A stretch of DNA of 63,227 nt from contig JAFAZW010000063.1 in assembly GCA_019239415.1 (NCBI GenBank), positions 1-63,227 on the forward strand. The letters are read 5' to 3'. A program made the position numbers and the translations under genes. The stretch's first letter is position 1. The number at the start of each line of letters is the position of its first letter. The notes beneath the pieces were generated by a model that did not search any database, had not been told where the DNA came from, and saw only the letters and a list, made by a program, of their open reading frames with translations. This DNA comes from Alphaproteobacteria bacterium. GTDB lineage: Bacteria; Pseudomonadota; Alphaproteobacteria; Sphingomonadales; Sphingomonadaceae. Below, piece after piece: positions 1 through 63,227 of this stretch.

Positions 1-10
1 CGCTCGTCAT
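1..10 (-). CDS. Start of a gene leaving the window, probably alaS
   Basis: Only the first codons are inside the window, reading Met-Thr-Ser on the minus strand. The ATG is preceded by GGAGGAAA at a good Shine-Dalgarno distance, so a real start is likely. Alanyl-tRNA synthetases of sphingomonads often begin Met-Thr-Ser and commonly lie beside recA. That is the only basis for the name, and ten bases cannot confirm it. Confidence 0.4.
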
Positions 11-67
11 GCGTTTCCTCCCGATTCCATCCATGGCCCTTCCGAGGCCGAACTCCGGTGCGCGCCA

Positions 68-101
68 AAGGTCACACCAAGGTCACACTATCACGAGTGA
101 T
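68..101. promoter_or_regulatory. Tandem AAGGTCACAC repeats and small palindrome upstream of the left-edge gene
   Basis: AAGGTCACAC occurs at 68-77 and again at 79-88, an 11-bp period of about one helical turn. The palindrome ATCAC-GA-GTGAT follows at 90-101. The block lies 60-90 bp upstream of the start at position 10, as expected for an operator, but no known regulator motif was recognised. Confidence 0.3.
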
Positions 102-123
102 TGCGAGGAAGGCTCCAAATATG

Positions 124-151
124 AAAGGCCCGCCAACGCGGGCGGGCCTTT
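124..151. terminator. Bidirectional hairpin terminator downstream of recA
   Basis: AAAGGCCCGCC and GGCGGGCCTTT form a perfect 11-bp stem around a 6-nt loop. It has A residues on one side and T residues on the other. It lies about 100 nt past the recA stop and separates recA from the neighbouring gene at the window edge. Confidence 0.8.
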
Positions 152-252
152 CCGGGAAGTGCGGCGTAAGGGGACCGCCGCGGGGGTAAAAGGTTAACGT
201 CGCACGATCCGATTGGTTGCATTGCAGCAATATGACAGACCGCGCGGAGGGG

Positions 253-1320
<1,068 letters not shown>

Positions 1321-1386
1321 GGCCTCGCTCCCCGTCTTAGCAAAGCGCGCCGCCCATTCAACGCGATTCGCGGCACCGTACAAGCT

Positions 1387-1412
1387 TTGTTCCAAAAGAA
1401 CAAGCGGAAAAC
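1387..1412 (-). promoter_or_regulatory. Candidate LexA (SOS) box of recA
   Basis: On the recA strand the sequence reads GTTT-N7-GTTC (1398-1412). That is seven of eight positions of the alphaproteobacterial LexA box GTTC-N7-GTTC. It overlaps the perfect inverted repeat TTGTTC-CAAAA-GAACAA at 1387-1403. The position relative to recA is right, but the first half-site has one mismatch. Confidence 0.5.
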
Positions 1413-1479
1413 GTCAGGAGCAGGAAACGAGCACGGCGCCTGGGCGACGGCCTGCCGCCGCGCACCCGAGGCACGGAAG

Positions 1480-2463
1480 TCACGTGCCCCCGCCTAGGCC
1501 GAGGAGCCGCTGCCGGACCGCCTCGACCGGGTGGGCGGCCGCTTCGTCGCGGGAGGCGCGCAGGCGCGGGTAGCCGGCTCCCGCGTCGGCGATGAGCCTG
1601 GCGGTGAAGGCGCCGCTCCGGACCTCGCCGAGGATGCGGCGCATTTCGGCGCGGGTCTCATCGGTGACGATGCGGCGCCCGCCCGCGAGAGCGCCGAACT
1701 CGGCGGTGTTGGAGATCGCCTCGCGCATGCCGGCGATGCCGCGTTCGTAGATCAGGTCCGCGAGCAGCTTCACCTCCGTCAGGCATTCGAAATAGGCGAT
1801 TTCCGGCGCGAAGCCGGCCTCGACGAGCGTCTCGAAGCCGGCGTGGATCAGCTCCGGGATGGCACCCCACAGCACCGCCTGCTCGTTGAACAGGTCGGCC
1901 TCGCATTCCTCGGCGAAGCTGGTTGCAAGGATGCCGGCGCGCCCGCTGCCGATCGCCGCGGCATAGGAGAGGGCGAGTGCCTCGGCGCCGCCGCTCGCGT
2001 CCTGGTGGACGGCGAACAAGGCGATGAGCCCGCGCCCCGCCTCATATTCGCTCCTGAGCGCGGTGCCGGGCCCCTTCGGCGCGACGAGGAAGACGTCGAG
2101 GTCGGCGCGCGGCGCGATGAGGCCGAAGCGAATGGCGAGGCCGTGGCTGAAGCCCAGCGCGGCGCCCGCGCGCAGGTGCGGCGCGACCTCCTCCGCGTAG
2201 ATGCGGCCCTGGTCCTCGTCGGCGGCGAGCATCATCGCGAGATCGGCGCGCTCCGCGGCTTGCGCTGCCGTCATGACGTCGAAGCCGTCGTCGCCGGCGC
2301 GCCCTCGGCTCTCCGACGCAGGGGGAAGGGCGACCGTGACCTCGACGCCGCTGTCGCGCAGGTTCAGCGCCTGGGCGCGGCCCTGGTTGCCGTAGCCGAT
2401 CACCGCGACCTTGCGGCCGCGAATCAGGGCGGGATCGGCGTCGGCGTCGCGATAGACCTGCAT
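1480..2463 (-). CDS. ilvC: Ketol-acid reductoisomerase, divergent type
   Basis: KARI converts acetolactate or acetohydroxybutyrate to the dihydroxy acid in valine, leucine and isoleucine synthesis. The 327-residue protein has the cofactor motif GYGNQG at 23-28. The class I catalytic set is intact: His107, Lys130, Asp190, Glu194, Glu226, Glu230 and Ser251. The sequence differs from the usual alphaproteobacterial KARI (GFSHGLAIRFGLI, EECEADLFNEQ) and resembles a branch I associate with other phyla. The cofactor loop lacks the usual Arg47 and carries an acidic residue at 51. It lies 9 bp downstream of miaA with AAGGAAAGG as ribosome-binding site, so the two are probably co-transcribed. The ilvB and ilvN genes that often precede ilvC here are absent. 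A second KARI elsewhere in the genome is possible. Confidence 0.9.
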   Translation of the reverse strand: MQVYRDADADPALIRGRKVAVIGYGNQGRAQALNLRDSGVEVTVALPPASESRGRAGDDGFDVMTAAQAAERADLAMMLAADEDQGRIYAEEVAPHLRAGAALGFSHGLAIRFGLIAPRADLDVFLVAPKGPGTALRSEYEAGRGLIALFAVHQDASGGAEALALSYAAAIGSGRAGILATSFAEECEADLFNEQAVLWGAIPELIHAGFETLVEAGFAPEIAYFECLTEVKLLADLIYERGIAGMREAISNTAEFGALAGGRRIVTDETRAEMRRILGEVRSGAFTARLIADAGAGYPRLRASRDEAAAHPVEAVRQRLLGLGGGT

Positions 2464-2472
2464 CGCCTTTCC

Positions 2473-3399
2473 TTAGCGGCTCAACAGCGCGAGGGCATCG
2501 GAAACCGCGCCGCCTTCGAGAGGCGCCGTGACGCGCGGCCAGTGAGCAGGCGGCTGGCCGGCGAACCAGGTATATTGGCGCTTGGCGTAGCGCCGCGTCG
2601 CCTGGCGGCCTGCGGCGAGCGCTTCGTCGCGGGTGAGGGCGCCGCAAAGGAAGGCGGCGATTTCGCGCACCCCGATCGCCCGCATCACCGGCAAGGACGG
2701 CACCAATCCTCGCTCCAGAAGCGAGGAAACCTCGGCAAATCCTTCTTGCGACATCATTCCTTCGAACCGCGCATCGCAGCGCAAGTACAGCCAGTCGCGC
2801 GGCGGTAGGAGCAGGAGGGGGCGCAGCCGGACGGCGCCGCCGATGCCGCCGGTCCGCTCGCCGTGCCAGGCCGCGAGCGATCGCCCCGTCGACCGAATCA
2901 CCTCGAGGGCGCGGGCGATGCGGGCGGTGTCGGCCGGCCGCAGCCGCGCCGCCGCGTCGGGATCCTCTCCCGCGAGGGCGGCAAAGGCCTCGCCGACCGG
3001 CAGGGCGCGCACGGCGGCGCGGATCGCAGGGTCGATCTCCGGCACCGGCGCGATGCCCTCGAGGAGCGTGCGCAGGTAGAGGCCGGTGCCCCCGCACAGG
3101 ATCGGCAGCCGCCCCGCCGCATGGGCCTCGGCGATGGCGATCTTCGCGTCCCGCGCCCACGCCGCGGCCGAGCAGGGCTCGGCGCCGTCGCGCGTCCCGT
3201 AGAGACGGTGGGGGACACGCCGTTCCTCCTCCTGAGACGGGCGCGCCGAAACGACCCGCAAGTCCCTGTATACCTGGGCACTATCGGCGTTGATCACCGT
3301 TCCGCCGGCCGCCTCGGCGAGGGCGAGGGCGAGCGCCGACTTGCCGCTGGCGGTCGGGCCCGCGATAAGCGCCAGCTCGGGGAGATCGTCGATGTTCAT
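2473..3399 (-). CDS. miaA: tRNA dimethylallyltransferase MiaA
   Basis: MiaA transfers a dimethylallyl group to N6 of adenosine 37 in tRNAs that read codons beginning with U. The 308-residue product has P-loop GPTASGKS at 14-21 and the family motif DSAQVYRD at 39-46, followed by a normal-length body ending in the arginine-rich [11 protein letters not shown] region. The start ATG has AAGGTGG 5 nt upstream. Longer in-frame sequence to 3672 is non-homologous and lies antisense to serB. The start codon sits inside the 5' end of the divergent serB gene, with 8 bp of overlap. ilvC follows directly. Confidence 0.95.
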
Positions 3400-4273
3400 C
3401 GCCACCTTGATAGCAAAGGAGCGGCTGTCGGGCGGCGATATTTCCGCGGCCGAGGACCGCATGGCCGCCGCCGGCGCCCACGCCTTCGCGCGCAGCTGGA
3501 TCGAGGACGAGCGTGCCTGCGACCTGCTGTTCAGCCAGGGCGAGGACGCGGCGCGGGTGGCGCTCGAAGGCGCGTTCGAAGCCATCGACGTCGTCGTCCA
3601 GCCCGAGGCCGAGCGCCGCCGGCGTCTGCTCGTCGCCGACATGGATTCGACGATGATCGCGGTCGAATGCATCGACGAGCTCGCCGATTATGCCGGCCTC
3701 AAGGCCGAAGTCGCCGCGATCACCGAGCGGGCGATGCAGGGCGCACTCGATTTCGAGGCGGCGCTGAGAGCCCGCGTCGCGCTGCTCAAGGGTCTCGACG
3801 CCGCCGCCATCGACCGCTGCCGCGGCGAGCGGGTGCGGCTCACGCCCGGCGCCCGCGCGCTGGTGCGCACGCTGCGGCGGGAGGGGGTCGGGACGGTGCT
3901 GGTCACCGGCGGCTTCACCGCCTTTGCCGAACCGGTGGCGGCCGAGATCGGCTTCGAGACGGTGCGCGCCAACCGCCTCGCCGTGGCGGGCGGGAAGCTG
4001 ACCGGCGCGGTGGAGGGCCCGATCGTCGGCGCCGAGGCGAAACGGCAGGCGCTGCTCGACGGCCTCGCCGAACGCGGGCTCGAGGCCGCGGCGTCGCTCG
4101 CGGTCGGCGACGGCGCCAACGACATCCCGATGCTCCAGGCGGCGGGGCTGGGCGTCGCCTACCATGCCAAGCCCGCCGCCGCCGCCGCGGCGCGGGCGCG
4201 CATCGTCCACAACGATCTGACGGCCCTGCTCTTCGCGCAGGGCTATGCGTGCCGCGATTGGGAAGTAGACTAA
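3392..4273 (+). CDS. serB: Phosphoserine phosphatase SerB
   Basis: This HAD-family enzyme performs the last step of serine synthesis, from phosphoserine to serine. The 293-residue protein has an N-terminal regulatory region of about 75 residues. The HAD core has DMDST with the nucleophile Asp83 and Asp85, then the loop-4 motif [10 protein letters not shown] at about 245. The ATG at 3392 is preceded by GGGGAG at 3379-3384 and lies inside the divergently transcribed miaA start region. The stop overlaps by 4 bp the stop of the convergent PilZ gene. Adjacency of miaA and serB is common in sphingomonads. Confidence 0.95.
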
Positions 4274-4584
4274 GCCGGGCGGCTCATGTCGGCGGTGATC
4301 GCCGCCAGCGCGAAGGCGACCGAGGCGTCGCCGCAGTCGAAGCCGAGCTGGACGCCGTCGGCGGCCACGGCGCGGACCACCGCGTCGATCGTCCCGGCCT
4401 CGGGATGCTGGAGCCGGACGCGGGTACCGACTTCGGGGCGGGCGTTGGTCTCGAGGAAGGCGCCGCGGCCCGAGACGTCGCGCAAGGCGGCGGGGGCGGG
4501 GCTGCCGGCGAGGAGGACGCACATCCGCCGGCGGCGCCACCTGGTGGCCATCGCTCCCGAGCCGATCCTGCCGACTGCGCCCAT
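4270..4584 (-). CDS. PilZ-domain protein
   Basis: This is a 104-residue protein dominated by one PilZ-like domain, the fold that binds cyclic di-GMP. An arginine cluster at about 15-20 (RWRRRR) provides the RxxxR element. DVSGRGA at about 37-43 matches the second motif, D/N-x-S-x-x-G, and the rest follows the beta-barrel pattern (VGTRVRLQH, GVQLGFDC). A role in c-di-GMP response is inferred from the motifs; no target is visible. It converges on serB with a 4-bp overlap of stop codons. Confidence 0.75.
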   Translation of the reverse strand: MGAVGRIGSGAMATRWRRRRMCVLLAGSPAPAALRDVSGRGAFLETNARPEVGTRVRLQHPEAGTIDAVVRAVAADGVQLGFDCGDASVAFALAAITADMSRPA

Positions 4585-4640
4585 CGTCCACCCCCGCCTC
4601 AGTGAGAGGTGAGATTAGGCCGCGGGCCGGAAAAATTCCG

Positions 4641-5636
4641 TTAAGGCGCCACCGGGAAGCAGGCCGCCCCGGTCGCCTTGACCGCGGCGCAGGCCTTGTC
4701 GGCGGCGGCGCGGGAGGGCAGGGGACCGGCCTGGAGGCGGGTGACGGGACCCGCCGGGACCGTCACGGGACGCAGGCCGGCGAGGGCCGGGGCCTTGCCC
4801 CGCAGCGCGGCCCATGCCTTCTGGGCGTTGGCGGCACTGCCGAAGGCGCCGAGCTGGATCCGCCAGCCGCCGGCGCCGCCGACCGGAGCCGGCACCGGAC
4901 GCACCGGAGCGGGCGCCGGACGCCCCGGCGGGGGTGCCGGGGTGCGGACCGGAGGACGGGGTGCGGGTACCGCCGAAGCGACGGCGGGACCCGGCCTCGG
5001 TGCCGGGACGTGGGCGGTCGCGGCCGGACGCGGCGGCGGCGGCCCCGAGCCCTGCGCCCGCTCCATCTGCTGGGCCAGGGCGAGCCCCTGGCGGCGCTGC
5101 GCGAGCGGCACGAACCTGTCCATCTGGGTGAGGTTGTTGGCCGCCTGCGGCAGCCCCTGGGCGGCGGCGCGGCTCATCAGCGCATAAGCGCGCGGCCAAT
5201 CCTTGCCGACGCCGGGGAGATCGCCGTTGAACAGGGCCGTGCCGAGCACGTACTGGGCGCGCGGATCGCCGGCGTCGGCGGCCTTGCGGATCCAGGGAAG
5301 GGCCCGGCCGCGTTCGCCGTTCTGGAACAGGATCAGGCCGAGATTGGCCTGCGCCTGGGCATGGCCCTGCTGCGCCGCCTTCTCGTACCAGACCTGCGCG
5401 GCGCGCATGTCCGCGGGCACGCCGCGGCCGAGCTTGTAACCCTGGCCCAGGTTGAACTCGGCGTCGGGATCGCCCTGGTCGGCGAGCGGGCGCCATTCGC
5501 GCACCGCCGCCGCGTAATTGCCCGCCTGCCACGCGTCGACGCCTTCCTTGACGCCGGCGAAGGCCGCGCCCGGGCCGAGGAGGAAGGCGGCGGCGGCGGC
5601 CGTCGCCGCGATCTGCCTAGCCGGAATGCACATCAT
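4641..5636 (-). CDS. Secreted Sel1-repeat and SPOR-domain protein
   Basis: This is a 331-residue exported protein. A signal peptide covers about residues 1-28 (AAFLLGPGAAFAG). Sel1-like TPR repeats at about 60-165 have the A-x-x-W-Y-x-K-A-A pattern (AQVWYEKAAQQGHAQAQANLG). A long Pro/Ala linker leads to a C-terminal SPOR domain at about 255-331 (WRIQLGAFGSAANA). SPOR domains bind denuded septal peptidoglycan, so a cell-division or envelope role is likely. The ATG at 5636 was chosen because AAGGGAG stands 6-7 nt upstream; a TTG precedes it. A second SPOR protein lies 1.6 kb away. Confidence 0.85.
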   Translation of the reverse strand: MMCIPARQIAATAAAAAFLLGPGAAFAGVKEGVDAWQAGNYAAAVREWRPLADQGDPDAEFNLGQGYKLGRGVPADMRAAQVWYEKAAQQGHAQAQANLGLILFQNGERGRALPWIRKAADAGDPRAQYVLGTALFNGDLPGVGKDWPRAYALMSRAAAQGLPQAANNLTQMDRFVPLAQRRQGLALAQQMERAQGSGPPPPRPAATAHVPAPRPGPAVASAVPAPRPPVRTPAPPPGRPAPAPVRPVPAPVGGAGGWRIQLGAFGSAANAQKAWAALRGKAPALAGLRPVTVPAGPVTRLQAGPLPSRAAADKACAAVKATGAACFPVAP

Positions 5637-5831
5637 CAAATCTCCCTTGCGAAAGGCTGCCCCGTTCCTGTCCCCGTCTGCCTAGCGCGCTTTCGTTAAC
5701 GCGCTCTTAGCAATGTCCGGCGCATCAGCGCGAGCCGGGACAAGCGAGGCGCCGTGGGGGCGCCCCGTTAACCGAACTTTAGCCGTCTCCGGCGCATCGT
5801 GCCGGGGAAGGACCGGAGCCAAGGGGAAGTC

Positions 5832-6560
5832 ATGCGCGTTCTCGCACTGTCATCGCAAAAGGGGGGATCCGGCAAGACGACCTTGTCCGGCCACCTGGCC
5901 GTGCAGGCCCAGCTCGCCGGGGCCGGCCCCGTCGTCCTCATCGACATCGACCCGCAGGGCTCGCTCGCCGACTGGTGGAACGAGCGCGAGGCCGAGATGC
6001 CGGCCTTCGCCCAGACCACGGTCGCGCGGCTCGCCGCCGACCTCGAAATCCTGAAGCAGCAGGGCTTCAAGCTGGCGGTGATCGACACGCCGCCGGCGAT
6101 CACCATGGCGATCCAGAGCGTCATCCAGGTTGCCGAGCTGATCATCATCCCGACGCGGCCGAGCCCGCACGACCTGCGCGCCGTCGGCGCCACCGTCGAT
6201 CTGTGCGAGCGCGCCGGCAAGCCGCTCATCTTCGTCGTCAACGCCGCCACGCCCAAGGCGCGGATCACCCACGAGGCCGCCGTCGCGCTGTCGCAGCACG
6301 GCACCGTCGCCCCGGTCACCCTCCACCATCGCACCGACTTCGCCGCCTCGATGATCGACGGCCGCACGGTGATGGAAGTCGACCCCGACGGCCGCTCCGC
6401 CCGGGAAGTCGTCGAGCTGTGGGACTATGTCGCCGACCGGCTGGAGAAGAATTTCCGCCGCACCGTCTTCGCGCCGCCCGCGGCCGGGGGATATGCGCCG
6501 CACCATCCCGCCATGCCCCGTCCCGCCGCCGGCTTCGGCCGCCGGGTGGTCGGCCAGTGA
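5832..6560 (+). CDS. ParA-family partition ATPase
   Basis: This 242-residue ParA/MinD-type ATPase carries the deviant Walker A motif KGGSGKTT at 10-17 and Walker A' IDIDPQGS at about 38-45. It lacks the N-terminal helix-turn-helix of plasmid type Ia ParA proteins, so it is a short, type Ib-like form. Such ATPases position DNA or protein cargo along the nucleoid or membrane. The start has AAGGGGAAG upstream. It heads an operon with an RHH protein (14-bp gap) and a TPR-SPOR lipoprotein (13-bp gap). It is not the housekeeping parAB next to gidAB. The cargo is unknown. Confidence 0.88.
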   Translation: MRVLALSSQKGGSGKTTLSGHLAVQAQLAGAGPVVLIDIDPQGSLADWWNEREAEMPAFAQTTVARLAADLEILKQQGFKLAVIDTPPAITMAIQSVIQVAELIIIPTRPSPHDLRAVGATVDLCERAGKPLIFVVNAATPKARITHEAAVALSQHGTVAPVTLHHRTDFAASMIDGRTVMEVDPDGRSAREVVELWDYVADRLEKNFRRTVFAPPAAGGYAPHHPAMPRPAAGFGRRVVGQ

Positions 6561-6574
6561 GGGGAGGGCGCACC

Positions 6575-7270
6575 ATGGCCGAAGCCAAGCCTTTCGCCTC
6601 CCTCTCCTCCGGCCTGCTCGCCCGCAAGGGCGCCGCCAAGCCCGCCATGCGCCCGCAGGGGTTCGGCAGCTTCGGCGGCAGCCTCGAGGATCTGGGCTGG
6701 AACGACATGGGCCATGCCGGCCCCGAGCACGTCCCCTCGTCGGTCGAGGCACTGACGCCGGCACCGCGGCTCCACGCCGCGCCGGAGCCGGAGCCGGGCT
6801 TCGAGCCGGTCGAGCCGCCGGTCTTCGAGCAGCACCGCGCGATCGAGGAAGCGTTCGAGGAGGCCGAGGAGGCTTTCGAGCCGGAAGCCGAGGAGGTCTG
6901 CGAGCCGGAGGTCGACGCGGCATACGAGCCGGAGGTCGAAGCGGTCTGCGAGCCCGAAGCGGTCGCCGAACCCGAGCCCCTGGCGGTCGAGCCGGAGCCC
7001 GAGCCGGAGCCCGAGCCGGTCCGCGCCGCGCCGGCGCCGGTGGTGCCGATCTCGAATCGCCGCGTCGCCGCCGCGCCCAAGGGCAAGGCCGCCTTCACGC
7101 TGCGGCTCGATCCGGAGCGGCACCTGAAGCTGCGGCTGGCCTGCGCGGTGACGCGCCGCTCGGCGCAGCAGCTGGTGACCGGCGCACTCGACGATTTCCT
7201 GAGCAGCCTGCCCGAAGTCCAGGCGCTCGCGGAGCGGGTGCCGGCCGAGGCGGGACGCAGGGCACGGTGA
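6575..7270 (+). CDS. Acidic-repeat protein with C-terminal ribbon-helix-helix domain
   Basis: This 231-residue protein is the probable partner of the ParA upstream. Residues about 1-55 are basic to neutral. Residues about 70-145 are low-complexity and acidic, built from repeated EPE and EVxAxxEPE units. The C-terminal 50 residues fit a ribbon-helix-helix fold: beta strand FTLRLDPE, then two helices with RSAQQLVTGALDDFL. RHH proteins paired with short ParA proteins (ParG and omega types) are centromere-binding adaptors that stimulate the ATPase. Whether this one binds DNA is untested. The acidic repeats look like a flexible spacer. GGGGAGGG gives a strong ribosome-binding site. Confidence 0.7.
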   Translation: MAEAKPFASLSSGLLARKGAAKPAMRPQGFGSFGGSLEDLGWNDMGHAGPEHVPSSVEALTPAPRLHAAPEPEPGFEPVEPPVFEQHRAIEEAFEEAEEAFEPEAEEVCEPEVDAAYEPEVEAVCEPEAVAEPEPLAVEPEPEPEPEPVRAAPAPVVPISNRRVAAAPKGKAAFTLRLDPERHLKLRLACAVTRRSAQQLVTGALDDFLSSLPEVQALAERVPAEAGRRAR

Positions 7271-7283
7271 AGGGAGTAGGGGA

Positions 7284-8678
7284 ATGAGGAAGCAAGTCGC
7301 TGTGAAGCTCGCCGTGTCGGCGCTGGCGCTGACCACCACGCTCGTCGCCTGCAACCCCGCGGCCATGGCCTACCGGCCCGGCGCGGCGACCCAGGTCGGC
7401 GGCGAGCGGAAGGCCGGCGAGGCGTTCCAGAAGGCGGAAGGCTTCGCGCGCGCCGGCAATCTCGGTTCCGCGACGACGGCCGCCGAGGAAGCGGTGGCGC
7501 TGGCGCCGCGCGACGTCGGCTACCGCATGCTGCTTGCCGACCTCTACCTCAAGACCGGCCGCTTCCAGTCGGCCGAGACCACCTATGGCGACGTGCTGAA
7601 GCTCGATCCCGAGAACAAGCGGGCCGGCCTTCGCGTCGCCCTCACCGAGATCGCGCTCGGCCGCCCGGCCGGCGCCGTCGCGTCGCTCGACCGCATCGCC
7701 GACACCGCCAGCCCCGGCGACGTCGGCCTCGCTTATGCCCTCGCCGGCAAGACCGAGCGGGCGATCGGCATCCTCGAAGCCGCCGCCCGCGCCCCCGGCG
7801 CCGACGGCCGCGTCCGCCAGAACCTGGCCCTGGCCTACGCCCTTTCCGGCGACTGGGCGAAGGCGAGGACCACGGCCGCGCAGGACGTCTCGCCGGACCA
7901 GCTCGGCGCCCGCCTCCAGAATTGGGCGGCGCTCGCCAATCCGTCCGCGGGCGCCGACAAGGTCGCCACCCTGTTCGGCACCCACGCCGTCGCCGACCCG
8001 GGGCAGCCGACCCGCCTCGCCCTCGCCGATCCGGCGCCGCAGCGCCTGGCCGCCGCGGAGCCCGCGCCCGAGCCGGCGCCCGCCGCCGCCGCGACGTTGG
8101 CCCCTGAGGCGAAGCCGGTGGCGCCGCCGCTGGTCCAGGTCGCCGTCTCCGAGCCGGTGGTGACCGTGGATGCGCCCGCCGCGCCCGCCGCCCCGGTCGT
8201 CGCCAGCGCCGTCGCCGCGCAGCCCAGCGAAGTCACTCGCCCGGTCTATGCCGACGCGGTGCAGGGGCTGGTGCGCGCGCCGGTCGGACGTGCCACGATC
8301 AAGCTGGCGACGGTCCGGCCGTTCGAGAGCGCGCCCAGGCACGGCTTCGCCCCCGCGAAGGCTCCCGCTTATGCGGGTGCTGGCAAGTTCGCGGTGCAGC
8401 TCGGCGCGTTCAGCAGCCAGGCCGCCGTCGAGCGCGCCTGGGCCCAGGCCTACAAGCGCTACGGCTTCGCCGCGAAGACGCCGCTGTCGACGACGGTGAG
8501 CGTCCCCGGCCGCGGCACCTTCCACCGCCTCTCGGTCGCCGGCTTCGACAGCCGCGCCTCGGCCGACCGCATCTGCGCCTCGGTGCGCGCCCACGGCGGC
8601 GCCTGCTTCGTCCGCGCGGTGGCAGGGGACGCACCGGTGCGCTGGGCGAGCCGCCATACCGGCGTCCGCCACGGCTGA
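7284..8678 (+). CDS. TPR and SPOR-domain lipoprotein
   Basis: This is a 464-residue envelope protein. The N-terminus has a lipobox with Cys23 (LVAC), so it is probably lipid-anchored. TPR-like repeats fill about 40-190 (GYRMLLADLYLKTGRFQSAE). A Pro/Ala/Val linker follows. A SPOR domain lies at about 365-445 (KFAVQLGAFSSQAAVERAW), followed by a short basic tail. It is the third gene of the ParA/RHH operon. The arrangement suggests that the ParA system positions or responds to a septal envelope complex, which is inference. A weak hairpin follows the stop. Confidence 0.82.
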   Translation: MRKQVAVKLAVSALALTTTLVACNPAAMAYRPGAATQVGGERKAGEAFQKAEGFARAGNLGSATTAAEEAVALAPRDVGYRMLLADLYLKTGRFQSAETTYGDVLKLDPENKRAGLRVALTEIALGRPAGAVASLDRIADTASPGDVGLAYALAGKTERAIGILEAAARAPGADGRVRQNLALAYALSGDWAKARTTAAQDVSPDQLGARLQNWAALANPSAGADKVATLFGTHAVADPGQPTRLALADPAPQRLAAAEPAPEPAPAAAATLAPEAKPVAPPLVQVAVSEPVVTVDAPAAPAAPVVASAVAAQPSEVTRPVYADAVQGLVRAPVGRATIKLATVRPFESAPRHGFAPAKAPAYAGAGKFAVQLGAFSSQAAVERAWAQAYKRYGFAAKTPLSTTVSVPGRGTFHRLSVAGFDSRASADRICASVRAHGGACFVRAVAGDAPVRWASRHTGVRHG

Positions 8679-8721
8679 GGTTTAGCGGAGCGACCGGTGC
8701 CTTCTGCCTTCCTGGCGCGAT

Positions 8722-8747
8722 GCGGTGGGAGGAGTGACGCCCACCGC
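8722..8747. terminator. Hairpin between convergent genes
   Basis: GCGGTGGG and CCCACCGC form an 8-bp stem with a 10-nt loop. It lies between the TPR-SPOR gene and the convergent binding-protein gene. No T-run is present, so termination would have to be weak or Rho-assisted. Confidence 0.4.
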
Positions 8748-8764
8748 GCCCCCCTGCCGCCGCG

Positions 8765-9937
8765 CTACCTGCGCTCGGAAGACCAAGGGAAATTCAGGTA
8801 CCGTTCCCGGCTATCGAAGCAGATATTGCCGTACATCCTCAAATAGGAGTTGCGACGTCGCGGGTCGACATACACGGCTCCAGGGTCAGCAACGTCGCGT
8901 TCGTACTGCGCAATGTTGGTAAACGTCAGGGCCGTTGGGAGGATGTCCATCGCCTGGGGCACCGACTTTCCATTCAGCCAATCGGAGGCGAAGAGCCCCA
9001 TCGCGTAGCCGAAAATGGGGGACGCCAAGCTGATGCTGGCCTTATAGGGACTTCCTACCCTCTTGAGTTCCGCGACAGCCGCACGCTCTCCGTCAATGCC
9101 GCCGAGAAACTGATCGGTTCGCGCCTTTCCGGCTTCGCGCAACGCATCGAGCGCGCCGAGAACCACCGTGTCGGCGCCCAGCACCACGTCCACTTTCGGG
9201 TGCGCAAGCAGGATCATCTTCATGGTCCGGTAGCCGCCTGGCCTGTCGACCGTGGTGGGCGAGATGTCAGCCACGATGACGACGCCCGGCAGTCGCCTCA
9301 ACGTATCGCGCATCGCGCTGAAGCGGGGTGCAAGGAACTGCAGATTGTCGTGGGTGAGCAATACAACCTTGGCTTTTCCGCCAAGGCGAGCGCGGATGTG
9401 CGCTGCCGCGGCTTGCGCCAGCACCCTACCGGTCTGATATTGCGGCGCGTTCAAGATCGTCGTTGCCGGCGGCGGCACGATTGCCCCGACAAAGGCCCCG
9501 CTCCTGATCATCCTCTTGAGGCTTGGGCTCAGGGAGGGCGGATCTATGGGAGCGACGACGATCGAGCCGGTCTTGTTGGCATGCAAGCCATTGACCTGCC
9601 TTATCATCAGGGCCGCATTGTTGTCGGAGCGCAGCACGCGATAAGCCAGCCGTCGCTCTGAAGCGGCCAACGCCAATCCCCGCCCAATGCCTTGAACGAA
9701 TTCGCGTTCATTATCCTGAACGAACACCAGTTCCTTTCGCAGACCGCTGGGCTTGGCACAGCTCCGTCTGTTCGGATCGAAGGCCGGGAGGACTATCGGC
9801 CTGGTGAGGCCATCTCCTTGCGCTCGAGCGGCCCACGTGGAGGTGATGGCGAGAAGCGCCGCCAGAGGGCCGCACGCGAGCTTGATGAGCCCCAGGTTCC
9901 TGGACGGTATCGGCGTTGAAGAAATGACGAGTTTCAT
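8765..9937 (-). CDS. Periplasmic sugar-type binding protein
   Basis: This 390-residue exported protein resembles the type I periplasmic binding fold (Peripl_BP_4, ribose-binding family). A signal segment covers about 1-40 (LACGPLAALLAITSTWAARAQ). Two lobes follow, with typical strands such as KAKVVLLTHDN and KVDVVLGADTVVLGALDAL. No ABC permease or ATPase genes are nearby. Its ATG overlaps the stop of the upstream sensor kinase as ATGA, so the two are translated as a coupled pair. It probably serves as a ligand-sensing subunit for that kinase, as LuxP does for LuxQ (inference). Base composition is visibly less GC-rich than the neighbours, which suggests acquisition. The ligand is unknown. Confidence 0.75.
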   Translation of the reverse strand: MKLVISSTPIPSRNLGLIKLACGPLAALLAITSTWAARAQGDGLTRPIVLPAFDPNRRSCAKPSGLRKELVFVQDNEREFVQGIGRGLALAASERRLAYRVLRSDNNAALMIRQVNGLHANKTGSIVVAPIDPPSLSPSLKRMIRSGAFVGAIVPPPATTILNAPQYQTGRVLAQAAAAHIRARLGGKAKVVLLTHDNLQFLAPRFSAMRDTLRRLPGVVIVADISPTTVDRPGGYRTMKMILLAHPKVDVVLGADTVVLGALDALREAGKARTDQFLGGIDGERAAVAELKRVGSPYKASISLASPIFGYAMGLFASDWLNGKSVPQAMDILPTALTFTNIAQYERDVADPGAVYVDPRRRNSYLRMYGNICFDSRERYLNFPWSSERR

Positions 9938-11340
9938 ACCGGCCGTGCTGTGGAGAAAACCAGGCGGGCTACGGTTCCCGGGGTTTGATCGATATACTCG
10001 ACCTTCGTCTTCAGCCCGGCAGCCATCGCGGCGATGATCTTCGACCCGAGCCCGGTTCCACCTTGACGCGCAGTGGCGCTCAACCCAATGCCATCATCCG
10101 CCACGACAAGCTCGGCCCGACCTCCCTGAAGGTTTCGCAACATGACTCGGACATCTCCCGACTGCCCGGCCGGATAAGCGTATTTGAAGGCGTTGGTTAC
10201 CAGTTCCGTGGCGATCACGCCGAGACTGATACTCTCGTCCGTGGGCAAGAGAACCGGATCGAGCACGCTTGTCAGCCGGGCTGTATGGCCATCGTTGTGC
10301 ATGGCGGCGCCAAGATTATCCAGCATCACGCCAAGATAGTCATTCAACGCCACCGACTTCACGTCGCTCGACGTGTAGAGGCTCTTGTGAATCTGCGATA
10401 TCGCCTGAATCCGCGTCTCAGTTTCCTTCAGAGCTCCCCTCGCCGGTTCATCGGTAACGGTCCTGGACTGCATGTTGACCAGTGCCGCCACGAGCTGAAG
10501 GCTGTTGGCCACGCGATGATTGACTTCCGACAGCAGGAGTTCCGCGCGTTCGCGGGCAAGCGTCAGCTCGTGAGTCCTCCGTTCGACACGCTCTTCGAGC
10601 GTGAGGTTGATTGCGCGCACCTCGTCACGCGCCTGCGTGATCTCCCGCCGGTTGCGAGAAACCGTAAAGGTGACGGCAGCCACGACGAGAACGATGATAA
10701 ACGTGGCGACGACGGATACCCATCGCAGCATGCCGGCGTTGTGCTGGTGCTCGTCCTCGAACAGAGCGGAGCTTTCGTCGGCGGCGAGCATCGCGCCATA
10801 CAGATAGACATTGATCTCATCCATCAGCGCCTTGCCGCGATTGCTGCGGACAATGGACAAGGCTTCCGCATCCGCGCCGGTGCGCTTGAGGGCGACGCTT
10901 TGGTCCATTTCGTCGAGCTTCTCATCCACTGCCTCTCGCAGCCTGGGGAGAAACGGTGGCGGCTGGGACCCGGTGCTAACGCGGCGTTCGAGGTCGGACA
11001 TTTGCTGCCGGGCGCGCACCTTGGCCGTGTCGTAGGGAGCCAGGTAGATCTCGTTGCCGGTCAAAAGGTAGCCGCGCTGGCTTGATTCGGCGGTCCGCAA
11101 CGCATCGCGCAACTCGACCGCGGCGGTGCGCGTGTCTCGCTGAGACGCTTCGTCCCGGAAAAGGGAATTCGACCTTTCGCCAAGCCACACCGTCATCCCC
11201 AGGATCGCGAAGAGCGCGAGAAAGCCGATGAGGAGGCCGCCGGCAACACCGAGGGCGAGGCGGCTGCTTGCGATCGGTGGTCTCCTGATGCGTGGCATCC
11301 AGCCGCGGGCTCGCTCGCCAGCGCTAACCTCGGTTAGCAT
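9934..11340 (-). CDS. CHASE3 sensor histidine kinase of the HisKA_2/HWE type
   Basis: This is a 468-residue membrane sensor kinase. TM1 lies at about 30-52. A periplasmic CHASE3-like helical domain at about 55-195 contains the family signature ESSQRGYLLTG. TM2 is at about 207-228, followed by a coiled coil. The dimerisation region SEVNHRVANSLQLV carries phospho-acceptor His275 in the H-R-x-x-N pattern of HisKA_2 kinases. The HATPase domain has TELVTNAFKYAYP and DDGIGL. HisKA_2 kinases often act in the PhyR/EcfG general stress response or with single-domain receivers. The start is uncertain: 11340 has a poor ribosome-binding site and Met15 at 11298 is an alternative. No response regulator is adjacent. 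Confidence 0.85.
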   Translation of the reverse strand: MLTEVSAGERARGWMPRIRRPPIASSRLALGVAGGLLIGFLALFAILGMTVWLGERSNSLFRDEASQRDTRTAAVELRDALRTAESSQRGYLLTGNEIYLAPYDTAKVRARQQMSDLERRVSTGSQPPPFLPRLREAVDEKLDEMDQSVALKRTGADAEALSIVRSNRGKALMDEINVYLYGAMLAADESSALFEDEHQHNAGMLRWVSVVATFIIVLVVAAVTFTVSRNRREITQARDEVRAINLTLEERVERRTHELTLARERAELLLSEVNHRVANSLQLVAALVNMQSRTVTDEPARGALKETETRIQAISQIHKSLYTSSDVKSVALNDYLGVMLDNLGAAMHNDGHTARLTSVLDPVLLPTDESISLGVIATELVTNAFKYAYPAGQSGDVRVMLRNLQGGRAELVVADDGIGLSATARQGGTGLGSKIIAAMAAGLKTKVEYIDQTPGTVARLVFSTARPV

Positions 11341-11474
11341 AGGATCGGCATGTCAGCTAGCGGCGCTGACCGGCCATGTTGGGGGCCCGCATGGAAGCAG
11401 CCAAATTGGCGCATAGCGATCGCAGCCGCGCGTCGCTCGCGATCTCTGCTCTCAACCCGAGCCGGGCATTCAGG

Positions 11475-11493
11475 CCCGCGGAGCGTCCGCGGG
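11475..11493 (-). terminator. Hairpin downstream of the carbonic anhydrase gene
   Basis: CCCGCGGA and TCCGCGGG form a perfect 8-bp stem with a 3-nt loop five bases past the stop codon. No T-run follows, so termination efficiency is uncertain. Confidence 0.5.
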
Positions 11494-11497
11494 AGTC

Positions 11498-12139
11498 TCA
11501 CGCCGGGGCGAAGGCCCCCGTGTCCTCGTTGCAGAGGTAGAGGAGGCCGTCGGAGATGGCGAAGACGGCGCCGTGGAGCTTCAGGCGGCCGTCGGCTTCG
11601 CGCTCCCGCACCCAGGGGAAGGTGCGCAAGTTGCGGAGCGAGACGCGGACGCCTTCGCGTTCCATGGCCTGGAAGGCGGCGCGGTCGAGCTCGGGATGCT
11701 CGGCGCGGACCTTGTCGCGGGCGGGATCGAGGAGGTCGAGCCAGTGGGCGAGGAAATGGCCTTCGCCCGCGCCGCCGCGCGCGTGGTCGAACTGGCCGGT
11801 CAGGGAGGCCGCGCAGCCGCCGCAGAAGCCGTGGCCCATGACGAGGATCTCCTTCACCTCGAGCTGGGTGACGGCGAATTCGAGCGCCGCCGACGTGCCG
11901 TGATACTGGGCGTCGGGCTGGTGCGGGGGGACCAGGGCGGCGACGTTCCGGACGACGAACATCTCCCCGGGCTTGGCATCGAAGATGGTGGCCGGGTCGA
12001 CGCGGCTGTCCGAGCAGGCGATGACCAGGACTTCGGGGCTCTGGCCCTCGGCGAGGTCCGACCAGCGCTCCCGCTCGCGCGCCCAGCCGGTGGCGCGGAA
12101 GCGGCGATAGCCTTCCAGCATGGCGGCGAATCTCGGCAC
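11498..12139 (-). CDS. Beta-class carbonic anhydrase
   Basis: The enzyme interconverts CO2 and bicarbonate, supplying bicarbonate for carboxylations including the carbamoyl-phosphate synthase encoded at the end of this window. Zinc ligands are visible as Cys42-x-Asp44-x-Arg46 (ACSDSRVDP), His103 and Cys106 (GHGFCGGC). With the GTG start at 12139 the protein has 213 residues. GAAGGGA stands about 8 nt upstream of that GTG; an ATG six codons later (12121) is the alternative. A longer in-frame extension would translate a palindromic repeat and is not credible. It diverges from lipA. Confidence 0.93.
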   Translation of the reverse strand: MPRFAAMLEGYRRFRATGWARERERWSDLAEGQSPEVLVIACSDSRVDPATIFDAKPGEMFVVRNVAALVPPHQPDAQYHGTSAALEFAVTQLEVKEILVMGHGFCGGCAASLTGQFDHARGGAGEGHFLAHWLDLLDPARDKVRAEHPELDRAAFQAMEREGVRVSLRNLRTFPWVREREADGRLKLHGAVFAISDGLLYLCNEDTGAFAPA

Positions 12140-12164
12140 GTTTCGGGTCCCTTCAACCTTTCGC

Positions 12165-12244
12165 GCCGAGCTCGTCGAAGCCCTGCGCTTCCCTCCGGCG
12201 CCGTTAGGAGAAGGACGGGCCTTCGACAAGCTCAGGCCGAACGG
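12165..12244. repeat. Palindromic repeat, family A, copy 1
   Basis: Inverted arms CTCGTCGAAGCCCT and GGGCCTTCGACAAGCTCAGG (ending GCCGAACGG) enclose about 30 bp in the divergent region between the carbonic anhydrase and lipA genes. The right arm matches the copy at 52638-52724 almost exactly. The left arm is degraded. It may also influence the two divergent promoters. Confidence 0.7.
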
Positions 12245-12303
12245 TGGAGGTGCTGGTGGGTGCACGTGTTGTGATACGCGCACGTGGTCGCTATCTGGCC
12301 GCC

Positions 12304-13224
12304 ATGAGCGAAGCCGATCCGATCGCCGTCCCCAAGCAGCGCAAGCCCGACTGGATCCGGGTGAAGGCGCCGACGAGCGTCGGGTTCGCCGAGACCAGAA
12401 AGCTGATGCGCAGCCTCAATCTCGCGACCGTGTGCGAGGAGGCGGCCTGCCCCAACATCGGCGAGTGCTGGACCAAGAAGCACGCGACGGTGATGATCCT
12501 GGGGGACACCTGCACCCGCGCCTGTGCCTTCTGCAACGTCAAGACCGGCATGCCGCGTGCCGTGGACCCGCTCGAGCCCGAGCATGTCGCGACCGCCGCG
12601 GCGGAGCTGGGGCTGACGCATATCGTGGTGACATCGGTCGACCGCGACGATTTGCCGGACGGCGGGGCGAAGCAGTTCGTCAGGGTGATCGAGGCGCTCC
12701 GGCGCAACACGCCATCGACGACGATCGAGATCCTGACGCCCGACTTCCGCAACAAGCCGGAGGCGGCGGTCGAGGCGATCGTCGCGGCGCGGCCGGACGT
12801 CTACAACCACAATCTGGAGACGGTCCCGCGCCTCTATCCGACGATCCGGCCGGGGGCGCGTTACTATGCGTCGCTCCGGCTGCTGGAGAGCGTCAAGCGG
12901 CAGGATCCGTCGATCTTCACCAAGTCGGGCGTGATGGTCGGGCTCGGCGAGCAGCGCCTGGAAGTGCACCAGGTGATGGACGACATGCGCTCGGCCGACG
13001 TCGATTTCCTGACCATGGGCCAGTATCTCCAGCCGACGCCGCGCCACGCCAGGGTCGAGGAGTTCGTGACGCCGCAGGCCTTCTCCGCCTATGCGGCCAT
13101 CGCGCGGGCCAAGGGATTCCTGCTGGTGGCGGCGTCCCCGCTCACCCGCTCGAGTTACCATGCCGGCGACGACTTCGCGAAGATGAAGACGGCGCGGGAA
13201 GCCAAGCTCGCCGCGGCGCGTTGA
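12304..13224 (+). CDS. lipA: Lipoyl synthase LipA
   Basis: This radical SAM enzyme inserts two sulphurs into octanoyl groups on lipoyl domains. It has both [4Fe-4S] cysteine sets. The auxiliary cluster is C-x4-C-x5-C in [14 protein letters not shown], and the radical SAM motif is CxxxCxxC in [10 protein letters not shown]. The C-terminal RSSY motif is present. The length of 306 residues is normal. The product acts on lipoyl-domain proteins such as the PdhB encoded at 52.7-54.2 kb. The ratA-like gene follows after 7 bp, so the two are probably co-transcribed. Confidence 0.97.
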
Positions 13225-13231
13225 CACCCGC

Positions 13232-13717
13232 ATGCCGCGGCATACCGAAACCCGCAACCTGCCCTGGACGCCCGAGCAGCTGTTCGACCTCGTCGCCGAC
13301 GTCGGGCATTACCAGGATTTTCTGCCGTGGGTGGCGGCGACGCGGATCCGGTCGGACAGCGACACGCTGATGATCGCCGACCTCGTCGTCGGCTTCCGGT
13401 CCTTGAAGGAGACCTTCACCTCCCGGGTCGAGAAGCAGCGGCCCGAGAAGATCCGCACCGAATATATCGACGGGCCGCTCAAGTACCTGCAGAACAGCTG
13501 GACCTTCAAGCCGGACGGGAAGGGCGGCACCGACGTCGGCTTCTGCGTCGACTTCGCCTTCAAGAACCGGATCTTCGAGAGCCTGGCCGGGCAGATGTTC
13601 GACCGGGCGCTGCGGCGGATGATCGGCGCGTTCGAGGAGCGGGCGCGGGCGCTCTACGGCGACGGCGCGTCGGGCGAAGGCGGCATCAGCAATTCGAGGG
13701 CGCAGAGCGCGGCCTGA
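13232..13717 (+). CDS. RatA/Coq10-like START-domain protein
   Basis: This 161-residue protein belongs to the polyketide-cyclase/START family of Coq10 and RatA (RNLPWTPEQLFDLVADVGHYQDFLPW, then TSRVEKQRPEKI). In alphaproteobacteria the usual interpretation is a Coq10-type ubiquinone-binding chaperone needed for respiration. Some annotations call it a ribosome-association toxin, RatA. It lies 7 bp after lipA. Its last 64 bp overlap the convergent cinA gene. Confidence 0.85.
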   Translation: MPRHTETRNLPWTPEQLFDLVADVGHYQDFLPWVAATRIRSDSDTLMIADLVVGFRSLKETFTSRVEKQRPEKIRTEYIDGPLKYLQNSWTFKPDGKGGTDVGFCVDFAFKNRIFESLAGQMFDRALRRMIGAFEERARALYGDGASGEGGISNSRAQSAA

Positions 13718-14190
13718 AGGCGGACGCCGCCGCGGCCGAGGTCGCCGAACGGGCGGGTATCGGCGAAGATGTCCTTCGGGTCGGCGCCGCGGCGGGCGCG
13801 GGCAAAGACGACCGTGCCGACGGGCTTGCGTTCCGAGCCGCCCGCCGGCCCCGCGATGCCGGTGATCGCCACCGCCACGTCGGCGCGGCTGCGGGCGAGA
13901 GCCCCCTGCGCCATGCCCCAGGCGGTGGCGACGGACACCGCGCCGAACGTCTCGATCACTTCCTCGGAGACGCCGAGCATCGCCACCTTGGCCTCGTTCG
14001 AATAGGTGACGAAGCCGGCGTCGAGCACGTCCGAGGAGCCGGGGATTTCGGTCAGCGCCGCGGCGACGAGGCCGCCGGTACAGCTTTCCGCCACCGCGAC
14101 CATCGTCCCCGCGGCGCGGTGCGCCTCGACGACCCGGCCCGCCGCCTCGAGCAGCGGGCCGGGGAGGAGCGAGGCGCGCGCATCGGTCAC
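13654..14190 (-). CDS. CinA C-terminal domain protein (nicotinamide-nucleotide amidohydrolase)
   Basis: This 178-residue protein consists only of the CinA C-terminal domain, the PncC type that deamidates NMN in NAD recycling. It has the motif VAVAESCTGGLVAAALT near the N-terminus, then DAGFVTYSNEAK and ITGIAGPAGG. The start is GTG, overlapping the stop of the upstream small secreted-protein gene as GTGA, so the two are coupled. The last 64 bp are antisense to the end of the ratA-like gene. Confidence 0.88.
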   Translation of the reverse strand: MTDARASLLPGPLLEAAGRVVEAHRAAGTMVAVAESCTGGLVAAALTEIPGSSDVLDAGFVTYSNEAKVAMLGVSEEVIETFGAVSVATAWGMAQGALARSRADVAVAITGIAGPAGGSERKPVGTVVFARARRGADPKDIFADTRPFGDLGRGGVRLQAALCALELLMPPSPDAPSP

Positions 14191-14702
14191 GGGCAGATGG
14201 GCGGCGGGCCCGACTTGCCCTTCGCGCGGTCGGCTTCGCCGCCGATGTCGATGAACAGGGCGACCATCCGTCCGATATTCTCAGGCGGCAGCGGCGCGAG
14301 GATGTCGAGGCCCTCGTTGATCCGGCCGCAGTCGGTGGTCCTGAGCTTCTTCAGCACCTCGTTGGCGAGCACGTCGCGGACCAGCGCGCGCGCCGTCTCC
14401 GGCGAGAGCGAGCTGGTCGGCAGCTTCTTGTCGCCGGCGAGCTGGGTGAGGATCGAGACCGCGCCCTGCCAATGGCCTTCGCCGGTCGCCGCGAGCCGCC
14501 TGGAAAGCGCCTGCCCGCCGTTCAGCAGATAGGCATTGGCCGGCAGCGACGCCCGGCACTTCGCCGCCACCGCGTCGAGCACGCTCGGCAGCAGGAACAG
14601 TGTCGCGTCGTTGATCTGCGCCCGGGTCAGGCATTTGGGCGGTTCGGCCGCCTGCGCCCCCTGCGCCGCCAGCACGGCGAGCCCCGCGATGATTCCCCTC
14701 AT
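14187..14702 (-). CDS. Small exported protein of unknown function
   Basis: This is a 171-residue protein with a clear signal peptide (MRGIIAGLAVLAAQGAQAA), cleaved before about residue 20. The mature part has three cysteines and a predicted all-helical composition. No family was recognised. It overlaps the stop of ispDF as ATGA and the start of cinA as GTGA. All three are therefore translationally coupled in one operon. Confidence 0.7.
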   Translation of the reverse strand: MRGIIAGLAVLAAQGAQAAEPPKCLTRAQINDATLFLLPSVLDAVAAKCRASLPANAYLLNGGQALSRRLAATGEGHWQGAVSILTQLAGDKKLPTSSLSPETARALVRDVLANEVLKKLRTTDCGRINEGLDILAPLPPENIGRMVALFIDIGGEADRAKGKSGPPPICP

Positions 14703-15856
14703 TCGTCGTCCTCCCACAGTCGCAATGTCGCCGCCGCCTGGGCCGCAATGCCCTCGCCGCGGCCGGTGAAGCCGAGGCGCTCGGTGGTGGTCGCCTTGAT
14801 GCTAATCCGCGCCTCCGGCACCCGCAACACCGCTGCGATCCGCGCCCGTATCGCCGCGCGGTAGGGCCCGATCTTCGGCGCCTCGCACACCAGCGTCAGG
14901 TCGACATGGTCGAGGCGGCCGCCGTGCGCCTCGACCCGGGCGCGGGCATGCTCGACGAAGCGCGCCGACGGGGCGCCGCGCCATTGCGGGTCGGACGGCG
15001 GGAAATGGGTGCCGATATCGCCTTCGCCGAGCGCGCCGAGGATCGCGTCGACGACGGCGTGGAGAGCGACGTCGGCGTCGCTGTGGCCCCTGAGGCCCCG
15101 CGGATGCGGGATGCGGACGCCGCCGAGCCACAGCTCTTCCCCCTCGGCGAAGGCGTGGACGTCGAAGCCGAGCCCGGTGCGGCTCACCATGCGCGCGGCG
15201 ACGAGCGCCTCGGCGCGGGCGAAATCCTCCTCGAAGGTGAGCTTGTCCAGGGCCGGACTGCCCTTGACCACCGCCACGGCGATCCCCGCGGCGCGGGCGA
15301 TCTGGGCGTCGTCCGTCGCCTCGCCGCCGGCCCAGGCGCGGTGGGCGGCGAGGATGGCGTCGAAGCGAAACCCCTGGGGCGTCTGGATGCGCAATAGCCC
15401 CGCGCGCTCGACCGCGTCGCCGAGCAGCGCATCGCCGCGCACGAGCGTGTCGACGGCGGCGAGGGTGGGCACCGCGGCATCGCTCTCCTGCAGAGCCGCG
15501 ACGAGCCGCTCCCAGACCGCCCGAGGCAGGAACGGCCGCGCCGCATCGTGGATCAGGACGAGATCCGCGCCGCCCGCCGCAGCAATCGCCTCAAGGCCGC
15601 GCAGCACCGATTCCCGCCGCTCGGCGCCGCCGACGACAGGGGCGGGAAGGGCGCGCTCGCCGATCGCCGCGGCGTACAGCGCCTCCTGGCCGGGTCCGAT
15701 GACGACGCGGATGTCCTCGGCGCCGGCGCGGCGGAGGTGATCCAGCGCGTGCGCGAGAACCGCCTTGCCGCCCAGCCGGCGGTATTGCTTGGGGACGCCG
15801 CCGCCGGCGCGCGTGCCGCTGCCCGCGGCGACCAGAAGCGCGACGATCCGTGCCAT
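14699..15856 (-). CDS. ispDF: Bifunctional IspD/IspF isoprenoid enzyme
   Basis: This 385-residue fusion performs two steps of the non-mevalonate (MEP) pathway. The N-terminal cytidylyltransferase domain (about 1-222) has AGSGTRAGGGVPKQY and LIHDAARPFL. The C-terminal 2-C-methyl-erythritol 2,4-cyclodiphosphate synthase domain (from about 223) starts RTGLGFDVHAF with the metal ligands Asp and His, and has the GHSDADVALHA motif. Fused IspDF is typical of alphaproteobacteria. It heads the ispDF-secreted protein-cinA operon and diverges from dusB. Confidence 0.96.
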   Translation of the reverse strand: MARIVALLVAAGSGTRAGGGVPKQYRRLGGKAVLAHALDHLRRAGAEDIRVVIGPGQEALYAAAIGERALPAPVVGGAERRESVLRGLEAIAAAGGADLVLIHDAARPFLPRAVWERLVAALQESDAAVPTLAAVDTLVRGDALLGDAVERAGLLRIQTPQGFRFDAILAAHRAWAGGEATDDAQIARAAGIAVAVVKGSPALDKLTFEEDFARAEALVAARMVSRTGLGFDVHAFAEGEELWLGGVRIPHPRGLRGHSDADVALHAVVDAILGALGEGDIGTHFPPSDPQWRGAPSARFVEHARARVEAHGGRLDHVDLTLVCEAPKIGPYRAAIRARIAAVLRVPEARISIKATTTERLGFTGRGEGIAAQAAATLRLWEDDE

Positions 15857-15920
15857 GGCGACCGCCTAGCCGAGCCCCGCCTTGCCCGCCAGCGCCTTTC
15901 CCCCTATCTCGCGGCCTCCC

Positions 15921-16919
15921 ATGCACGAGCTGAACCCCATCCAAGTCGGTCCGGTCAGGATCGAGACGCCGGTCATCCTGGCGCCGATGACGGGCGTCAC
16001 CGACCGGCCGTTCCGGCGCATCGTCAAGCGCTACGGCGCCGGCCTCACCGTCACCGAGATGATCGCCAGCCAGGCCGCGATCCGCGAGACCCGCCAGTCG
16101 CTCCAGAAAGCCGCCTGGGACCCGATCGAGGATCCGGTGTCGATGCAGCTCGCCGGCTGCGCGCCCGCCGAGATGGCCGAGGCGGCGAAGCTCAACGCCG
16201 ACCGCGGCGCCGCCATCATCGACATCAACATGGGCTGCCCGGTCAAGAAGGTGGTCAATGGCGACGCCGGCTCGGCGCTGATGCGGGACCTGAAGCTCGC
16301 CGGTGAAATCATTGATGCAACGGTGAAAGCCGTGTCGGTGCCGGTGACGCTCAAGATGCGGATGGGCTGGGACCATGCCAGCCTCAACGCTCCCCAGCTC
16401 GCCCGCATCGCCGTCGACCTCGGCGTGAGGATGATCACCGTCCACGGCCGGACCCGTAACCAGATGTACAAGGGCGAGGCGGACTGGGCCTTCGTGCGCC
16501 GCGTCAAGGACGCGGTCGACGTGCCGGTGATCGTCAACGGCGACATCTGCTCCATCGACGACGTCGACACGGCGCTCGCCCAGTCCGGCGCCGACGGCGT
16601 GATGATCGGCCGCGGCGCCTATGGTCGCCCGTGGCTGCTCGGCCAGGCGATGCACTGGCTCGCGACCGGCGAGCGGCTCGCCGACCCGAGCCTCGACGAG
16701 CAGTTCGCGGTCATCCTCGAACAATATGACGCCATGCTCTCCCACTACGGGACCGAAAACGGCGTCAACATCGCCCGCAAGCATGTCGGCTGGTACACCA
16801 AGGGCCTGCACGGCTCGGCCGAGTTCCGCAACGCCTTCAACAAGGAGCCCGACGCGGGCCGGGCGAAGGCGATGCTCTACGACTTCTACGCCCCCTGGCT
16901 GACGCGGGCCGCCGCCTGA
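15921..16919 (+). CDS. dusB: tRNA-dihydrouridine synthase DusB
   Basis: DusB is an FMN-dependent enzyme that reduces uridines in the tRNA D-loop (formerly NifR3). The 332-residue protein has the N-terminal [13 protein letters not shown], the catalytic Cys106 in [10 protein letters not shown], and the TIM-barrel phosphate-binding segments [11 protein letters not shown] and VNGDI. The ATG at 15921 was chosen because the aligned family begins shortly before that. In many alphaproteobacteria this gene precedes ntrB-ntrC; here ntrY follows directly. Confidence 0.96.
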
Positions 16920-16984
16920 GCGGCGCGGCGTTGCACGGCTGCGACGGACGCGCCGGATGCCTCCGAATAGCTGTGTTCTTTTTG

Positions 16985-16998
16985 CCACATTCTTGTGG
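16985..16998. promoter_or_regulatory. Small inverted repeat upstream of ntrY
   Basis: CCACA-TTCT-TGTGG lies 13-26 bp before the ntrY GTG in the only gap between dusB and ntrY. It could be an operator or a weak hairpin in the leader. No regulator motif was recognised. Confidence 0.3.
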
Positions 16999-17010
16999 TA
17001 GCGCGACGAC

Positions 17011-19263
17011 GTGAACGCGTCGGCGCCCATTTCCCACGAGACGAGACCCCGCTGGCGCCGCCGTGTGTCCGTCGCGCTCCACCGCAGCCGCTTCGTCCCG
17101 CTGCTGGAGATCGCCACCGTTCTGGCGCTGATCTCGATCGCGGTGACCAGCTATTGGCTCGTGCTCGGCCGCGGTCGCAGCGAGACGCTGCTGCGCCCGC
17201 CGCTGGTCGCCGCGCTGCTCGTCGCCAACCTCGTCCCGGCAATGGCCCTGATGGTCCTCATCGCGCGCCGCATCGCGATGCGGCGGGCAGCGGAGTCGGC
17301 GCTCGGGGGGAGGGGGCGGCTCCACGTCCGTCTCGTGGCCCTCTTCTCCGTCATCGCCAGCGTGCCCACTCTCATGGTCGTCGTGTTCGCCTCGCTGCTC
17401 TTCCAGAACGGCATGCAGTTCTGGTTCTCCGAGCGGGCGAAGACCGTTCTCGGCAGCGCGGAGAACGTCTCGCAGATCTACGAGCGGGAGCATATCCGGC
17501 GCATCCGCAGCGACGTCGAGGTGATGGGCGCCGACATGGTCCAGCGGATCAACGAGTTCGGCCTCAACAGCAAAGCCTTCGAGACGCAGCTCTTCTGGCA
17601 GACCGCCGTACGCCAGCTGAGCGAGGCCGCGATCCTCACCATCGACACGAAAGGCGTTCTGCACACGCGGGTGCAGTGGAACCCGGACAAGCGGCCGCTC
17701 GCCTCCGGCATGCCGATCAAGACGCTCGTCGAGCTGCCCGCCGGTCAGGTGCAGGTGTTCCAGCCGCACCCTGACCGGATCGAGGCGCTGGTGCGGCTCG
17801 ATCCCCAGGCAGCGATCTATTTCTACGGTGCCCGCCCCGTCTCGCCCGAGGCGACCGGAGCATTGGCCAAGGCGCGTGATGCCGCCAGCGATTATCAGAA
17901 GACGCTCGAACGGGGGCGCGCATCCCAATTCAAATTCAACGCGATCCTCCTCCTCGTGTCCCTGCTCATCGTCGGCATCGCGATCTGGGTCGCGTTCGCC
18001 GTCGCCGACCGGCTGGTGAGGCCCGTCGGGCAGCTCGTCGATGCGGCGCGGCGGGTGGGGAAGGGGGATCTGACCGCGCGGGTGCCGTCGTCGCGGGTCA
18101 ATGACGAGGTCGGCACGCTCGCCAATGTGTTCAACCGGATGACCGGGCGGCTCGAGGAGCAGACCGGGGCCCTGGTGTCGGCGAACGCCCAGCTCGAGAC
18201 GCGCCGCGCCTTCATCGAGGCGGTGCTGTCGGGGGTGACGGCGGGGATCATCTCCGTCGGGCAGGACCGCAACGTGCGGCTGATGAACAGCTCGGCCGAG
18301 GCGTTGCTCAAGACGCCGAAGGAGCGGGCGGTGGGGCGCCGGCTCGCCGAGCTCGCGCCCGAGCTCGCCGACCAGCTCGACAGCGAGGAGCGCGAGGCGA
18401 TCGTCCAGTTCGCCTCGCAGGGCGAACCCCGCACGCTCGCGGTCAAAAGAGTGAAGACCGAGAATGGCTGGGTGCTGACCTTCGACGACATCACCGAGCA
18501 GCTCCAGGACCAGCGCCGCGCCGCCTGGTCGGACGTCGCGCGGCGCATCGCCCACGAGATCAAGAACCCGCTGACCCCGATCCAGCTCGCCGCCGAGCGG
18601 CTGCAGCGCCGCTACGCCAAGGAGATCGGCTCGGACCCCGAGACGTTCGAGCAGCTGACCGGCACGATCGTCCGCCAGGTCGGCGACCTCCGCCGCATGG
18701 TCGACGAATTCTCCTCCTTCGCGCGCATGCCCAAGCCGGTGTTCCAGGAGGAGAAGATCGCCGAGATCGCGCGGCACGCTCTGTTCCTGCACGAGGTCGC
18801 GCACCCCGACATCGCCTTCACCCTCGATGCGCCCGAGCCGTCGCCGACCCTGGTCTGCGACCGCCGCCAGCTCGGCCAAGCGCTCACCAACATCGTCAAG
18901 AATGCCGTCGAGGCGATCCAGCAGAAACGCGAGGATGGGAAGGGCGCCGGCCCCGACTCGGTCTCGATCCGCATCGCCGAGGCGGAGGAGGGACTCGTCG
19001 TGGAGGTGCGGGACACCGGCGCCGGCCTTCCCGCCGAGCGCAGCCGCCTCACCGAGCCCTATATGACGACGCGGGTGAAGGGCACCGGCCTCGGCCTCGC
19101 CATCGTCAAGAAGATCGTCGAGGAACATTATGGCGGCATCGCGTTTGAGGATGCGGCGGGCGGGGGGACCCTCGTGCGCCTCGTGTTCGACACCGAAGCG
19201 CTCGCCCGGCTGGCCCCGGACGCGGCGGACTATCACCACGCCAGCAAGTCAGTGAACGGGTAG
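17011..19263 (+). CDS. ntrY: Nitrogen-regulation sensor kinase NtrY
   Basis: This is a 750-residue membrane histidine kinase. It has N-terminal transmembrane helices (about 30-55, 65-90, 110-130), an extracytoplasmic region to about 305, and a further helix. HAMP follows at about 330-385 (VRPVGQLVDAARRVGKGD), then PAS (AGIISVGQDRNVRLMN). HisKA has phospho-acceptor His515 in RIAHEIKNPLTPIQ. The HATPase domain has NIVKNAVEAI, DTGAGL and GTGLGLAIVKK. NtrY pairs with NtrX, whose gene starts 2 bp later. In other alphaproteobacteria the pair links nitrogen or redox state to metabolism and envelope functions. The start codon is GTG. Confidence 0.95.
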   Translation: MNASAPISHETRPRWRRRVSVALHRSRFVPLLEIATVLALISIAVTSYWLVLGRGRSETLLRPPLVAALLVANLVPAMALMVLIARRIAMRRAAESALGGRGRLHVRLVALFSVIASVPTLMVVVFASLLFQNGMQFWFSERAKTVLGSAENVSQIYEREHIRRIRSDVEVMGADMVQRINEFGLNSKAFETQLFWQTAVRQLSEAAILTIDTKGVLHTRVQWNPDKRPLASGMPIKTLVELPAGQVQVFQPHPDRIEALVRLDPQAAIYFYGARPVSPEATGALAKARDAASDYQKTLERGRASQFKFNAILLLVSLLIVGIAIWVAFAVADRLVRPVGQLVDAARRVGKGDLTARVPSSRVNDEVGTLANVFNRMTGRLEEQTGALVSANAQLETRRAFIEAVLSGVTAGIISVGQDRNVRLMNSSAEALLKTPKERAVGRRLAELAPELADQLDSEEREAIVQFASQGEPRTLAVKRVKTENGWVLTFDDITEQLQDQRRAAWSDVARRIAHEIKNPLTPIQLAAERLQRRYAKEIGSDPETFEQLTGTIVRQVGDLRRMVDEFSSFARMPKPVFQEEKIAEIARHALFLHEVAHPDIAFTLDAPEPSPTLVCDRRQLGQALTNIVKNAVEAIQQKREDGKGAGPDSVSIRIAEAEEGLVVEVRDTGAGLPAERSRLTEPYMTTRVKGTGLGLAIVKKIVEEHYGGIAFEDAAGGGTLVRLVFDTEALARLAPDAADYHHASKSVNG

Positions 19264-19265
19264 AC

Positions 19266-20654
19266 ATGGCGCTCGACATCCTCATCGTCGACGACGAACA
19301 GGACATCAGGACCCTCGTCTCGGGCGTGCTCGAGGACGAGGGCTATGCGGCCCGCACCGCCGCCAACAGCGCCGAGGCGCTGGCAGCGCTGGCCGAGCGG
19401 CGGCCGTCGCTCGTGCTCCTCGACGTGTGGCTGCAGGGCTCGAAGCTCGACGGGCTGCAATTGCTCGAGGAGATCAAGCGGCGCGACCCGTCGCTGCCGG
19501 TGCTGATGATTTCCGGCCACGGCAATCTCGACACCGCCGTCGCCGCGATCCGCCAGGGCGCCGCCGACTTCATCGAGAAGCCGTTCGAGGCGGGCCAGCT
19601 CCTCCACCTCGTCGGCCGGGCCACCGAGACCGACCGCCTCCGGCGCGAGAATGCGATGCTGCGCGCGCAGATCGGCCAGGAGACCGAGCTGACCGGCTCC
19701 AGCGTCGCCATCAACGCGGTGCGCGCGACGCTGAAGCGGGTGTCGGGCACCGGCAGCCGGGTGCTGATCACCGGCCCCGCCGGCGTCGGCAAGGAAGTCG
19801 CCGCCCGCCTGCTCCACGACTGGTCGAACCGCGCGCGCGCGCCCTTCATCGTCGTGTCCGCGGCGCGGATGACCCCGGAACGGGTCGAGGAGGAATTGTT
19901 CGGGGTGGAGGAGGGGGGCGAGCTCGCCCGCCCGGGTCTGCTCGAACAGGCGCATGGCGGCACACTCTTCCTCGACGAGATCGCCGACATGCCGATGCCG
20001 GCGCAGGCGAAGATCCTGCGCGTGCTCACCGACCAGAGCTTCACCCGCGTCGGCGGCCAGCGCATGGTCAAGGTCGACATGCGAGTCGTCTCGTCGACCT
20101 CGCGCCAGCTCGCCGAGGAGATCGCCGCCGGCCGGTTCCGCGAGGATCTCTATTACCGGCTGAACGTGGTGCCGGTGCACCTCCCCGCCCTCGCCGAGCG
20201 GCGGGAGGACATACCCGAGCTCGTCCACCATTTCGCCGCCCGCTACGCCGCCGAGCAACGGCTCGCGACGCCCAATTTCTCCTCGGATGCCGTGGCGGCG
20301 CTCCAGGCCTATGACTGGCCCGGCAACGTGCGGCAGCTCAGGAACGTCATCGAGCGGACCATCATCCTCGCCCCCGGCGCGCGGATCGGCGCGATCGAGA
20401 TCGACATGCTGCCGCCCGAGATCCTCAACGAGCAGGCGAGCCTCAGCCCGTCCGAGGCGGTCAAGGCGATCATGGGGACGCCGCTGCGCGAGGCGCGCGA
20501 GACGTTCGAGCGCGAGTATCTGAAGGTCCAGATCCGGCGCTTCTCGGGCAACATCTCCCGCACCGCGAGCTTCATCGGCATGGAGCGCTCGGCGCTCCAC
20601 CGCAAGCTGAAGGCGCTCGGGATCGGCGACACCCGGGGCGGCGGCGACGATTAG
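19266..20654 (+). CDS. ntrX: Response regulator NtrX
   Basis: This is a 462-residue regulator. The receiver domain has phospho-acceptor Asp53 (LLDVWLQG) and Lys in FIEKPF. The AAA+ domain has Walker A GPAGVGKE and Walker B GGTLFLDEIADM. A Fis-type helix-turn-helix ends the protein (GNISRTASFIGMERSALHRKLKAL). The GAFTGA loop that contacts sigma-54 is absent between EELFGVEEG and GLLEQAHGG. This fits my recollection that alphaproteobacterial NtrX does not act as a classical sigma-54 activator. It is co-transcribed with ntrY. Confidence 0.95.
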   Translation: MALDILIVDDEQDIRTLVSGVLEDEGYAARTAANSAEALAALAERRPSLVLLDVWLQGSKLDGLQLLEEIKRRDPSLPVLMISGHGNLDTAVAAIRQGAADFIEKPFEAGQLLHLVGRATETDRLRRENAMLRAQIGQETELTGSSVAINAVRATLKRVSGTGSRVLITGPAGVGKEVAARLLHDWSNRARAPFIVVSAARMTPERVEEELFGVEEGGELARPGLLEQAHGGTLFLDEIADMPMPAQAKILRVLTDQSFTRVGGQRMVKVDMRVVSSTSRQLAEEIAAGRFREDLYYRLNVVPVHLPALAERREDIPELVHHFAARYAAEQRLATPNFSSDAVAALQAYDWPGNVRQLRNVIERTIILAPGARIGAIEIDMLPPEILNEQASLSPSEAVKAIMGTPLREARETFEREYLKVQIRRFSGNISRTASFIGMERSALHRKLKALGIGDTRGGGDD

Positions 20655-20699
20655 GGCCGCTGGCGATGCCGACGGCGAAATGATATTGCCCCGCTTCGC

Positions 20700-20755
20700 C
20701 CCGGCCGCGGCCGGGACGGTACGCCGCGTGGGGCGGCTTGCGGCTTCGAGCCGCC
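20700..20755 (+). promoter_or_regulatory. Palindrome and nested hairpins in the hfq leader
   Basis: The 16-bp perfect palindrome CCCGGCCGCGGCCGGG lies at 20700-20715, followed by GGCGGCT/AGCCGCC at 20732-20755. The latter contains the alternative hairpin GCGGCT-TCG-AGCCGC. The second ends 4 nt before the hfq Shine-Dalgarno. The first may end ntrX transcripts. The second could affect hfq translation, which is inference. Confidence 0.4.
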
Positions 20756-20772
20756 AATAAGGAGAGTGGTCG

Positions 20773-21273
20773 ATGGCCGCCGACAAGGTCAACAACCTCC
20801 AGGACATGTTCTTGAACAGCCTGAGGCGCTCGAAGACGCCGGTGACGATGTTCCTGGTGAAGGGCGTGAAGCTGCAGGGTATCATCACCTGGTTCGACAA
20901 TTTCTCCGTGCTGCTGCGCCGCGACGGCCAGGCGCAGCTCATCTACAAGCACGCCATCTCGACGATCATGCCCTCCCACCCGATCGATCTCGCCGAGATC
21001 CAGCGCGCCTTCGCCGAGCAGGAAGGCAAGCGGCGGACGGGAAGCCTGCAGGAGGTGTTCCTCGGCGCGGTGCGACGGGCCGAGGAGCCGGTGACGATGT
21101 TCCTCGTTAACGGCGTCATGCTCCAGGGAGAGATCATCGCCTTCGACCTGTTCTGCATGCTGCTCCAGCGCGACGGCCTGTCGCAGCTCGTCTACAAGCA
21201 TGCGGTGTCGACCGTGCAGCCGGAGCATCCGGTGAGCTTCCACGAAGCCGAAGACCAGGAGTCGGCCGCCTGA
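20773..21273 (+). CDS. hfq: RNA chaperone Hfq, tandem two-domain form
   Basis: Hfq binds small RNAs and mRNAs through an Sm-fold ring. This 166-residue protein contains two complete Hfq domains in one chain. The first (about 8-72) has [20 protein letters not shown] and IYKHAIS. The second (about 91-155) has [20 protein letters not shown] and VYKHAVS. A linker of about 18 residues joins them. Both keep the proximal-face Gln and Lys-His residues. A ring of three such chains would give the usual six Sm units. AAGGAG precedes the ATG. hflX follows with overlapping stop and start. Confidence 0.95.
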
Positions 21274-22580
21274 GCGTCTTCGATCGCGACGATTCCGACG
21301 AGTTCGCCCGCGGCGCCAAAGCAGTGATCGCGCTGCCGGAGCTCGGCCCCGCCGGCAGCCGCGACGCCGATGCGCGGCTCGACGAGGCGGCGGGGCTCGC
21401 CGGCGCGATCGGCCTCGACGTCGCGGCCAAGATGCATTTCCGCATCCGCCAGCCGCGGCCGGCGACCCTGTTCGGCTCGGGCCAGGTCGAGCAGATCGCA
21501 GAGGCGGTGGAGCGGGACGGGGCGGAGCTGCTCATCGTCGACGCGCCGATCACGCCTATTCAGCAGAAGAATCTCGAGACCGGCACCAAGGCGAAGGTGA
21601 TCGACCGCACCGGGCTCATCCTCGAAATCTTCGGCGAGCGCGCGGCGACGGCGGAGGGGCGGCTGCAGGTCGAGCTCGCCCACCTCGACTATCAGGCGGG
21701 GCGGCTGGTCAGGAGCTGGACCCACCTCGAGCGCCAGCGGGGCGGCTTCGGCTTCCTCGGCGGCCCCGGCGAGACCCAGATCGAGGCCGACCGCCGCCTC
21801 ATCCGCGACCGCATGGCCAAATTGAGGAAGGAGCTCGACCAGGTCACCCGCACCCGCGCCCTCCACCGCGCGCGCCGCCAGCGGGCGCCGTGGCCGGTGA
21901 TCGCTTTGGTCGGCTACACCAATGCCGGCAAGTCGACCCTGTTCAACCGGCTGACTCGAGCCGAGGTGATGGCCGAGAACCTCCTGTTCGCGACGCTCGA
22001 TCCCACCATGCGCGAGGTGGCGCTGCCGGGATTCGACAAGGCGATCCTCTCGGACACGGTCGGCTTCATCTCGGAGCTGCCGACCCAGCTCGTCGCCGCC
22101 TTCCGGGCGACGCTCGAGGAGGTCATCTCCGCCGACCTCATCGTCCACGTCCGCGACATCTCGCACCCGGATACGGATGCGCAGCGCGAGGATGTCGAGC
22201 ATGTCCTCAAGGAGATCGGCGCCGGCGAGGCGGCCGGGCAGGCAGTGATCGAGGCGTGGAACAAGATCGACCGCCTCGATCCGGAGGAAGCGGGGAGGGT
22301 GCGGGCGGAAGCGGTGCGGCGCGAGGACGTGGTGCTGCTCTCGGCGCTCACCGGCGAAGGCGTCGAGCGTCTGCTCGACTGCGCGAGCGAGCATCTGCGC
22401 AAGGGCGCGAAGCTGCGCACCGTCGCCCTCCCGGTCGGCGAGGGCGAGGCGATCGCCTGGCTCCACGCCAATGGCGAGGTGGTGTCGCAGCGCACCGAGG
22501 GGCTGGAGACGATTTTCGAAGTGCGCCTCTCCGACGCGGACTGGGCCCGCTTCGCGGCGCGGTGGGCGGCGGAGGCGTGA
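21270..22580 (+). CDS. hflX: Ribosome-associated GTPase HflX
   Basis: HflX is a GTPase that splits stalled 70S ribosomes. It has the HflX N-terminal domain, then the glycine-rich linker region [19 protein letters not shown]. The G domain has [13 protein letters not shown] and the NKID element, followed by a C-terminal tail. No ATG lies near the beginning. A CTG at 21270, overlapping the hfq TGA as CTGA, has AGGAG exactly 8 nt upstream and gives 436 residues. A GTG at 21324 would give 418 residues but has no ribosome-binding site and cuts into conserved sequence. CTG is preferred, with the start uncertain. Confidence 0.93.
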
Positions 22581-22594
22581 GGGGGCCGCGATCC

Positions 22595-22681
22595 GTCACC
22601 CCGCACTTGATCCGGGACCCACGTCGTTTTTCGGAACGCGATTCGGGAAGAAGGTGGATGCCGGATCAAGTCCCGCATGAC
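22595..22681. repeat. Palindromic repeat, family B, copy 1
   Basis: Imperfect inverted arms GTCACCCCGCACTTGATCCG and CGGATCAAGTCCCGCATGAC enclose about 47 bp in the convergent gap between hflX and mazG. It belongs to the same family as 55412-55495. It may also end both transcripts. Confidence 0.8.
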
Positions 22682-22696
22682 AGCTAGGGAGCGGAA

Positions 22697-23458
22697 CTAG
22701 ACCTTTCGCTTGGCCCGTTGCCAGAGCGTCTCGAGCGCTTCGATATCCAGTCCGTTCAGCGGCCCCTCCGCGATCTCCTCGACCTTGCGAAACCGCGTCT
22801 CGAAGCGCCGGTTGGCCTCGCGGAGCGCGGCCTCGGCGTCGACGCCGAGATGACGGGCGTAGTTGACGACGCTGAACAGGAGGTCGCCGAGCTCGGCGGC
22901 GCGCTCGGCATCGGTGGCGGCGCCGTCGATCTCGGCCAGCTCCTCGGCGATCTTGGCGCGGGGGCCGCCCGCGTCGGGCCAGTCGAACCCGATGCGGGCA
23001 GCGCGCTTTTGCAGCTTCTCGGCCCGCTTCAGCGCCGGCAAGGCGACGGCGACGTGGGCGAGCGCGCTCCGGTCCTCGTGACGATCGCGCTCGGCGGCCT
23101 TGAGCGTCTCCCAGCCGGGGCTGGCGGCGGCGTCGCCGAAGATGTGGGGATGCCGGCGCTCCATCTTCGCGCAGATGCCGGCGAGGACGTCGGCAAGGGT
23201 GAAGGCGCCGATCTCCTCGGCCATGCGGGCGTGGAAGACGACCTGGAACTGGAGGTCGCCGAGTTCGTCCTTCAGGTCGGCCATGTCGCCGCGGGCGATC
23301 GCGTCGGCCACCTCATAGGCCTCTTCGATCGTGTACGGCGCGATCGTCTCGAAGGTCTGGACGCTGTCCCATTCGCAGCCGCGCGCCGGATCGCGCAGAC
23401 GCGCCATGATCGCGGCAAGCTCGGCGAGAGAAGGGGCTGAAGTTGGCGAAGGTGTCAC
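22697..23458 (-). CDS. mazG: Nucleoside triphosphate pyrophosphohydrolase MazG
   Basis: MazG hydrolyses NTPs and dNTPs to monophosphates, a house-cleaning function linked to stress survival. The 253-residue protein has two all-alpha NTP-PPase domains. The first has GCEWDSVQTFETIAPYTIEE and the metal-binding E-x-x-D pattern in LKDELGDLQFQVVFHA. The second has KIAEELAEI and ELGDLLFSVVN. The start is GTG with AAAGGCGG upstream. It converges on hflX across a family B repeat. Confidence 0.95.
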   Translation of the reverse strand: MTPSPTSAPSLAELAAIMARLRDPARGCEWDSVQTFETIAPYTIEEAYEVADAIARGDMADLKDELGDLQFQVVFHARMAEEIGAFTLADVLAGICAKMERRHPHIFGDAAASPGWETLKAAERDRHEDRSALAHVAVALPALKRAEKLQKRAARIGFDWPDAGGPRAKIAEELAEIDGAATDAERAAELGDLLFSVVNYARHLGVDAEAALREANRRFETRFRKVEEIAEGPLNGLDIEALETLWQRAKRKV

Positions 23459-23534
23459 GCAACCGCCTTTCGCAATACAAAAGTGTGATAATACACATTA
23501 TGTAAAATATCGACAGGGCTGGCCGGAAGGCCCC

Positions 23535-24149
23535 TCACGGACGCAGCACCAGCGTGCCGCCTTCCACGCCCCACGCCGACAGCGACGACAAAAAGTCCAT
23601 GCCCAGCACATTGGTTCGGCCGAAGGCGGCGGCGACGTGGACCGGCCAGTGCGCGCGCCGGATCGGGCCCAGCTCGAGCCGGTCGATCGTACCGCTACCC
23701 GCCAGCACCATCCCGTTGGCGGTCTCGACCGGCACCGGCGGACCGCCGGCGATGACGACATGCGCGCGTGCCGCATCGGCCGCGCCCAGGCTCGTCACCG
23801 AGGCGCCGCTGTCGATGAGGAAATCGATCGTCTCGCCGTTCACGCGGCCGGCGATCCAGAAATGGCCGTCCTCGCGCCGCCCAATCCGCAGCGCCTTGCC
23901 GCCGTCGGTGGCGATTCCTTCACCGCGACTCTTGGCCGCGACATGGCGGCCGAGCGCCATGAACTCGTCCTTCAGCGAGAAGCCGACGAAGGCCGCCGCG
24001 AAGATCAAGGCCCAGGCCGCCGCCATCTTCGCCGTCTGCCCCCACGGCACCCGCCGGGCCGCCAGGGCGCTGCCGACGAGCACGAGCATGCCGATGAAAT
24101 AGAGGAAAGTCAGTGCCTTGTCCGCACCGTCTCCCACGCCGTCGCTCAA
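23535..24149 (-). CDS. Membrane-anchored retropepsin-like aspartic protease
   Basis: This is a 204-residue protein with two N-terminal transmembrane helices (about 12-30 and 42-58) and a C-terminal retropepsin-like domain. The active-site motif DSGAS lies at 113-117 (IDFLIDSGASVTSLG), with VLGMDFLSSL near the end, as in the TIGR02281 family of clan AA proteases. The substrate is unknown. The TTG start overlaps the stop of the upstream metallo-hydrolase gene as TTGA. Three genes (tatD, metallo-hydrolase, protease) form one coupled operon. Confidence 0.85.
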   Translation of the reverse strand: MSDGVGDGADKALTFLYFIGMLVLVGSALAARRVPWGQTAKMAAAWALIFAAAFVGFSLKDEFMALGRHVAAKSRGEGIATDGGKALRIGRREDGHFWIAGRVNGETIDFLIDSGASVTSLGAADAARAHVVIAGGPPVPVETANGMVLAGSGTIDRLELGPIRRAHWPVHVAAAFGRTNVLGMDFLSSLSAWGVEGGTLVLRP

Positions 24150-24922
24150 AGCGCGACCTCCATGCCGTCATGGGCCGGCGCGACCCCGGCGGGCAGCTCG
24201 GCGACCAGGGTCGCATAGTCCATGCTGTTGTCCATGTGGGTCAGCAGCGCCCTTCCCGGCCTGAGCGCCCGCACCCACTCCAGCACCTGGTCGAGATGCG
24301 GGTGGGTCGGATGCGGGCGGCGGCGCAGCGCGTCGACGATCCACAGGTCCACGCCTTGAAACGCCATCTCCATTTCCGGTGTCAAGTCGCTGAAATCGGT
24401 GGAGTAAACCAGCGTCCGCCCGCCCGCGTCGAAGCGCAGGCCCGCGCTCGTGATCGGCCCGTGCGGCTGGTCGAGGGTGCGCACCGATACCCCGCCGATA
24501 TTGATATGGTCGGGCAGTGGCGCGAGGTCGACGACCGCCGGATAGCCGTCCTTGCCGTCGAACGCGTAGGCGAAACGATGCTTGAGGCTGGCGAGCGTCG
24601 CCGGGCGGGCATAGCCGGACACGGGCCGGCCGCGGTGATGGTAGAGCTGCCTCAGATCGTCGATGCCGTGGCAATGGTCGGCATGGTCGTGGGTCCACAG
24701 GACCGCGTCGACTCCGGTGACGTTGGCATCGAGCAGCTGCTCGCGCAGGTCCGGGCCGGTGTCGACCAGGATCCGCGTCGCGCCATAGCGCACCAGAATG
24801 GCGACGCGGCGGCGGCGGTTCCTCGGCTCGGCGGGGTCGCATTGCCCCCAGTCGTTGCCGACCCGCGGCACCCCCGACGACGTGCCGCAGCCGAGGATTC
24901 GCACTTCCAGCGACGGCGTCAT
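24146..24922 (-). CDS. PhnP-type metallo-beta-lactamase-fold hydrolase
   Basis: This 258-residue enzyme begins ILGCGTSSGVPR and has the metal-binding motif THDHADHCHGIDDL (HxHxDH). Later ligands are in STDFSD and the terminal LTHMDNSMDY. The pattern fits PhnP-like phosphodiesterases, but without a phn cluster the substrate cannot be named. The ATG overlaps the tatD stop as ATGA. In-frame sequence further upstream lies within tatD and is not part of the protein. Confidence 0.85.
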   Translation of the reverse strand: MTPSLEVRILGCGTSSGVPRVGNDWGQCDPAEPRNRRRRVAILVRYGATRILVDTGPDLREQLLDANVTGVDAVLWTHDHADHCHGIDDLRQLYHHRGRPVSGYARPATLASLKHRFAYAFDGKDGYPAVVDLAPLPDHINIGGVSVRTLDQPHGPITSAGLRFDAGGRTLVYSTDFSDLTPEMEMAFQGVDLWIVDALRRRPHPTHPHLDQVLEWVRALRPGRALLTHMDNSMDYATLVAELPAGVAPAHDGMEVAL

Positions 24923-25695
24923 GACGCCACTTTCGCAAACAGGGTGCGGAAGTTGGCGGAGGTGCGGGCGGCGAGCTCCCCGAGCGGCAAAGTGCGCAAA
25001 GTGGCCACGAATCGTGCCGTATCCGCCACGAAGGCAGGCTCGCACGGCCTGCCGCGGTGCGGGACCGGCGCGAGGAAGGGACTGTCGGTCTCGATCAGCA
25101 GCCGGTCGAGTGGCACCGCCTTCGCCGTCTCCTGCAGGTCCTTCGCATTCTTGAAGGTCACGATCCCAGACAGCGAAATATAAAGGCCCAGCGCCAGTGC
25201 TTTGCGCGCGAAGTCTGCGCTGGCGGTGAAGCAGTGGATGACGCCGGCGAAGGCCCCCTTCCCCATCTCGTCGGCGAGGATGCCGGCGGTGTCCGCTTCC
25301 GCTTCGCGGGTGTGGACGATGATCGGCAGCCCCGTTTCCCGCGCGGCGGCGATGTGGGCACGGAACGAGGCGCGCTGCCGCTCCCGGTCGCTATGGTCGT
25401 AATAGAAATCCAGCCCGCTCTCGCCGATCCCGACCACCCGCGGATGCCGGGCCTTGTCGACCAGAGTGGCGGTCTGCACGTCGGGATGGGCATCGGCCTC
25501 GTGCGGATGGATGCCGACGGAGGCCCAGACGTCGGGCTCGCGCTCGGCGACGCCGATCACGTCGTCCCACTCGCTCTGCCGCGTCGAGATATTGAGCATC
25601 GCCTCGACCCCGGCGGCGCGAGCGCGCGCGAGCACCCCCTGCTGGTCCTCGACCAGGCCCTTGTAGTTGAGATGGCAATGGCTGTCGGTGAACAT
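24919..25695 (-). CDS. TatD-family DNase
   Basis: This 258-residue TIM-barrel metal-dependent hydrolase has the N-terminal H-x-H (TDSHCHLNY), the GESGLDFYY glutamate, His in IVHTREAE and IHCFTAS, and the terminal ETDSPFLAP aspartate. TatD proteins are 3'-5' exonucleases and deoxyribonucleases involved in DNA repair or turnover. It is the first gene of a three-gene operon whose members overlap by four bases each. Confidence 0.93.
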   Translation of the reverse strand: MFTDSHCHLNYKGLVEDQQGVLARARAAGVEAMLNISTRQSEWDDVIGVAEREPDVWASVGIHPHEADAHPDVQTATLVDKARHPRVVGIGESGLDFYYDHSDRERQRASFRAHIAAARETGLPIIVHTREAEADTAGILADEMGKGAFAGVIHCFTASADFARKALALGLYISLSGIVTFKNAKDLQETAKAVPLDRLLIETDSPFLAPVPHRGRPCEPAFVADTARFVATLRTLPLGELAARTSANFRTLFAKVAS

Positions 25696-25828
25696 TAGCG
25701 GGGCATGTAGGGGCTCCCGCGCCGCCCGTCATCCGCCATGTCGCGGCGCGGGGGCGGCCGTCGCCCCGAGAGCCGTCACGAACGGCATCGCACCTTTCCG
25801 TCCCGGCCATGTCGCCGCGGCGCGGACC

Positions 25829-26140
25829 TCACCAGCGGCGGCGAGCCTCGACTGCCGCTTCGGTCATGACGGCGACGAGCATCACGAGCGCGCCGCCCCA
25901 CCAGGGCCATTCGCCCCACCGGCCCGCCGGATAGTCGCGGCCCAGCGGGGAGTAAGAGAGGCCGAAGCAAAGCAGGGCGCTCGCCACGAAAGCCATCCAG
26001 AGCGGCCTCGCCTGCTTCGGCAGACGGGGCGCCGGCTTCGACGCCGTCTGCAGGGCAGCGTCCGGTCCGAGAAAGGTCCAGGCGAGGACGTCGAACAGAT
26101 TCGACACCGCTCCAGCTCCGGTTGACGGCGCCGTTGCCAT
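25829..26140 (-). CDS. Small membrane protein of unknown function
   Basis: This 103-residue protein has two hydrophobic helices at about 48-65 (LWMAFVASALLCFGLSY) and 78-97 (WGGALVMLVAVMTEAAV). No family was recognised. It diverges from the DUF1801 gene across 54 bp. The 130 bp between it and tatD show nothing recognisable. Confidence 0.6.
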   Translation of the reverse strand: MATAPSTGAGAVSNLFDVLAWTFLGPDAALQTASKPAPRLPKQARPLWMAFVASALLCFGLSYSPLGRDYPAGRWGEWPWWGGALVMLVAVMTEAAVEARRRW

Positions 26141-26194
26141 GCGCACGATTGGTAGCATCGCAGGTCTGTCGAGTCGAAACGAGCGGGAGTCGGC

Positions 26195-26599
26195 ATGAGG
26201 GAAGACATGGGTGAAGGGTCGCCGGCGCGCCGGATCGACGGCCGCATCGCCGAGCTCGGCGATTGGCGGGGCGAGACGCTCGCGAGGGTGCGGGCGCTGA
26301 TCCGCGACGCGGTGCCCGGCGTCGAGGAGACGTGGAAGTGGCGGGGCGTGCCGGTGTGGGAGAAGGACGGCATCCTGTGCACCGGCGAGACGTACAAGGC
26401 TGTGGTGAAGCTCACCTTCGCCCACGGCGCGGCGCTCGAGGATCCCACGGGTCTGTTCAATGCGAGCCTGGAGGGCAATGTCCGGCGGGCGATCGACCTG
26501 CGCGAGGGCGAGGCGATCGACGAAGCGGCGTTCAAGGCACTGATGCGCGCCGCGGCGGCGTTCAACGCAGCGCGGGCCGTTGCGCGGAAGCAAGGCTGA
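26195..26599 (+). CDS. DUF1801 domain protein
   Basis: This 134-residue protein of the DUF1801/YdhG type has the characteristic ETWKWRGVPVWEKDG and YKAVVKLTFAHGA segments. Function is unknown in the family. GGGAG stands 6 nt before the ATG. A strong hairpin follows at 26624-26648. Confidence 0.82.
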   Translation: MREDMGEGSPARRIDGRIAELGDWRGETLARVRALIRDAVPGVEETWKWRGVPVWEKDGILCTGETYKAVVKLTFAHGAALEDPTGLFNASLEGNVRRAIDLREGEAIDEAAFKALMRAAAAFNAARAVARKQG

Positions 26600-26623
26600 G
26601 GCATAGTGGCAGGCGCCGCACCC

Positions 26624-26648
26624 GCTCCTCCCGGTCCCGGGGAGGAGC
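26624..26648. terminator. Hairpin after the DUF1801 gene
   Basis: GCTCCTCCC and GGGAGGAGC form a perfect 9-bp stem with a 7-nt loop, 25 nt past the stop. There is no T-run. The C-rich/G-rich arms resemble the first hairpin of the family C repeats. Confidence 0.55.
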
Positions 26649-26712
26649 GAGGGCCGCGCTAACCGATCCTTATCTCTCTTGGGGCATGAGGGCCTCGACG
26701 AGGAGCGCTGCC

Positions 26713-27075
26713 ATGGCGGGATCGAAGGTGCTGAAGCTGGTCCGCGACGCATTGCGCGGAGATCGCCGCCGCGCGGCGCGCTACCGCGTCGCCCTCGGCG
26801 CCGGCGTCGTCGACGCAGGCGCGACGATCGCCGTCACGATCCACGACTTGTCGCTGACCGGAGCTCTCGTGCAGGGCGAGCGCCTCCCGGCGGTCGGCAC
26901 CGGCGTCACCCTTACCCACGGCATGCTCGCCGAGCGCGCCACGCTCGCGTGGAAGGATGGGACGCAGGCGGGCCTCCGCTTCGAGCGGCCGCTCGCCATC
27001 GAGCAGTTCTTCACCATCGTCCATTCCGCGCAATATGGCACACGCGGCGGCCTCAGCGGCACCCTCGCCGCCTGA
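26713..27075 (+). CDS. PilZ-domain protein, canonical c-di-GMP motif
   Basis: This 120-residue single-domain PilZ protein keeps both ligand motifs: the RxxxR element in RRRAARYR at about 15-22 and D-x-S-x-x-G in HDLSLTGALV. It probably binds cyclic di-GMP; partners are unknown. The start at 26713 is chosen because AGGAG stands 7 nt upstream; an ATG at 26686 has no such site. It converges on the Lrp gene with 2 bp between stop codons. Confidence 0.85.
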   Translation: MAGSKVLKLVRDALRGDRRRAARYRVALGAGVVDAGATIAVTIHDLSLTGALVQGERLPAVGTGVTLTHGMLAERATLAWKDGTQAGLRFERPLAIEQFFTIVHSAQYGTRGGLSGTLAA

Positions 27076-27077
27076 CC

Positions 27078-27563
27078 TCAGGCCGCACCGCCCCCGCCGA
27101 GGCCAAGCGGATAGGCGGTGCCGCTCTTCACCCGTTCCATCACGAACTGCGACGTGACGTTGCGCATCGGCACGGCCTCGACGAGACGACGGTAGAAGCG
27201 ATCGAAGTGCGCCATGTCGCGAACGGCGACCCGGAGCAGGTAATCCGTCTCGCCGGCCATCCGGAAGATGTCGAGCACCTCCGGGATCTGCGAGACGGTG
27301 GCGGCGAAATGGGTGAGCCACGTCTCGCTGTGGTCGCGCGCCTCGATCGCGACGAAGACGCTGAGGCCGAGGCCCACCGCCTCGGGATTGAGGATGGCGA
27401 CGGTGCGCTCGATCACCCCCTCGGCGCGCAGGCGCTGGATGCGCCGCCAGCAGGGAGTCTGCGACAGGCCGACCGCGTCGGCGATGTCCGCGACGGCGCG
27501 GGTGGCGTCCTCCTGCAGGAGAGCCAGAATCCGCCGGTCGGTCTCATCCAATGTGCGGGGCAT
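27078..27563 (-). CDS. Lrp/AsnC-family transcriptional regulator
   Basis: This 161-residue regulator has an N-terminal helix-turn-helix (about 4-60: LDETDRRILALLQEDATRAVADIA, then LSQTPCWRRIQRL) and a C-terminal AsnC ligand-binding domain (YLLRVAVRDMAHFDRFYRRL). Such proteins sense amino acids and often control the adjacent divergent gene. Here that is the symporter at 27730. The start MPRTLDETDRR is chosen by family fit. Confidence 0.93.
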   Translation of the reverse strand: MPRTLDETDRRILALLQEDATRAVADIADAVGLSQTPCWRRIQRLRAEGVIERTVAILNPEAVGLGLSVFVAIEARDHSETWLTHFAATVSQIPEVLDIFRMAGETDYLLRVAVRDMAHFDRFYRRLVEAVPMRNVTSQFVMERVKSGTAYPLGLGGGGAA

Positions 27564-27729
27564 TCTTAGAACTTTCTTCTCTTCGGCATGGCGATCTGGA
27601 GCAACCGCATGCTTTCTTTGGTGGGCCGGTTGCACGAGGCGCTCCGCGACCGCAAGTCTTTGGCGCCGTTAGTAGAAGATTCTTGCGGAATCGGACGGCG
27701 CGGATCCCGCTCCGGAGCACGTTTCTGTC
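27564..27729. promoter_or_regulatory. Divergent promoter region between the lrp-type gene and the symporter
   Basis: This 166-bp gap is less GC-rich at both ends. It has related short elements, TTAGAACTTTCTTC near the lrp start and AGTAGAAGATTCTTG near the symporter start. They may be Lrp-type operator halves. No exact consensus was found. Confidence 0.3.
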
Positions 27730-29043
27730 ATGTCGACCGCCGCCGCTTCCTCGAGATCGTCGTTCGGCGCGCTTGTGCTGCTCGGCATGGCGGCGGGCCT
27801 GGCGCTGGGCGCTGTCGTGCGGGTCTGGCCCGGGCACGCGGGCCCCCTCGCCACCGTGCTCGAGCTGACGGGCGCGAGCTTCGTCACCTTGCTCAAGGCG
27901 GTCGTGCCGCCGCTCGTGGTGACGGCCGTCATCGCCAGCGTTGGCCGCGCCGGCAGCCTTGCCGACGGGCCGCGGCTGGTGCTGAAGACGCTCGTCGGCT
28001 TCGCCGGGACGGCAGCGCTCGCCGTAGCGGTCGGGCTGGCGCTCGGCACGATGCTGGAGCCGGGACGCCACGCCGGCATCGCCGCCGCCGCCGCCGCGAC
28101 GCCTTCGACCGTTGGCGGATGGACCGATTTCCTCAAGAGCCTGGTGCCGGCCAACGTCCTCGGCTTGCAGGCATCGAGCAGCGCCGGCCCGGGCGGCGCG
28201 GTCAAGACGGCGCTCGGCTTCAACGTGCTGCAGCTGATGGTGATCAGCCTTGCGCTCGGCGTCGCGGCGCTGCGCGCAGGCGCACGGGGCGCAGCTCTGC
28301 TCGAGGCCGCCGAGACCGGTTATGCCTTGGTCAGGACCATTCTCGGCTGGGTGATCCGCCTGACGCCGATCGGCACCGCCGGCCTGCTCGGCACCGCCGT
28401 CGCCACTTACGGCTGGTCGTCCGTGGGCAGCCTCGGCGCGTTCGTGCTCGCCGTCTATCTTGGCCTCGCCGTCGTCCTGCTGCTCATCTATCCGGTGCTG
28501 CTGGCCGTACATGGCTTGTCGGTGCGCCGGTTCTTCGCGACGGCCTGGCCGGCCATCCAGCTCGGCTTCGTGTCGCGCTCGTCGCTTGGCACGCTGCCGG
28601 TGAGCGAGGAGCGGGCGCTCGCGCTCGGCGTGCCCAGGGACTATGCGGCCTTTGCGGTGCCGCTCGGCGCAACGACGAAGATGGACGGGTGCGCGGCCAT
28701 CTACCCCGCCGTGGCGTCTTTGTTCGTCGCCCAGTTCTACGGCGTACCGCTCGGCGCCTCGGCCTATCTGCTCATTGCTCTTGTTGCGGTCCTCGGCTCG
28801 ACCGCCACGGCCGGCGCGACCGGCGCCACGGTAATGCTGACCCTCACCCTCTCGACGCTCGGCCTGCCGCTCGAAGGGGCCGGCCTGTTGCTGGCGATCG
28901 ACCCGGTCCTCGACATGGGTAGGACGGCGGTGAACGTCGCCGGGCAGATCCTCGTCCCCTATCTCGTCGCCGCACGGGAGGGGATGCTGGAAGAGGCCGA
29001 CCCGCCGGTCGCCGGAAGCATCGGCGGGTTGACCCCCGCGTAA
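27730..29043 (+). CDS. Dicarboxylate/amino acid:cation symporter (DAACS family)
   Basis: This 437-residue inner-membrane transporter has about eight transmembrane segments. The DAACS signatures are present: the serine-rich loop SRSSLGTLPVS, the substrate-binding KMDGCAAIYP region and the terminal DPVLDMGRTAVNVAG. It probably imports C4-dicarboxylates, glutamate or neutral amino acids with sodium or protons. The exact substrate cannot be read from the sequence. The divergent Lrp-type gene is its likely regulator. Confidence 0.92.
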   Translation: MSTAAASSRSSFGALVLLGMAAGLALGAVVRVWPGHAGPLATVLELTGASFVTLLKAVVPPLVVTAVIASVGRAGSLADGPRLVLKTLVGFAGTAALAVAVGLALGTMLEPGRHAGIAAAAAATPSTVGGWTDFLKSLVPANVLGLQASSSAGPGGAVKTALGFNVLQLMVISLALGVAALRAGARGAALLEAAETGYALVRTILGWVIRLTPIGTAGLLGTAVATYGWSSVGSLGAFVLAVYLGLAVVLLLIYPVLLAVHGLSVRRFFATAWPAIQLGFVSRSSLGTLPVSEERALALGVPRDYAAFAVPLGATTKMDGCAAIYPAVASLFVAQFYGVPLGASAYLLIALVAVLGSTATAGATGATVMLTLTLSTLGLPLEGAGLLLAIDPVLDMGRTAVNVAGQILVPYLVAAREGMLEEADPPVAGSIGGLTPA

Positions 29044-29136
29044 AGTTTCGCGGCACTGAAATAGACTTCGCGCGTTAGGGCCGGCGATGACTTTCCGTGC
29101 CGTTGCGGGAAGCGACTCCAGAGTATCGGAGCCTGT

Positions 29137-29721
29137 ATGCGCGTGGCGTTCCTGCGTTTCGTGCGGCGCTTTACTGTTGCCGCTTCGCTTTTGCTCCTCC
29201 CCTTGAGCGTTGCCGAGGCCGCGACGGCGCTGACGCCGGCGACGGCGGCGAGCGCGGTCGCCCCGGGGCGGTTCGTCTGGCGCGGCGACGCGGCCGCCGC
29301 CGCGGCGGGGCCGGTGCGGGTGCTGGTCAGCCTGCCGCTGCAGATCGCCTTCGTGTTCAAGGGCGGCGCGCTGGTCGGCGTCTCCAGCGTCTCGTCCGGG
29401 GCCCCGGGCTACGACACGCCGACCGGGACCTTCGCGATCCTGCAGAAGGACAAGGACCACAAGTCCAACATCTACGACGATGCGCCGATGCCCTACATGC
29501 TGCGGCTGACCTGGGACGGCGTCGCGCTGCATGCCGGCAAGGTGACCGGCGAGCCGGCCTCGCACGGCTGCGTGCGTCTCCCCCTCGCCTTCGCGAAAAA
29601 GCTCTACGACCTGGCCGAGCTCGGCGCGACGGTGTCGGTGGTCGACGCGGTGCCGGACTTCGTCCAGCAGGCGCCGGCCGCGGAGGGCAACGCGGAGACG
29701 GCGGAAACGGCGAGCCGGTGA
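29137..29721 (+). CDS. L,D-transpeptidase (YkuD domain)
   Basis: This 194-residue exported enzyme cross-links peptidoglycan or attaches proteins to it. A signal peptide covers about 1-28 (SLLLLPLSVAEA). The YkuD catalytic motif is present with His132, His143 and Cys145 (PASHGCVRLP). GGAG stands 7 nt before the ATG. It converges on the GH1 gene across a 160-bp gap filled with palindromes. Confidence 0.9.
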   Translation: MRVAFLRFVRRFTVAASLLLLPLSVAEAATALTPATAASAVAPGRFVWRGDAAAAAAGPVRVLVSLPLQIAFVFKGGALVGVSSVSSGAPGYDTPTGTFAILQKDKDHKSNIYDDAPMPYMLRLTWDGVALHAGKVTGEPASHGCVRLPLAFAKKLYDLAELGATVSVVDAVPDFVQQAPAAEGNAETAETASR

Positions 29722-29725
29722 TTTT

Positions 29726-29787
29726 GGGGACAGTCACTGTGACTGTCCCACCTCACTGCGTCGGGGACGGTCACTGTGACTGTCCCC
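29726..29787. repeat. Pair of REP-like palindromes, family F
   Basis: Two near-identical palindromes with the core GACNGTCACTGTGACTGTCC lie at 29726-29750 and 29763-29787, separated by 12 bp. Short GGGGACAGTCAC palindromes resemble the REP elements that IS200-like TnpA_REP transposases recognise. No such transposase gene is in the window. Confidence 0.8.
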
Positions 29788-29801
29788 GCCGAAGCGCTAT
29801 C

Positions 29802-29837
29802 GGATCTCACAAGATCCGTTCGGGCTGAGCCGAACGG
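29802..29837. repeat. Two adjacent hairpins, including a minimal family A unit
   Basis: GGATCT-CACA-AGATCC (29802-29817) overlaps CCGTTCGG-GCTGAG-CCGAACGG (29816-29837). The second begins with the same 16 bases as the left arm of the family A element at 52638. It could also serve as a terminator for the convergent neighbours. Confidence 0.6.
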
Positions 29838-29882
29838 CGTTTCAGCATTAGGCGCCCAGACGGAGTGCCGATCCGTCCCGCC

Positions 29883-31331
29883 TCACACCATTTCGTTGCG
29901 GCGGATGAGCTCGCGGTACCAGGCGGCGCTCAGCTTCGGGATGCGGCGCTGAGTGGCGAAGTCGACATAGTGGATGCCGAAGCGCTTGCCGTAGCCGTCC
30001 GCCCACTCGAAATTGTCCATCAGGCTCCACAGGAAATAGCCCTTCAAGGGATAGCCCTCGCTGACCGCGCGGTGGAACTGGGCGATATAGTTCCTGAGGT
30101 ACATGACGCGGTCGCTGTCGTCGATGCGGCCGGCCACCAGCGGGTCGTCGGCCGAGCAGCCGTTCTCGGAGATGAAGAGCGCCTTTGGGTGCCAAAGCTC
30201 GCTGACATAGCGGACGGCCCAGTAGGCGACCTCCGGTCCGACGTAGAGCCAGGGAGAAGCCATGCGCGGCGAGCTCGGCAGATGCGGCAGGATCGCATAG
30301 CCGCGCCGCGATCCGGGATCGGCGCGCACATATTGGGGCTGGTAGACGTTGAGGCCGACGAAATCGACCGGGCTGCCGATCGCCTTCATGTCGCCCGGCT
30401 CCACCTTCGGCGCGCTCGCCCCCGCGGTCTCCAGATAGAAATCGCTGTAGCGGCCCTCCATCACCGCGCCGAGGAACATCGCATTGTCATCGCGGGTGGC
30501 GCGGCGGGCGGCGTCGATATGGTCGGGCGACTCGATGACGGGAACGGAGAAGACCGGGTTCTCCGCGAGCCCGACCTGCGTGCCCGGCCTTGCGAAGGCA
30601 CGAATCGCCTGGACGGCGAGGCCGTGAGCGAGGACGCCGTGGTGGCGGACCTGGTTCGCCTCGACGTCCGGAAGCTTGAGGCCCGGGGCGTGGATCCCCT
30701 CCTTGTGACCGAGGTCGGTGAAGCAGCGGAACTCGTTGGTCGTCATGAAGTGGCGGACGCGGTCCGACAGCTTCGACGTCGCATAGCCGGCATAATCGGC
30801 GAAGGCGCGGGCGGTGTCGCGATTGCGCCAGCCCCCCGGCAGCGCCTCCGGCAGGTCCCAGTGGAATAGGGTGACGTAGGGGGTGATGCCGTTCTCGAGC
30901 AGGTTGTCGACGACCCGCTGGTAATGGTCGATGCCCTTGGGGTTGGGCTTGCCGCGCCCTTCCGGAAAGATGCGCGCCCAGGCCAGCGACATCCGGTAGG
31001 TCGAGACGCCGAGCGCTTTGAGGAGCTTCGTGTCCTCGCGGAACAGACGATAGCTGTCGTCGGCGACGTCGCCGGTATCGCCGTTCGCGACCCGGCCGGG
31101 GGTGTGGGAGAAGACGTCCCAGTTGGTGACGCCGCGCCCGTCCTCCTTCACCGCCCCCTCGATCTGGTAGGCGGCGGTCGCGCAGCCCCACAGGAAGCCG
31201 GGTGGGAAGCGCAGGTGCCTCGGCGCGAGGGGAGCGGCCGCGGCGGTCGCCGCAGCCCCCTTCCCCGCCGCGGCGACCGCCGCCGCCGCGCCCAGCGCCT
31301 TGCCGATGTCGCGTCTCGAAATGCCCGTCAT
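29883..31331 (-). CDS. Tat-exported GH1 beta-glucosidase
   Basis: This 482-residue glycoside hydrolase family 1 enzyme has a twin-arginine signal (SRRDIGKALGAAAAVAAAGKG) at 5-25, so it is folded before export to the periplasm. The GH1 barrel begins RFPPGFLWGCATAAYQIEGA. The acid/base Glu200 sits in TTNEF rather than the usual TFNEP, and the nucleophile Glu389 is in FISENGC. The C-terminal FLWSLMDNFEWADGYGKRFG is typical of GH1. It probably cleaves beta-glucosides or related disaccharides. The start has GGAGAGG upstream. It diverges from the NYN gene. Confidence 0.93.
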   Translation of the reverse strand: MTGISRRDIGKALGAAAAVAAAGKGAAATAAAAPLAPRHLRFPPGFLWGCATAAYQIEGAVKEDGRGVTNWDVFSHTPGRVANGDTGDVADDSYRLFREDTKLLKALGVSTYRMSLAWARIFPEGRGKPNPKGIDHYQRVVDNLLENGITPYVTLFHWDLPEALPGGWRNRDTARAFADYAGYATSKLSDRVRHFMTTNEFRCFTDLGHKEGIHAPGLKLPDVEANQVRHHGVLAHGLAVQAIRAFARPGTQVGLAENPVFSVPVIESPDHIDAARRATRDDNAMFLGAVMEGRYSDFYLETAGASAPKVEPGDMKAIGSPVDFVGLNVYQPQYVRADPGSRRGYAILPHLPSSPRMASPWLYVGPEVAYWAVRYVSELWHPKALFISENGCSADDPLVAGRIDDSDRVMYLRNYIAQFHRAVSEGYPLKGYFLWSLMDNFEWADGYGKRFGIHYVDFATQRRIPKLSAAWYRELIRRNEMV

Positions 31332-31424
31332 CCATCCTCTCCGCTTTTTTGCGCTGCCTAGCACCGGCAGGCGAAAGTGCGAGAGAGATTTGAGTTGGGC
31401 CGGTTCGCCGCTACATGCGCAGGC

Positions 31425-32156
31425 ATGCCCGACATGCAACCGGCCCAGACGGGCAACATCGCGCTCCTCATCGATGCGGACAACGCCTCGCCCGACAGCC
31501 TCGACGCGGTGCTGACCGTGCTCGCCGAGCTCGGCACCGTGAACATCCGCCGCGCCTACGGCAATTGGCAGAAGCCGGCGCTCAAGGGCTGGTCGCAGAT
31601 GGTCCACCGCCACGCCATCGAGCCGCAGCAGCAGTTCGACCTCACGAAGGGCAAGAGCGCGACCGACATGAAGATGATCATCGACGCGATGGACCTGCTC
31701 TATCGCGGCCATGTCGATGGCTTCGGGCTGATGTCGAGCGACAGCGACTTCATGCCCCTCGCCATGCGCATCCGCCAGGACGGGCTCCCCGTCTACGGCT
31801 TCGGCGTCAAGGCGCGCACGCCCGAGCCGTTCCAGGCGGCCTGCACCCGCTTCATCGACGTCGCGGCTCTCACCGGCGCCGAGGAGCCCGAAGCGCCCCG
31901 GGACAAGGCCGCTCCGAAAAAGCTCGCCATCGACGAGGATCTCATCAAGCTGCTCGGCGCCGCCTTTCGCGCCTCCCAGCGCGACGGTCGCGGCTATGCC
32001 AGCATCGCCGAGGTCGGCAAGCGCGCGGGCAACCGCTCCAGCTTCGACGCGCGCAGCTACGGCTATGCCGACCTCGCCGAACTCATCGACGCCGTTCCCA
32101 ATTTTGCGACCGAGCGGCGCGAGGACGGACGGGTCTACGTGAAGCGGGTGCGGTAG
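31425..32156 (+). CDS. NYN-domain (LabA-like) RNase with C-terminal OST-HTH domain
   Basis: This 243-residue protein has an N-terminal NYN/PIN-like nuclease domain (about 10-140) with the acidic cluster LLIDADNAS (Asp17, Asp19) and SSDSDFMPLAMRIRQ. The C-terminal OST-HTH/LOTUS-type domain (about 165-243) has DGRGYASIAEVGKRAGNRSSFDARSYGY. LabA-like proteins are thought to act in RNA turnover; the target is unknown. The start at 31425 or the ATG three codons later are both possible. Confidence 0.85.
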   Translation: MPDMQPAQTGNIALLIDADNASPDSLDAVLTVLAELGTVNIRRAYGNWQKPALKGWSQMVHRHAIEPQQQFDLTKGKSATDMKMIIDAMDLLYRGHVDGFGLMSSDSDFMPLAMRIRQDGLPVYGFGVKARTPEPFQAACTRFIDVAALTGAEEPEAPRDKAAPKKLAIDEDLIKLLGAAFRASQRDGRGYASIAEVGKRAGNRSSFDARSYGYADLAELIDAVPNFATERREDGRVYVKRVR

Positions 32157-32344
32157 GAGGCGCCTGGCTTCGGCCTACCCTCAGCTGTCGCCCCGCTGGG
32201 CGGTCGCCACGCAATTGCTTGGGACATGAATATCGTCGCACTTCCGAGGACGTCCTCAAGGGACGGTTTGAGGCACTTCGCCACTTCGGCCGAGACGGTT
32301 TTCGACCAGCTAATGAAAACGCCGTGCCTATCAGCCTCCGCCAT
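32135..32344 (-). pseudogene. Truncated TIR-domain ORF downstream of ettA
   Basis: This 69-codon ORF starts 11 bp after the ettA stop with AGGAG about 8 nt before its ATG. Residues about 7-40 (HGVFISWSKTVSAEVAKCLK, then a segment ending ATIFMS) match the first strand and helices of TIR-like domains that begin F-I-S-W-S. The remaining 100 or so residues, including the catalytic glutamate region, are missing. The tail is unrelated and overlaps the 3' end of the NYN gene. It looks like the stump of a TIR defence or signalling gene, and the product may still be made. Local base composition is lower in GC than the flanks. Confidence 0.55.
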
Positions 32345-32355
32345 CCGGCAATCTC

Positions 32356-34035
32356 CTACCTCGTCAGCTTCCGGTACGTCATCCGGTGCGGCCGGTCCGC
32401 CTCGGGCCCGAGGCGCCGCAGCTTGTCTTCCTCGTACGCCTCGAAATTGCCCTCGAACCATTCGACGTGGCTGTCGCCCTCGAAGGCGAGGATGTGGGTG
32501 GCGAGGCGGTCCAAAAAGAAGCGGTCGTGGCTGATGACGACCGCGCAGCCGGCGAAATTCTCGAGCGCCTCCTCGAGCGCGCGCAAGGTCTCGACGTCGA
32601 GGTCGTTGGTCGGCTCGTCGAGCAGGAGGACGTTGCCGCCCTGCTGCAGCATCTTCGCCATATGGACGCGGTTGCGCTCGCCGCCCGAGATCTGGCCGAC
32701 CTTCTTCTGCTGGTCGCCGCCCTTGAAGTTGAACGCGCCGACATAGGCGCGGGTCGCCACCTCGTTCTTGCCGAGCCTGAAGACGTCGAGGCCGCCCGAG
32801 ACCTCCTCCCAGACGTTCTTGTTCGGATCGAGCGCATCCCGCGACTGGTCGACATAGCCGAGCTTGACCGTGTCGCCGATGTCGATCGCGCCGGAATCGG
32901 GCTGCTCCTGGCCGGTGATGAGCTTGAACAGGGTCGTCTTGCCGGCGCCGTTCGGGCCGATCACGCCGACGATGCCGCCGGGCGGCAGGCTGAACGACAG
33001 ATCGTCGAACAGGAGCTTGTCGCCATAGGCCTTGGTGAGACCCTTCGCCTCGATAACCTTGCCGCCGAGTCGCTCGGGAACCTGGATGAGGATCTGCGCC
33101 TTGCCCGGCGTGCGGTTCTCCTGCGCCTCGACCAGCTCGTCGAACGCGCGGATGCGGGCCTTCGACTTGGCCTGGCGCGCCTTGGGGGTGCGGCGGATCC
33201 ATTCGAGCTCGTCGGCGATCGCCTTCTGCTTGCCTTGCTCCTCGCGCTCCTCCTGCTCCAGCCTCTTCGCTTTCTTCTCCAAGTAGCCGGAATAGTTGGA
33301 TTCGTAGACGTAGTAGCGGCCGCGATCGAGCTCGAGCACCCAGTTCACGACATTGTCGAGGAAGTAGCGGTCGTGGGTGACGAGGATGACGTTGCCCGGA
33401 TAATCGACGAGGTGCTTTTCGAGCCACTGGACGCTCTCGGCGTCGAGGTGGTTGGTCGGCTCGTCGAGGAGCAGAATATCCGGCTTCTCGAGCAGCAGCC
33501 GGGTCAGCGCCACCCGCCGCTTCTCGCCGCCCGAGAGGTTCTCGACCGAGGCGTCGCCTGGCGGGCAGCGCAGCGCGTCCATGGCGATCTCGAGCTGGTT
33601 GTCCAGCGTCCAGCCGTCGACGGCGTCGATTTTTTCCTGAAGTTCGCCCATTTCGACCATAAGCGCGTCGAAATCGGCGTCCTCGGGCGGGTCGGCCATC
33701 AAAGCGGAGATGGCGTTGAAGCGGTCCATCATGTCGGCGACCGGGCGGACGCCGTCCATGACGTTCTCCTTGACGGTCTTCGAGGCGTCGAGCTGCGGCT
33801 CCTGCTCGAGATAGCCGACGCGGATCCCCTCCCCGGCCCAGGCCTCGCCCTGGAACTCGGTGTCGCGCCCGGCCATGATCTTCATCAAGGTCGACTTGCC
33901 CGAGCCGTTCGGCCCGATGATGGCGATCTTCGCGTCGGGATAGAATTGCAGGTGGATGCCGTTCAGGATCGGCTTGGGGGCGCCCGGAAAGGTCTTGGTC
34001 AGACCCTTCATGACGAAGCTATACTGTGCAGCCAT
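32356..34035 (-). CDS. ettA: Energy-dependent translational throttle ABC-F ATPase EttA
   Basis: EttA is an ABC-F protein that binds the ribosomal E site and gates entry into elongation according to ADP/ATP. The 559-residue protein has two ABC domains without membrane segments. Walker A motifs are GPNGSGKS (about 40) and GPNGAGKT (about 365). Signature motifs are LSGGEKRRV and ISGGERNRV, and both Walker B motifs read LLLDEPTN. The arm insertion and the charged coiled-coil linker (YLEKKAKRLEQEEREEQ) are present. Length and sequence fit the EttA subgroup. Confidence 0.96.
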   Translation of the reverse strand: MAAQYSFVMKGLTKTFPGAPKPILNGIHLQFYPDAKIAIIGPNGSGKSTLMKIMAGRDTEFQGEAWAGEGIRVGYLEQEPQLDASKTVKENVMDGVRPVADMMDRFNAISALMADPPEDADFDALMVEMGELQEKIDAVDGWTLDNQLEIAMDALRCPPGDASVENLSGGEKRRVALTRLLLEKPDILLLDEPTNHLDAESVQWLEKHLVDYPGNVILVTHDRYFLDNVVNWVLELDRGRYYVYESNYSGYLEKKAKRLEQEEREEQGKQKAIADELEWIRRTPKARQAKSKARIRAFDELVEAQENRTPGKAQILIQVPERLGGKVIEAKGLTKAYGDKLLFDDLSFSLPPGGIVGVIGPNGAGKTTLFKLITGQEQPDSGAIDIGDTVKLGYVDQSRDALDPNKNVWEEVSGGLDVFRLGKNEVATRAYVGAFNFKGGDQQKKVGQISGGERNRVHMAKMLQQGGNVLLLDEPTNDLDVETLRALEEALENFAGCAVVISHDRFFLDRLATHILAFEGDSHVEWFEGNFEAYEEDKLRRLGPEADRPHRMTYRKLTR

Positions 34036-34138
34036 GGCGGCGCCTGTCTCCGGTAACGATGGGGATGGAAAGTTCAGCGCTACCTAGTGTGCGGGGGCGG
34101 GATTGGCAAACCCACGGGCCGCTCCTAAGCCGCTCGCC

Positions 34139-35524
34139 ATGAAAAAGATCTTCGCCGCCCTCGCCCTTTCGTTGCTCCCGCTCCCCCTCGTCGCCGCAGC
34201 CCCGCCGTCGCCGGTGGAGAGGATGCGCGACGAGGCGCTCGCCGGGGACAAGGTCGCCTGGGACATCGTCGAGGATCTGACCACCGAGGTCGGCCCCCGC
34301 CTCGCCGGCACCGAAGCCGAAGCGCGGGCGCGGCAGTGGGCGGTGAAAAGGCTGAAAGCGCTGGGGTTCCACAACGTCCACATCGAGGACGCGACGATGG
34401 CAACCTGGGTGCGCGGCGCCGAGACCGCGGAGATCGTCGCCCCCTTCCCGCAGCGGCTTGTCCTCACCGCGCTCGGCGGCAGCGGGGCGACCGCCGCCGA
34501 CGGCCTGACCGCGGACGTGGTCGGCTTCGACAGCATCGACGCGCTCCGGGCCGCGCCCGCGGACGCGGTGCGGGGCAAGATCGTCTTCGTCGGCCATGCC
34601 ATGCAGCCGAACCAGGACGGTTCGGGCTACGGCTATTATGGCGCCGTCCGCCGTTCCGCCCCTGCCGTCGGGGCCCAGAAAGGGGCGGTTGCGGTGGTCA
34701 TCCGCTCGCTCGGTACCGACTATCACCGCAACCCGCACACCGGCCTCACCACCTGGGGCGGCGTGACCCCGATTCCCGCCGCCGCGCTGTCGATCCCGGA
34801 CGCCGAGAACCTCCAGCGCATGCTCAAGCGGGCGCAGCGCGTGACGATGCACCTCACCCTCACCCCCCGCTTCTTGGGCGACACGCCGACCGGCAATGTC
34901 GTGGCCGACGTGCCCGGCACCGATCCCGCGGCCGGAATGATCCTCGTCGGCGGCCATCTCGACAGCTGGGACCTCGGCACCGGCGCCATCGACGACGCGT
35001 CCGGCGTCGCCATCGTTACCGCGGCGGCGAAGCGGATCCTCGACGGACCGCGCCCGCGCCGGACCATCCGGGTCATCTGGTTCGGCGACGAGGAGACGGG
35101 GGGCGCCGGCAGCCGCGCCTATTTCGCCGCCCATCGCCAGGACAACGTCGTGTTCGTCGGCGAATCGGACTTCGGCGCCGACCGGGTATGGAAGTTCGTC
35201 CCCGGCTTCGCCGAGGCCAACAAGCCGCTCGCCGACCGCGTCGCCGCCGCCCTGTTTCCGCTCGGCATCAACCTCGGCCGCGGCGAGGTCGAGGCGGGCG
35301 CCGACCTCGGCGCCTGGGTGCGCGCCGGGGCGGCCGGCGCCGACCTCGCCCAGGACGGCACCCGCTATTTCGACTATCACCACACACCCGACGATACGCT
35401 CGACAAGGTCGACCCGGCGCGGCTGAGGCAGAACGTCGCCGCCTGGTTGGCGATGCTGCGCCTCGTCGCCGACGCGCCCGAGCCGATCGCCAAGCTGCCG
35501 CCGCGCCCCGAACGGCGGCCTTGA
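34139..35524 (+). CDS. Exported M28-family aminopeptidase with PA insert
   Basis: This 461-residue zinc peptidase has a signal peptide at 1-19 (IFAALALSLLPLPLVAAA). A PA-type insert covers about 125-240. The M28 domain holds the zinc ligands in VGGHLDSWDLG, DDASG, the catalytic FGDEETGGAG and the terminal YHHTPDDTLD. It probably trims peptides in the periplasm; it resembles the glutamate-carboxypeptidase or Q-type of M28. It is set between divergent ettA and the TonB receptor gene, which follows after 68 bp. Confidence 0.9.
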   Translation: MKKIFAALALSLLPLPLVAAAPPSPVERMRDEALAGDKVAWDIVEDLTTEVGPRLAGTEAEARARQWAVKRLKALGFHNVHIEDATMATWVRGAETAEIVAPFPQRLVLTALGGSGATAADGLTADVVGFDSIDALRAAPADAVRGKIVFVGHAMQPNQDGSGYGYYGAVRRSAPAVGAQKGAVAVVIRSLGTDYHRNPHTGLTTWGGVTPIPAAALSIPDAENLQRMLKRAQRVTMHLTLTPRFLGDTPTGNVVADVPGTDPAAGMILVGGHLDSWDLGTGAIDDASGVAIVTAAAKRILDGPRPRRTIRVIWFGDEETGGAGSRAYFAAHRQDNVVFVGESDFGADRVWKFVPGFAEANKPLADRVAAALFPLGINLGRGEVEAGADLGAWVRAGAAGADLAQDGTRYFDYHHTPDDTLDKVDPARLRQNVAAWLAMLRLVADAPEPIAKLPPRPERRP

Positions 35525-35592
35525 TCGAGGTTTCTTGACGGGATCGTTGCGGGAGGGAAAGCGTTTCGGCGGCTAAACGAAGGGGGATTTCG

Positions 35593-37479
35593 ATGACCCG
35601 GGGCGTTCGCGCTGCATTGTTCCTTTGCGCAGCCGCGGGGACCCTCGCCGCCGGGCCGGCGCGGGCCGAGGATCCGGCGGAGCCGCAGGATTTGAGCGGC
35701 CTCTCCATCGAGCAGCTCGCCCAGATCGAGGTCCGCTCGGCCTCGAAGCGCGAGCAGCCGCTCAGCAGCGTGCCGACGGCCCTCTACGTGATCACCTCGG
35801 ACGACATCCTGCGCTCGCCCGCGACGTCGCTCCCCGAGTTGCTCCGCGAAGCGCCGAACCTCCAGGTCCAGCGCATCGACGCGCAGGAATATGCGATCAC
35901 CGCCCGCGGCTTCTCCGGCTACGACACGGCCAACAAGCTGCTCGTCGAGATCGACGGCCGCAGCGTCTATTCGACCTTCCACTCGGGCGTGTTCTGGGAG
36001 CTCCACAACCCGGTCCTGGAGGACATCCGCCAAGTGGAGGTGATCTCGGGGCCCGGCGGCACGCTCTATGGCGCCAATGCAGTCAACGGCGTCATCGCGG
36101 TGACGACGCGGGACGCGGCGGACACCCTCGGCCTGCTCGCCCGCGGCACGGCCGGCGCCCGCGAGCAGGACGCGGTCCTGCGCTACGGCTTTCGCCTCGG
36201 CGACAGGACGGCCGTGAGGGTCTACGGCAATTGGTTCAACCGCGACGGCCTGCCCGGCGGCACCGCGGCCGATTATGACGATGCGTTCCGCGGCTGGCAG
36301 GCCGGCTTCCGCGGCGACGTCGCGGGGTCGGCGAACCGCCTGACGCTGCAAGGGGACATTTTCGGACAGGGATATCGCCTCGTGAAGGGCGACGGCGCCT
36401 GGGGAAAGAACCTGCTGGCGCGCTGGTCGCACGATCTGGGCGCAGCCTCGTCGGTGCAGCTCCAGGCCTATTACGACGATTACCGCCGCCAGTTCATCCT
36501 CGTGCGCGACTCCCTGGAGACGTTCGACGCCTCGGCGCAGATCAACCGCCGCCTGGGCGCGCATCAGCTCGTCGCCGGCCTCGGAATGCGCACCACGCGC
36601 GACAAGTTCATCAACAATCTCAATATCTTCAAGCTGGTTCCCGACAGCATGCGGCTGTGGTTCTTCAACGGCTTCGTGCAGGACGAGATGGCGCTCGGCC
36701 ACGGCGCCTCGCTGATCGCCGGGGTGAAGCTGGAGCGCTCGTCCTTCACCGGCTTCGATATCCTGCCGAACCTCCGCCTGGCGTGGCAGCCGAATGCCAG
36801 GAACCTCCTCTGGGCGGCGGTCTCGCGGGCGATACGGACACCCTCGCGCACCGACCGCGACCTCTACGCGCTGCCGATCCTGGCGCCGGCGCCGCGTTTC
36901 GCCTCGGAGAAGCTGGTCGCGATCGAGGCCGGCTATCGCGGCCAGCCGACGCCGACCACCACCCTCTCCGTCTCCGGTTACGTCAACCTCTACGACGACA
37001 TCCGTACCACCGAGCTCACCAACGGCGGGCTGCCGATCCAGCTCCGCAACGGCCTCGCCGGCCAGACCTACGGCGTCGAAATCTGGGCCACCCAGCAGGT
37101 CGCGCCCTGGTGGCGGGTCAAGGCCGGCGCCAATCTGATGGCGAAGGATTTCCACGCCAAGCCCGGCGTCGTCGACATCGCCGCGCTGGGTTCGCTCGGC
37201 TCGGATCCTTCGTACCAGCTCCAGCTCCGCTCGCAGTTCGACCCGACGCCGAGCCTGACCATCGATGTCGCGCTCCGCGCCGTCGACGCGCTCCGCAATC
37301 CGGCGATTCCCGCTTATGCCGAGGCGGACGCACGGATCGGCTGGCGGGTGCGTAACGCCGTCGAACTCTACGTCGCCGGGCAGAACCTGCTCCACGCCCG
37401 GCATCGCGAGAGCAACGATACCGACCAGGCCCAGGCGGTCGCGCGCACCGTCGAGGGCGGCGTGAGGCTGCGCTTTTGA
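35593..37479 (+). CDS. TonB-dependent outer-membrane receptor
   Basis: This 628-residue beta-barrel receptor has a signal peptide at about 1-24 and an N-terminal DLSGLSIEQLAQIEVRSASK segment. The plug domain follows (VPTALYVITSDDIL, then YGANAVNGVIAVTTRDA). The barrel ends in the aromatic-type terminus VRLRF. The LSIEQL-x-x-I-E-V start marks a receptor subfamily I associate with signalling clusters containing YfiR. It is transcribed first in an operon with a YfiR-type protein (TTGA overlap) and a sensor kinase (ATGA overlap). A sensing role in place of, or beside, transport is therefore likely. The ligand is unknown. AAGGGGG precedes the ATG. Confidence 0.92.
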   Translation: MTRGVRAALFLCAAAGTLAAGPARAEDPAEPQDLSGLSIEQLAQIEVRSASKREQPLSSVPTALYVITSDDILRSPATSLPELLREAPNLQVQRIDAQEYAITARGFSGYDTANKLLVEIDGRSVYSTFHSGVFWELHNPVLEDIRQVEVISGPGGTLYGANAVNGVIAVTTRDAADTLGLLARGTAGAREQDAVLRYGFRLGDRTAVRVYGNWFNRDGLPGGTAADYDDAFRGWQAGFRGDVAGSANRLTLQGDIFGQGYRLVKGDGAWGKNLLARWSHDLGAASSVQLQAYYDDYRRQFILVRDSLETFDASAQINRRLGAHQLVAGLGMRTTRDKFINNLNIFKLVPDSMRLWFFNGFVQDEMALGHGASLIAGVKLERSSFTGFDILPNLRLAWQPNARNLLWAAVSRAIRTPSRTDRDLYALPILAPAPRFASEKLVAIEAGYRGQPTPTTTLSVSGYVNLYDDIRTTELTNGGLPIQLRNGLAGQTYGVEIWATQQVAPWWRVKAGANLMAKDFHAKPGVVDIAALGSLGSDPSYQLQLRSQFDPTPSLTIDVALRAVDALRNPAIPAYAEADARIGWRVRNAVELYVAGQNLLHARHRESNDTDQAQAVARTVEGGVRLRF

Positions 37480-38006
37480 GCGGGGCCCGACGCCTTTCCC
37501 TCCTGCTTCTCGCCCCGGCCGGCCTGCTCGGCGCGGTACCCGCGGCCGCGCAGCCGAGCGACCTCGCCGTCAAAGCCGCCTTCCTCACCAAGTTCGGCGC
37601 CTATGTAACCTGGCCGCACGCGCCGACGGGCCCCCTCACCCTGTGCGTGGTCGGCAGCGATCCGTTCGGCGCGGTGCTCGACCAGGCCGCGCGCGGGCAG
37701 GTCGTCGACGGGCGGCCGCTCGCGGTGCGCCGCCTCGCCGGCCCCGGCGGCGCCGACGGGTGCCAGATCGCGTTCGTCGAAGGCGCGAGCCCGGCCCGCA
37801 CCGCCGAGTGGCTCCAGGCGCTGCGCGGCAGGCCCATCCTCACCGTCACCGACGCCCGCGCCGGGCTCCAGCGCGGCATGATCTTCTTCGTGATCGACGG
37901 GGGCCGGGTGCGCTTCCATATCGATCAGGCGTCCGCGCAGCAAAGCGGTCTCGGCCTCAGCTCGCGCCTGCTCGCCATCGCCCTGTCGGTGCGGACGGCG
38001 CGATGA
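37476..38006 (+). CDS. YfiR-family periplasmic regulator
   Basis: This 176-residue exported protein has a signal peptide (LSLLLLAPAGLLGAVPAAAQ) and the YfiR/DUF4154 core AFLTKFGAYVTWPH, CVVGSDPFG, then ILTVTDARAGLQRGMIFFVIDGGRVRFHID. YfiR of the YfiBNR system is a periplasmic inhibitor that binds the sensor domain of the diguanylate cyclase YfiN. Here the following gene encodes a hybrid histidine kinase with a similar periplasmic domain, so YfiR probably gates that kinase. The start is TTG, overlapping the receptor stop. Confidence 0.88.
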   Translation: MSGARRLSLLLLAPAGLLGAVPAAAQPSDLAVKAAFLTKFGAYVTWPHAPTGPLTLCVVGSDPFGAVLDQAARGQVVDGRPLAVRRLAGPGGADGCQIAFVEGASPARTAEWLQALRGRPILTVTDARAGLQRGMIFFVIDGGRVRFHIDQASAQQSGLGLSSRLLAIALSVRTAR

Positions 38007-39751
38007 GCGGCCGCTTCGCCCGCCTCGGCGCCCGCTGGCCGAACGTGCCGATCGCCGGCGGCATCCTTGCGCTGCTGCTGCTGCTCGGCGGGATCGGCGT
38101 GATCGCGTTGAGCTCGCGGAGCACCGCCGAGCTCACCGAGCAGCAGACCCAGGTGCAGGCGCGCATCCTCGCCGCGACGGTGACGGCCGCGCTCGATTTC
38201 GGCGACACGGCCGCCGCCAACGAGGCGGTATCCGCCTTCGGTGCCAATCCGCAGGTGAGCGACGCGGCCGTCTACGACCGGCAGGGCGCCTTCTTCGCCG
38301 GCTATTCGCGGGCCGGATCGCCGCTGCCCCGTCGGCTGGGCGGACATTCGCCGGCGTCCGGGAAGATCGACGCGCTGGCGCCGGTCGCCCGCGGCGGCGC
38401 GCGCATCGGCACCGTGTGGCTGCGGGCCGACCGCGAGCCCGTCTCGCGGCGGGTCGCCCGCTACAGCCTGTTCGGCGTCCTCGCCCTCACCGCGGCGCTG
38501 GTCGTGCTCATTCTCGGCATCGGCCAGACGACGCTGAGGCGCGCCAATCGCGAGCTCGCGGCGCAGGCGGAGGATCTCGCCCGCGCCAATGCCGAGCTCA
38601 AGGTGCAGATCGAGGAGCGCGGCAAGGCCGAGGAGCAATTGCGCCAGGCGCAGAAGATGCAGGCGCTCGGCCAGCTGACCGGCGGTATCGCCCACGACTT
38701 CAACAACCTGCTGACGGTGATCCAGGGTTCCGCGGACATGTTGCGCCGCCCGGGCATGGACGAGGCGAAGCGGCTGCGGTTCGCCGAGGCGATCGCGCGG
38801 ACCGCCGCCAGAGCGGCCGCGCTCACCTCCCAGCTGCTCGCCTTCGCCCGCCGGCAGCCGCTCAAGCCCGAGGTGATCGACCTCAACGCCCGCATCGAGG
38901 GGATGGCGGAGCTGCTCGACCGCGCGCTCGGCGAACGCATCGCGATCCGGATCGAACTCGAGCCCGATCTCTGCCCGATCGAAGCCGACCCCGCCCAGCT
39001 CGAGGCGGCGATCCTCAACATCGCCGTCAACGCCCGCGACGCGATGCCCGGAGGCGGTACCCTCGCCATCGCGACGGCCGCCGCTCCTCCCCTCGCCGAC
39101 GGGCGTCCGGCCGTGCGCGTGGCGGTGACCGACACCGGCGCGGGGATCGACGCCGCAGCGCTCGAGCACGTCTTCGAGCCGTTCTTCACCACCAAGTCGG
39201 TCGGCAAGGGGACGGGGCTGGGGCTCAGCCAGGTCTACGGCTTCGCGACCCAGTCCGGCGGCGAGGTCCATGTCGACTCGCACGTGGGCGTGGGAACGAC
39301 GGTGACGTTGATCCTTCCCTGCAGCGAGCGAGGAAGCGAAGCGCCGCCCGGCGCGGAGCGGGGCGCGGTCGCGGCCCGCTCCCGCGCCCGCATCCTCGTC
39401 GTCGACGACAATGAGGAGGTGGGGTTCCTCGCCGAGACGCTGCTGCGCGAGCTCGGCCACGGCGTCAGTCGGGCGACGTCCGGCGCGGCGGCGCTGGCGA
39501 CGGTGGAGCGCGGCCGGTTCGACCTCGTCCTGACCGACGTGGTGATGCCCGGCATGTCGGGCCTCGAGCTCGCCGAGCGCCTCGCCGCCATACGGCCGGG
39601 CCTGCCGGTCATCCTCAGCACCGGCTTCTCCGACGAGATCGCCCGCTCCGGCACGGGCGGACGGTCTGTCCTGTACAAGCCGTATCGGCTCGACAGCCTT
39701 GCCGAGGCGATCGACGCGGCATTGTCCTTGCCGGACGAAATTGCGCGGTGA
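38003..39751 (+). CDS. CHASE8-type hybrid histidine kinase
   Basis: This is a 582-residue inner-membrane hybrid kinase. TM1 is at about 15-37. The periplasmic part at about 45-140 ([21 protein letters not shown]) matches CHASE8 domains as found in YfiN. TM2 is at about 150-170. HisKA has His231 ([15 protein letters not shown]) and the HATPase domain has [11 protein letters not shown] and [13 protein letters not shown]-terminal receiver has Asp in [12 protein letters not shown]. It is translationally coupled to the YfiR gene. The internal receiver and the absence of a DNA-binding partner leave the output unknown. Confidence 0.9.
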
Positions 39752-39757
39752 CCGCGA

Positions 39758-40324
39758 TCAGCGGATCGGCCGGACGTCGACGATCCTGAGATAGCGCATG
39801 CGGTCGGCCGCGATCGTCATCATCTCGAGCTGCGAGCCGCCGCCGGGGAGGTAGGTGGGGCCGGCTTCGTCGATCTGCGGTCCGACCGTCCCCGTGTCGG
39901 CGGGCAGCGGCTCGGCGACCTCATAGGTCACCACGCGGTCGATGGCCGGTTTCCACGCGACCTTGACGGCCAGGATGCGGCGTACCCAGGCGACGTCCGG
40001 GATCGGGTCGAACGTGGCGAAGGCGCCGGGACGGTCGGTCGGCTGGCCTGGCGAGAGCGCCATCTGGATCCGCGTCCCCCGCGGCAGCCAGACGACGTGG
40101 ATCTGGTGCCATTCGGGCCATGGCGATTGCCGGACGGCGAGCGCCCGGTAGGCCTCCTCCGCGGCGGCGTCGTCGCGGTAGCGCCAGCGCTGCCCGGCCC
40201 ACCAGGCGGTGTGGGCGGCATTGGCCGTGGCGATCGGGGTGGCGGGCGCAGCGGTGGGCTGCGGCGACGCGGCGACGGGCGTGAAGGCGAGGACGAAGGC
40301 GAAGGCCGGGCCGGTCAGCTTCAT
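39758..40324 (-). CDS. Exported protein of unknown function
   Basis: This 188-residue protein has a signal peptide (AFAFVLAFTPVAASPQ), a Pro/Ala-rich stretch and a 130-residue domain rich in Trp and Pro (WWAGQRWRYRDD, then WPEWHQIHVVWLPRG). No family was recognised. The in-frame extension upstream would read through the tRNA-Pro gene and is excluded. It converges on the kinase gene with 6 bp between stop codons. Confidence 0.65.
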   Translation of the reverse strand: MKLTGPAFAFVLAFTPVAASPQPTAAPATPIATANAAHTAWWAGQRWRYRDDAAAEEAYRALAVRQSPWPEWHQIHVVWLPRGTRIQMALSPGQPTDRPGAFATFDPIPDVAWVRRILAVKVAWKPAIDRVVTYEVAEPLPADTGTVGPQIDEAGPTYLPGGGSQLEMMTIAADRMRYLRIVDVRPIR

Positions 40325-40414
40325 CGCAACTCCCCCCTGCGTTGCCCCCGGCGGACCAAACCGGCCGGCCTGGCCCCCGGACAGGCCAATGCAGCTTCCC
40401 TGCATGCCGGCTTG

Positions 40415-40492
<78 letters not shown>

Positions 40493-40507
40493 GCGTAGCG
40501 CGCACCA

Positions 40508-40692
40508 CGAACAGCGTTAGCTGTTCGCGAGACGCGCAAGCCCGGCCGGCGCACATCGTGCGACCGACGGCGTGGCTTTGCCACGCCGCTGGCCTCGATG
40601 GCAAGGCGTCGCGGCAAAGCCGCGCCGTCGACCCGCACTTGCATGAGGCCGGCCGCGCTTGCCGAACGTGCGAAACAGCGTGCGCTGTTTCG
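40508..40692. repeat. Run of five short hairpins between two tRNA genes
   Basis: Perfect stem-loops lie at 40508-40527 (CGAACAGC, loop GTTA), 40550-40562 (CGCAC), 40568-40588 (CGGCGTGGC, loop TTT), 40610-40624 (CGCGGC, loop AAA) and 40671-40692 (CGAAACAGCG, 2-nt centre). Both outer hairpins contain GAACAGC or GAAACAGC arms. The region has no gene. It may be processed tRNA leader/trailer sequence or an eroded repeat cluster. Confidence 0.65.
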
Positions 40693-40709
40693 TCTCGTCG
40701 GCGGCGCGG

Positions 40710-40781
40710 TGGGCCCGGAGGGATTCGAACCCCCAACCAAGCCGTTATGAGCGGCCGGCTCTACCGTTGAGCTACAGGCCC
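40710..40781 (-). tRNA. tRNA with anticodon CAT (Ile2 or elongator Met)
   Basis: The minus strand folds into a 72-nt tRNA without the full encoded CCA. The acceptor is GGGCCTG with CGGGCCC, the D-arm AGCTCAACGGTAGAGC, the anticodon loop CTCATAA and the T-arm GGGGGTTCGAATCCCTC. It lacks initiator features. The sequence after the anticodon (ACGGCTTGG) resembles tRNA-Ile2, whose C34 is converted to lysidine by TilS. Automatic tools may call it tRNA-Met. Confidence 0.9.
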
Positions 40782-40840
40782 GCACCCATCGCCTGACGGC
40801 GGCGAATAGCCGAGCCGGCGCGCGGGTGGCAAGGCGGCGC

Positions 40841-42502
40841 TCAGGCGCCGCGGCCGGTCGAGCGCTCCGCCGGTTCGATCGGCGGCAGGTACAGGAAGAA
40901 GCGGCTGTCGCCGATGGCGAGCGCTCCGCCGACCGCCTCGGCGAGATTGCGGACCAGCCGCAGGGCGAAGCCGAGCCCCAGCGCCGGCGCGCCCGGCCAG
41001 TCGCCGTCGGGACTGTAGCCGGGATCGAGCAGCGCGCCCTCGCCGAGGCCGGCAATGGCGCGGGGACGGTCGATCGACAGGCAGAGCATGCGCTGGCCGC
41101 CCTCCTGGGCGAGCGTCATGCTGGCGCCGATCGTCTCCCCCTCCCGCGCCAGCCCGATCGTCGCCGCGAGCATGCGCGCGAACATGCGCTCGGCGGCGCC
41201 GAGCTCGACCCGGGCCTGGGGCAGGTCGCGCGCGATCTCGACGGCGATGCGGCTGCCGCGCTGCGCCGCCACGCGCTCATAGGCGTCGTGCAGGCGGCAC
41301 AGGAGGGCGACCGCGTCGGTGGCAGTGTCGGCGAGCTGGAGCCGGCTCGTCTCCATCCGCGCCGCCGTGTCGAGATCGTCGACGGCGGAGAGCAGGCCGC
41401 GCGCCTGCTCGATGATCTCGGCGGCACGGGTCCGGTAGGGCGCCGCGGCGGGTCCCATATATTGGCCGTCGATCATCTCCGCGAAGCCGATGATCGCGTT
41501 GAGCGGGGTCCGCAGCTCGTGGATCAGCTGGCGCAGGGAATCGGGCGGGAGGTCGGTGCCGAACAGGCCCGTCCCCGCCGCGGCGCGGACCCGGGCCGCC
41601 GGCGCCACCTCGTCGACGCGCGGCCGCCGGGCGCTGCCGCGATAGCCCAGGAACGTGCCCTGCGCCGGGTCGAAGAAGGGTACCCCGGAAATGCGCCAGC
41701 CCCCCGAGGCGATGCCGGTGCCGGCGACGCTGAAGCGGGCATCGCGGAACGGCGCGCGCTTCTCGAACGCGCCGGCGGCCTGGCCATCGACCCCGAACTC
41801 CCCGCCCTCGGCGATCGAGGCGATGCTCTGGCCGATCAGCGGCCCGCGCGGCACCCCCTCGACCCACAGGATCGTGCCGTCCGGCCCGGTCTCCCAATGG
41901 AAGGTCTCGACCGGCTCGCCCGGCGGGATCTGGAGCTGCGCGGAAGCGTCGCGCTGGCGGCGGAAATTCTCGATCCTCTGGACGAGCTCGCGGATCTGCG
42001 CCTCGCTGCGCTCGGCGGCCGGACTCGGCGCACGGTCCGCCGCCGCCGCCGCGCCGGCCGACGCGACGGTGCCGGAGAGGCTGAGATCGGTGGACCCGAA
42101 GGCGGCAAGCGCCGCGACGGCCTCCTGCGGCAGGTCGCGCCGGTGGCGAAGGATACCGCGCGCGGTCGGCCCAAGCTCGGGCAGCAAGGCGCGCCAGTCG
42201 TCCGGCGCGAGGCGGAGCACCGCCAGCGCCGCGCGCGAGACGGCCAGGCTGTCGGCGGCGAAGAAGGCGGCGATGGCCGGCGTGACCCGGCGGCCGGCCA
42301 GCGAGGCGGCGGCGTCGCGGCGCAGGTCGACCGGGACTTCGGCGCGGTGCCGCGCCAGCCACGCCAGCGCCCCCTCGCCCGCCTCCGGCTCGCGCCCGGG
42401 CTGGGCAAGCAGGTCGACGAGCTGCCGCCACTTGGCGGCGAGCGCCGAAGCGTTGGGCTCCGGCTGGGCCAGCACCGTCGCGATCATGTCGTCGAAGCGC
42501 AA
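40841..42502 (-). CDS. Soluble-type PAS sensor histidine kinase
   Basis: This is a histidine kinase of about 553 residues with no obvious transmembrane segment. The N-terminal half (about 1-160) is helical and Ala/Leu-rich (FDDMIATVLAQPE, then KWRQLVDLLAQPG). A PAS-like region follows (FHWETGPDGTILWVEG). The HisKA motif is HELRTPLNAIIGFAEMIDGQ and the degenerate HATPase region ends GLGFALRLVRNLAEAVGG. The ATP lid looks reduced, so activity should be tested. A TTG at 42502 with GAGG about 8 nt upstream is preferred, since the protein then begins Met-Arg-Phe-Asp-Asp. It stands alone downstream of the tRNAs. Confidence 0.85.
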   Translation of the reverse strand: MRFDDMIATVLAQPEPNASALAAKWRQLVDLLAQPGREPEAGEGALAWLARHRAEVPVDLRRDAAASLAGRRVTPAIAAFFAADSLAVSRAALAVLRLAPDDWRALLPELGPTARGILRHRRDLPQEAVAALAAFGSTDLSLSGTVASAGAAAAADRAPSPAAERSEAQIRELVQRIENFRRQRDASAQLQIPPGEPVETFHWETGPDGTILWVEGVPRGPLIGQSIASIAEGGEFGVDGQAAGAFEKRAPFRDARFSVAGTGIASGGWRISGVPFFDPAQGTFLGYRGSARRPRVDEVAPAARVRAAAGTGLFGTDLPPDSLRQLIHELRTPLNAIIGFAEMIDGQYMGPAAAPYRTRAAEIIEQARGLLSAVDDLDTAARMETSRLQLADTATDAVALLCRLHDAYERVAAQRGSRIAVEIARDLPQARVELGAAERMFARMLAATIGLAREGETIGASMTLAQEGGQRMLCLSIDRPRAIAGLGEGALLDPGYSPDGDWPGAPALGLGFALRLVRNLAEAVGGALAIGDSRFFLYLPPIEPAERSTGRGA

Positions 42503-42629
42503 AGCCAAATCCTCACGGCGGAACGCGGCCTCACCGGGCGGGCCGCACGCCAATCGTTAACGCCGGCCGGGCAGCGGCGGAAGGCGCCAAAATGCCGCGT
42601 CGCAATTTGGGACGCGCCGCGACGCAAAA

Positions 42630-42653
42630 GGGCGCCGGATCGCTCCGGCGCCC
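42630..42653 (-). terminator. Intrinsic terminator of the TPR gene pair
   Basis: GGGCGCCGGA and TCCGGCGCCC form a perfect 10-bp stem with a 4-nt loop. On the minus strand it is followed by TTTT. It lies 27 nt past the stop of the downstream TPR gene. Confidence 0.87.
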
Positions 42654-42679
42654 TGGTCGCGCGAGCGCGCGGCAATCGC

Positions 42680-43918
42680 TCAATGCGACATGGTGAGCCA
42701 GGTGCTCCACAACGCCGCGACGTCGGCGCGGGGACCGGTGACGGCCTTGAACGCCGCCGCCGCGCCGGCCTTGTCGCCCGCCATCGCCAGCGCCTCGCCG
42801 AGGCGCAGGTTGGCGAGGGAAGCATCGGCATCCGGCTTGGTGAGCGCGAGGCGGAACAGCTCGGCCGCCTTGGCATAATCGCCGTAGCCGTAATAGGCAT
42901 TGCCGGTGTTGAGGGCGAGGCGGCCGCTGCCGCCGGCCCGCGCCTTGGCCTCGTCGCTGGCGAGCGAGGCCCGGTCGGCGGCGATCTTCGGCGCGTTGGC
43001 GTTGTAGATCTGGGCGCCGTCGGCGGCGCCGAGCAGCCCGGCGCGCCGGCCGGCGTCGATCACGCCCTTCGCTTCGGCCGGAAGCCCGGCCTGGTCGGCA
43101 AGGCTGGCGAGATAGATATAGTCGTTCTTGGCCGCCGTGCCGCTGGCGAGGTTCAGGCGCAGCAGGTCCATTTCCGCATTGCTGGGCAGCTTGCCGGAGG
43201 CACGGTAGATGGCGACGGCATTCTTGAAGTTCGCCTGGGTCGGGAAGAGCGTCAGCAACTGCCCGTTGATCTCGGCGACGGCCGCGTCGTTATGGCTGTT
43301 ATAGGCGAGCTTCAGCGCGTTCTGATACCAGGATTCGGGCGACGGCTTGCCGGCGGCGGTGTTCAGCGCGATGCCCTTGCGCAGCAAGGTCAGCGCCTCG
43401 GCCGGCTTGTTGAGCTCGATCTTGGCGCGGGCGAGATTGATGACGCTGTCGATGTCGTTGGCATCGCTCGCCGTCGCGGCGGTGAGGGCGCTCTCCGCGA
43501 GCGGCCAGTTGTTCGAGTTGGCGGCGAGGATGCCGAGGCTGCGGTTCGCCTTCGCCGCGTCGGCCGGTTCGAGCGCGCCGCTCGCCACGGCGGCCTGCAG
43601 GGCCGCGATCTGCCCCGGCACGTCGTTGGTGTCGAGCGCGTGCTGGAGCATCAGCTGGGCGAGGGCATATTTGTCGTCGTTCGTCTTGAGGACCGCCTGG
43701 GCCGCCGCGAGCTTGGTCGCGTAAGCGGCGGGATCCTTCGCCTTGACCGCCGCCTCCAGCTCCTGCAGCGGCTTCTTCGCCTCCGGGCTGATGTTCCACT
43801 TGCGAGTCGGGGCGGCCGGCTTGGCCTCCTCCTTCTTCGGCGCGGCGAGTGCCGGCTGGACGGCGACGCCGCCCACGGCGACGGCGGCGGCGAGCGCCAG
43901 GCTGGAAACGAGCTTCAT
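42680..43918 (-). CDS. Exported TPR-like protein, paralogue 2
   Basis: This 412-residue exported protein has a signal peptide at about 1-25 (LALAAAVAVGGVAVQPALA) and helical repeats throughout. Landmarks are PLQELEAAVKAKDPAAY, ESWYQNALKLAYNSHN and LFPTQANFKNAVAIYR, with a C-terminal module DASLANLRLGEALAMAGDKA then VAALWSTWL. It aligns along its length with the upstream paralogue (ESWYKRG, YPTPENWRDAL, LGVALALAGN, LAALWLVY), so the pair arose by tandem duplication. The gap is 32 bp and a strong terminator follows, so they form a two-gene operon. Function is unknown; a periplasmic scaffold or assembly role is possible. Confidence 0.78.
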   Translation of the reverse strand: MKLVSSLALAAAVAVGGVAVQPALAAPKKEEAKPAAPTRKWNISPEAKKPLQELEAAVKAKDPAAYATKLAAAQAVLKTNDDKYALAQLMLQHALDTNDVPGQIAALQAAVASGALEPADAAKANRSLGILAANSNNWPLAESALTAATASDANDIDSVINLARAKIELNKPAEALTLLRKGIALNTAAGKPSPESWYQNALKLAYNSHNDAAVAEINGQLLTLFPTQANFKNAVAIYRASGKLPSNAEMDLLRLNLASGTAAKNDYIYLASLADQAGLPAEAKGVIDAGRRAGLLGAADGAQIYNANAPKIAADRASLASDEAKARAGGSGRLALNTGNAYYGYGDYAKAAELFRLALTKPDADASLANLRLGEALAMAGDKAGAAAAFKAVTGPRADVAALWSTWLTMSH

Positions 43919-43950
43919 CCTATCTTCTCCCGATCGAGTCGTCCGAAAAA

Positions 43951-45165
43951 TCATGCGGCGCGCGCGGCGTAGACCAGCCACAGCGCGGCGAGATCGCTGC
44001 GCAGGCCGGTGACGGCGCGCAGGGCCGCGGCCGCTTCGGCGCGGTTGCCCGCCAGAGCAAGGGCGACGCCGAGCTGGAGGTTCGCCGTGTCGGCGTCGCC
44101 GCCGAGCTCCAGCGCCTTGCGGTAGAAAGTCGCCGCGGCCGTATGCTCGCCGAAGCTGAGCAGGTGGTCGCCCGCGGTCAGCGCCGCCGCGGCGCTGCCG
44201 GCGCCGGCCGTGCGCAGCGAGGGCAGCCGCGCGCGGTCGGCCGTCGCGAGCCTGGCCGCATTGGCGATCGCCTCCTTGAACGTCGCCTTCAGCGGATCGA
44301 CCATCTGCTGGGCAACGCCGTCCGCGAGCACCGCCTTGGCCTCGCCGGGGAGGCCGGCGGCCGTGAAGGCCTGGGCGGCATCGAGATAGTCCCGCTCGCC
44401 GGACAGCGCCTTCGTCGCGCGCAGCAACCGGACGACGTCGGCCGCGCCGGTCACGTCCGGCTTCGCGAGGTCGCGGTAGACGAGGAGGGCGTCGCGCCAA
44501 TTTTCCGGCGTCGGATAGGCAGCCACCATCTGGGTGATCAGCCGGAGCGCCTGCGGCCGCTGGTCGGCCGCGACGGCGATCTCGACGCCGCGCTTGTACC
44601 AGCTCTCGAGCACCGGCTGGCCCGTGGCCGCGCGCATCTGGATGGCGCGGTCGATCAGGCCGAGCGCCTCGACATTCTTCCTGAGGCTCACCTTGACCTG
44701 GGCGAGGGCGAGCGCCGTGTCGGGCGTCGGCGCGAGCTCGAGGGCGCGGGTGAAGGCCCGTTCGGCCGGCTCGCGATCGCCGGCGAAGACGGCGAGCGTG
44801 CCGCGCAGGGCGTAAAGCTGGGCGAGCTCAGCCTGGCCGGTGCGGCCGTTGGCGATCAGGGCGTCGATCGTCGACGTCTGGAGCGCGACGTTGTTCGTCT
44901 CCCGCGCATATTGGAACTGGAGGTTGGTGAGGTAATAGCGGCCGTCCTCGCTGCGTACCGCCGCCTGGGCGGCGCTGAGCGCCGAAGCCGCCGCGGCATA
45001 GTCGCGGGCGGCGAGCGCGGCCTGCAGCGCCGTCAGCGCGGCACGCTCGTCCCGCGGCAGGCGCACGCTCGCGCCGGCGGGCGTCTGCGCCGCGGCGGGT
45101 ACGGCACTCGCCGCGCCGGCAAGACCGAAGGCGAGCATCGCGGCGATGCCGGAAACCGAACGCAT
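43951..45165 (-). CDS. Exported TPR-like protein, paralogue 1
   Basis: This 404-residue exported protein is the first of the duplicated pair. A signal peptide covers about 1-27 (LAFGLAGAASAVPAAAQ). TPR-like repeats follow (ALTALQAALAARDYAAAA, ESWYKRGVEIAVAADQ) and the conserved C-terminal module is ATFYRKALELGGDADTANL. No enzyme motif is visible. The upstream 198-bp gap to yaaA holds a GAAC-N7-GAAC element. Sequence drift between the two copies is large, so the duplication is old. Confidence 0.78.
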   Translation of the reverse strand: MRSVSGIAAMLAFGLAGAASAVPAAAQTPAGASVRLPRDERAALTALQAALAARDYAAAASALSAAQAAVRSEDGRYYLTNLQFQYARETNNVALQTSTIDALIANGRTGQAELAQLYALRGTLAVFAGDREPAERAFTRALELAPTPDTALALAQVKVSLRKNVEALGLIDRAIQMRAATGQPVLESWYKRGVEIAVAADQRPQALRLITQMVAAYPTPENWRDALLVYRDLAKPDVTGAADVVRLLRATKALSGERDYLDAAQAFTAAGLPGEAKAVLADGVAQQMVDPLKATFKEAIANAARLATADRARLPSLRTAGAGSAAAALTAGDHLLSFGEHTAAATFYRKALELGGDADTANLQLGVALALAGNRAEAAAALRAVTGLRSDLAALWLVYAARAA

Positions 45166-45266
45166 CCACTTCTCCTGTTTCGCGAGGTCGGCCCCTCACC
45201 GGCGCCCCGCTACCAAAGCCACGCCGTCTAGCGCCAAACGCGCTGGCTTTCTAGGCCGCGGGCGGT

Positions 45267-45281
45267 GAACGGCGCTTGAAC
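45267..45281. promoter_or_regulatory. GAAC-N7-GAAC element, possible LexA box
   Basis: GAAC at 45267-45270 and again at 45278-45281, separated by GGCGCTT, match exactly the direct-repeat form of the alphaproteobacterial LexA operator. It lies 102 bp upstream of the TPR paralogue start and 83 bp upstream of yaaA. A chance match is possible. Confidence 0.4.
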
Positions 45282-45363
45282 CGCGCCGGTTTGGAAAGCC
45301 GAACAAAGTCAAGGTGTTGGCGACGGGTTTGACCCGGCTGCGCCGGCTGCGCTAGGCGCGGCC

Positions 45364-46122
45364 ATGCTCGCCGTCATCTCCCCTGCCAAGACGCTGGACT
45401 ACGCATCGCCGCTCCCCGACCTGGCGCCCACCGCACCGCGCTTCGCCGCCGAAGCGGAGGCGATCGCGGCGGCCGCGGCGAAGCTCGGGCCGCGCCGGCT
45501 CGCGCGCCTGATGCACATTTCGGACAAGCTCGCCCTGCTCAACGCCGACCGGTTTCGCGGTTTCGAGGACGCCGGGCGGCGCCCCGCCCTCTACGCCTTC
45601 GCCGGCGACGTCTACGCCGGTTTCGAGGTGAAGAGCCTGGACGAGGACGCCGTCCTGTTCGCCCAGGATCACCTGCGCATCCTCTCCGGCCTCTACGGGT
45701 TGCTGCGGCCGCTCGACGCGATCCGCCCCTACCGCCTCGAAATGGGCACACGTTGGGCGCCGGGCCGGGCCAAGGATCTTTACGGCCTGTGGCGGGACCG
45801 TATCGCGAAGGCGCTGGCCGCCGACGCCGAGCAAAGCGGCAGCGCCGTCATCGTCAACCTCGCCAGCAAGGAATATTGGCGCGCGGTCGAGGGCAAGCTC
45901 CCCCCGTCGCTTCCGGTCATCGAGATCGACTTTCGCGAGGAGTCGCCGGACGGCCCGCGCTTCAACACCTTCGCCGCCAAGCGCGCCCGCGGCATGATGG
46001 CCCGCCACATCTGCGAGCACCGCCTCGCCGATCCGGATGCGCTCAAGGCGTTCGACAGCGACGGCTATCGCTACGATCCGGGAAATTCCGACGCGCACAG
46101 GTGGCGCTTCTCGCGATCGTGA
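45364..46122 (+). CDS. yaaA: Peroxide stress protein YaaA
   Basis: YaaA (DUF328) lowers free iron and protects DNA during peroxide stress in E. coli. The 252-residue protein shows the family pattern MLAVISPAKTLDY at the start, ALYAFAGDVYAGF, LSGLYGLLRPLD, then NLASKEYW and the terminal FNTFAAKRARGMMARHI. It lies 140 bp upstream of gyrA on the same strand. Confidence 0.94.
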   Translation: MLAVISPAKTLDYASPLPDLAPTAPRFAAEAEAIAAAAAKLGPRRLARLMHISDKLALLNADRFRGFEDAGRRPALYAFAGDVYAGFEVKSLDEDAVLFAQDHLRILSGLYGLLRPLDAIRPYRLEMGTRWAPGRAKDLYGLWRDRIAKALAADAEQSGSAVIVNLASKEYWRAVEGKLPPSLPVIEIDFREESPDGPRFNTFAAKRARGMMARHICEHRLADPDALKAFDSDGYRYDPGNSDAHRWRFSRS

Positions 46123-46136
46123 CTATCTAGGCGTCT

Positions 46137-46170
46137 CACGCGCGCGTACGCGTACGCCTGCGTGCGCGCG
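46137..46170. promoter_or_regulatory. Alternating purine-pyrimidine tract upstream of gyrA
   Basis: Positions 46137-46157 alternate strictly (CACGCGCGCGTACGCGTACG and one more C). After one break at 46158 a further 12 bp alternate (TGCGTGCGCGCG). Such CG/CA/TA tracts favour left-handed Z-DNA under negative supercoiling. It lies about 95 bp before the gyrA start, where a supercoiling-sensitive element would make sense. Confidence 0.5.
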
Positions 46171-46262
46171 GGGCTGGTGCGGGCCGGATGGGTCCGCTAG
46201 GGTCCCATTTCGATCCGCGGCAAGGCCGCGGCACTTTCGTCCCCATCTGTCAGGAACTCCCC

Positions 46263-49019
<2,757 letters not shown>

Positions 49020-49037
49020 GGAACCGCCCGCTTCCGT

Positions 49038-49108
49038 TCGTCCCGGACCGCGTCGAGGGGCGCCGGCACCGATTCCTCGCGGGCGCCCCTCGACGAGGCT
49101 CGGGACGA
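49038..49108. repeat. Palindromic repeat, family E, between gyrA and trmFO
   Basis: The arms 49038-49064 (TCGTCCCGGACCGCGTCGAG, then GGGCGCC) and 49082-49108 (GGCGCCCCTCGACGAGGCTC, then GGGACGA) pair over 27 bp with four mismatches around a 17-nt loop. It probably folds in RNA and may attenuate or end gyrA transcripts. CTCGACGAGGCTCGGGACGA is a repeat motif seen in other sphingomonads. Confidence 0.7.
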
Positions 49109-49128
49109 GCGAGTAGGTGCACGCGCAC

Positions 49129-50484
49129 ATGACCCATCAGGTCCACATCATCGGCGGCGGCCTCGCCGGCTCCGAGGCCGCATGGCAGCTCGCCGAGGCG
49201 GGCGTGCGGGTGCGCCTGTCCGAGATGCGCGGCGGCGGCGATACGACGCCCGCGCACCAGACCGACTCGCTCGCCGAGCTGGTCTGCTCGAACAGCTTCC
49301 GTTCCGACGATGCCGAGCATAATGCCGTCGGCCTGCTCCACGCCGAGATGCGAGCGCTGGGCTCGCTGGTCATGGCGGCCGCCGATGCGCACCGGGTCCC
49401 CGCCGGCTCGGCGCTGGCGGTCGACCGCGAGGGATTCTCGGCCGAGGTGACGCGGCGGATCCTGGCGCACCCGAGCATCGAGGTCGTGCGCGAGCGGGTC
49501 GACGCCCTCCCCGCCTCCGGCCCGGCGATCGTCGCCACGGGTCCCCTCACCGCGCTCGGCCTCGCCGAATCGATCGGCGCCGCCACCGGCGCGGGCGCGC
49601 TCGCCTTCTTCGACGCGATCGCTCCCATCGTCTATCGCGAGACGATCGACATGGCGGTCGCCTGGCTCGCCTCGCGCTGGGACAAAGGCGAGGCCGCCTA
49701 CATCAACTGTCCGATGACGAAGGAGCAGTATCTCGCCTTCCACCAGGCGCTGCTCGACGGCGAGAAGACCGCGTTCAAGGACTGGGAGAAGGACACCCCC
49801 TATTTCGAAGGCTGCATGCCGATCGAGGTGATGGCCGAGCGCGGCGTCGACACGCTCCGCTACGGACCGATGAAGCCGGTCGGCCTCGACGACCCGCGCA
49901 CCGGCCGCTGGCCCCATGCGGTCGTCCAGCTCCGCCAGGACAATGCGCTCGGCACCTTGTTCAACATGGTCGGCTTCCAGACCAAGCTGAAGCATGCGGA
50001 GCAGGTGCGCATCTTCCGGACCATCCCGGGGCTCGAAACGGCCGAGTTCGCGCGTCTCGGCGGCCTCCACCGCAATACCTTCCTCAACGCGCCGCAGCTG
50101 CTCGACCGGACGCTCCGCCTAAAAAAGGCATCGCATATCCGCTTCGCGGGCCAGATCACCGGCTGCGAGGGCTATGTCGAGAGCGCCGCCGTCGGCCTCC
50201 TCGCGGGCCGCTTCGCCGCCGCCGACCTCGCCGGCCGTTCCCTCGCGCCGCCGCCGCCGGAGACGGCGCTCGGCGCCCTCCTCGGCCACATCACCGGCGG
50301 CGCCGACGCGGCGACCTACCAGCCGATGAACGTCAATTTCGGTCTGTTTCCGCCGGTCCAAGGCAAGGCGCGCAAGGCGGACCGGAAGCAGCTCTACACG
50401 GACCGCGCCCGCGCGGCGTTCGCCGCCTGGATCGACGAAGCGGGGGCGGGCGCACGGCCGGTCAGTCGGGCATCCGCAGCATAG
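49129..50484 (+). CDS. trmFO: Folate/FAD-dependent tRNA m5U54 methyltransferase TrmFO
   Basis: TrmFO methylates U54 in the T-loop of tRNA using methylene-tetrahydrofolate and FAD. The 451-residue protein has the FAD-binding [17 protein letters not shown], the family motif [24 protein letters not shown], and [14 protein letters not shown]. The ATG at 49129 is chosen by family fit; a GTG four codons earlier is possible. The last 23 bp overlap the convergent BLUF gene. Confidence 0.95.
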
Positions 50485-50881
50485 CCATGCCCGTCGACAT
50501 GGTGAGGACGAGGTCGCGCACCGGCGCCGTCACGTGCGGCGGAAGGATGGTCTCGACCTCGCCGCGGGCGCTCAGATAGCCCGCGCTCACGCGCACCAGC
50601 TCCATCGACCAGTCCGGAAAGGAGCGCGCCTCGACGCGCCGCTCGTCGCGCAGCTCGATGCCGCCGTGGCGCGGGTCCGCGCGCAGCCGGTCGACCAGGC
50701 TGTCCACCGCCTCCTCCGATCCCTCGACGATCTGCAGGAAACGCACCCCGTCGAAGATGAGGAGGCCGGTGATCCCGTCGAGCGCATTCAGATGCCGCGC
50801 CGTGTCGTGGATCGCCGCGAGATCCTGCGCGGAGAGATCGAGGCTCGCGCGGCTCGTGTAGGTCAACGTCTTGAGGTGCAA
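50462..50881 (-). CDS. BLUF-domain blue-light photoreceptor
   Basis: This 139-residue protein is essentially one BLUF domain, an FAD-binding blue-light sensor. The photocycle residues are in place: Tyr8 ([10 protein letters not shown]), Asn32 ([17 protein letters not shown]) and Gln50 (FLQIVEG). The Trp91/Met93 pair is in FPDWSMEL. No output domain is attached, so it probably works through a partner such as a c-di-GMP enzyme or regulator. The start is TTG with AAGGAG upstream. Its 3' end overlaps trmFO by 23 bp. Confidence 0.93.
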
Positions 50882-50939
50882 AGCCTTTCTCCTTGGAGGA
50901 AGGCCTTGGCAGGTATGGCCACCGCGGGGAAGTCATAAG

Positions 50940-50994
50940 TTCCTCCCCATCGCGAGATGGGGAGGGGGACCAGGCGAAGCCTGGTGGAGGGGTC
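50940..50994 (-). repeat. Structured repeat, family C, left copy (3' of DUF559 gene)
   Basis: This 55-bp element reads on the plus strand as hairpin 1 (CCTCCCCAT, loop CGCGAG, ATGGGGAGG), hairpin 2 (ACCAGGC, loop GAA, GCCTGGT) and the tail GGAGGGGTC. It is the inverted partner of 51363-51417. It begins one base after the DUF559 stop codon. Confidence 0.9.
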
Positions 50995-50995
50995 G

Positions 50996-51361
50996 CTAAC
51001 GCCGCGCCGCGAGAAGAATCGCGCGAAGGACCGACTCCACATCCCGCAACACGTCCGCGGCGTCGAACCTCAGTACGTGCAGCCCCTTCGTCGCGAGCCA
51101 GCGATCCCTTGCCGCGTCCCGTTGCGGATTGGAGCCCATCGTGTGGCTGTCCCCATCGACTTCCACGACCATCCGCGCGGCGGGGCAGTAGAAGTCCACG
51201 GTGCATCGCTCGAACGGGTGCTGGAAGCGGAACTTGAGATCGCCGGGGCGGGTACGAAGGACCTGCCAGAGGAGCCCTTCCGGAAGGCTCGGCGTCCGCC
51301 GCAGGGCCCGTGCGCGGAGCACCGCGACGTTTCGCGCGGCTGCTCGATCGCTCCGCGACAT
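50996..51361 (-). CDS. DUF559 (Vsr-like) endonuclease-domain protein
   Basis: This 121-residue protein has a PD-(D/E)XK-type core related to very-short-patch-repair endonucleases. It has LWQVLRTRPGDLKFRFQHPF, the acidic pair in TVDFYCPAARMVVEVDGDSH, then RDRWLATKGLHVLRF. The N-terminus SRSDRAAARNVAVLRARALRR is basic. The ATG uses the tail of a repeat (GGAGGGGTCA) as Shine-Dalgarno, and the stop is one base from an inverted copy. The whole unit is only 478 bp. Nuclease activity is likely from motifs; the biological role is unknown. Confidence 0.88.
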   Translation of the reverse strand: MSRSDRAAARNVAVLRARALRRTPSLPEGLLWQVLRTRPGDLKFRFQHPFERCTVDFYCPAARMVVEVDGDSHTMGSNPQRDAARDRWLATKGLHVLRFDAADVLRDVESVLRAILLAARR

Positions 51362-51362
51362 T

Positions 51363-51417
51363 GACCCCTCCACCACCCTTCGGGTGGTCCCCCTCCCCGT
51401 CTCGCGACGGGGAGGAA
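51363..51417 (-). repeat. Structured repeat, family C, right copy (5' of DUF559 gene)
   Basis: On the minus strand this 55-bp element has hairpin 1 (CCTCCCCGT, loop CGCGAG, ACGGGGAGG), hairpin 2 (ACCACCC, loop GAA, GGGTGGT) and the tail GGAGGGGTC. The tail lies directly before the DUF559 ATG. It is 49/55 identical to the left copy, and all six differences keep base pairing. Confidence 0.9.
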
Positions 51418-51432
51418 TCCGACCCCCGCTCC

Positions 51433-51894
51433 TCACGCCGCGCAGGCGCAGCGGGGGGCGTGGGCTTTGCGGCGGGGGGCGGTCTCGGCATATTCGGCGC
51501 TGCTGAGCCAGCCGGAATGGTCGCCGTCGGCCTCGTTGAACTTCTGGCGGGTCTTGGCCGTATATTCCTCGAAGCTCAGCACGCCGTCATGGTTCGCGTC
51601 GAGCTTGTCGAAGCCCTTGCGGCGGCCGAGCAGCATCTCGCCGAGCTCGATCTTGCCGTCCTTGTCCTTGTCGGCCCGCGCGAACCGGCGCGCTTCCTTG
51701 TCGGCGTCGGACGCGGCCGGCGGCCCGAAGGCGCGGCGGTGACGGGCCGGAGCGGCGGTTTCCGGCGTCGATACGGCCGCCGCTACCTTCGGCACCGTGG
51801 CGGACGGATCGGCCGCCGCGCGGCTCTTCCAGACGAAGAAACCGGCAAGGACCAGCAAGACCGCCGCGGCGGCCGCAGTGGCAATTCGAAGCAT
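51433..51894 (-). CDS. Exported or anchored EF-hand protein
   Basis: This 153-residue protein has an N-terminal hydrophobic helix at about 5-22 (TAAAAAVLLVLAGFFVW) and three EF-hand calcium loops. They run DKDKDGKIELGE (75-86), DANHDGVLSFEE (99-110) and DGDHSGWLSSAE (123-134). All have acidic residues at loop positions 1, 3 and 12. A calcium-binding envelope protein is likely; the function is unknown. The ATG at 51894 has GGGAGG upstream; an ATG at 51909 lacks this. Confidence 0.85.
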   Translation of the reverse strand: MLRIATAAAAAVLLVLAGFFVWKSRAAADPSATVPKVAAAVSTPETAAPARHRRAFGPPAASDADKEARRFARADKDKDGKIELGEMLLGRRKGFDKLDANHDGVLSFEEYTAKTRQKFNEADGDHSGWLSSAEYAETAPRRKAHAPRCACAA

Positions 51895-51968
51895 GGCATC
51901 CTCCCTCATGTGGAAGGACGTTAGTCGCCATTTCTCTCCGTTTCGGTCGCAGAATCTTCGAAAACGGA

Positions 51969-52622
51969 TCAAAGTCCCGTGAGCCGGCAGCGCAGCATCC
52001 GCCACATCCGGCCCGGCGACCCTTGGGGCTCCCAGCGGGGACGGCCGGGCTCCGCGTCTCGGCGGGCGAGCGCCGCCAGCATACCGAGCGGGCGCAGCGC
52101 CGCCGGCAGGCGCGGCGTCGGTTCGATCCGGCGGAGCGCGGCGAGGGCCGCATCCGCGTCGACCGCATTGCTGTGGCGGGCGAGGTCGGCGAGCGCCCAG
52201 GCCCGTCCCGCCGCTTCGACGCCCGGGTGCTCGGCGCCGAGAAGCCGCGCCGAGAGCCGGAACAGGCGCCCTCCCCTCCCCGCGCCGTAAGCGTCCAGGT
52301 CGGCCTCCGTCAGCGGCTCCGGCGACAGCAGCGCACCCCACGCCTCCTCCATCGCGGCGAGCTCCGAACCGGCGACGCCGCGCGGCAGGACCGCCGCCGC
52401 GAGCGCCTGGAGCACCGGCTCCGCCGGCGCCGGCCGGTCGTCGAGCGCTTCCAGCGCGTCACGCCACCAGACCAGCTTGATCCGGCTCAGCATCGGCTCG
52501 CGCCTACCGGCAAGCACGGCGCCGAGCGCCGCGTCGAGACGCCAGAGCGCGCCGACGGCGTCCCGATGGCGCGTCGGGGCATAGCTCAGCGCGAGCAGCC
52601 GGTCGGGATCGAGGTCGGCCAT
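51969..52622 (-). CDS. Squalene/phytoene synthase-like protein, short
   Basis: This 217-residue protein resembles the helical squalene/phytoene synthase family: DPDRLLALSYAPTRHRDAVGALWRLDAALG, IKLVWWRDALEAL, and AWALADLARHSNAVDADAA near the end. It is shorter than true phytoene synthases (about 300) and lacks clear paired DxxxD metal motifs, so it may not make phytoene. It diverges from no neighbour; a family A palindrome lies 16 bp upstream of its start. Confidence 0.7.
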   Translation of the reverse strand: MADLDPDRLLALSYAPTRHRDAVGALWRLDAALGAVLAGRREPMLSRIKLVWWRDALEALDDRPAPAEPVLQALAAAVLPRGVAGSELAAMEEAWGALLSPEPLTEADLDAYGAGRGGRLFRLSARLLGAEHPGVEAAGRAWALADLARHSNAVDADAALAALRRIEPTPRLPAALRPLGMLAALARRDAEPGRPRWEPQGSPGRMWRMLRCRLTGL

Positions 52623-52637
52623 GCGCCGCCCCCCTAA

Positions 52638-52724
52638 CCGTTCGGGCTGAGCCTGTCGAAGCCCTCCCCTTCCGACCATCTGCCAAACGAAAGTACGGGC
52701 CTTCGACAGGCTCAGGCCGAACGG
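52638..52724. repeat. Palindromic repeat, family A, copy 2
   Basis: Arms 52638-52664 (CCGTTCGGGCTGAGCCTGTC, then GAAGCCC) and 52697-52724 (GGGCCTTCGACAGGCTCAGG, then CCGAACGG) pair almost perfectly around a 32-nt centre. It lies between the phytoene-synthase-like gene and pdhB. Related copies are at 12165-12244 and, in minimal form, 29816-29837. Confidence 0.85.
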
Positions 52725-52743
52725 TGTTCCGGGGTCCTCCCGA

Positions 52744-54240
52744 TTAGCGGTAACAGACCTTCTTCGCCGCGGCGACGACGTCGGCGGTCTTGATCAGCGC
52801 CATCTTCTCGAGGTTCGCCGCGTAGGGCAGCGGGACGTCGACGTCGGTGACGCGCAGCACCGGCGCGTCGAGATCGTCGAAGCCGTCCTCCATCGCGATC
52901 GCCATGATCTCGGCGGCGATCGAGCAGGTCGGCCAGCCTTCCTCGACGCAGACCATGCGGTTGGTCTTCTTCAGGCTGGCGAGGACGGTCTGCCGGTCGA
53001 GCGGGCGCAGGGTCCGCAGGTCGATGACCTCGGCGTCGATCCCCTCCTGCGCCAGCGTCTCCGCCGCCTCGAGCGCGACACCGACGCCGATCGAATAGCT
53101 GACGAGGGTCACGTCCCTGCCCTCACGCGCCACCCGCGCCTTACCGATGGGAAGGACGTAATCGTCGAGCTTCGGCACGTCGAAGCTCTGGCCGTAGAGA
53201 AGCTCGTTCTCGAGGAAGACGACGGGATCCTCGGAGCGGATCGCCGCCTTCAAGAGCCCCTTGGCGTCGGCGGCCGAATAAGGCGCGATCACCACGAGTC
53301 CGGGGACATTGGCGTACCAGGGCCCGTAATTCTGGCTGTGCTGCGCGCCGACGCGGGCGGCGGCGCCGTTCGGGCCGCGGAACACGATCGGGCAGCGCAT
53401 CTGGCCGCCGGACATGTAGTTGGTCTTGGCGGCCGAATTGATGATGTGGTCGATCGCCTGCATGGCGAAATTGAAGGTCATGAACTCGACGATCGGCCTC
53501 AACCCTCCCATCGCCGCGCCGGTGCCGAGGCCGGCGAAGCCATATTCGGTGATCGGCGTGTCGACGACGCGGCCGGGGCCGAACTCGTCGAGCAGGCCCT
53601 GGGTGACCTTGTAGGCGCCCTGATACTCGGCGACCTCCTCGCCCATCACGAAGACGCGCTCGTCCTTGCGCATCTCCTCGGCCATGGCGTCGCGCAGCGC
53701 CTCGCGGACGGTCTGACGCGCAGTCTCGGTGCCGGCGGGGACTTCGGGATCCTCGTGGGTACGGGCCGCCGCCGCGACGAGGTCGCGCGCGCCGGTCTCC
53801 ATCTGGTGCGGCGTGGCGTCGGAATGGACCTCGGTCCGCTGGTCGCTCGGCTGCTCGACCTGCTTTCCCTCTCCCTGCAGGGGAGAGGGTGGCGGCGCGC
53901 CAGCGCCGTCGGGTGAGGGCCTGCTGTCGCCGCTGCCCTCACCCTGGCTCGCTGCGCTCGCCTGGCCTTCTCCCCTGGAGGGAGAGAGACTTTCCTCCCC
54001 ATCCGCCGCCATGATGGCGATGACCGCGCCGACCTTCACCTCGTCCGTGCCCTCGGGCACGACGATCTTCGAGATCGTGCCTTCGTCGACCGCTTCGAAC
54101 TCCATCGTCGCCTTGTCGGTCTCGATCTCGGCGAGGATGTCGCCGGACTTCACCTCGTCGCCTTCCTTGACCAGCCACTTGGCGAGCGTGCCCTCCTCCA
54201 TCGTGGGCGACAAAGCGGGCATCTTCAGTTCGATCGGCAT
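52744..54240 (-). CDS. pdhB: Pyruvate dehydrogenase E1 beta subunit with lipoyl domain
   Basis: PdhB forms the E1 component with PdhA and decarboxylates pyruvate using thiamine diphosphate. The 498-residue protein has an N-terminal lipoyl domain (1-80) with lipoylated Lys43 in [11 protein letters not shown], a long linker (81-165), and the E1-beta domain from about 168 ([20 protein letters not shown]). The domain is intact to the C-terminus. Residues about 84-126 of the linker are encoded by two inverted copies of an intergenic repeat, read in frame. A lipoyl domain on E1-beta is known in alphaproteobacteria. The start overlaps the pdhA stop by one base. Confidence 0.95.
53867..53919 (+). repeat. 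Structured repeat, family D, copy 1 within pdhB
   Basis: This 53-bp element has hairpin CCCTCTCCC, loop TGCAG, GGGAGAGGG, then a second GC-rich hairpin (GGCGC, GCCA, GCGCC) and the tail GGGTGAGGG. The layout resembles family C. It lies in the linker-coding part of pdhB. Confidence 0.8.
53936..53988 (-). repeat. Structured repeat, family D, copy 2 within pdhB (inverted)
   Basis: This is the inverse of copy 1, also 53 bp. On the minus strand it starts CTCTCTCCC-TCCA-GGGGAGAAGG and ends in the same tail GGGTGAGGG. The middle segment GGCGAGCGCAGCGAGCC is the common proteobacterial variant. Confidence 0.8.
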
Positions 54241-55304
54241 CAGTAGTCCTCGACCAGGACGTCGGTGTAGAGTTCGCCGGCCTCCGGCTCGGGCGACTGC
54301 TCGGCGAAATCGGCGGCCTCGACGACGATCCGCTTGATCTCGGCGTCGATCTTCTTGAGCTCGTCCTCGGCGACCCCCATCCCCTCGAGCTCGCGCTTGG
54401 CGTGCTCGATCGGGTCGGACTTGTCGCGCACCGCCTGCACCTCCTCGCGCGAGCGGTATTTGGCCGGATCGGACATCGAGTGGCCGCGATAGCGGTAGGT
54501 CTTCAATTCGAGCAGGATCGGGCCCTTGCCGGACCGCACCCAGTCGAGCGCCGTCTCGGCGGCGCCGCGCACGGCGAGCACGTCCATGCCGTCGACCTGC
54601 AGTCCCGAGATGCGGAAGCTCTCGCCGCGCTTGTAGAGCTGGTCCTCGGCGGACGAGCGGTTGACCGAGGTGCCCATCGCATATTGGTTGTTCTCGATCA
54701 CGTAGATGATCGGCAGCTTCCACAGCTCCGCCATGTTGAAGCTCTCGTAGACCTGCCCCTGGTTGGCCGCCCCGTCGCCGAAATAAGCAAGGCAGACGCC
54801 GCCGTCCTGCTTGTACTTGTGGCCGAAGGCGAGGCCGGTGCCGAGGCTGACCTGGGCCCCGACGATGCCGTGGCCCCCGTAGAATTTATGCTCGACGCTG
54901 AACATGTGCATCGAGCCGCCCTTGCCCTTGGAGATCCCGGCCGCGCGGCCGGTGAGCTCGGCCATGATGATCTTGGGATCGATGCCGTAGGCGAGCATGT
55001 GGCCGTGGTCGCGATAGCCGGTAATGACGCTGTCCTTGCCGGGCTCCATCGCCGACTGAAGCCCGACGGCGACCGCCTCCTGGCCGATATAGAGATGGCA
55101 GAAGCCGCCGATGAAGCCGAGGCCGTAGAGCTGGCCGGCGCGCTCCTCGAAGCGGCGGATGAGCAGCATCTGCCGATAGAAACCGAGCAGCTCTTCCTGC
55201 GAGGGTTGGTAGCGCTTCGGCTCCGGGGGACGTTCGCGGTTCGGCGTCGCGGGCGCGGCCGCCGTGCCGGCTCCGGCGCTCTTGAGCGTTGCTGCCTTGG
55301 CCAC
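54240..55304 (-). CDS. pdhA: Pyruvate dehydrogenase E1 alpha subunit
   Basis: This 354-residue thiamine-diphosphate enzyme subunit has the TPP motif [36 protein letters not shown], and the phosphorylation-loop-like [15 protein letters not shown]. With PdhB it forms the E1 heterotetramer of the pyruvate dehydrogenase complex. The start is GTG with AAAGGAA upstream. The Pro/Ala-rich N-terminus (about 1-30) is usual for the group. pdhB follows with a one-base overlap. Confidence 0.96.
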
Positions 55305-55411
55305 GTGGGGCGTGTTCCTTTGGCTGGGTCGAATGGGGCGGCTCTATGGCGGCAAACGCGGCCCCGTGCAACTTGTGCCGCGGGCCGGATCGTGCAGGAG
55401 CGGGAGCGTCC

Positions 55412-55495
55412 GTCATGCCGGACTTGATCCGGCATCCCTCTTCCTACGGCGGCGTCGCAAGAAGCAGATGGACCCCGGATCAAGTCCGGGGTGAC
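55412..55495. repeat. Palindromic repeat, family B, copy 2
   Basis: Inverted arms GTCATGCCGGACTTGATCCG and CGGATCAAGTCCGGGGTGAC enclose about 44 bp between the ftsB stop and the pdhA leader. It shares the core ACTTGATCCGG with copy 1 at 22595-22681. Confidence 0.82.
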
Positions 55496-55504
55496 GATTG
55501 AGGC

Positions 55505-55819
55505 TCAGTTGGTCTGAACGACCACCTCGTCGGGGCGGACGAAGCCGAACTCCTTGCGGACCATCTCGTCGGCGAGGTCGGGGTCGGCATTGTTGGGATC
55601 GAGCAAAGCGGCGCGATGGGCAAGCCGCGCCTGCTCCTTCCTGAGCTCCGCCAGCTGGACCAGCTTCACCGCCTTCTGGCGGCGATAATCGCCCCAGCTC
55701 AAGATGCCGTTGGCGCCGACGATCGCGTAGCCGAGGAAATTGGCGATGATGAGGAGGGCGAGCGCCGGCAGCGCCGCGCGGCGGATGATCTCGACCGAAT
55801 TGCGCCCCATCCCAGCCAT
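55505..55819 (-). CDS. ftsB: Septum formation initiator FtsB/DivIC family
   Basis: FtsB is a bitopic membrane protein that bridges FtsL and FtsQ in the divisome. The 104-residue protein has one transmembrane helix at about 16-36 (LPALALLIIANFLGYAIVG), a coiled coil (YRRQKAVKLVQLAELRKEQARL), and the terminal EMVRKEFGFVRPDEVVV typical of the family. The ATG at 55819 or the one at 55810 is possible. Its place between eno and pdhA is standard for the order. Confidence 0.9.
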   Translation of the reverse strand: MAGMGRNSVEIIRRAALPALALLIIANFLGYAIVGANGILSWGDYRRQKAVKLVQLAELRKEQARLAHRAALLDPNNADPDLADEMVRKEFGFVRPDEVVVQTN

Positions 55820-55851
55820 GGCGCCAGTAGAATCAGTAAAAGCGCGGCGAA

Positions 55852-56868
55852 TCAAGCCTTTTGGGGCGGGTGACGTAGATTTGCGGTGGATAAGCCTTGC
55901 CGCGCCGGCGGCTGACGAGGCTCGATCCTTCCGCTGGGGCGGATCCCGATCCCCAGCCTGAGGGTCCTTTCCACGGTCGGCTCCCGAAAGGCGCGGAGGC
56001 AAAGATAAGGACGCTGCTGCTCGATCTGGGTGTCGGAGGCGCTGATCGGCCAGCGCCCCTCGCAATCGTACGCGGTGCAGAAGCATGCGAACCAGGCGGG
56101 GCTCTCCCCCGTCTCCCGCTGCCGCTTCGTCGCCCGCGCCTCGAAAAATATAGCTTCCTTCGCGCTGGCGCGCCGCAGCTTCGCGAAGGGTCCCGACCTT
56201 CCGACCAGGAAAGCGCGCCAGCGCTCGAGGGCGGCGCCCCGTTCCGGGTGGTTCTCGTCATAGCCGTCGACGAGCTGATCGACGGCGGTCGCGTCGCCGG
56301 CCGCGAAGGCGGTGGCGAACCGGGCAAGCAGAGCGCGAACGGGCGGAGGCGGCGGGCCCGCGTCGGCAGTCGTCAGAAGGTCACCGAAGGCTCGCCGCGC
56401 GCGATCGCCCGCCTGACGGACAAGGCGAACCCGAGCGTGCCCGCGTCGCTCGGCGTTCAGGAGGACGAGGCCTCCGTGGTAATGGCAATAGCCATATTGG
56501 ACGATCAGCTGGTCAGGCCCCGCCTGCGCCGCCGCTTCCGCATAGTCGCGTTCGCACGCGTGGACGACGCCGACGATCGACGCGGCGACGGTCGCTGAAG
56601 GCCGGTGCGTGCCCTTCCCGAAGTAAAGGCCGACCCAGCCCTCGTTCGGGCGATCAAGGGCGTCCGAAGCCGTCATCCGGTACCTCCCGCCGACGTCGTC
56701 GGCGAAGGTGGAGCCGAACACGTAGCCGTCGAGACGCACGCATCGACCGAGCCAAGCGTCAGGATCATGTGCCATCGTACGGGCCGTCGTGCGCGTGGCA
56801 TGCCCGAAGTCGCACGGGCGCCCGGTGGGCTGAGCGGCGGCGAGCAGGGCAGCGGCAGCGGCGAGCAT
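55852..56868 (-). CDS. Exported protein of unknown function between eno and ftsB
   Basis: This 338-residue protein has a short signal sequence (MLAAAAALLAAAQ), then a cysteine-containing domain (CVRLDGYVFGSTFADDVGGRY, YGYCHYHGGLVLL) and a second part with FACFCTAYDCEG and RPYLCLRAF. No family was recognised. It lies 9 bp after eno, probably in the same transcript. Most sphingomonads I know have ftsB directly after eno, so this looks like an insertion. It is slightly more AT-rich than eno. Confidence 0.7.
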   Translation of the reverse strand: MLAAAAALLAAAQPTGRPCDFGHATRTTARTMAHDPDAWLGRCVRLDGYVFGSTFADDVGGRYRMTASDALDRPNEGWVGLYFGKGTHRPSATVAASIVGVVHACERDYAEAAAQAGPDQLIVQYGYCHYHGGLVLLNAERRGHARVRLVRQAGDRARRAFGDLLTTADAGPPPPPVRALLARFATAFAAGDATAVDQLVDGYDENHPERGAALERWRAFLVGRSGPFAKLRRASAKEAIFFEARATKRQRETGESPAWFACFCTAYDCEGRWPISASDTQIEQQRPYLCLRAFREPTVERTLRLGIGIRPSGRIEPRQPPARQGLSTANLRHPPQKA

Positions 56869-56877
56869 CGCCGCGGG

Positions 56878-58206
<1,329 letters not shown>

Positions 58207-58250
58207 TTATCGGCGCGGCGCTGGCGACGCAACTTTCGTCGCACGCGCCC

Positions 58251-58276
58251 GGAACGGGAAGCCGGTTTCGCCGGTT
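58251..58276 (+). promoter_or_regulatory. Candidate sigma-EcfG promoter upstream of the stress-envelope cluster
   Basis: GGAAC (58251-58255) is followed after 17 nt by GGTT (58273-58276). The alphaproteobacterial general stress sigma factor recognises GGAAC-N16/17-CGTT, so three of the four -10 positions fit. It lies about 50 bp before the first gene of the cluster. Confidence 0.4.
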
Positions 58277-58326
58277 CTGGCGAGCGAGGATCAGGGCAAA
58301 ACCCACATCAAGGCTGGAGACCGCAA

Positions 58327-58956
58327 ATGGCACGTCCCGAAGAGCTTCCGGAGGGCACCGACCACATCATCAACGGCGCGATGGCGACCGACGACACGGG
58401 CGGTGCCGGCGGCGGCTTCGTCGCTTCCGCCGGCGGCGGCGACGATACCGGCGGCACGGCGAAAGGCGCAGGAGGAACGGCGATGGCGACGACGAGCAGT
58501 GACGGCGATGGCGGCGCGGGCGGCGGCGTCCGGGAGCAGCTGACCAGCCAGGTCGAGGCGCTGCGCGGACAGGCGGGCGACCGCGTCCGCGAGTTCGCCG
58601 ACGGCGGCAAGACCCGCGCCAGCGACGCGCTCGAGGAGCTGTCCAGGATCGTCGCCGACACCGCCGACTCGATCGACGAGCGGCTCGGCGGCCAATATGG
58701 CGAATATGCCCGCAAGGCATCCGACGCCGTCTCCGGCTTCGCCGACACGCTGCGGCGCACCGAGGTCGACGATTTGTACGAGAACGTCCGCGAGGCGGTG
58801 CGCAAGAGCCCCGGCGTCGCGATCGGCATCGCCGCGGTCGTCGGCTTCACCCTCGCCCGCCTCGCCAAGGCCGGACTCGACGCGCAGCAATCGGGCGGCG
58901 ACGGTTCGGACGGCAGGAAATCGGGCGGGCGCAAGTCCCCCGCCGCCGAGGCCTGA
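58327..58956 (+). CDS. DUF883/ElaB-like membrane-associated protein
   Basis: This 209-residue protein has a Gly/Thr-rich N-terminus to about 68, a long amphipathic helical region (REQLTSQVEALRGQAGDRVREFADGGK), a short C-terminal hydrophobic glycine-containing segment (PGVAIGIAAVVGFTLARLA) and a basic tail. This resembles ElaB/YqjD/YgaM proteins, stress-induced, tail-anchored, ribosome-associated inner-membrane proteins. It heads a four-gene cluster of similar small envelope proteins. Confidence 0.75.
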   Translation: MARPEELPEGTDHIINGAMATDDTGGAGGGFVASAGGGDDTGGTAKGAGGTAMATTSSDGDGGAGGGVREQLTSQVEALRGQAGDRVREFADGGKTRASDALEELSRIVADTADSIDERLGGQYGEYARKASDAVSGFADTLRRTEVDDLYENVREAVRKSPGVAIGIAAVVGFTLARLAKAGLDAQQSGGDGSDGRKSGGRKSPAAEA

Positions 58957-58959
58957 CCG

Positions 58960-59343
58960 TTGGACGCGCAGACCAGCCGCCCGTCGGAGCCGACGATCGG
59001 CGAGCTGTTCGGTCGGCTCGCGGACGAAGGCAAGAGCTTCGCGCGGGCGGAGGCGAACCTCTACCGCGCCATCGCGATGCGCCGCGTCGGCCTCGCCAAG
59101 AGCGGCGCGGTGGCGCTGGTTGCGGCGCTGTTCCTCGTCAACGCCGCTCTGGTGGCGCTGATGGTCGGGCTGGCGCTGCAGATCGCGAAATGGACGGGGC
59201 CGGCCCTCGGCGGGCTCATCCTCTTCGCGCTGGTCGGCATCCTGGGCTACGTCCTCGTCCGCTTCGGCATCGGCAAGCTCGCGGCTCTGGGCGGCGACGC
59301 CGACGAGCGCGCGGCACTCGCGGCCGGGGAGAAGATGGCATGA
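58960..59343 (+). CDS. Putative superfamily holin / phage-holin-like membrane protein
   Basis: This 127-residue protein has two transmembrane helices at about 48-75 and 80-105 (VALVAALFLVNAALVALMVGL; GLILFALVGILGYVLV). It belongs to the phage_holin_3_6 / DUF1469 type that commonly sits between YqjD-like and YqjK-like genes. It is a chromosomal stress gene, not a prophage holin. The start is TTG. Its stop overlaps the next ATG as ATGA. Confidence 0.8.
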   Translation: MDAQTSRPSEPTIGELFGRLADEGKSFARAEANLYRAIAMRRVGLAKSGAVALVAALFLVNAALVALMVGLALQIAKWTGPALGGLILFALVGILGYVLVRFGIGKLAALGGDADERAALAAGEKMA

Positions 59344-59714
59344 GCGCCCCGGAGATACTCGCCGGCAAGCGCGAGGCGGAACGGTCCCGCAAGGCGCTGA
59401 TCGAGACGGCGCACGAACTCCAGCAGCGGCTGAAGCCCGGCACCATCGCCGGCAATGCCTGGGAAGGAGTCAAGGAGCGCGGCACGGGCCTCGCCGAAAC
59501 CACCGTCGAGGCGGTGAAGGCGCGGCCGGTCGCGGTCTCCGCCGGCCTCGCCGCCTTCACCCTGTTCCTCGCGCGGCACCCGATCAAGTCGGCCGTGTCG
59601 CGCCTCTTCCACGCGTCGGCGGACGAGGACCTCGTCACCACCACCCTCGACACCGACGGACCCTACGACCTCACCGCGCCGCTTGCGAAGCGGCCTACCG
59701 AAGCAGCCAGATAG
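59340..59714 (+). CDS. DUF3618-type protein
   Basis: This 124-residue protein starts SAPEILAGKREAERSRKALIETAHELQQRLKPG, fitting DUF3618. A hydrophobic segment follows (AVSAGLAAFTLFLARHP). It is translationally coupled to the holin-like gene. Function is unknown; probably part of the same envelope-stress unit. Confidence 0.78.
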   Translation: MSAPEILAGKREAERSRKALIETAHELQQRLKPGTIAGNAWEGVKERGTGLAETTVEAVKARPVAVSAGLAAFTLFLARHPIKSAVSRLFHASADEDLVTTTLDTDGPYDLTAPLAKRPTEAAR

Positions 59715-59726
59715 GAGCGTATCACC

Positions 59727-60176
59727 ATGGCCACGACGAGCGACAAAGCGCGTACCTCCGCCAATTCGAGCGGCACCGCCTCGTCCGGCGGGGGCACCGG
59801 CGGCGACGGCGGCGGCAGCGGCGCCCTCTCCGGTGTCCGGCAAAGCGCCGCCGACGCCTATCAGGCCGCGCGCGAGCGGACCTCGGCCGCCTACAGCGCC
59901 GCGCGCGAGCGGGCCGGCAGCGTCGGCCGGACGACCGCGGAGAGCATCGATACGGCGCCGATGATCGCCGTGGCGGGGGGCCTCGCCCTCGGCGCCCTGG
60001 TCGGCGCGCTCCTGCCCCGCTCGGCGCGCGAGGAGGACCTGCTCCGCCCGCTCGGACAGCGGCTCAACGACACCGCGCGCCAGGCAGTCGACAAGGCGCG
60101 TTCGAGCGCCCGGGACCAGATCGGCGATCTCGGCGGCAAGGCCGCCGACGCGATTCGCTCCGCGGCCAAGGGCTGA
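59727..60176 (+). CDS. Small Gly/Ala-rich membrane protein of the stress cluster
   Basis: This 149-residue protein has a Gly/Ser N-terminus, a helical AAD-AYQAARERTSAAYSAARERAG stretch, one hydrophobic segment (MIAVAGGLALGALVGALLP) and a C-terminal amphipathic helix. It resembles the first gene of the cluster and may be a distant duplicate. The ATG is 12 bp after the DUF3618 gene. No specific family was recognised. Confidence 0.7.
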   Translation: MATTSDKARTSANSSGTASSGGGTGGDGGGSGALSGVRQSAADAYQAARERTSAAYSAARERAGSVGRTTAESIDTAPMIAVAGGLALGALVGALLPRSAREEDLLRPLGQRLNDTARQAVDKARSSARDQIGDLGGKAADAIRSAAKG

Positions 60177-60234
60177 GCCGGGCGGCACCGGGAGGCGCTT
60201 GCCTTCCGGCCCGCCGCGGCTCATTCGGCCGCGC

Positions 60235-60444
60235 ATGAGCAAGCTCCACCTCGTCTTCGGCGGCCGGGTCAAGGACCCGCGCGGCCTCGATTTCGACCTC
60301 GCCACGATCGACATCGTCGGCGTCTATCCCAATTACGCCAAGGCGCTCGACGCATGGCGCGGCGCGGCCCAGCGCACCGTCGACGACGCCGAGATGAAAT
60401 ATGTCGTCGTCCACCTCCACCGCCTGCTCGAGCCGGAGCAATAG
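60235..60444 (+). CDS. DUF4170 protein
   Basis: This 69-residue cytoplasmic protein begins MSKLHLVFGGRVKDPRG and has VYPNYAKALDAWRGAAQ and a terminal VVHLHRLLEPE, typical of alphaproteobacterial DUF4170. Function is unknown. It is isolated between the stress cluster and the convergent rhomboid gene. Confidence 0.82.
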   Translation: MSKLHLVFGGRVKDPRGLDFDLATIDIVGVYPNYAKALDAWRGAAQRTVDDAEMKYVVVHLHRLLEPEQ

Positions 60445-60476
60445 AGTGCCTCCCCAGCTGACGCTGGTGCGGCAGC

Positions 60477-61118
60477 TTACGCCCCCCGCCACTTGAGAAG
60501 CAGCAGCGGCCGCGCGAGGGCGAGGCCGGCGAGGAAGCCGCCGATATGGGCCGCGACGGCGATGCGGGCGCCGTCCACCTCGATCGTCAGGCCGACGAGC
60601 AGGTTGAGGACCGTCCAGGCGGCGAACAGCCACAAAGCGTGGAGGAACGTCGCGGCGGCGGCGTTGCCGACGCGGACCTTGTTGCGGCCGAACAGCAGGG
60701 CGTAGGCGCCGAGCACCGCGGAGATGGCGCCGCTTGCCCCAACCATCGGCTGCAGCTGGTGCGGCCCCGCCAGAGTGTGGACCGCCGCCGCCGCATAGGC
60801 GCCGACGAGGTAGAGGATCGCGAAGCCGCGCCGGCCGACGATCGCTTCCACGGGCCTGCCGCAGAAGAGCAGCATCAGCATGTTGAAGAAGATGTGGATG
60901 AAGCCGGCGTGGACGAGCGTCGCCGTGAGCGGCGTCAGGAACAGCGGCGCGGTCGGGAACGGCGGCACCGCCCCGCCGATCCGCGCGGGAATGAAGCCGC
61001 CCCACAGCGCGACGAGCGTCTCGTAGCCCAGAAAGGTCGGAATCGCCCAGGCGGCGACGGTGACGACCGCGATCGCCAGCGTCAGCCGCGCGCTCTTCCA
61101 GCTGTCGGGCGGGCGCAA
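60477..61118 (-). CDS. Rhomboid-family intramembrane serine protease
   Basis: This 213-residue protein has six transmembrane helices. The catalytic Ser is in GASGAISAVLGAYA and the catalytic His in AAHIGGFLAGLAL. HAGFIHIFFNMLML is the conserved helix-2 histidine region. It cleaves membrane-embedded helices; the substrate is unknown. The start appears to be TTG at 61118. It lies 35 bp downstream of greA and is perhaps co-transcribed. Confidence 0.88.
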   Translation of the reverse strand: MRPPDSWKSARLTLAIAVVTVAAWAIPTFLGYETLVALWGGFIPARIGGAVPPFPTAPLFLTPLTATLVHAGFIHIFFNMLMLLFCGRPVEAIVGRRGFAILYLVGAYAAAAVHTLAGPHQLQPMVGASGAISAVLGAYALLFGRNKVRVGNAAAATFLHALWLFAAWTVLNLLVGLTIEVDGARIAVAAHIGGFLAGLALARPLLLLKWRGA

Positions 61119-61153
61119 GGCCTCAGCGTCTCCGGTCGGGGCCGCGCGAAGGT

Positions 61154-61633
61154 CTAGAGGAACTCGACCTTCTCGATCGCATAATAGCGGTCGCCCGAAG
61201 GCGTCGACACCTCGACCTCGTCGCCGACGCTGCGGCCGATGAGCGCGCGCCCGAGCGGCGAGTTGTAGGAGATGCGGCCGATCTTCGCGTCCGCCTCGGT
61301 CTGGCCGACGATCTGGTACACCACCGGCTTGTCGTGCTCGTCGAGCAGGTGGACGGTGGCGCCGAAGACGGCGCGGTCGCCCGACAGCGTCTTCGGGTCG
61401 ATGACCATCGCGCGGCTGAGGCGGTCCTCGATGTCGGCGATCTGCGCCTCGACCTGACCCTGGCGCTCCTTGGCGGCATGGTATTCGGCATTCTCGGACA
61501 AGTCGCCGTGGCCGCGGGCTTCCTCGATCGCGTCGATGATCTGCGGGCGTTCGACCGTTTTCAGATGGCGGACCTCGGCCTGCAGCTTCTCATAGCCTTC
61601 GGCCAGCATCGGCATCTTGTCGACGGTCGCCAT
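61154..61633 (-). CDS. greA: Transcription elongation factor GreA
   Basis: GreA rescues backtracked RNA polymerase by stimulating transcript cleavage. The 159-residue protein has an N-terminal coiled coil whose tip carries the acidic residues ([17 protein letters not shown]) and a C-terminal FKBP-like domain ([25 protein letters not shown]). It follows carB, as is usual in the order. Confidence 0.97.
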
Positions 61634-61657
61634 AATCTCAGCCTTTCGTCAAAATTT

Positions 61658-61682
61658 CTTCCCTCGGCGGCTCCCGAGGAAG
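61658..61682 (-). terminator. Terminator between carB and greA
   Basis: On the minus strand CTTCCTCGG and CCGAGGGAAG form a stem with one bulge, followed by AAATTTTG. It lies just past the carB stop, so greA probably also has its own promoter. Confidence 0.6.
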
Positions 61683-61712
61683 CCACCCCGCATCACATAC
61701 AATTTGTGAGGG

Positions 61713-63227
61713 TCATGCTCTGGAGGCGGAATAATAGTCCTGAAGGGAGCGGACTTCAAGATTGTGCTCCCTCAGCGCCGCGATCGCGCGGGTCACCGCC
61801 GCGCTCGAGGCGGCGGTGGTGAAATAGGGCACCTTCGCCATCAGGGCGGAGGCGCGGATGGAGGCGGAGTCCTTATGGCTCTGCCACCCTTCCGTGGTGT
61901 TGAAGACGATGTCGACGTCGCCGTCCTTGATCCGGTCGACGATGTGCGGCCGCCCCTGCGCCACCTTGTTGACCCGCTCCACCTCGATGCCCTGCGCGGC
62001 GAGGTAATCGGCCGTTCCGGACGTGGCGATGACGTGGAAGCCGAGCTCGCGCATGGCCCTGACCGGCGGCACGATCAGCGGCTTGTCGCTGTCCTTCACC
62101 GACACGAACAAGGTCCCGCCCTCGGGCACGAAGGTGCCGGCGCCGATCTGCGACTTCATGAAGGCATGGGCAAAGTCTCCAGCAATTCCCATGACTTCTC
62201 CGGTGGACTTCATTTCCGGCGACAGCACCGGGTCGACCCCGGGGAAGCGTGCGAACGGGAACACCGCCTCCTTGACGGCGATATGCGGGACGTCGCGGTG
62301 CAAGGGCAGGAAATGGATCAGCGGCTCGCCGGCCATCACCCGCGCCGCGATCTTGGCGATGGGCGTGCCGATCGCCTTCGCGACGAAGGGCACGGTCCGG
62401 CTGGCGCGCGGGTTGACCTCGATCAGATAGACGTGCACGTCCTTCACGGCGAACTGGACGTTCATCAGACCCACCACGCCGAGCGCCAGCGCCAGCGCCC
62501 GCGCCTGCCGCTCGATCTCGGCCACGATCTCCCCAGGCAGGCTGTAGGGCGGGAGCGAGCAGGCGCTGTCGCCCGAGTGCACGCCCGCCTCCTCGATATG
62601 CTGCATGACGCCTGCGATGACGACGTCGCTGCCGTCGGAAATGGCGTCGACGTCGACCTCAATCGCGTCGCGCAGATATTGATCGATGAGGACCGGGCTG
62701 TCGCCGGAGACCTGCACCGCGGTGACGATATAATCGTCGAGCTGGGCGGGCCCGTCGACGATCTCCATCGCCCGGCCGCCGAGGACGTAGGAGGGCCGGG
62801 TCAGAACCGGATAGCCGATCCGCTCGGCGACCGCGATCGCCTCCTCGCGCGAGCGGGCGATGCCGTTTTCGGGCTGCTTGAGGCCAAGCTTGTTGACGAG
62901 CGCGGCGAAGCGCTCGCGGTCCTCGGCGAGGTCAATCGCGTCGGGCGAGGTGCCGAGGATCGGGATGCCTTCCTTCTCCAGCGCCGCGGCGAGCTTCAAC
63001 GGCGTCTGTCCGCCGAACTGGACAATGACGCCCACCAGCTCGCCCTTCTGCTGCTCGACGTGGAGCACTTCGAGCACATCCTCCACGGTCAGCGGCTCGA
63101 AATAGAGGCGGTCCGATGTGTCGTAATCGGTCGAGACGGTCTCCGGATTGCAATTGACCATGATCGTCTCGAAGCCGGCCTCATCGAGCGCGTAGCAGGC
63201 GTGGCAGCAGCAATAATCGAACTCGAT
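61713..63227 (-). CDS. carB: Carbamoyl-phosphate synthase large subunit, C-terminal half
   Basis: CarB makes carbamoyl phosphate for arginine and pyrimidines. The fragment holds about the last 504 residues and runs off the right edge. It begins [18 protein letters not shown], the linker before the second ATP-grasp domain, then has [21 protein letters not shown]. The carbamate-kinase half follows ([31 protein letters not shown]), and the allosteric MGS-like domain occupies the last 140 residues ([25 protein letters not shown]). The frame is open throughout. Confidence 0.96.

Follow-up and report, generated by a model that had tools for sequence, protein, structure and literature searches.

A DUF559 nuclease gene boxed by inverted hairpin repeats, a probable REP-nuclease-REP unit with an RAYT-like arrangement

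In the accessible text of three papers, the RAYTs are the one enzyme family linked to REPs and REPINs (PMC2817692, PMC3116915, PMC8266576). As described there, the REP type goes with the enzyme lineage, changes in the repeats are compensatory, gene-less inverted doublets are many, and gene copies are few per genome. The repeats and DUF559 genes analysed here share all of these features. On the other hand, the enzyme here is a predicted PD-(D/E)XK/Vsr-like nuclease rather than an HUH Y1 transposase (PF01797), the repeats lack the GTAG head and are longer, with one or two hairpins and a G-rich tail, and one genome (G045) holds three related units, two of them nearly identical. Since the features of arrangement are present whereas the enzyme and the GTAG head are not, we regard the system as functioning like REP/RAYT without being a member of it.

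Other described proteins resemble the enzyme alone. The EDxHD homing endonuclease I-Bth0305I, which dimerises on a target of nearly 60 bp according to the available part of PMC3943268, has the same nuclease fold by sequence profile and structure. In contrast to I-Bth0305I, the protein described here has no intron or intein, consists of a short nuclease domain only, and is bounded by repeats that are also amplified alone. Caulobacter VsrA likewise carries a DUF559 domain; the accessible portion of PMC12907096 ties it to DNA damage and a cytosine methylase, and gives T:G mismatch repair as the role of Vsr. A DUF559 domain is also present in E. coli YcjD (PRK09767), predicted earlier as a PD-(D/E)XK nuclease (PMC1189080, in the text available); the window protein scores 67.6 bits against the PRK09767 equivalog model of NCBIfam, below its cut-off of 218 bits. 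A literature search of papers available without subscription found none that links DUF559 to REPs.

The window, the whole stretch of 63,227 nucleotides that was analysed, comes from a genome of 3.49 Mb in 103 contigs (G000, hereafter the source genome). It contains a 121-codon DUF559 gene on the minus strand, enclosed by two inverted 55-bp two-hairpin repeats. The features are as follows.

50940..50994, plus strand: downstream (3') REP copy, made of hairpin 1 (50942-50965), hairpin 2 (50969-50985) and a gene-facing G-rich tail that runs to 50994
50996..51361, minus strand: DUF559 gene, with the ATG at 51361-51359, the last codon ending at 50999 and the stop at 50998-50996; E28, D56, E67, D69 and H73 form the putative active site
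51329..51364, minus strand: the 36 nt just inside the 5' REP tail, including the first 11 codons; resembles the interiors of the source genome's gene-less REP copies
51363..51417, minus strand: upstream (5') REP copy, made of hairpin 1 (51415-51392), hairpin 2 (51388-51372) and the tail (51371-51363)
50940..51417, no strand: the 478-bp REP-DUF559-REP unit as a whole; in the same-genus genome G064, the syntenic site next to the BLUF gene is empty

A single base separates the repeats from the start codon on one side and from the stop on the other, and the coordinates thus confirm the geometry given in the preliminary description. An unbiased repeat search recovered the same inverted pair, with arms at 50940-51007 and 51350-51417 that are 82% complementary over 68 nt. 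Each repeat is composed of hairpin 1 (CCTCCCC..GGGGAGG), hairpin 2 and the gene-facing G-rich tail. The two copies differ at repeat positions 10/19 in hairpin 1 (A-T versus G-C), and at 34/42 and 35/41 in hairpin 2 (GG/CC versus CC/GG). All six differences sit in three predicted base pairs and retain pairing, so the earlier statement that every one is compensatory holds. The selection on folding that had been read from them was overstated, as two copies alone are no proof. When folded as single-stranded DNA, both copies form two hairpins, with energies of -18.9 and -19.8 kcal/mol; the z values, from 200 dinucleotide shuffles, are -5.35 and -4.28. With up to three mismatches allowed, a 43-nt pattern taken from one copy has one match in the window against a chance expectation of 0.00. 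The control windows and the stem covariation given below likewise speak for more than a chance arrangement. A GTAG or GTGG head beside the palindrome is absent from the window copies, and the listed arms of the other types start with C-rich stems. The Rfam search of the window at gathering thresholds returned two tRNAs and nothing else.

The window protein matches DUF559 (PF04480) with 89.5 bits (E 1.6e-25), while PF18741 stays below its cut-off. The structure model, built from six sequences, has a mean pLDDT of 90.7, and E28, D56, E67, D69 and H73 are invariant in A1. The best solved match is 3hrl, N. gonorrhoeae NGO0050 (Foldseek E 1.2e-5, TM 0.86 on the target; profile E 3.9e-21). The catalytic domain of I-Bth0305I (3r3p) is matched with a Foldseek E of 2.6e-4, a TM of 0.61 on the query and a profile E of 3.8e-5, and Vsr structures follow at ranks 14-15 of that fold search, with E 0.15-0.24. 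Its predicted fold, together with the conserved acidic site, makes the window protein a Vsr/EDxHD-like PD-(D/E)XK endonuclease. The 55-bp repeat is of the same order as the I-Bth0305I target, a likeness that is suggestive only. PADLOC, NCBIfam and PHROGs gave weak or sub-cut-off matches, the best in PADLOC being DpdF with 24.1 bits, and we therefore make no defence or phage assignment.

The gene and its repeats are closely interwoven. The GGAGGGG in the tail of the 5' copy could serve as the ribosome-binding site. Among 86 units, 77 have an in-frame start within 90 nt of the 5' repeat, and in 38 of these 77 the first such start lies at most 15 nt away, while the reading frame enters or passes the 3' repeat in 75 of the 86. 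With the frame running into or past the 3' repeat and the tail as a possible ribosome-binding site, gene and repeats are interlocked. The C-termini of L062, L063 and L065 (RPPPSALRAATSP..) resemble the translated 3' repeat, so the repeat is partly coding there.

Three DUF559 genes were found in the source genome, all of them boxed by inverted hairpin repeats, and each by a different subfamily: the window type, AACCCCTCTCCC..GGGAGAGGGAGGGGCCC.. (C34) and AAGCCCCTCCCCTTCAGGGGAGGGGTTGGGGTGGGG (C82). In a survey of 59 genomes of the family, including the source genome, DUF559 was present in 53. The 133 listed DUF559 places correspond to 129 loci, four being merged with neighbours, and boxing was scored as the best inverted match between the 250 bp on either side of the DUF559 domain. 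At a score of at least 18, 84 of the 129 loci are boxed, as compared to 2 of 5174 windows with identical geometry that were taken as controls elsewhere in these loci; at a score of at least 17, the number of boxed loci is 86.

The association does not extend to every DUF559 domain. The tree comprises 122 domains; seven of the 129 loci, with domains shorter than 85 residues, were left out. Outside a clade located in the suf operon and the fusions, 83 of 95 rows are boxed at a score of at least 17, and several of the other 12 have one-sided or diverged repeats by eye. Since none of the 22 suf-clade rows and none of the five fusion rows is boxed, the proposal that the repeats follow any DUF559 was rejected. 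DUF559 genes without flanking copies, which had been named as an argument against the unit, therefore do exist, chiefly in the suf-operon clade, mostly with a ruined active site, and among the fusions, as well as in those 12 rows. Of the 90 rows in which all five active-site residues (E, D, E, D, H) are intact, 79 are boxed, as compared to 4 of the 32 others; an independent-pairs test of this correlation was not significant, because most of the correlation rests on one clade.

The repeats were separated into types A-F by stem and tail, leaving 16 boxed rows without a type. With automatic labels on 67 rows, the repeat type changes 12 times on the DUF559 tree, compared with 31-41 times in 100 shuffles. 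In a label-free Mantel comparison over 3317 pairs, with same-genome pairs excluded, protein identity and repeat similarity correlate with r 0.467, a value reached in none of 2000 permutations (best 0.104). Enzyme type and REP type go together. Part of this match must be plain co-inheritance of the gene with its own flanks, which is itself a prediction of a unit.

REPs are abundant in these genomes, often as inverted doublets, a feature of REP systems. In the source genome, the strict pattern for the type-B tail matches 108 times, and not once when reversed, and among the 59 family genomes, type B was found in 30, type A in 20 and type E in 36. Many gene-less copies are paired tail-inward, with a spacing of 18-57 bp in the type-B pairs read. 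By a hand count from 48 type-E sites in the source genome, 18 of the 19 inward pairs are spaced 28-68 bp apart; the remaining pair, 366 bp apart, encloses DUF559. The preliminary description had named repeats equally common beside unrelated genes as a refutation; the repeats are indeed frequent at other places, for the most part as short pairs without a gene, which is also the case in REP/RAYT systems.

The stems of further copies covary. Over the three outer variable pairs, hairpin 1 is paired in 95.8% of cases in 24 source-genome copies, versus 61% after partner shuffling, and hairpin 2 in 92.2% in 30 source-genome copies, versus 55%. In other genomes, the corresponding values are 95.2% for hairpin 1 (21 copies) and 90.7% for hairpin 2 (90 copies), and over two pairs hairpin 2 reaches 90.0% in the source genome and 88.8% elsewhere. 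None of 2000 partner shuffles attains any of the observed values, which come from copies in the fetched loci only and are non-independent, with 5-20 distinct stems per set. As regards unpaired substitutions in further copies, raised earlier as a possible refutation, 89-96% of the tested stem pairs are kept.

The start of the window gene resembles the inside of gene-less pairs. Compared with the interiors of 16 source-genome gene-less copies, those with a partner nearer than about 52 nt being excluded, the 36 nt inside the 5' repeat rank first of 336 unit positions, and none of 500 shuffles and none of 466 random 36-mers align equally well. This likeness had first been spotted by eye and was tested afterwards. 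On the gene-end side, the likeness is weak: the end itself ranks 8 of 336, with the best value at offset 4, and it is equalled by 28 of the 500 shuffles and by 40 of the 466 random 36-mers. The first seven bases of gene-less interiors in G009 agree with the gene start; in G050, G033 and G053, the interiors showed no likeness of the kind expected from deleted units. In G050 (L304, L312-L315 and L317), there are gene-less pairs that combine a type-B end with a type-C-like end, and B and C may thus be interchangeable.

Types A and B are absent from all six family genomes in which DUF559 was not found. One of these, G049, a draft of 90 contigs, nevertheless contains 54 type-E copies, so that its type E is either an orphan family or one whose gene was missed in the draft. 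By the labels used, G001, G011, G012 and G043 contain type-B copies but no type-B DUF559. Only 13 of the 59 family genomes have a Y1_Tnp domain (RAYT-type, PF01797); G042, with 79 type-B copies, has none. Four RAYT loci were tried for the same repeats, and gave a best inverted score of 15.5 and no C-rich arms. The source genome itself has one weak Y1_Tnp match (G000:C35:50507-50809, E 6.2e-8).

Empty sites, a check proposed for the unit, were present in relatives at three places: the window site in G064, the pnt operons of Sphingobium and the sufB-sufC gap. G064 has neither gene nor repeat at the window site; the identity of 67-73% is too distant for reading the junction. In Sphingomonas parapaucimobilis, a unit begins directly after the pntA stop and reaches to within a few bases of the next pnt gene, while three Sphingobium plasmids have a 14-nt overlap or 16-17-nt gaps and no unit at the corresponding junction. 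No target duplication was resolved in the comparison of the window site with G064 or in the pnt comparison. In the sufB-sufC gap, 26 same-genus genomes were searched and 23 read: DUF559 is present in four, with two or more repeats matched in three of them and one repeat in G064, and the other 19 have neither gene nor repeat by pattern. As the syntenic sites without the gene are also without the repeats, gene and repeats come and go together there. The E. coli ycjD gene was also considered as a strain-level empty site. At least 80% of the sapF-ycjD-fabI query is found at one place in 3362 of 5426 E. coli genomes; this candidate was rejected, as an efflux locus occupies the region upstream of fabI in both strains read that lack the full query, leaving no clean empty site.

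Insertion sequences and MITEs have terminal inverted repeats, multiple copies and target duplications; inverted ends and copies were observed here, with no target duplication resolved. The three related units of G045 lie at separate places, the third being more distant from the nearly identical two, and at a fourth place there is just one repeat with the opening bases of the gene. The G045 copies have about 30 bp in common outside the repeats, and the moved piece may therefore exceed the distance from repeat to repeat. A search for the empty sites in five genomes of the genus found the two flanks matching different contigs in G224 and G225. Outside the repeats, L110, L111, L118 and L257 of G045 share AGCGGACA-like and GTCCGC-like sequences, the comparison covering the left side for L257; these are perhaps a second repeat family serving as target, or part of the moved piece. 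In three other boxed loci (L061, L272 and L301), the inverted arms are near-identical over about 100 bp, which suggests recent boxing or conversion.

The suf operon lineage shows boxed and unboxed genes in one setting. At the unboxed 22-row clade (among L122-L154), sufB is present at 22 of 22 loci and sufC also at 21, and 21 of the 22 rows have lost at least one of the five active-site positions E, D, E, D and H. The clade is part of a larger branch with poorly resolved inner forks, in which other sufB-sufC loci combine boxing with an intact active site: L002, which is the suf locus of the source genome (C82:45159-48467), L048, L082, L087, L091 and L097. A boxed DUF559 (score 26) is located between sufB and sufC in Sphingomonas parapaucimobilis, and L059 of the same branch has an intact active site and a boxing score of 9. 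The suf operon likely represents the taming of a REP-linked nuclease, a domestication series with repeats and active site lost, and as such a natural record of how a gene of this kind is tamed.

Taken from the other side, the gene might have homed into ready-made targets: the gene-less pair would be the target, DUF559 as a free-standing homing endonuclease would cut an empty pair and be copied into it by repair, and the pairs would have spread otherwise. Among mobile proteins of solved structure, the EDxHD homing endonuclease I-Bth0305I, with its target of nearly 60 bp (PMC3943268, in the part available), is the nearest relative, and the gene sits between tails that otherwise face each other over about 18-68 bp. 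However, the stretch that resembles REPIN interiors takes in the first codons of the window gene, something that simple insertion in mid-pair does not predict, and the gene-free syntenic sites are also repeat-free, with gene and repeats coming and going together; we consider such homing unlikely. An ordinary host gene seems quite improbable to us. DUF559 would then be a VSP-like repair nuclease kept by the cell and unconnected to the spread of the repeats, which would act as ribosome-binding site, terminator or mRNA stabiliser. While the link of VsrA to DNA damage and a cytosine methylase (PMC12907096, accessible portion) and the closeness of the start to the 5' repeat, at most 15 nt in 38 of the 77 units with a start within 90 nt, fit this explanation, it does not account for the matched repeats at both ends, the lineage-following repeat type, the joint presence and absence of gene and repeats, or the reading frames, which in 75 of 86 units enter the 3' repeat or pass it.

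REPs are also known as targets of insertion sequences, as far as the available text of PMC1525189 shows, and DUF559 could have been brought by ordinary insertion sequences into such hot spots or have been boxed by coincidence. The unit has no transposase gene, though, just 2 of 5174 control windows are boxed, and the sole source-genome type-E pair spaced widely enough for a gene (366 bp) holds DUF559, all of which makes this origin extremely improbable.

We favor the explanation that the 478-bp stretch is probably a REP-nuclease-REP unit, in which DUF559 is the cognate enzyme of the repeat and the gene-less REPIN-like pairs are its short non-autonomous relatives, an RAYT-like system with an unrelated enzyme. 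The core of the preliminary description, which likened the locus to REP/RAYT pairing with a Vsr-like nuclease replacing the tyrosine transposase, is supported by the boxing rate, the tree-matched types, the gene-less pairs and the covariation, while its mobile unit and its processing of the repeat by the enzyme are inferred. Some of the gene-less pairs are perhaps internally deleted forms of the unit. Most likely, the enzyme targets the repeats it is paired with and was the cause of their spread. In such a scheme, the DUF559 protein would recognise its own repeat, probably via the folded or G-rich ends, and would bind and cut at or beside it, as a folded strand, cruciform or duplex. The cut, with host repair or replication, could then give rise to a copy of the unit or pair at a new place, and this nuclease-driven copying would account for the repeat numbers; the repeat tail may double as a ribosome-binding site. 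If this is true, the REP life style arose more than once, with a second, unrelated enzyme that has its own repeat families. The abundant repeats of RAYT-less genomes would be accounted for and REP families without an RAYT would gain an owner, while DUF559, a widespread domain of unknown function, would gain a testable substrate. It would also point to a spreading route that uses a single nuclease, the copying being done by host repair.

Boxed DUF559 genes are found beyond the family. Among the best-scoring loci of a class search, 18 of 29 reach a score of at least 18, as do 17 of the 28 outside the family, versus 0 of 1055 controls. Among the best-scoring loci of a phylum search, 9 of 16 outside the class do so, versus 10 of 900 controls, and 3 of 9 further class loci reach 18. 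The arms in some of these outer loci read tail-outward. On balance, we are inclined to view DUF559 as a second, non-homologous class of REP-mobilising enzyme that made and spreads the CCTCCCC, CCCTCTCCC and CCCCTCCC repeats of Alphaproteobacteria and other Proteobacteria, and that was domesticated at least once, in the suf operon.

Two outer loci were read by eye. The E. coli DUF559 gene ycjD has CCCTCACCCC/CCCTCTCCC hairpin repeats like types A and D, downstream only (L348:1267-1600). A N. gonorrhoeae DUF559 gene is flanked on either side by a CCTCTCCCTGTGGGA..GAGAGAGGG repeat, the two copies being direct and not inverted (L292:1200-2073).
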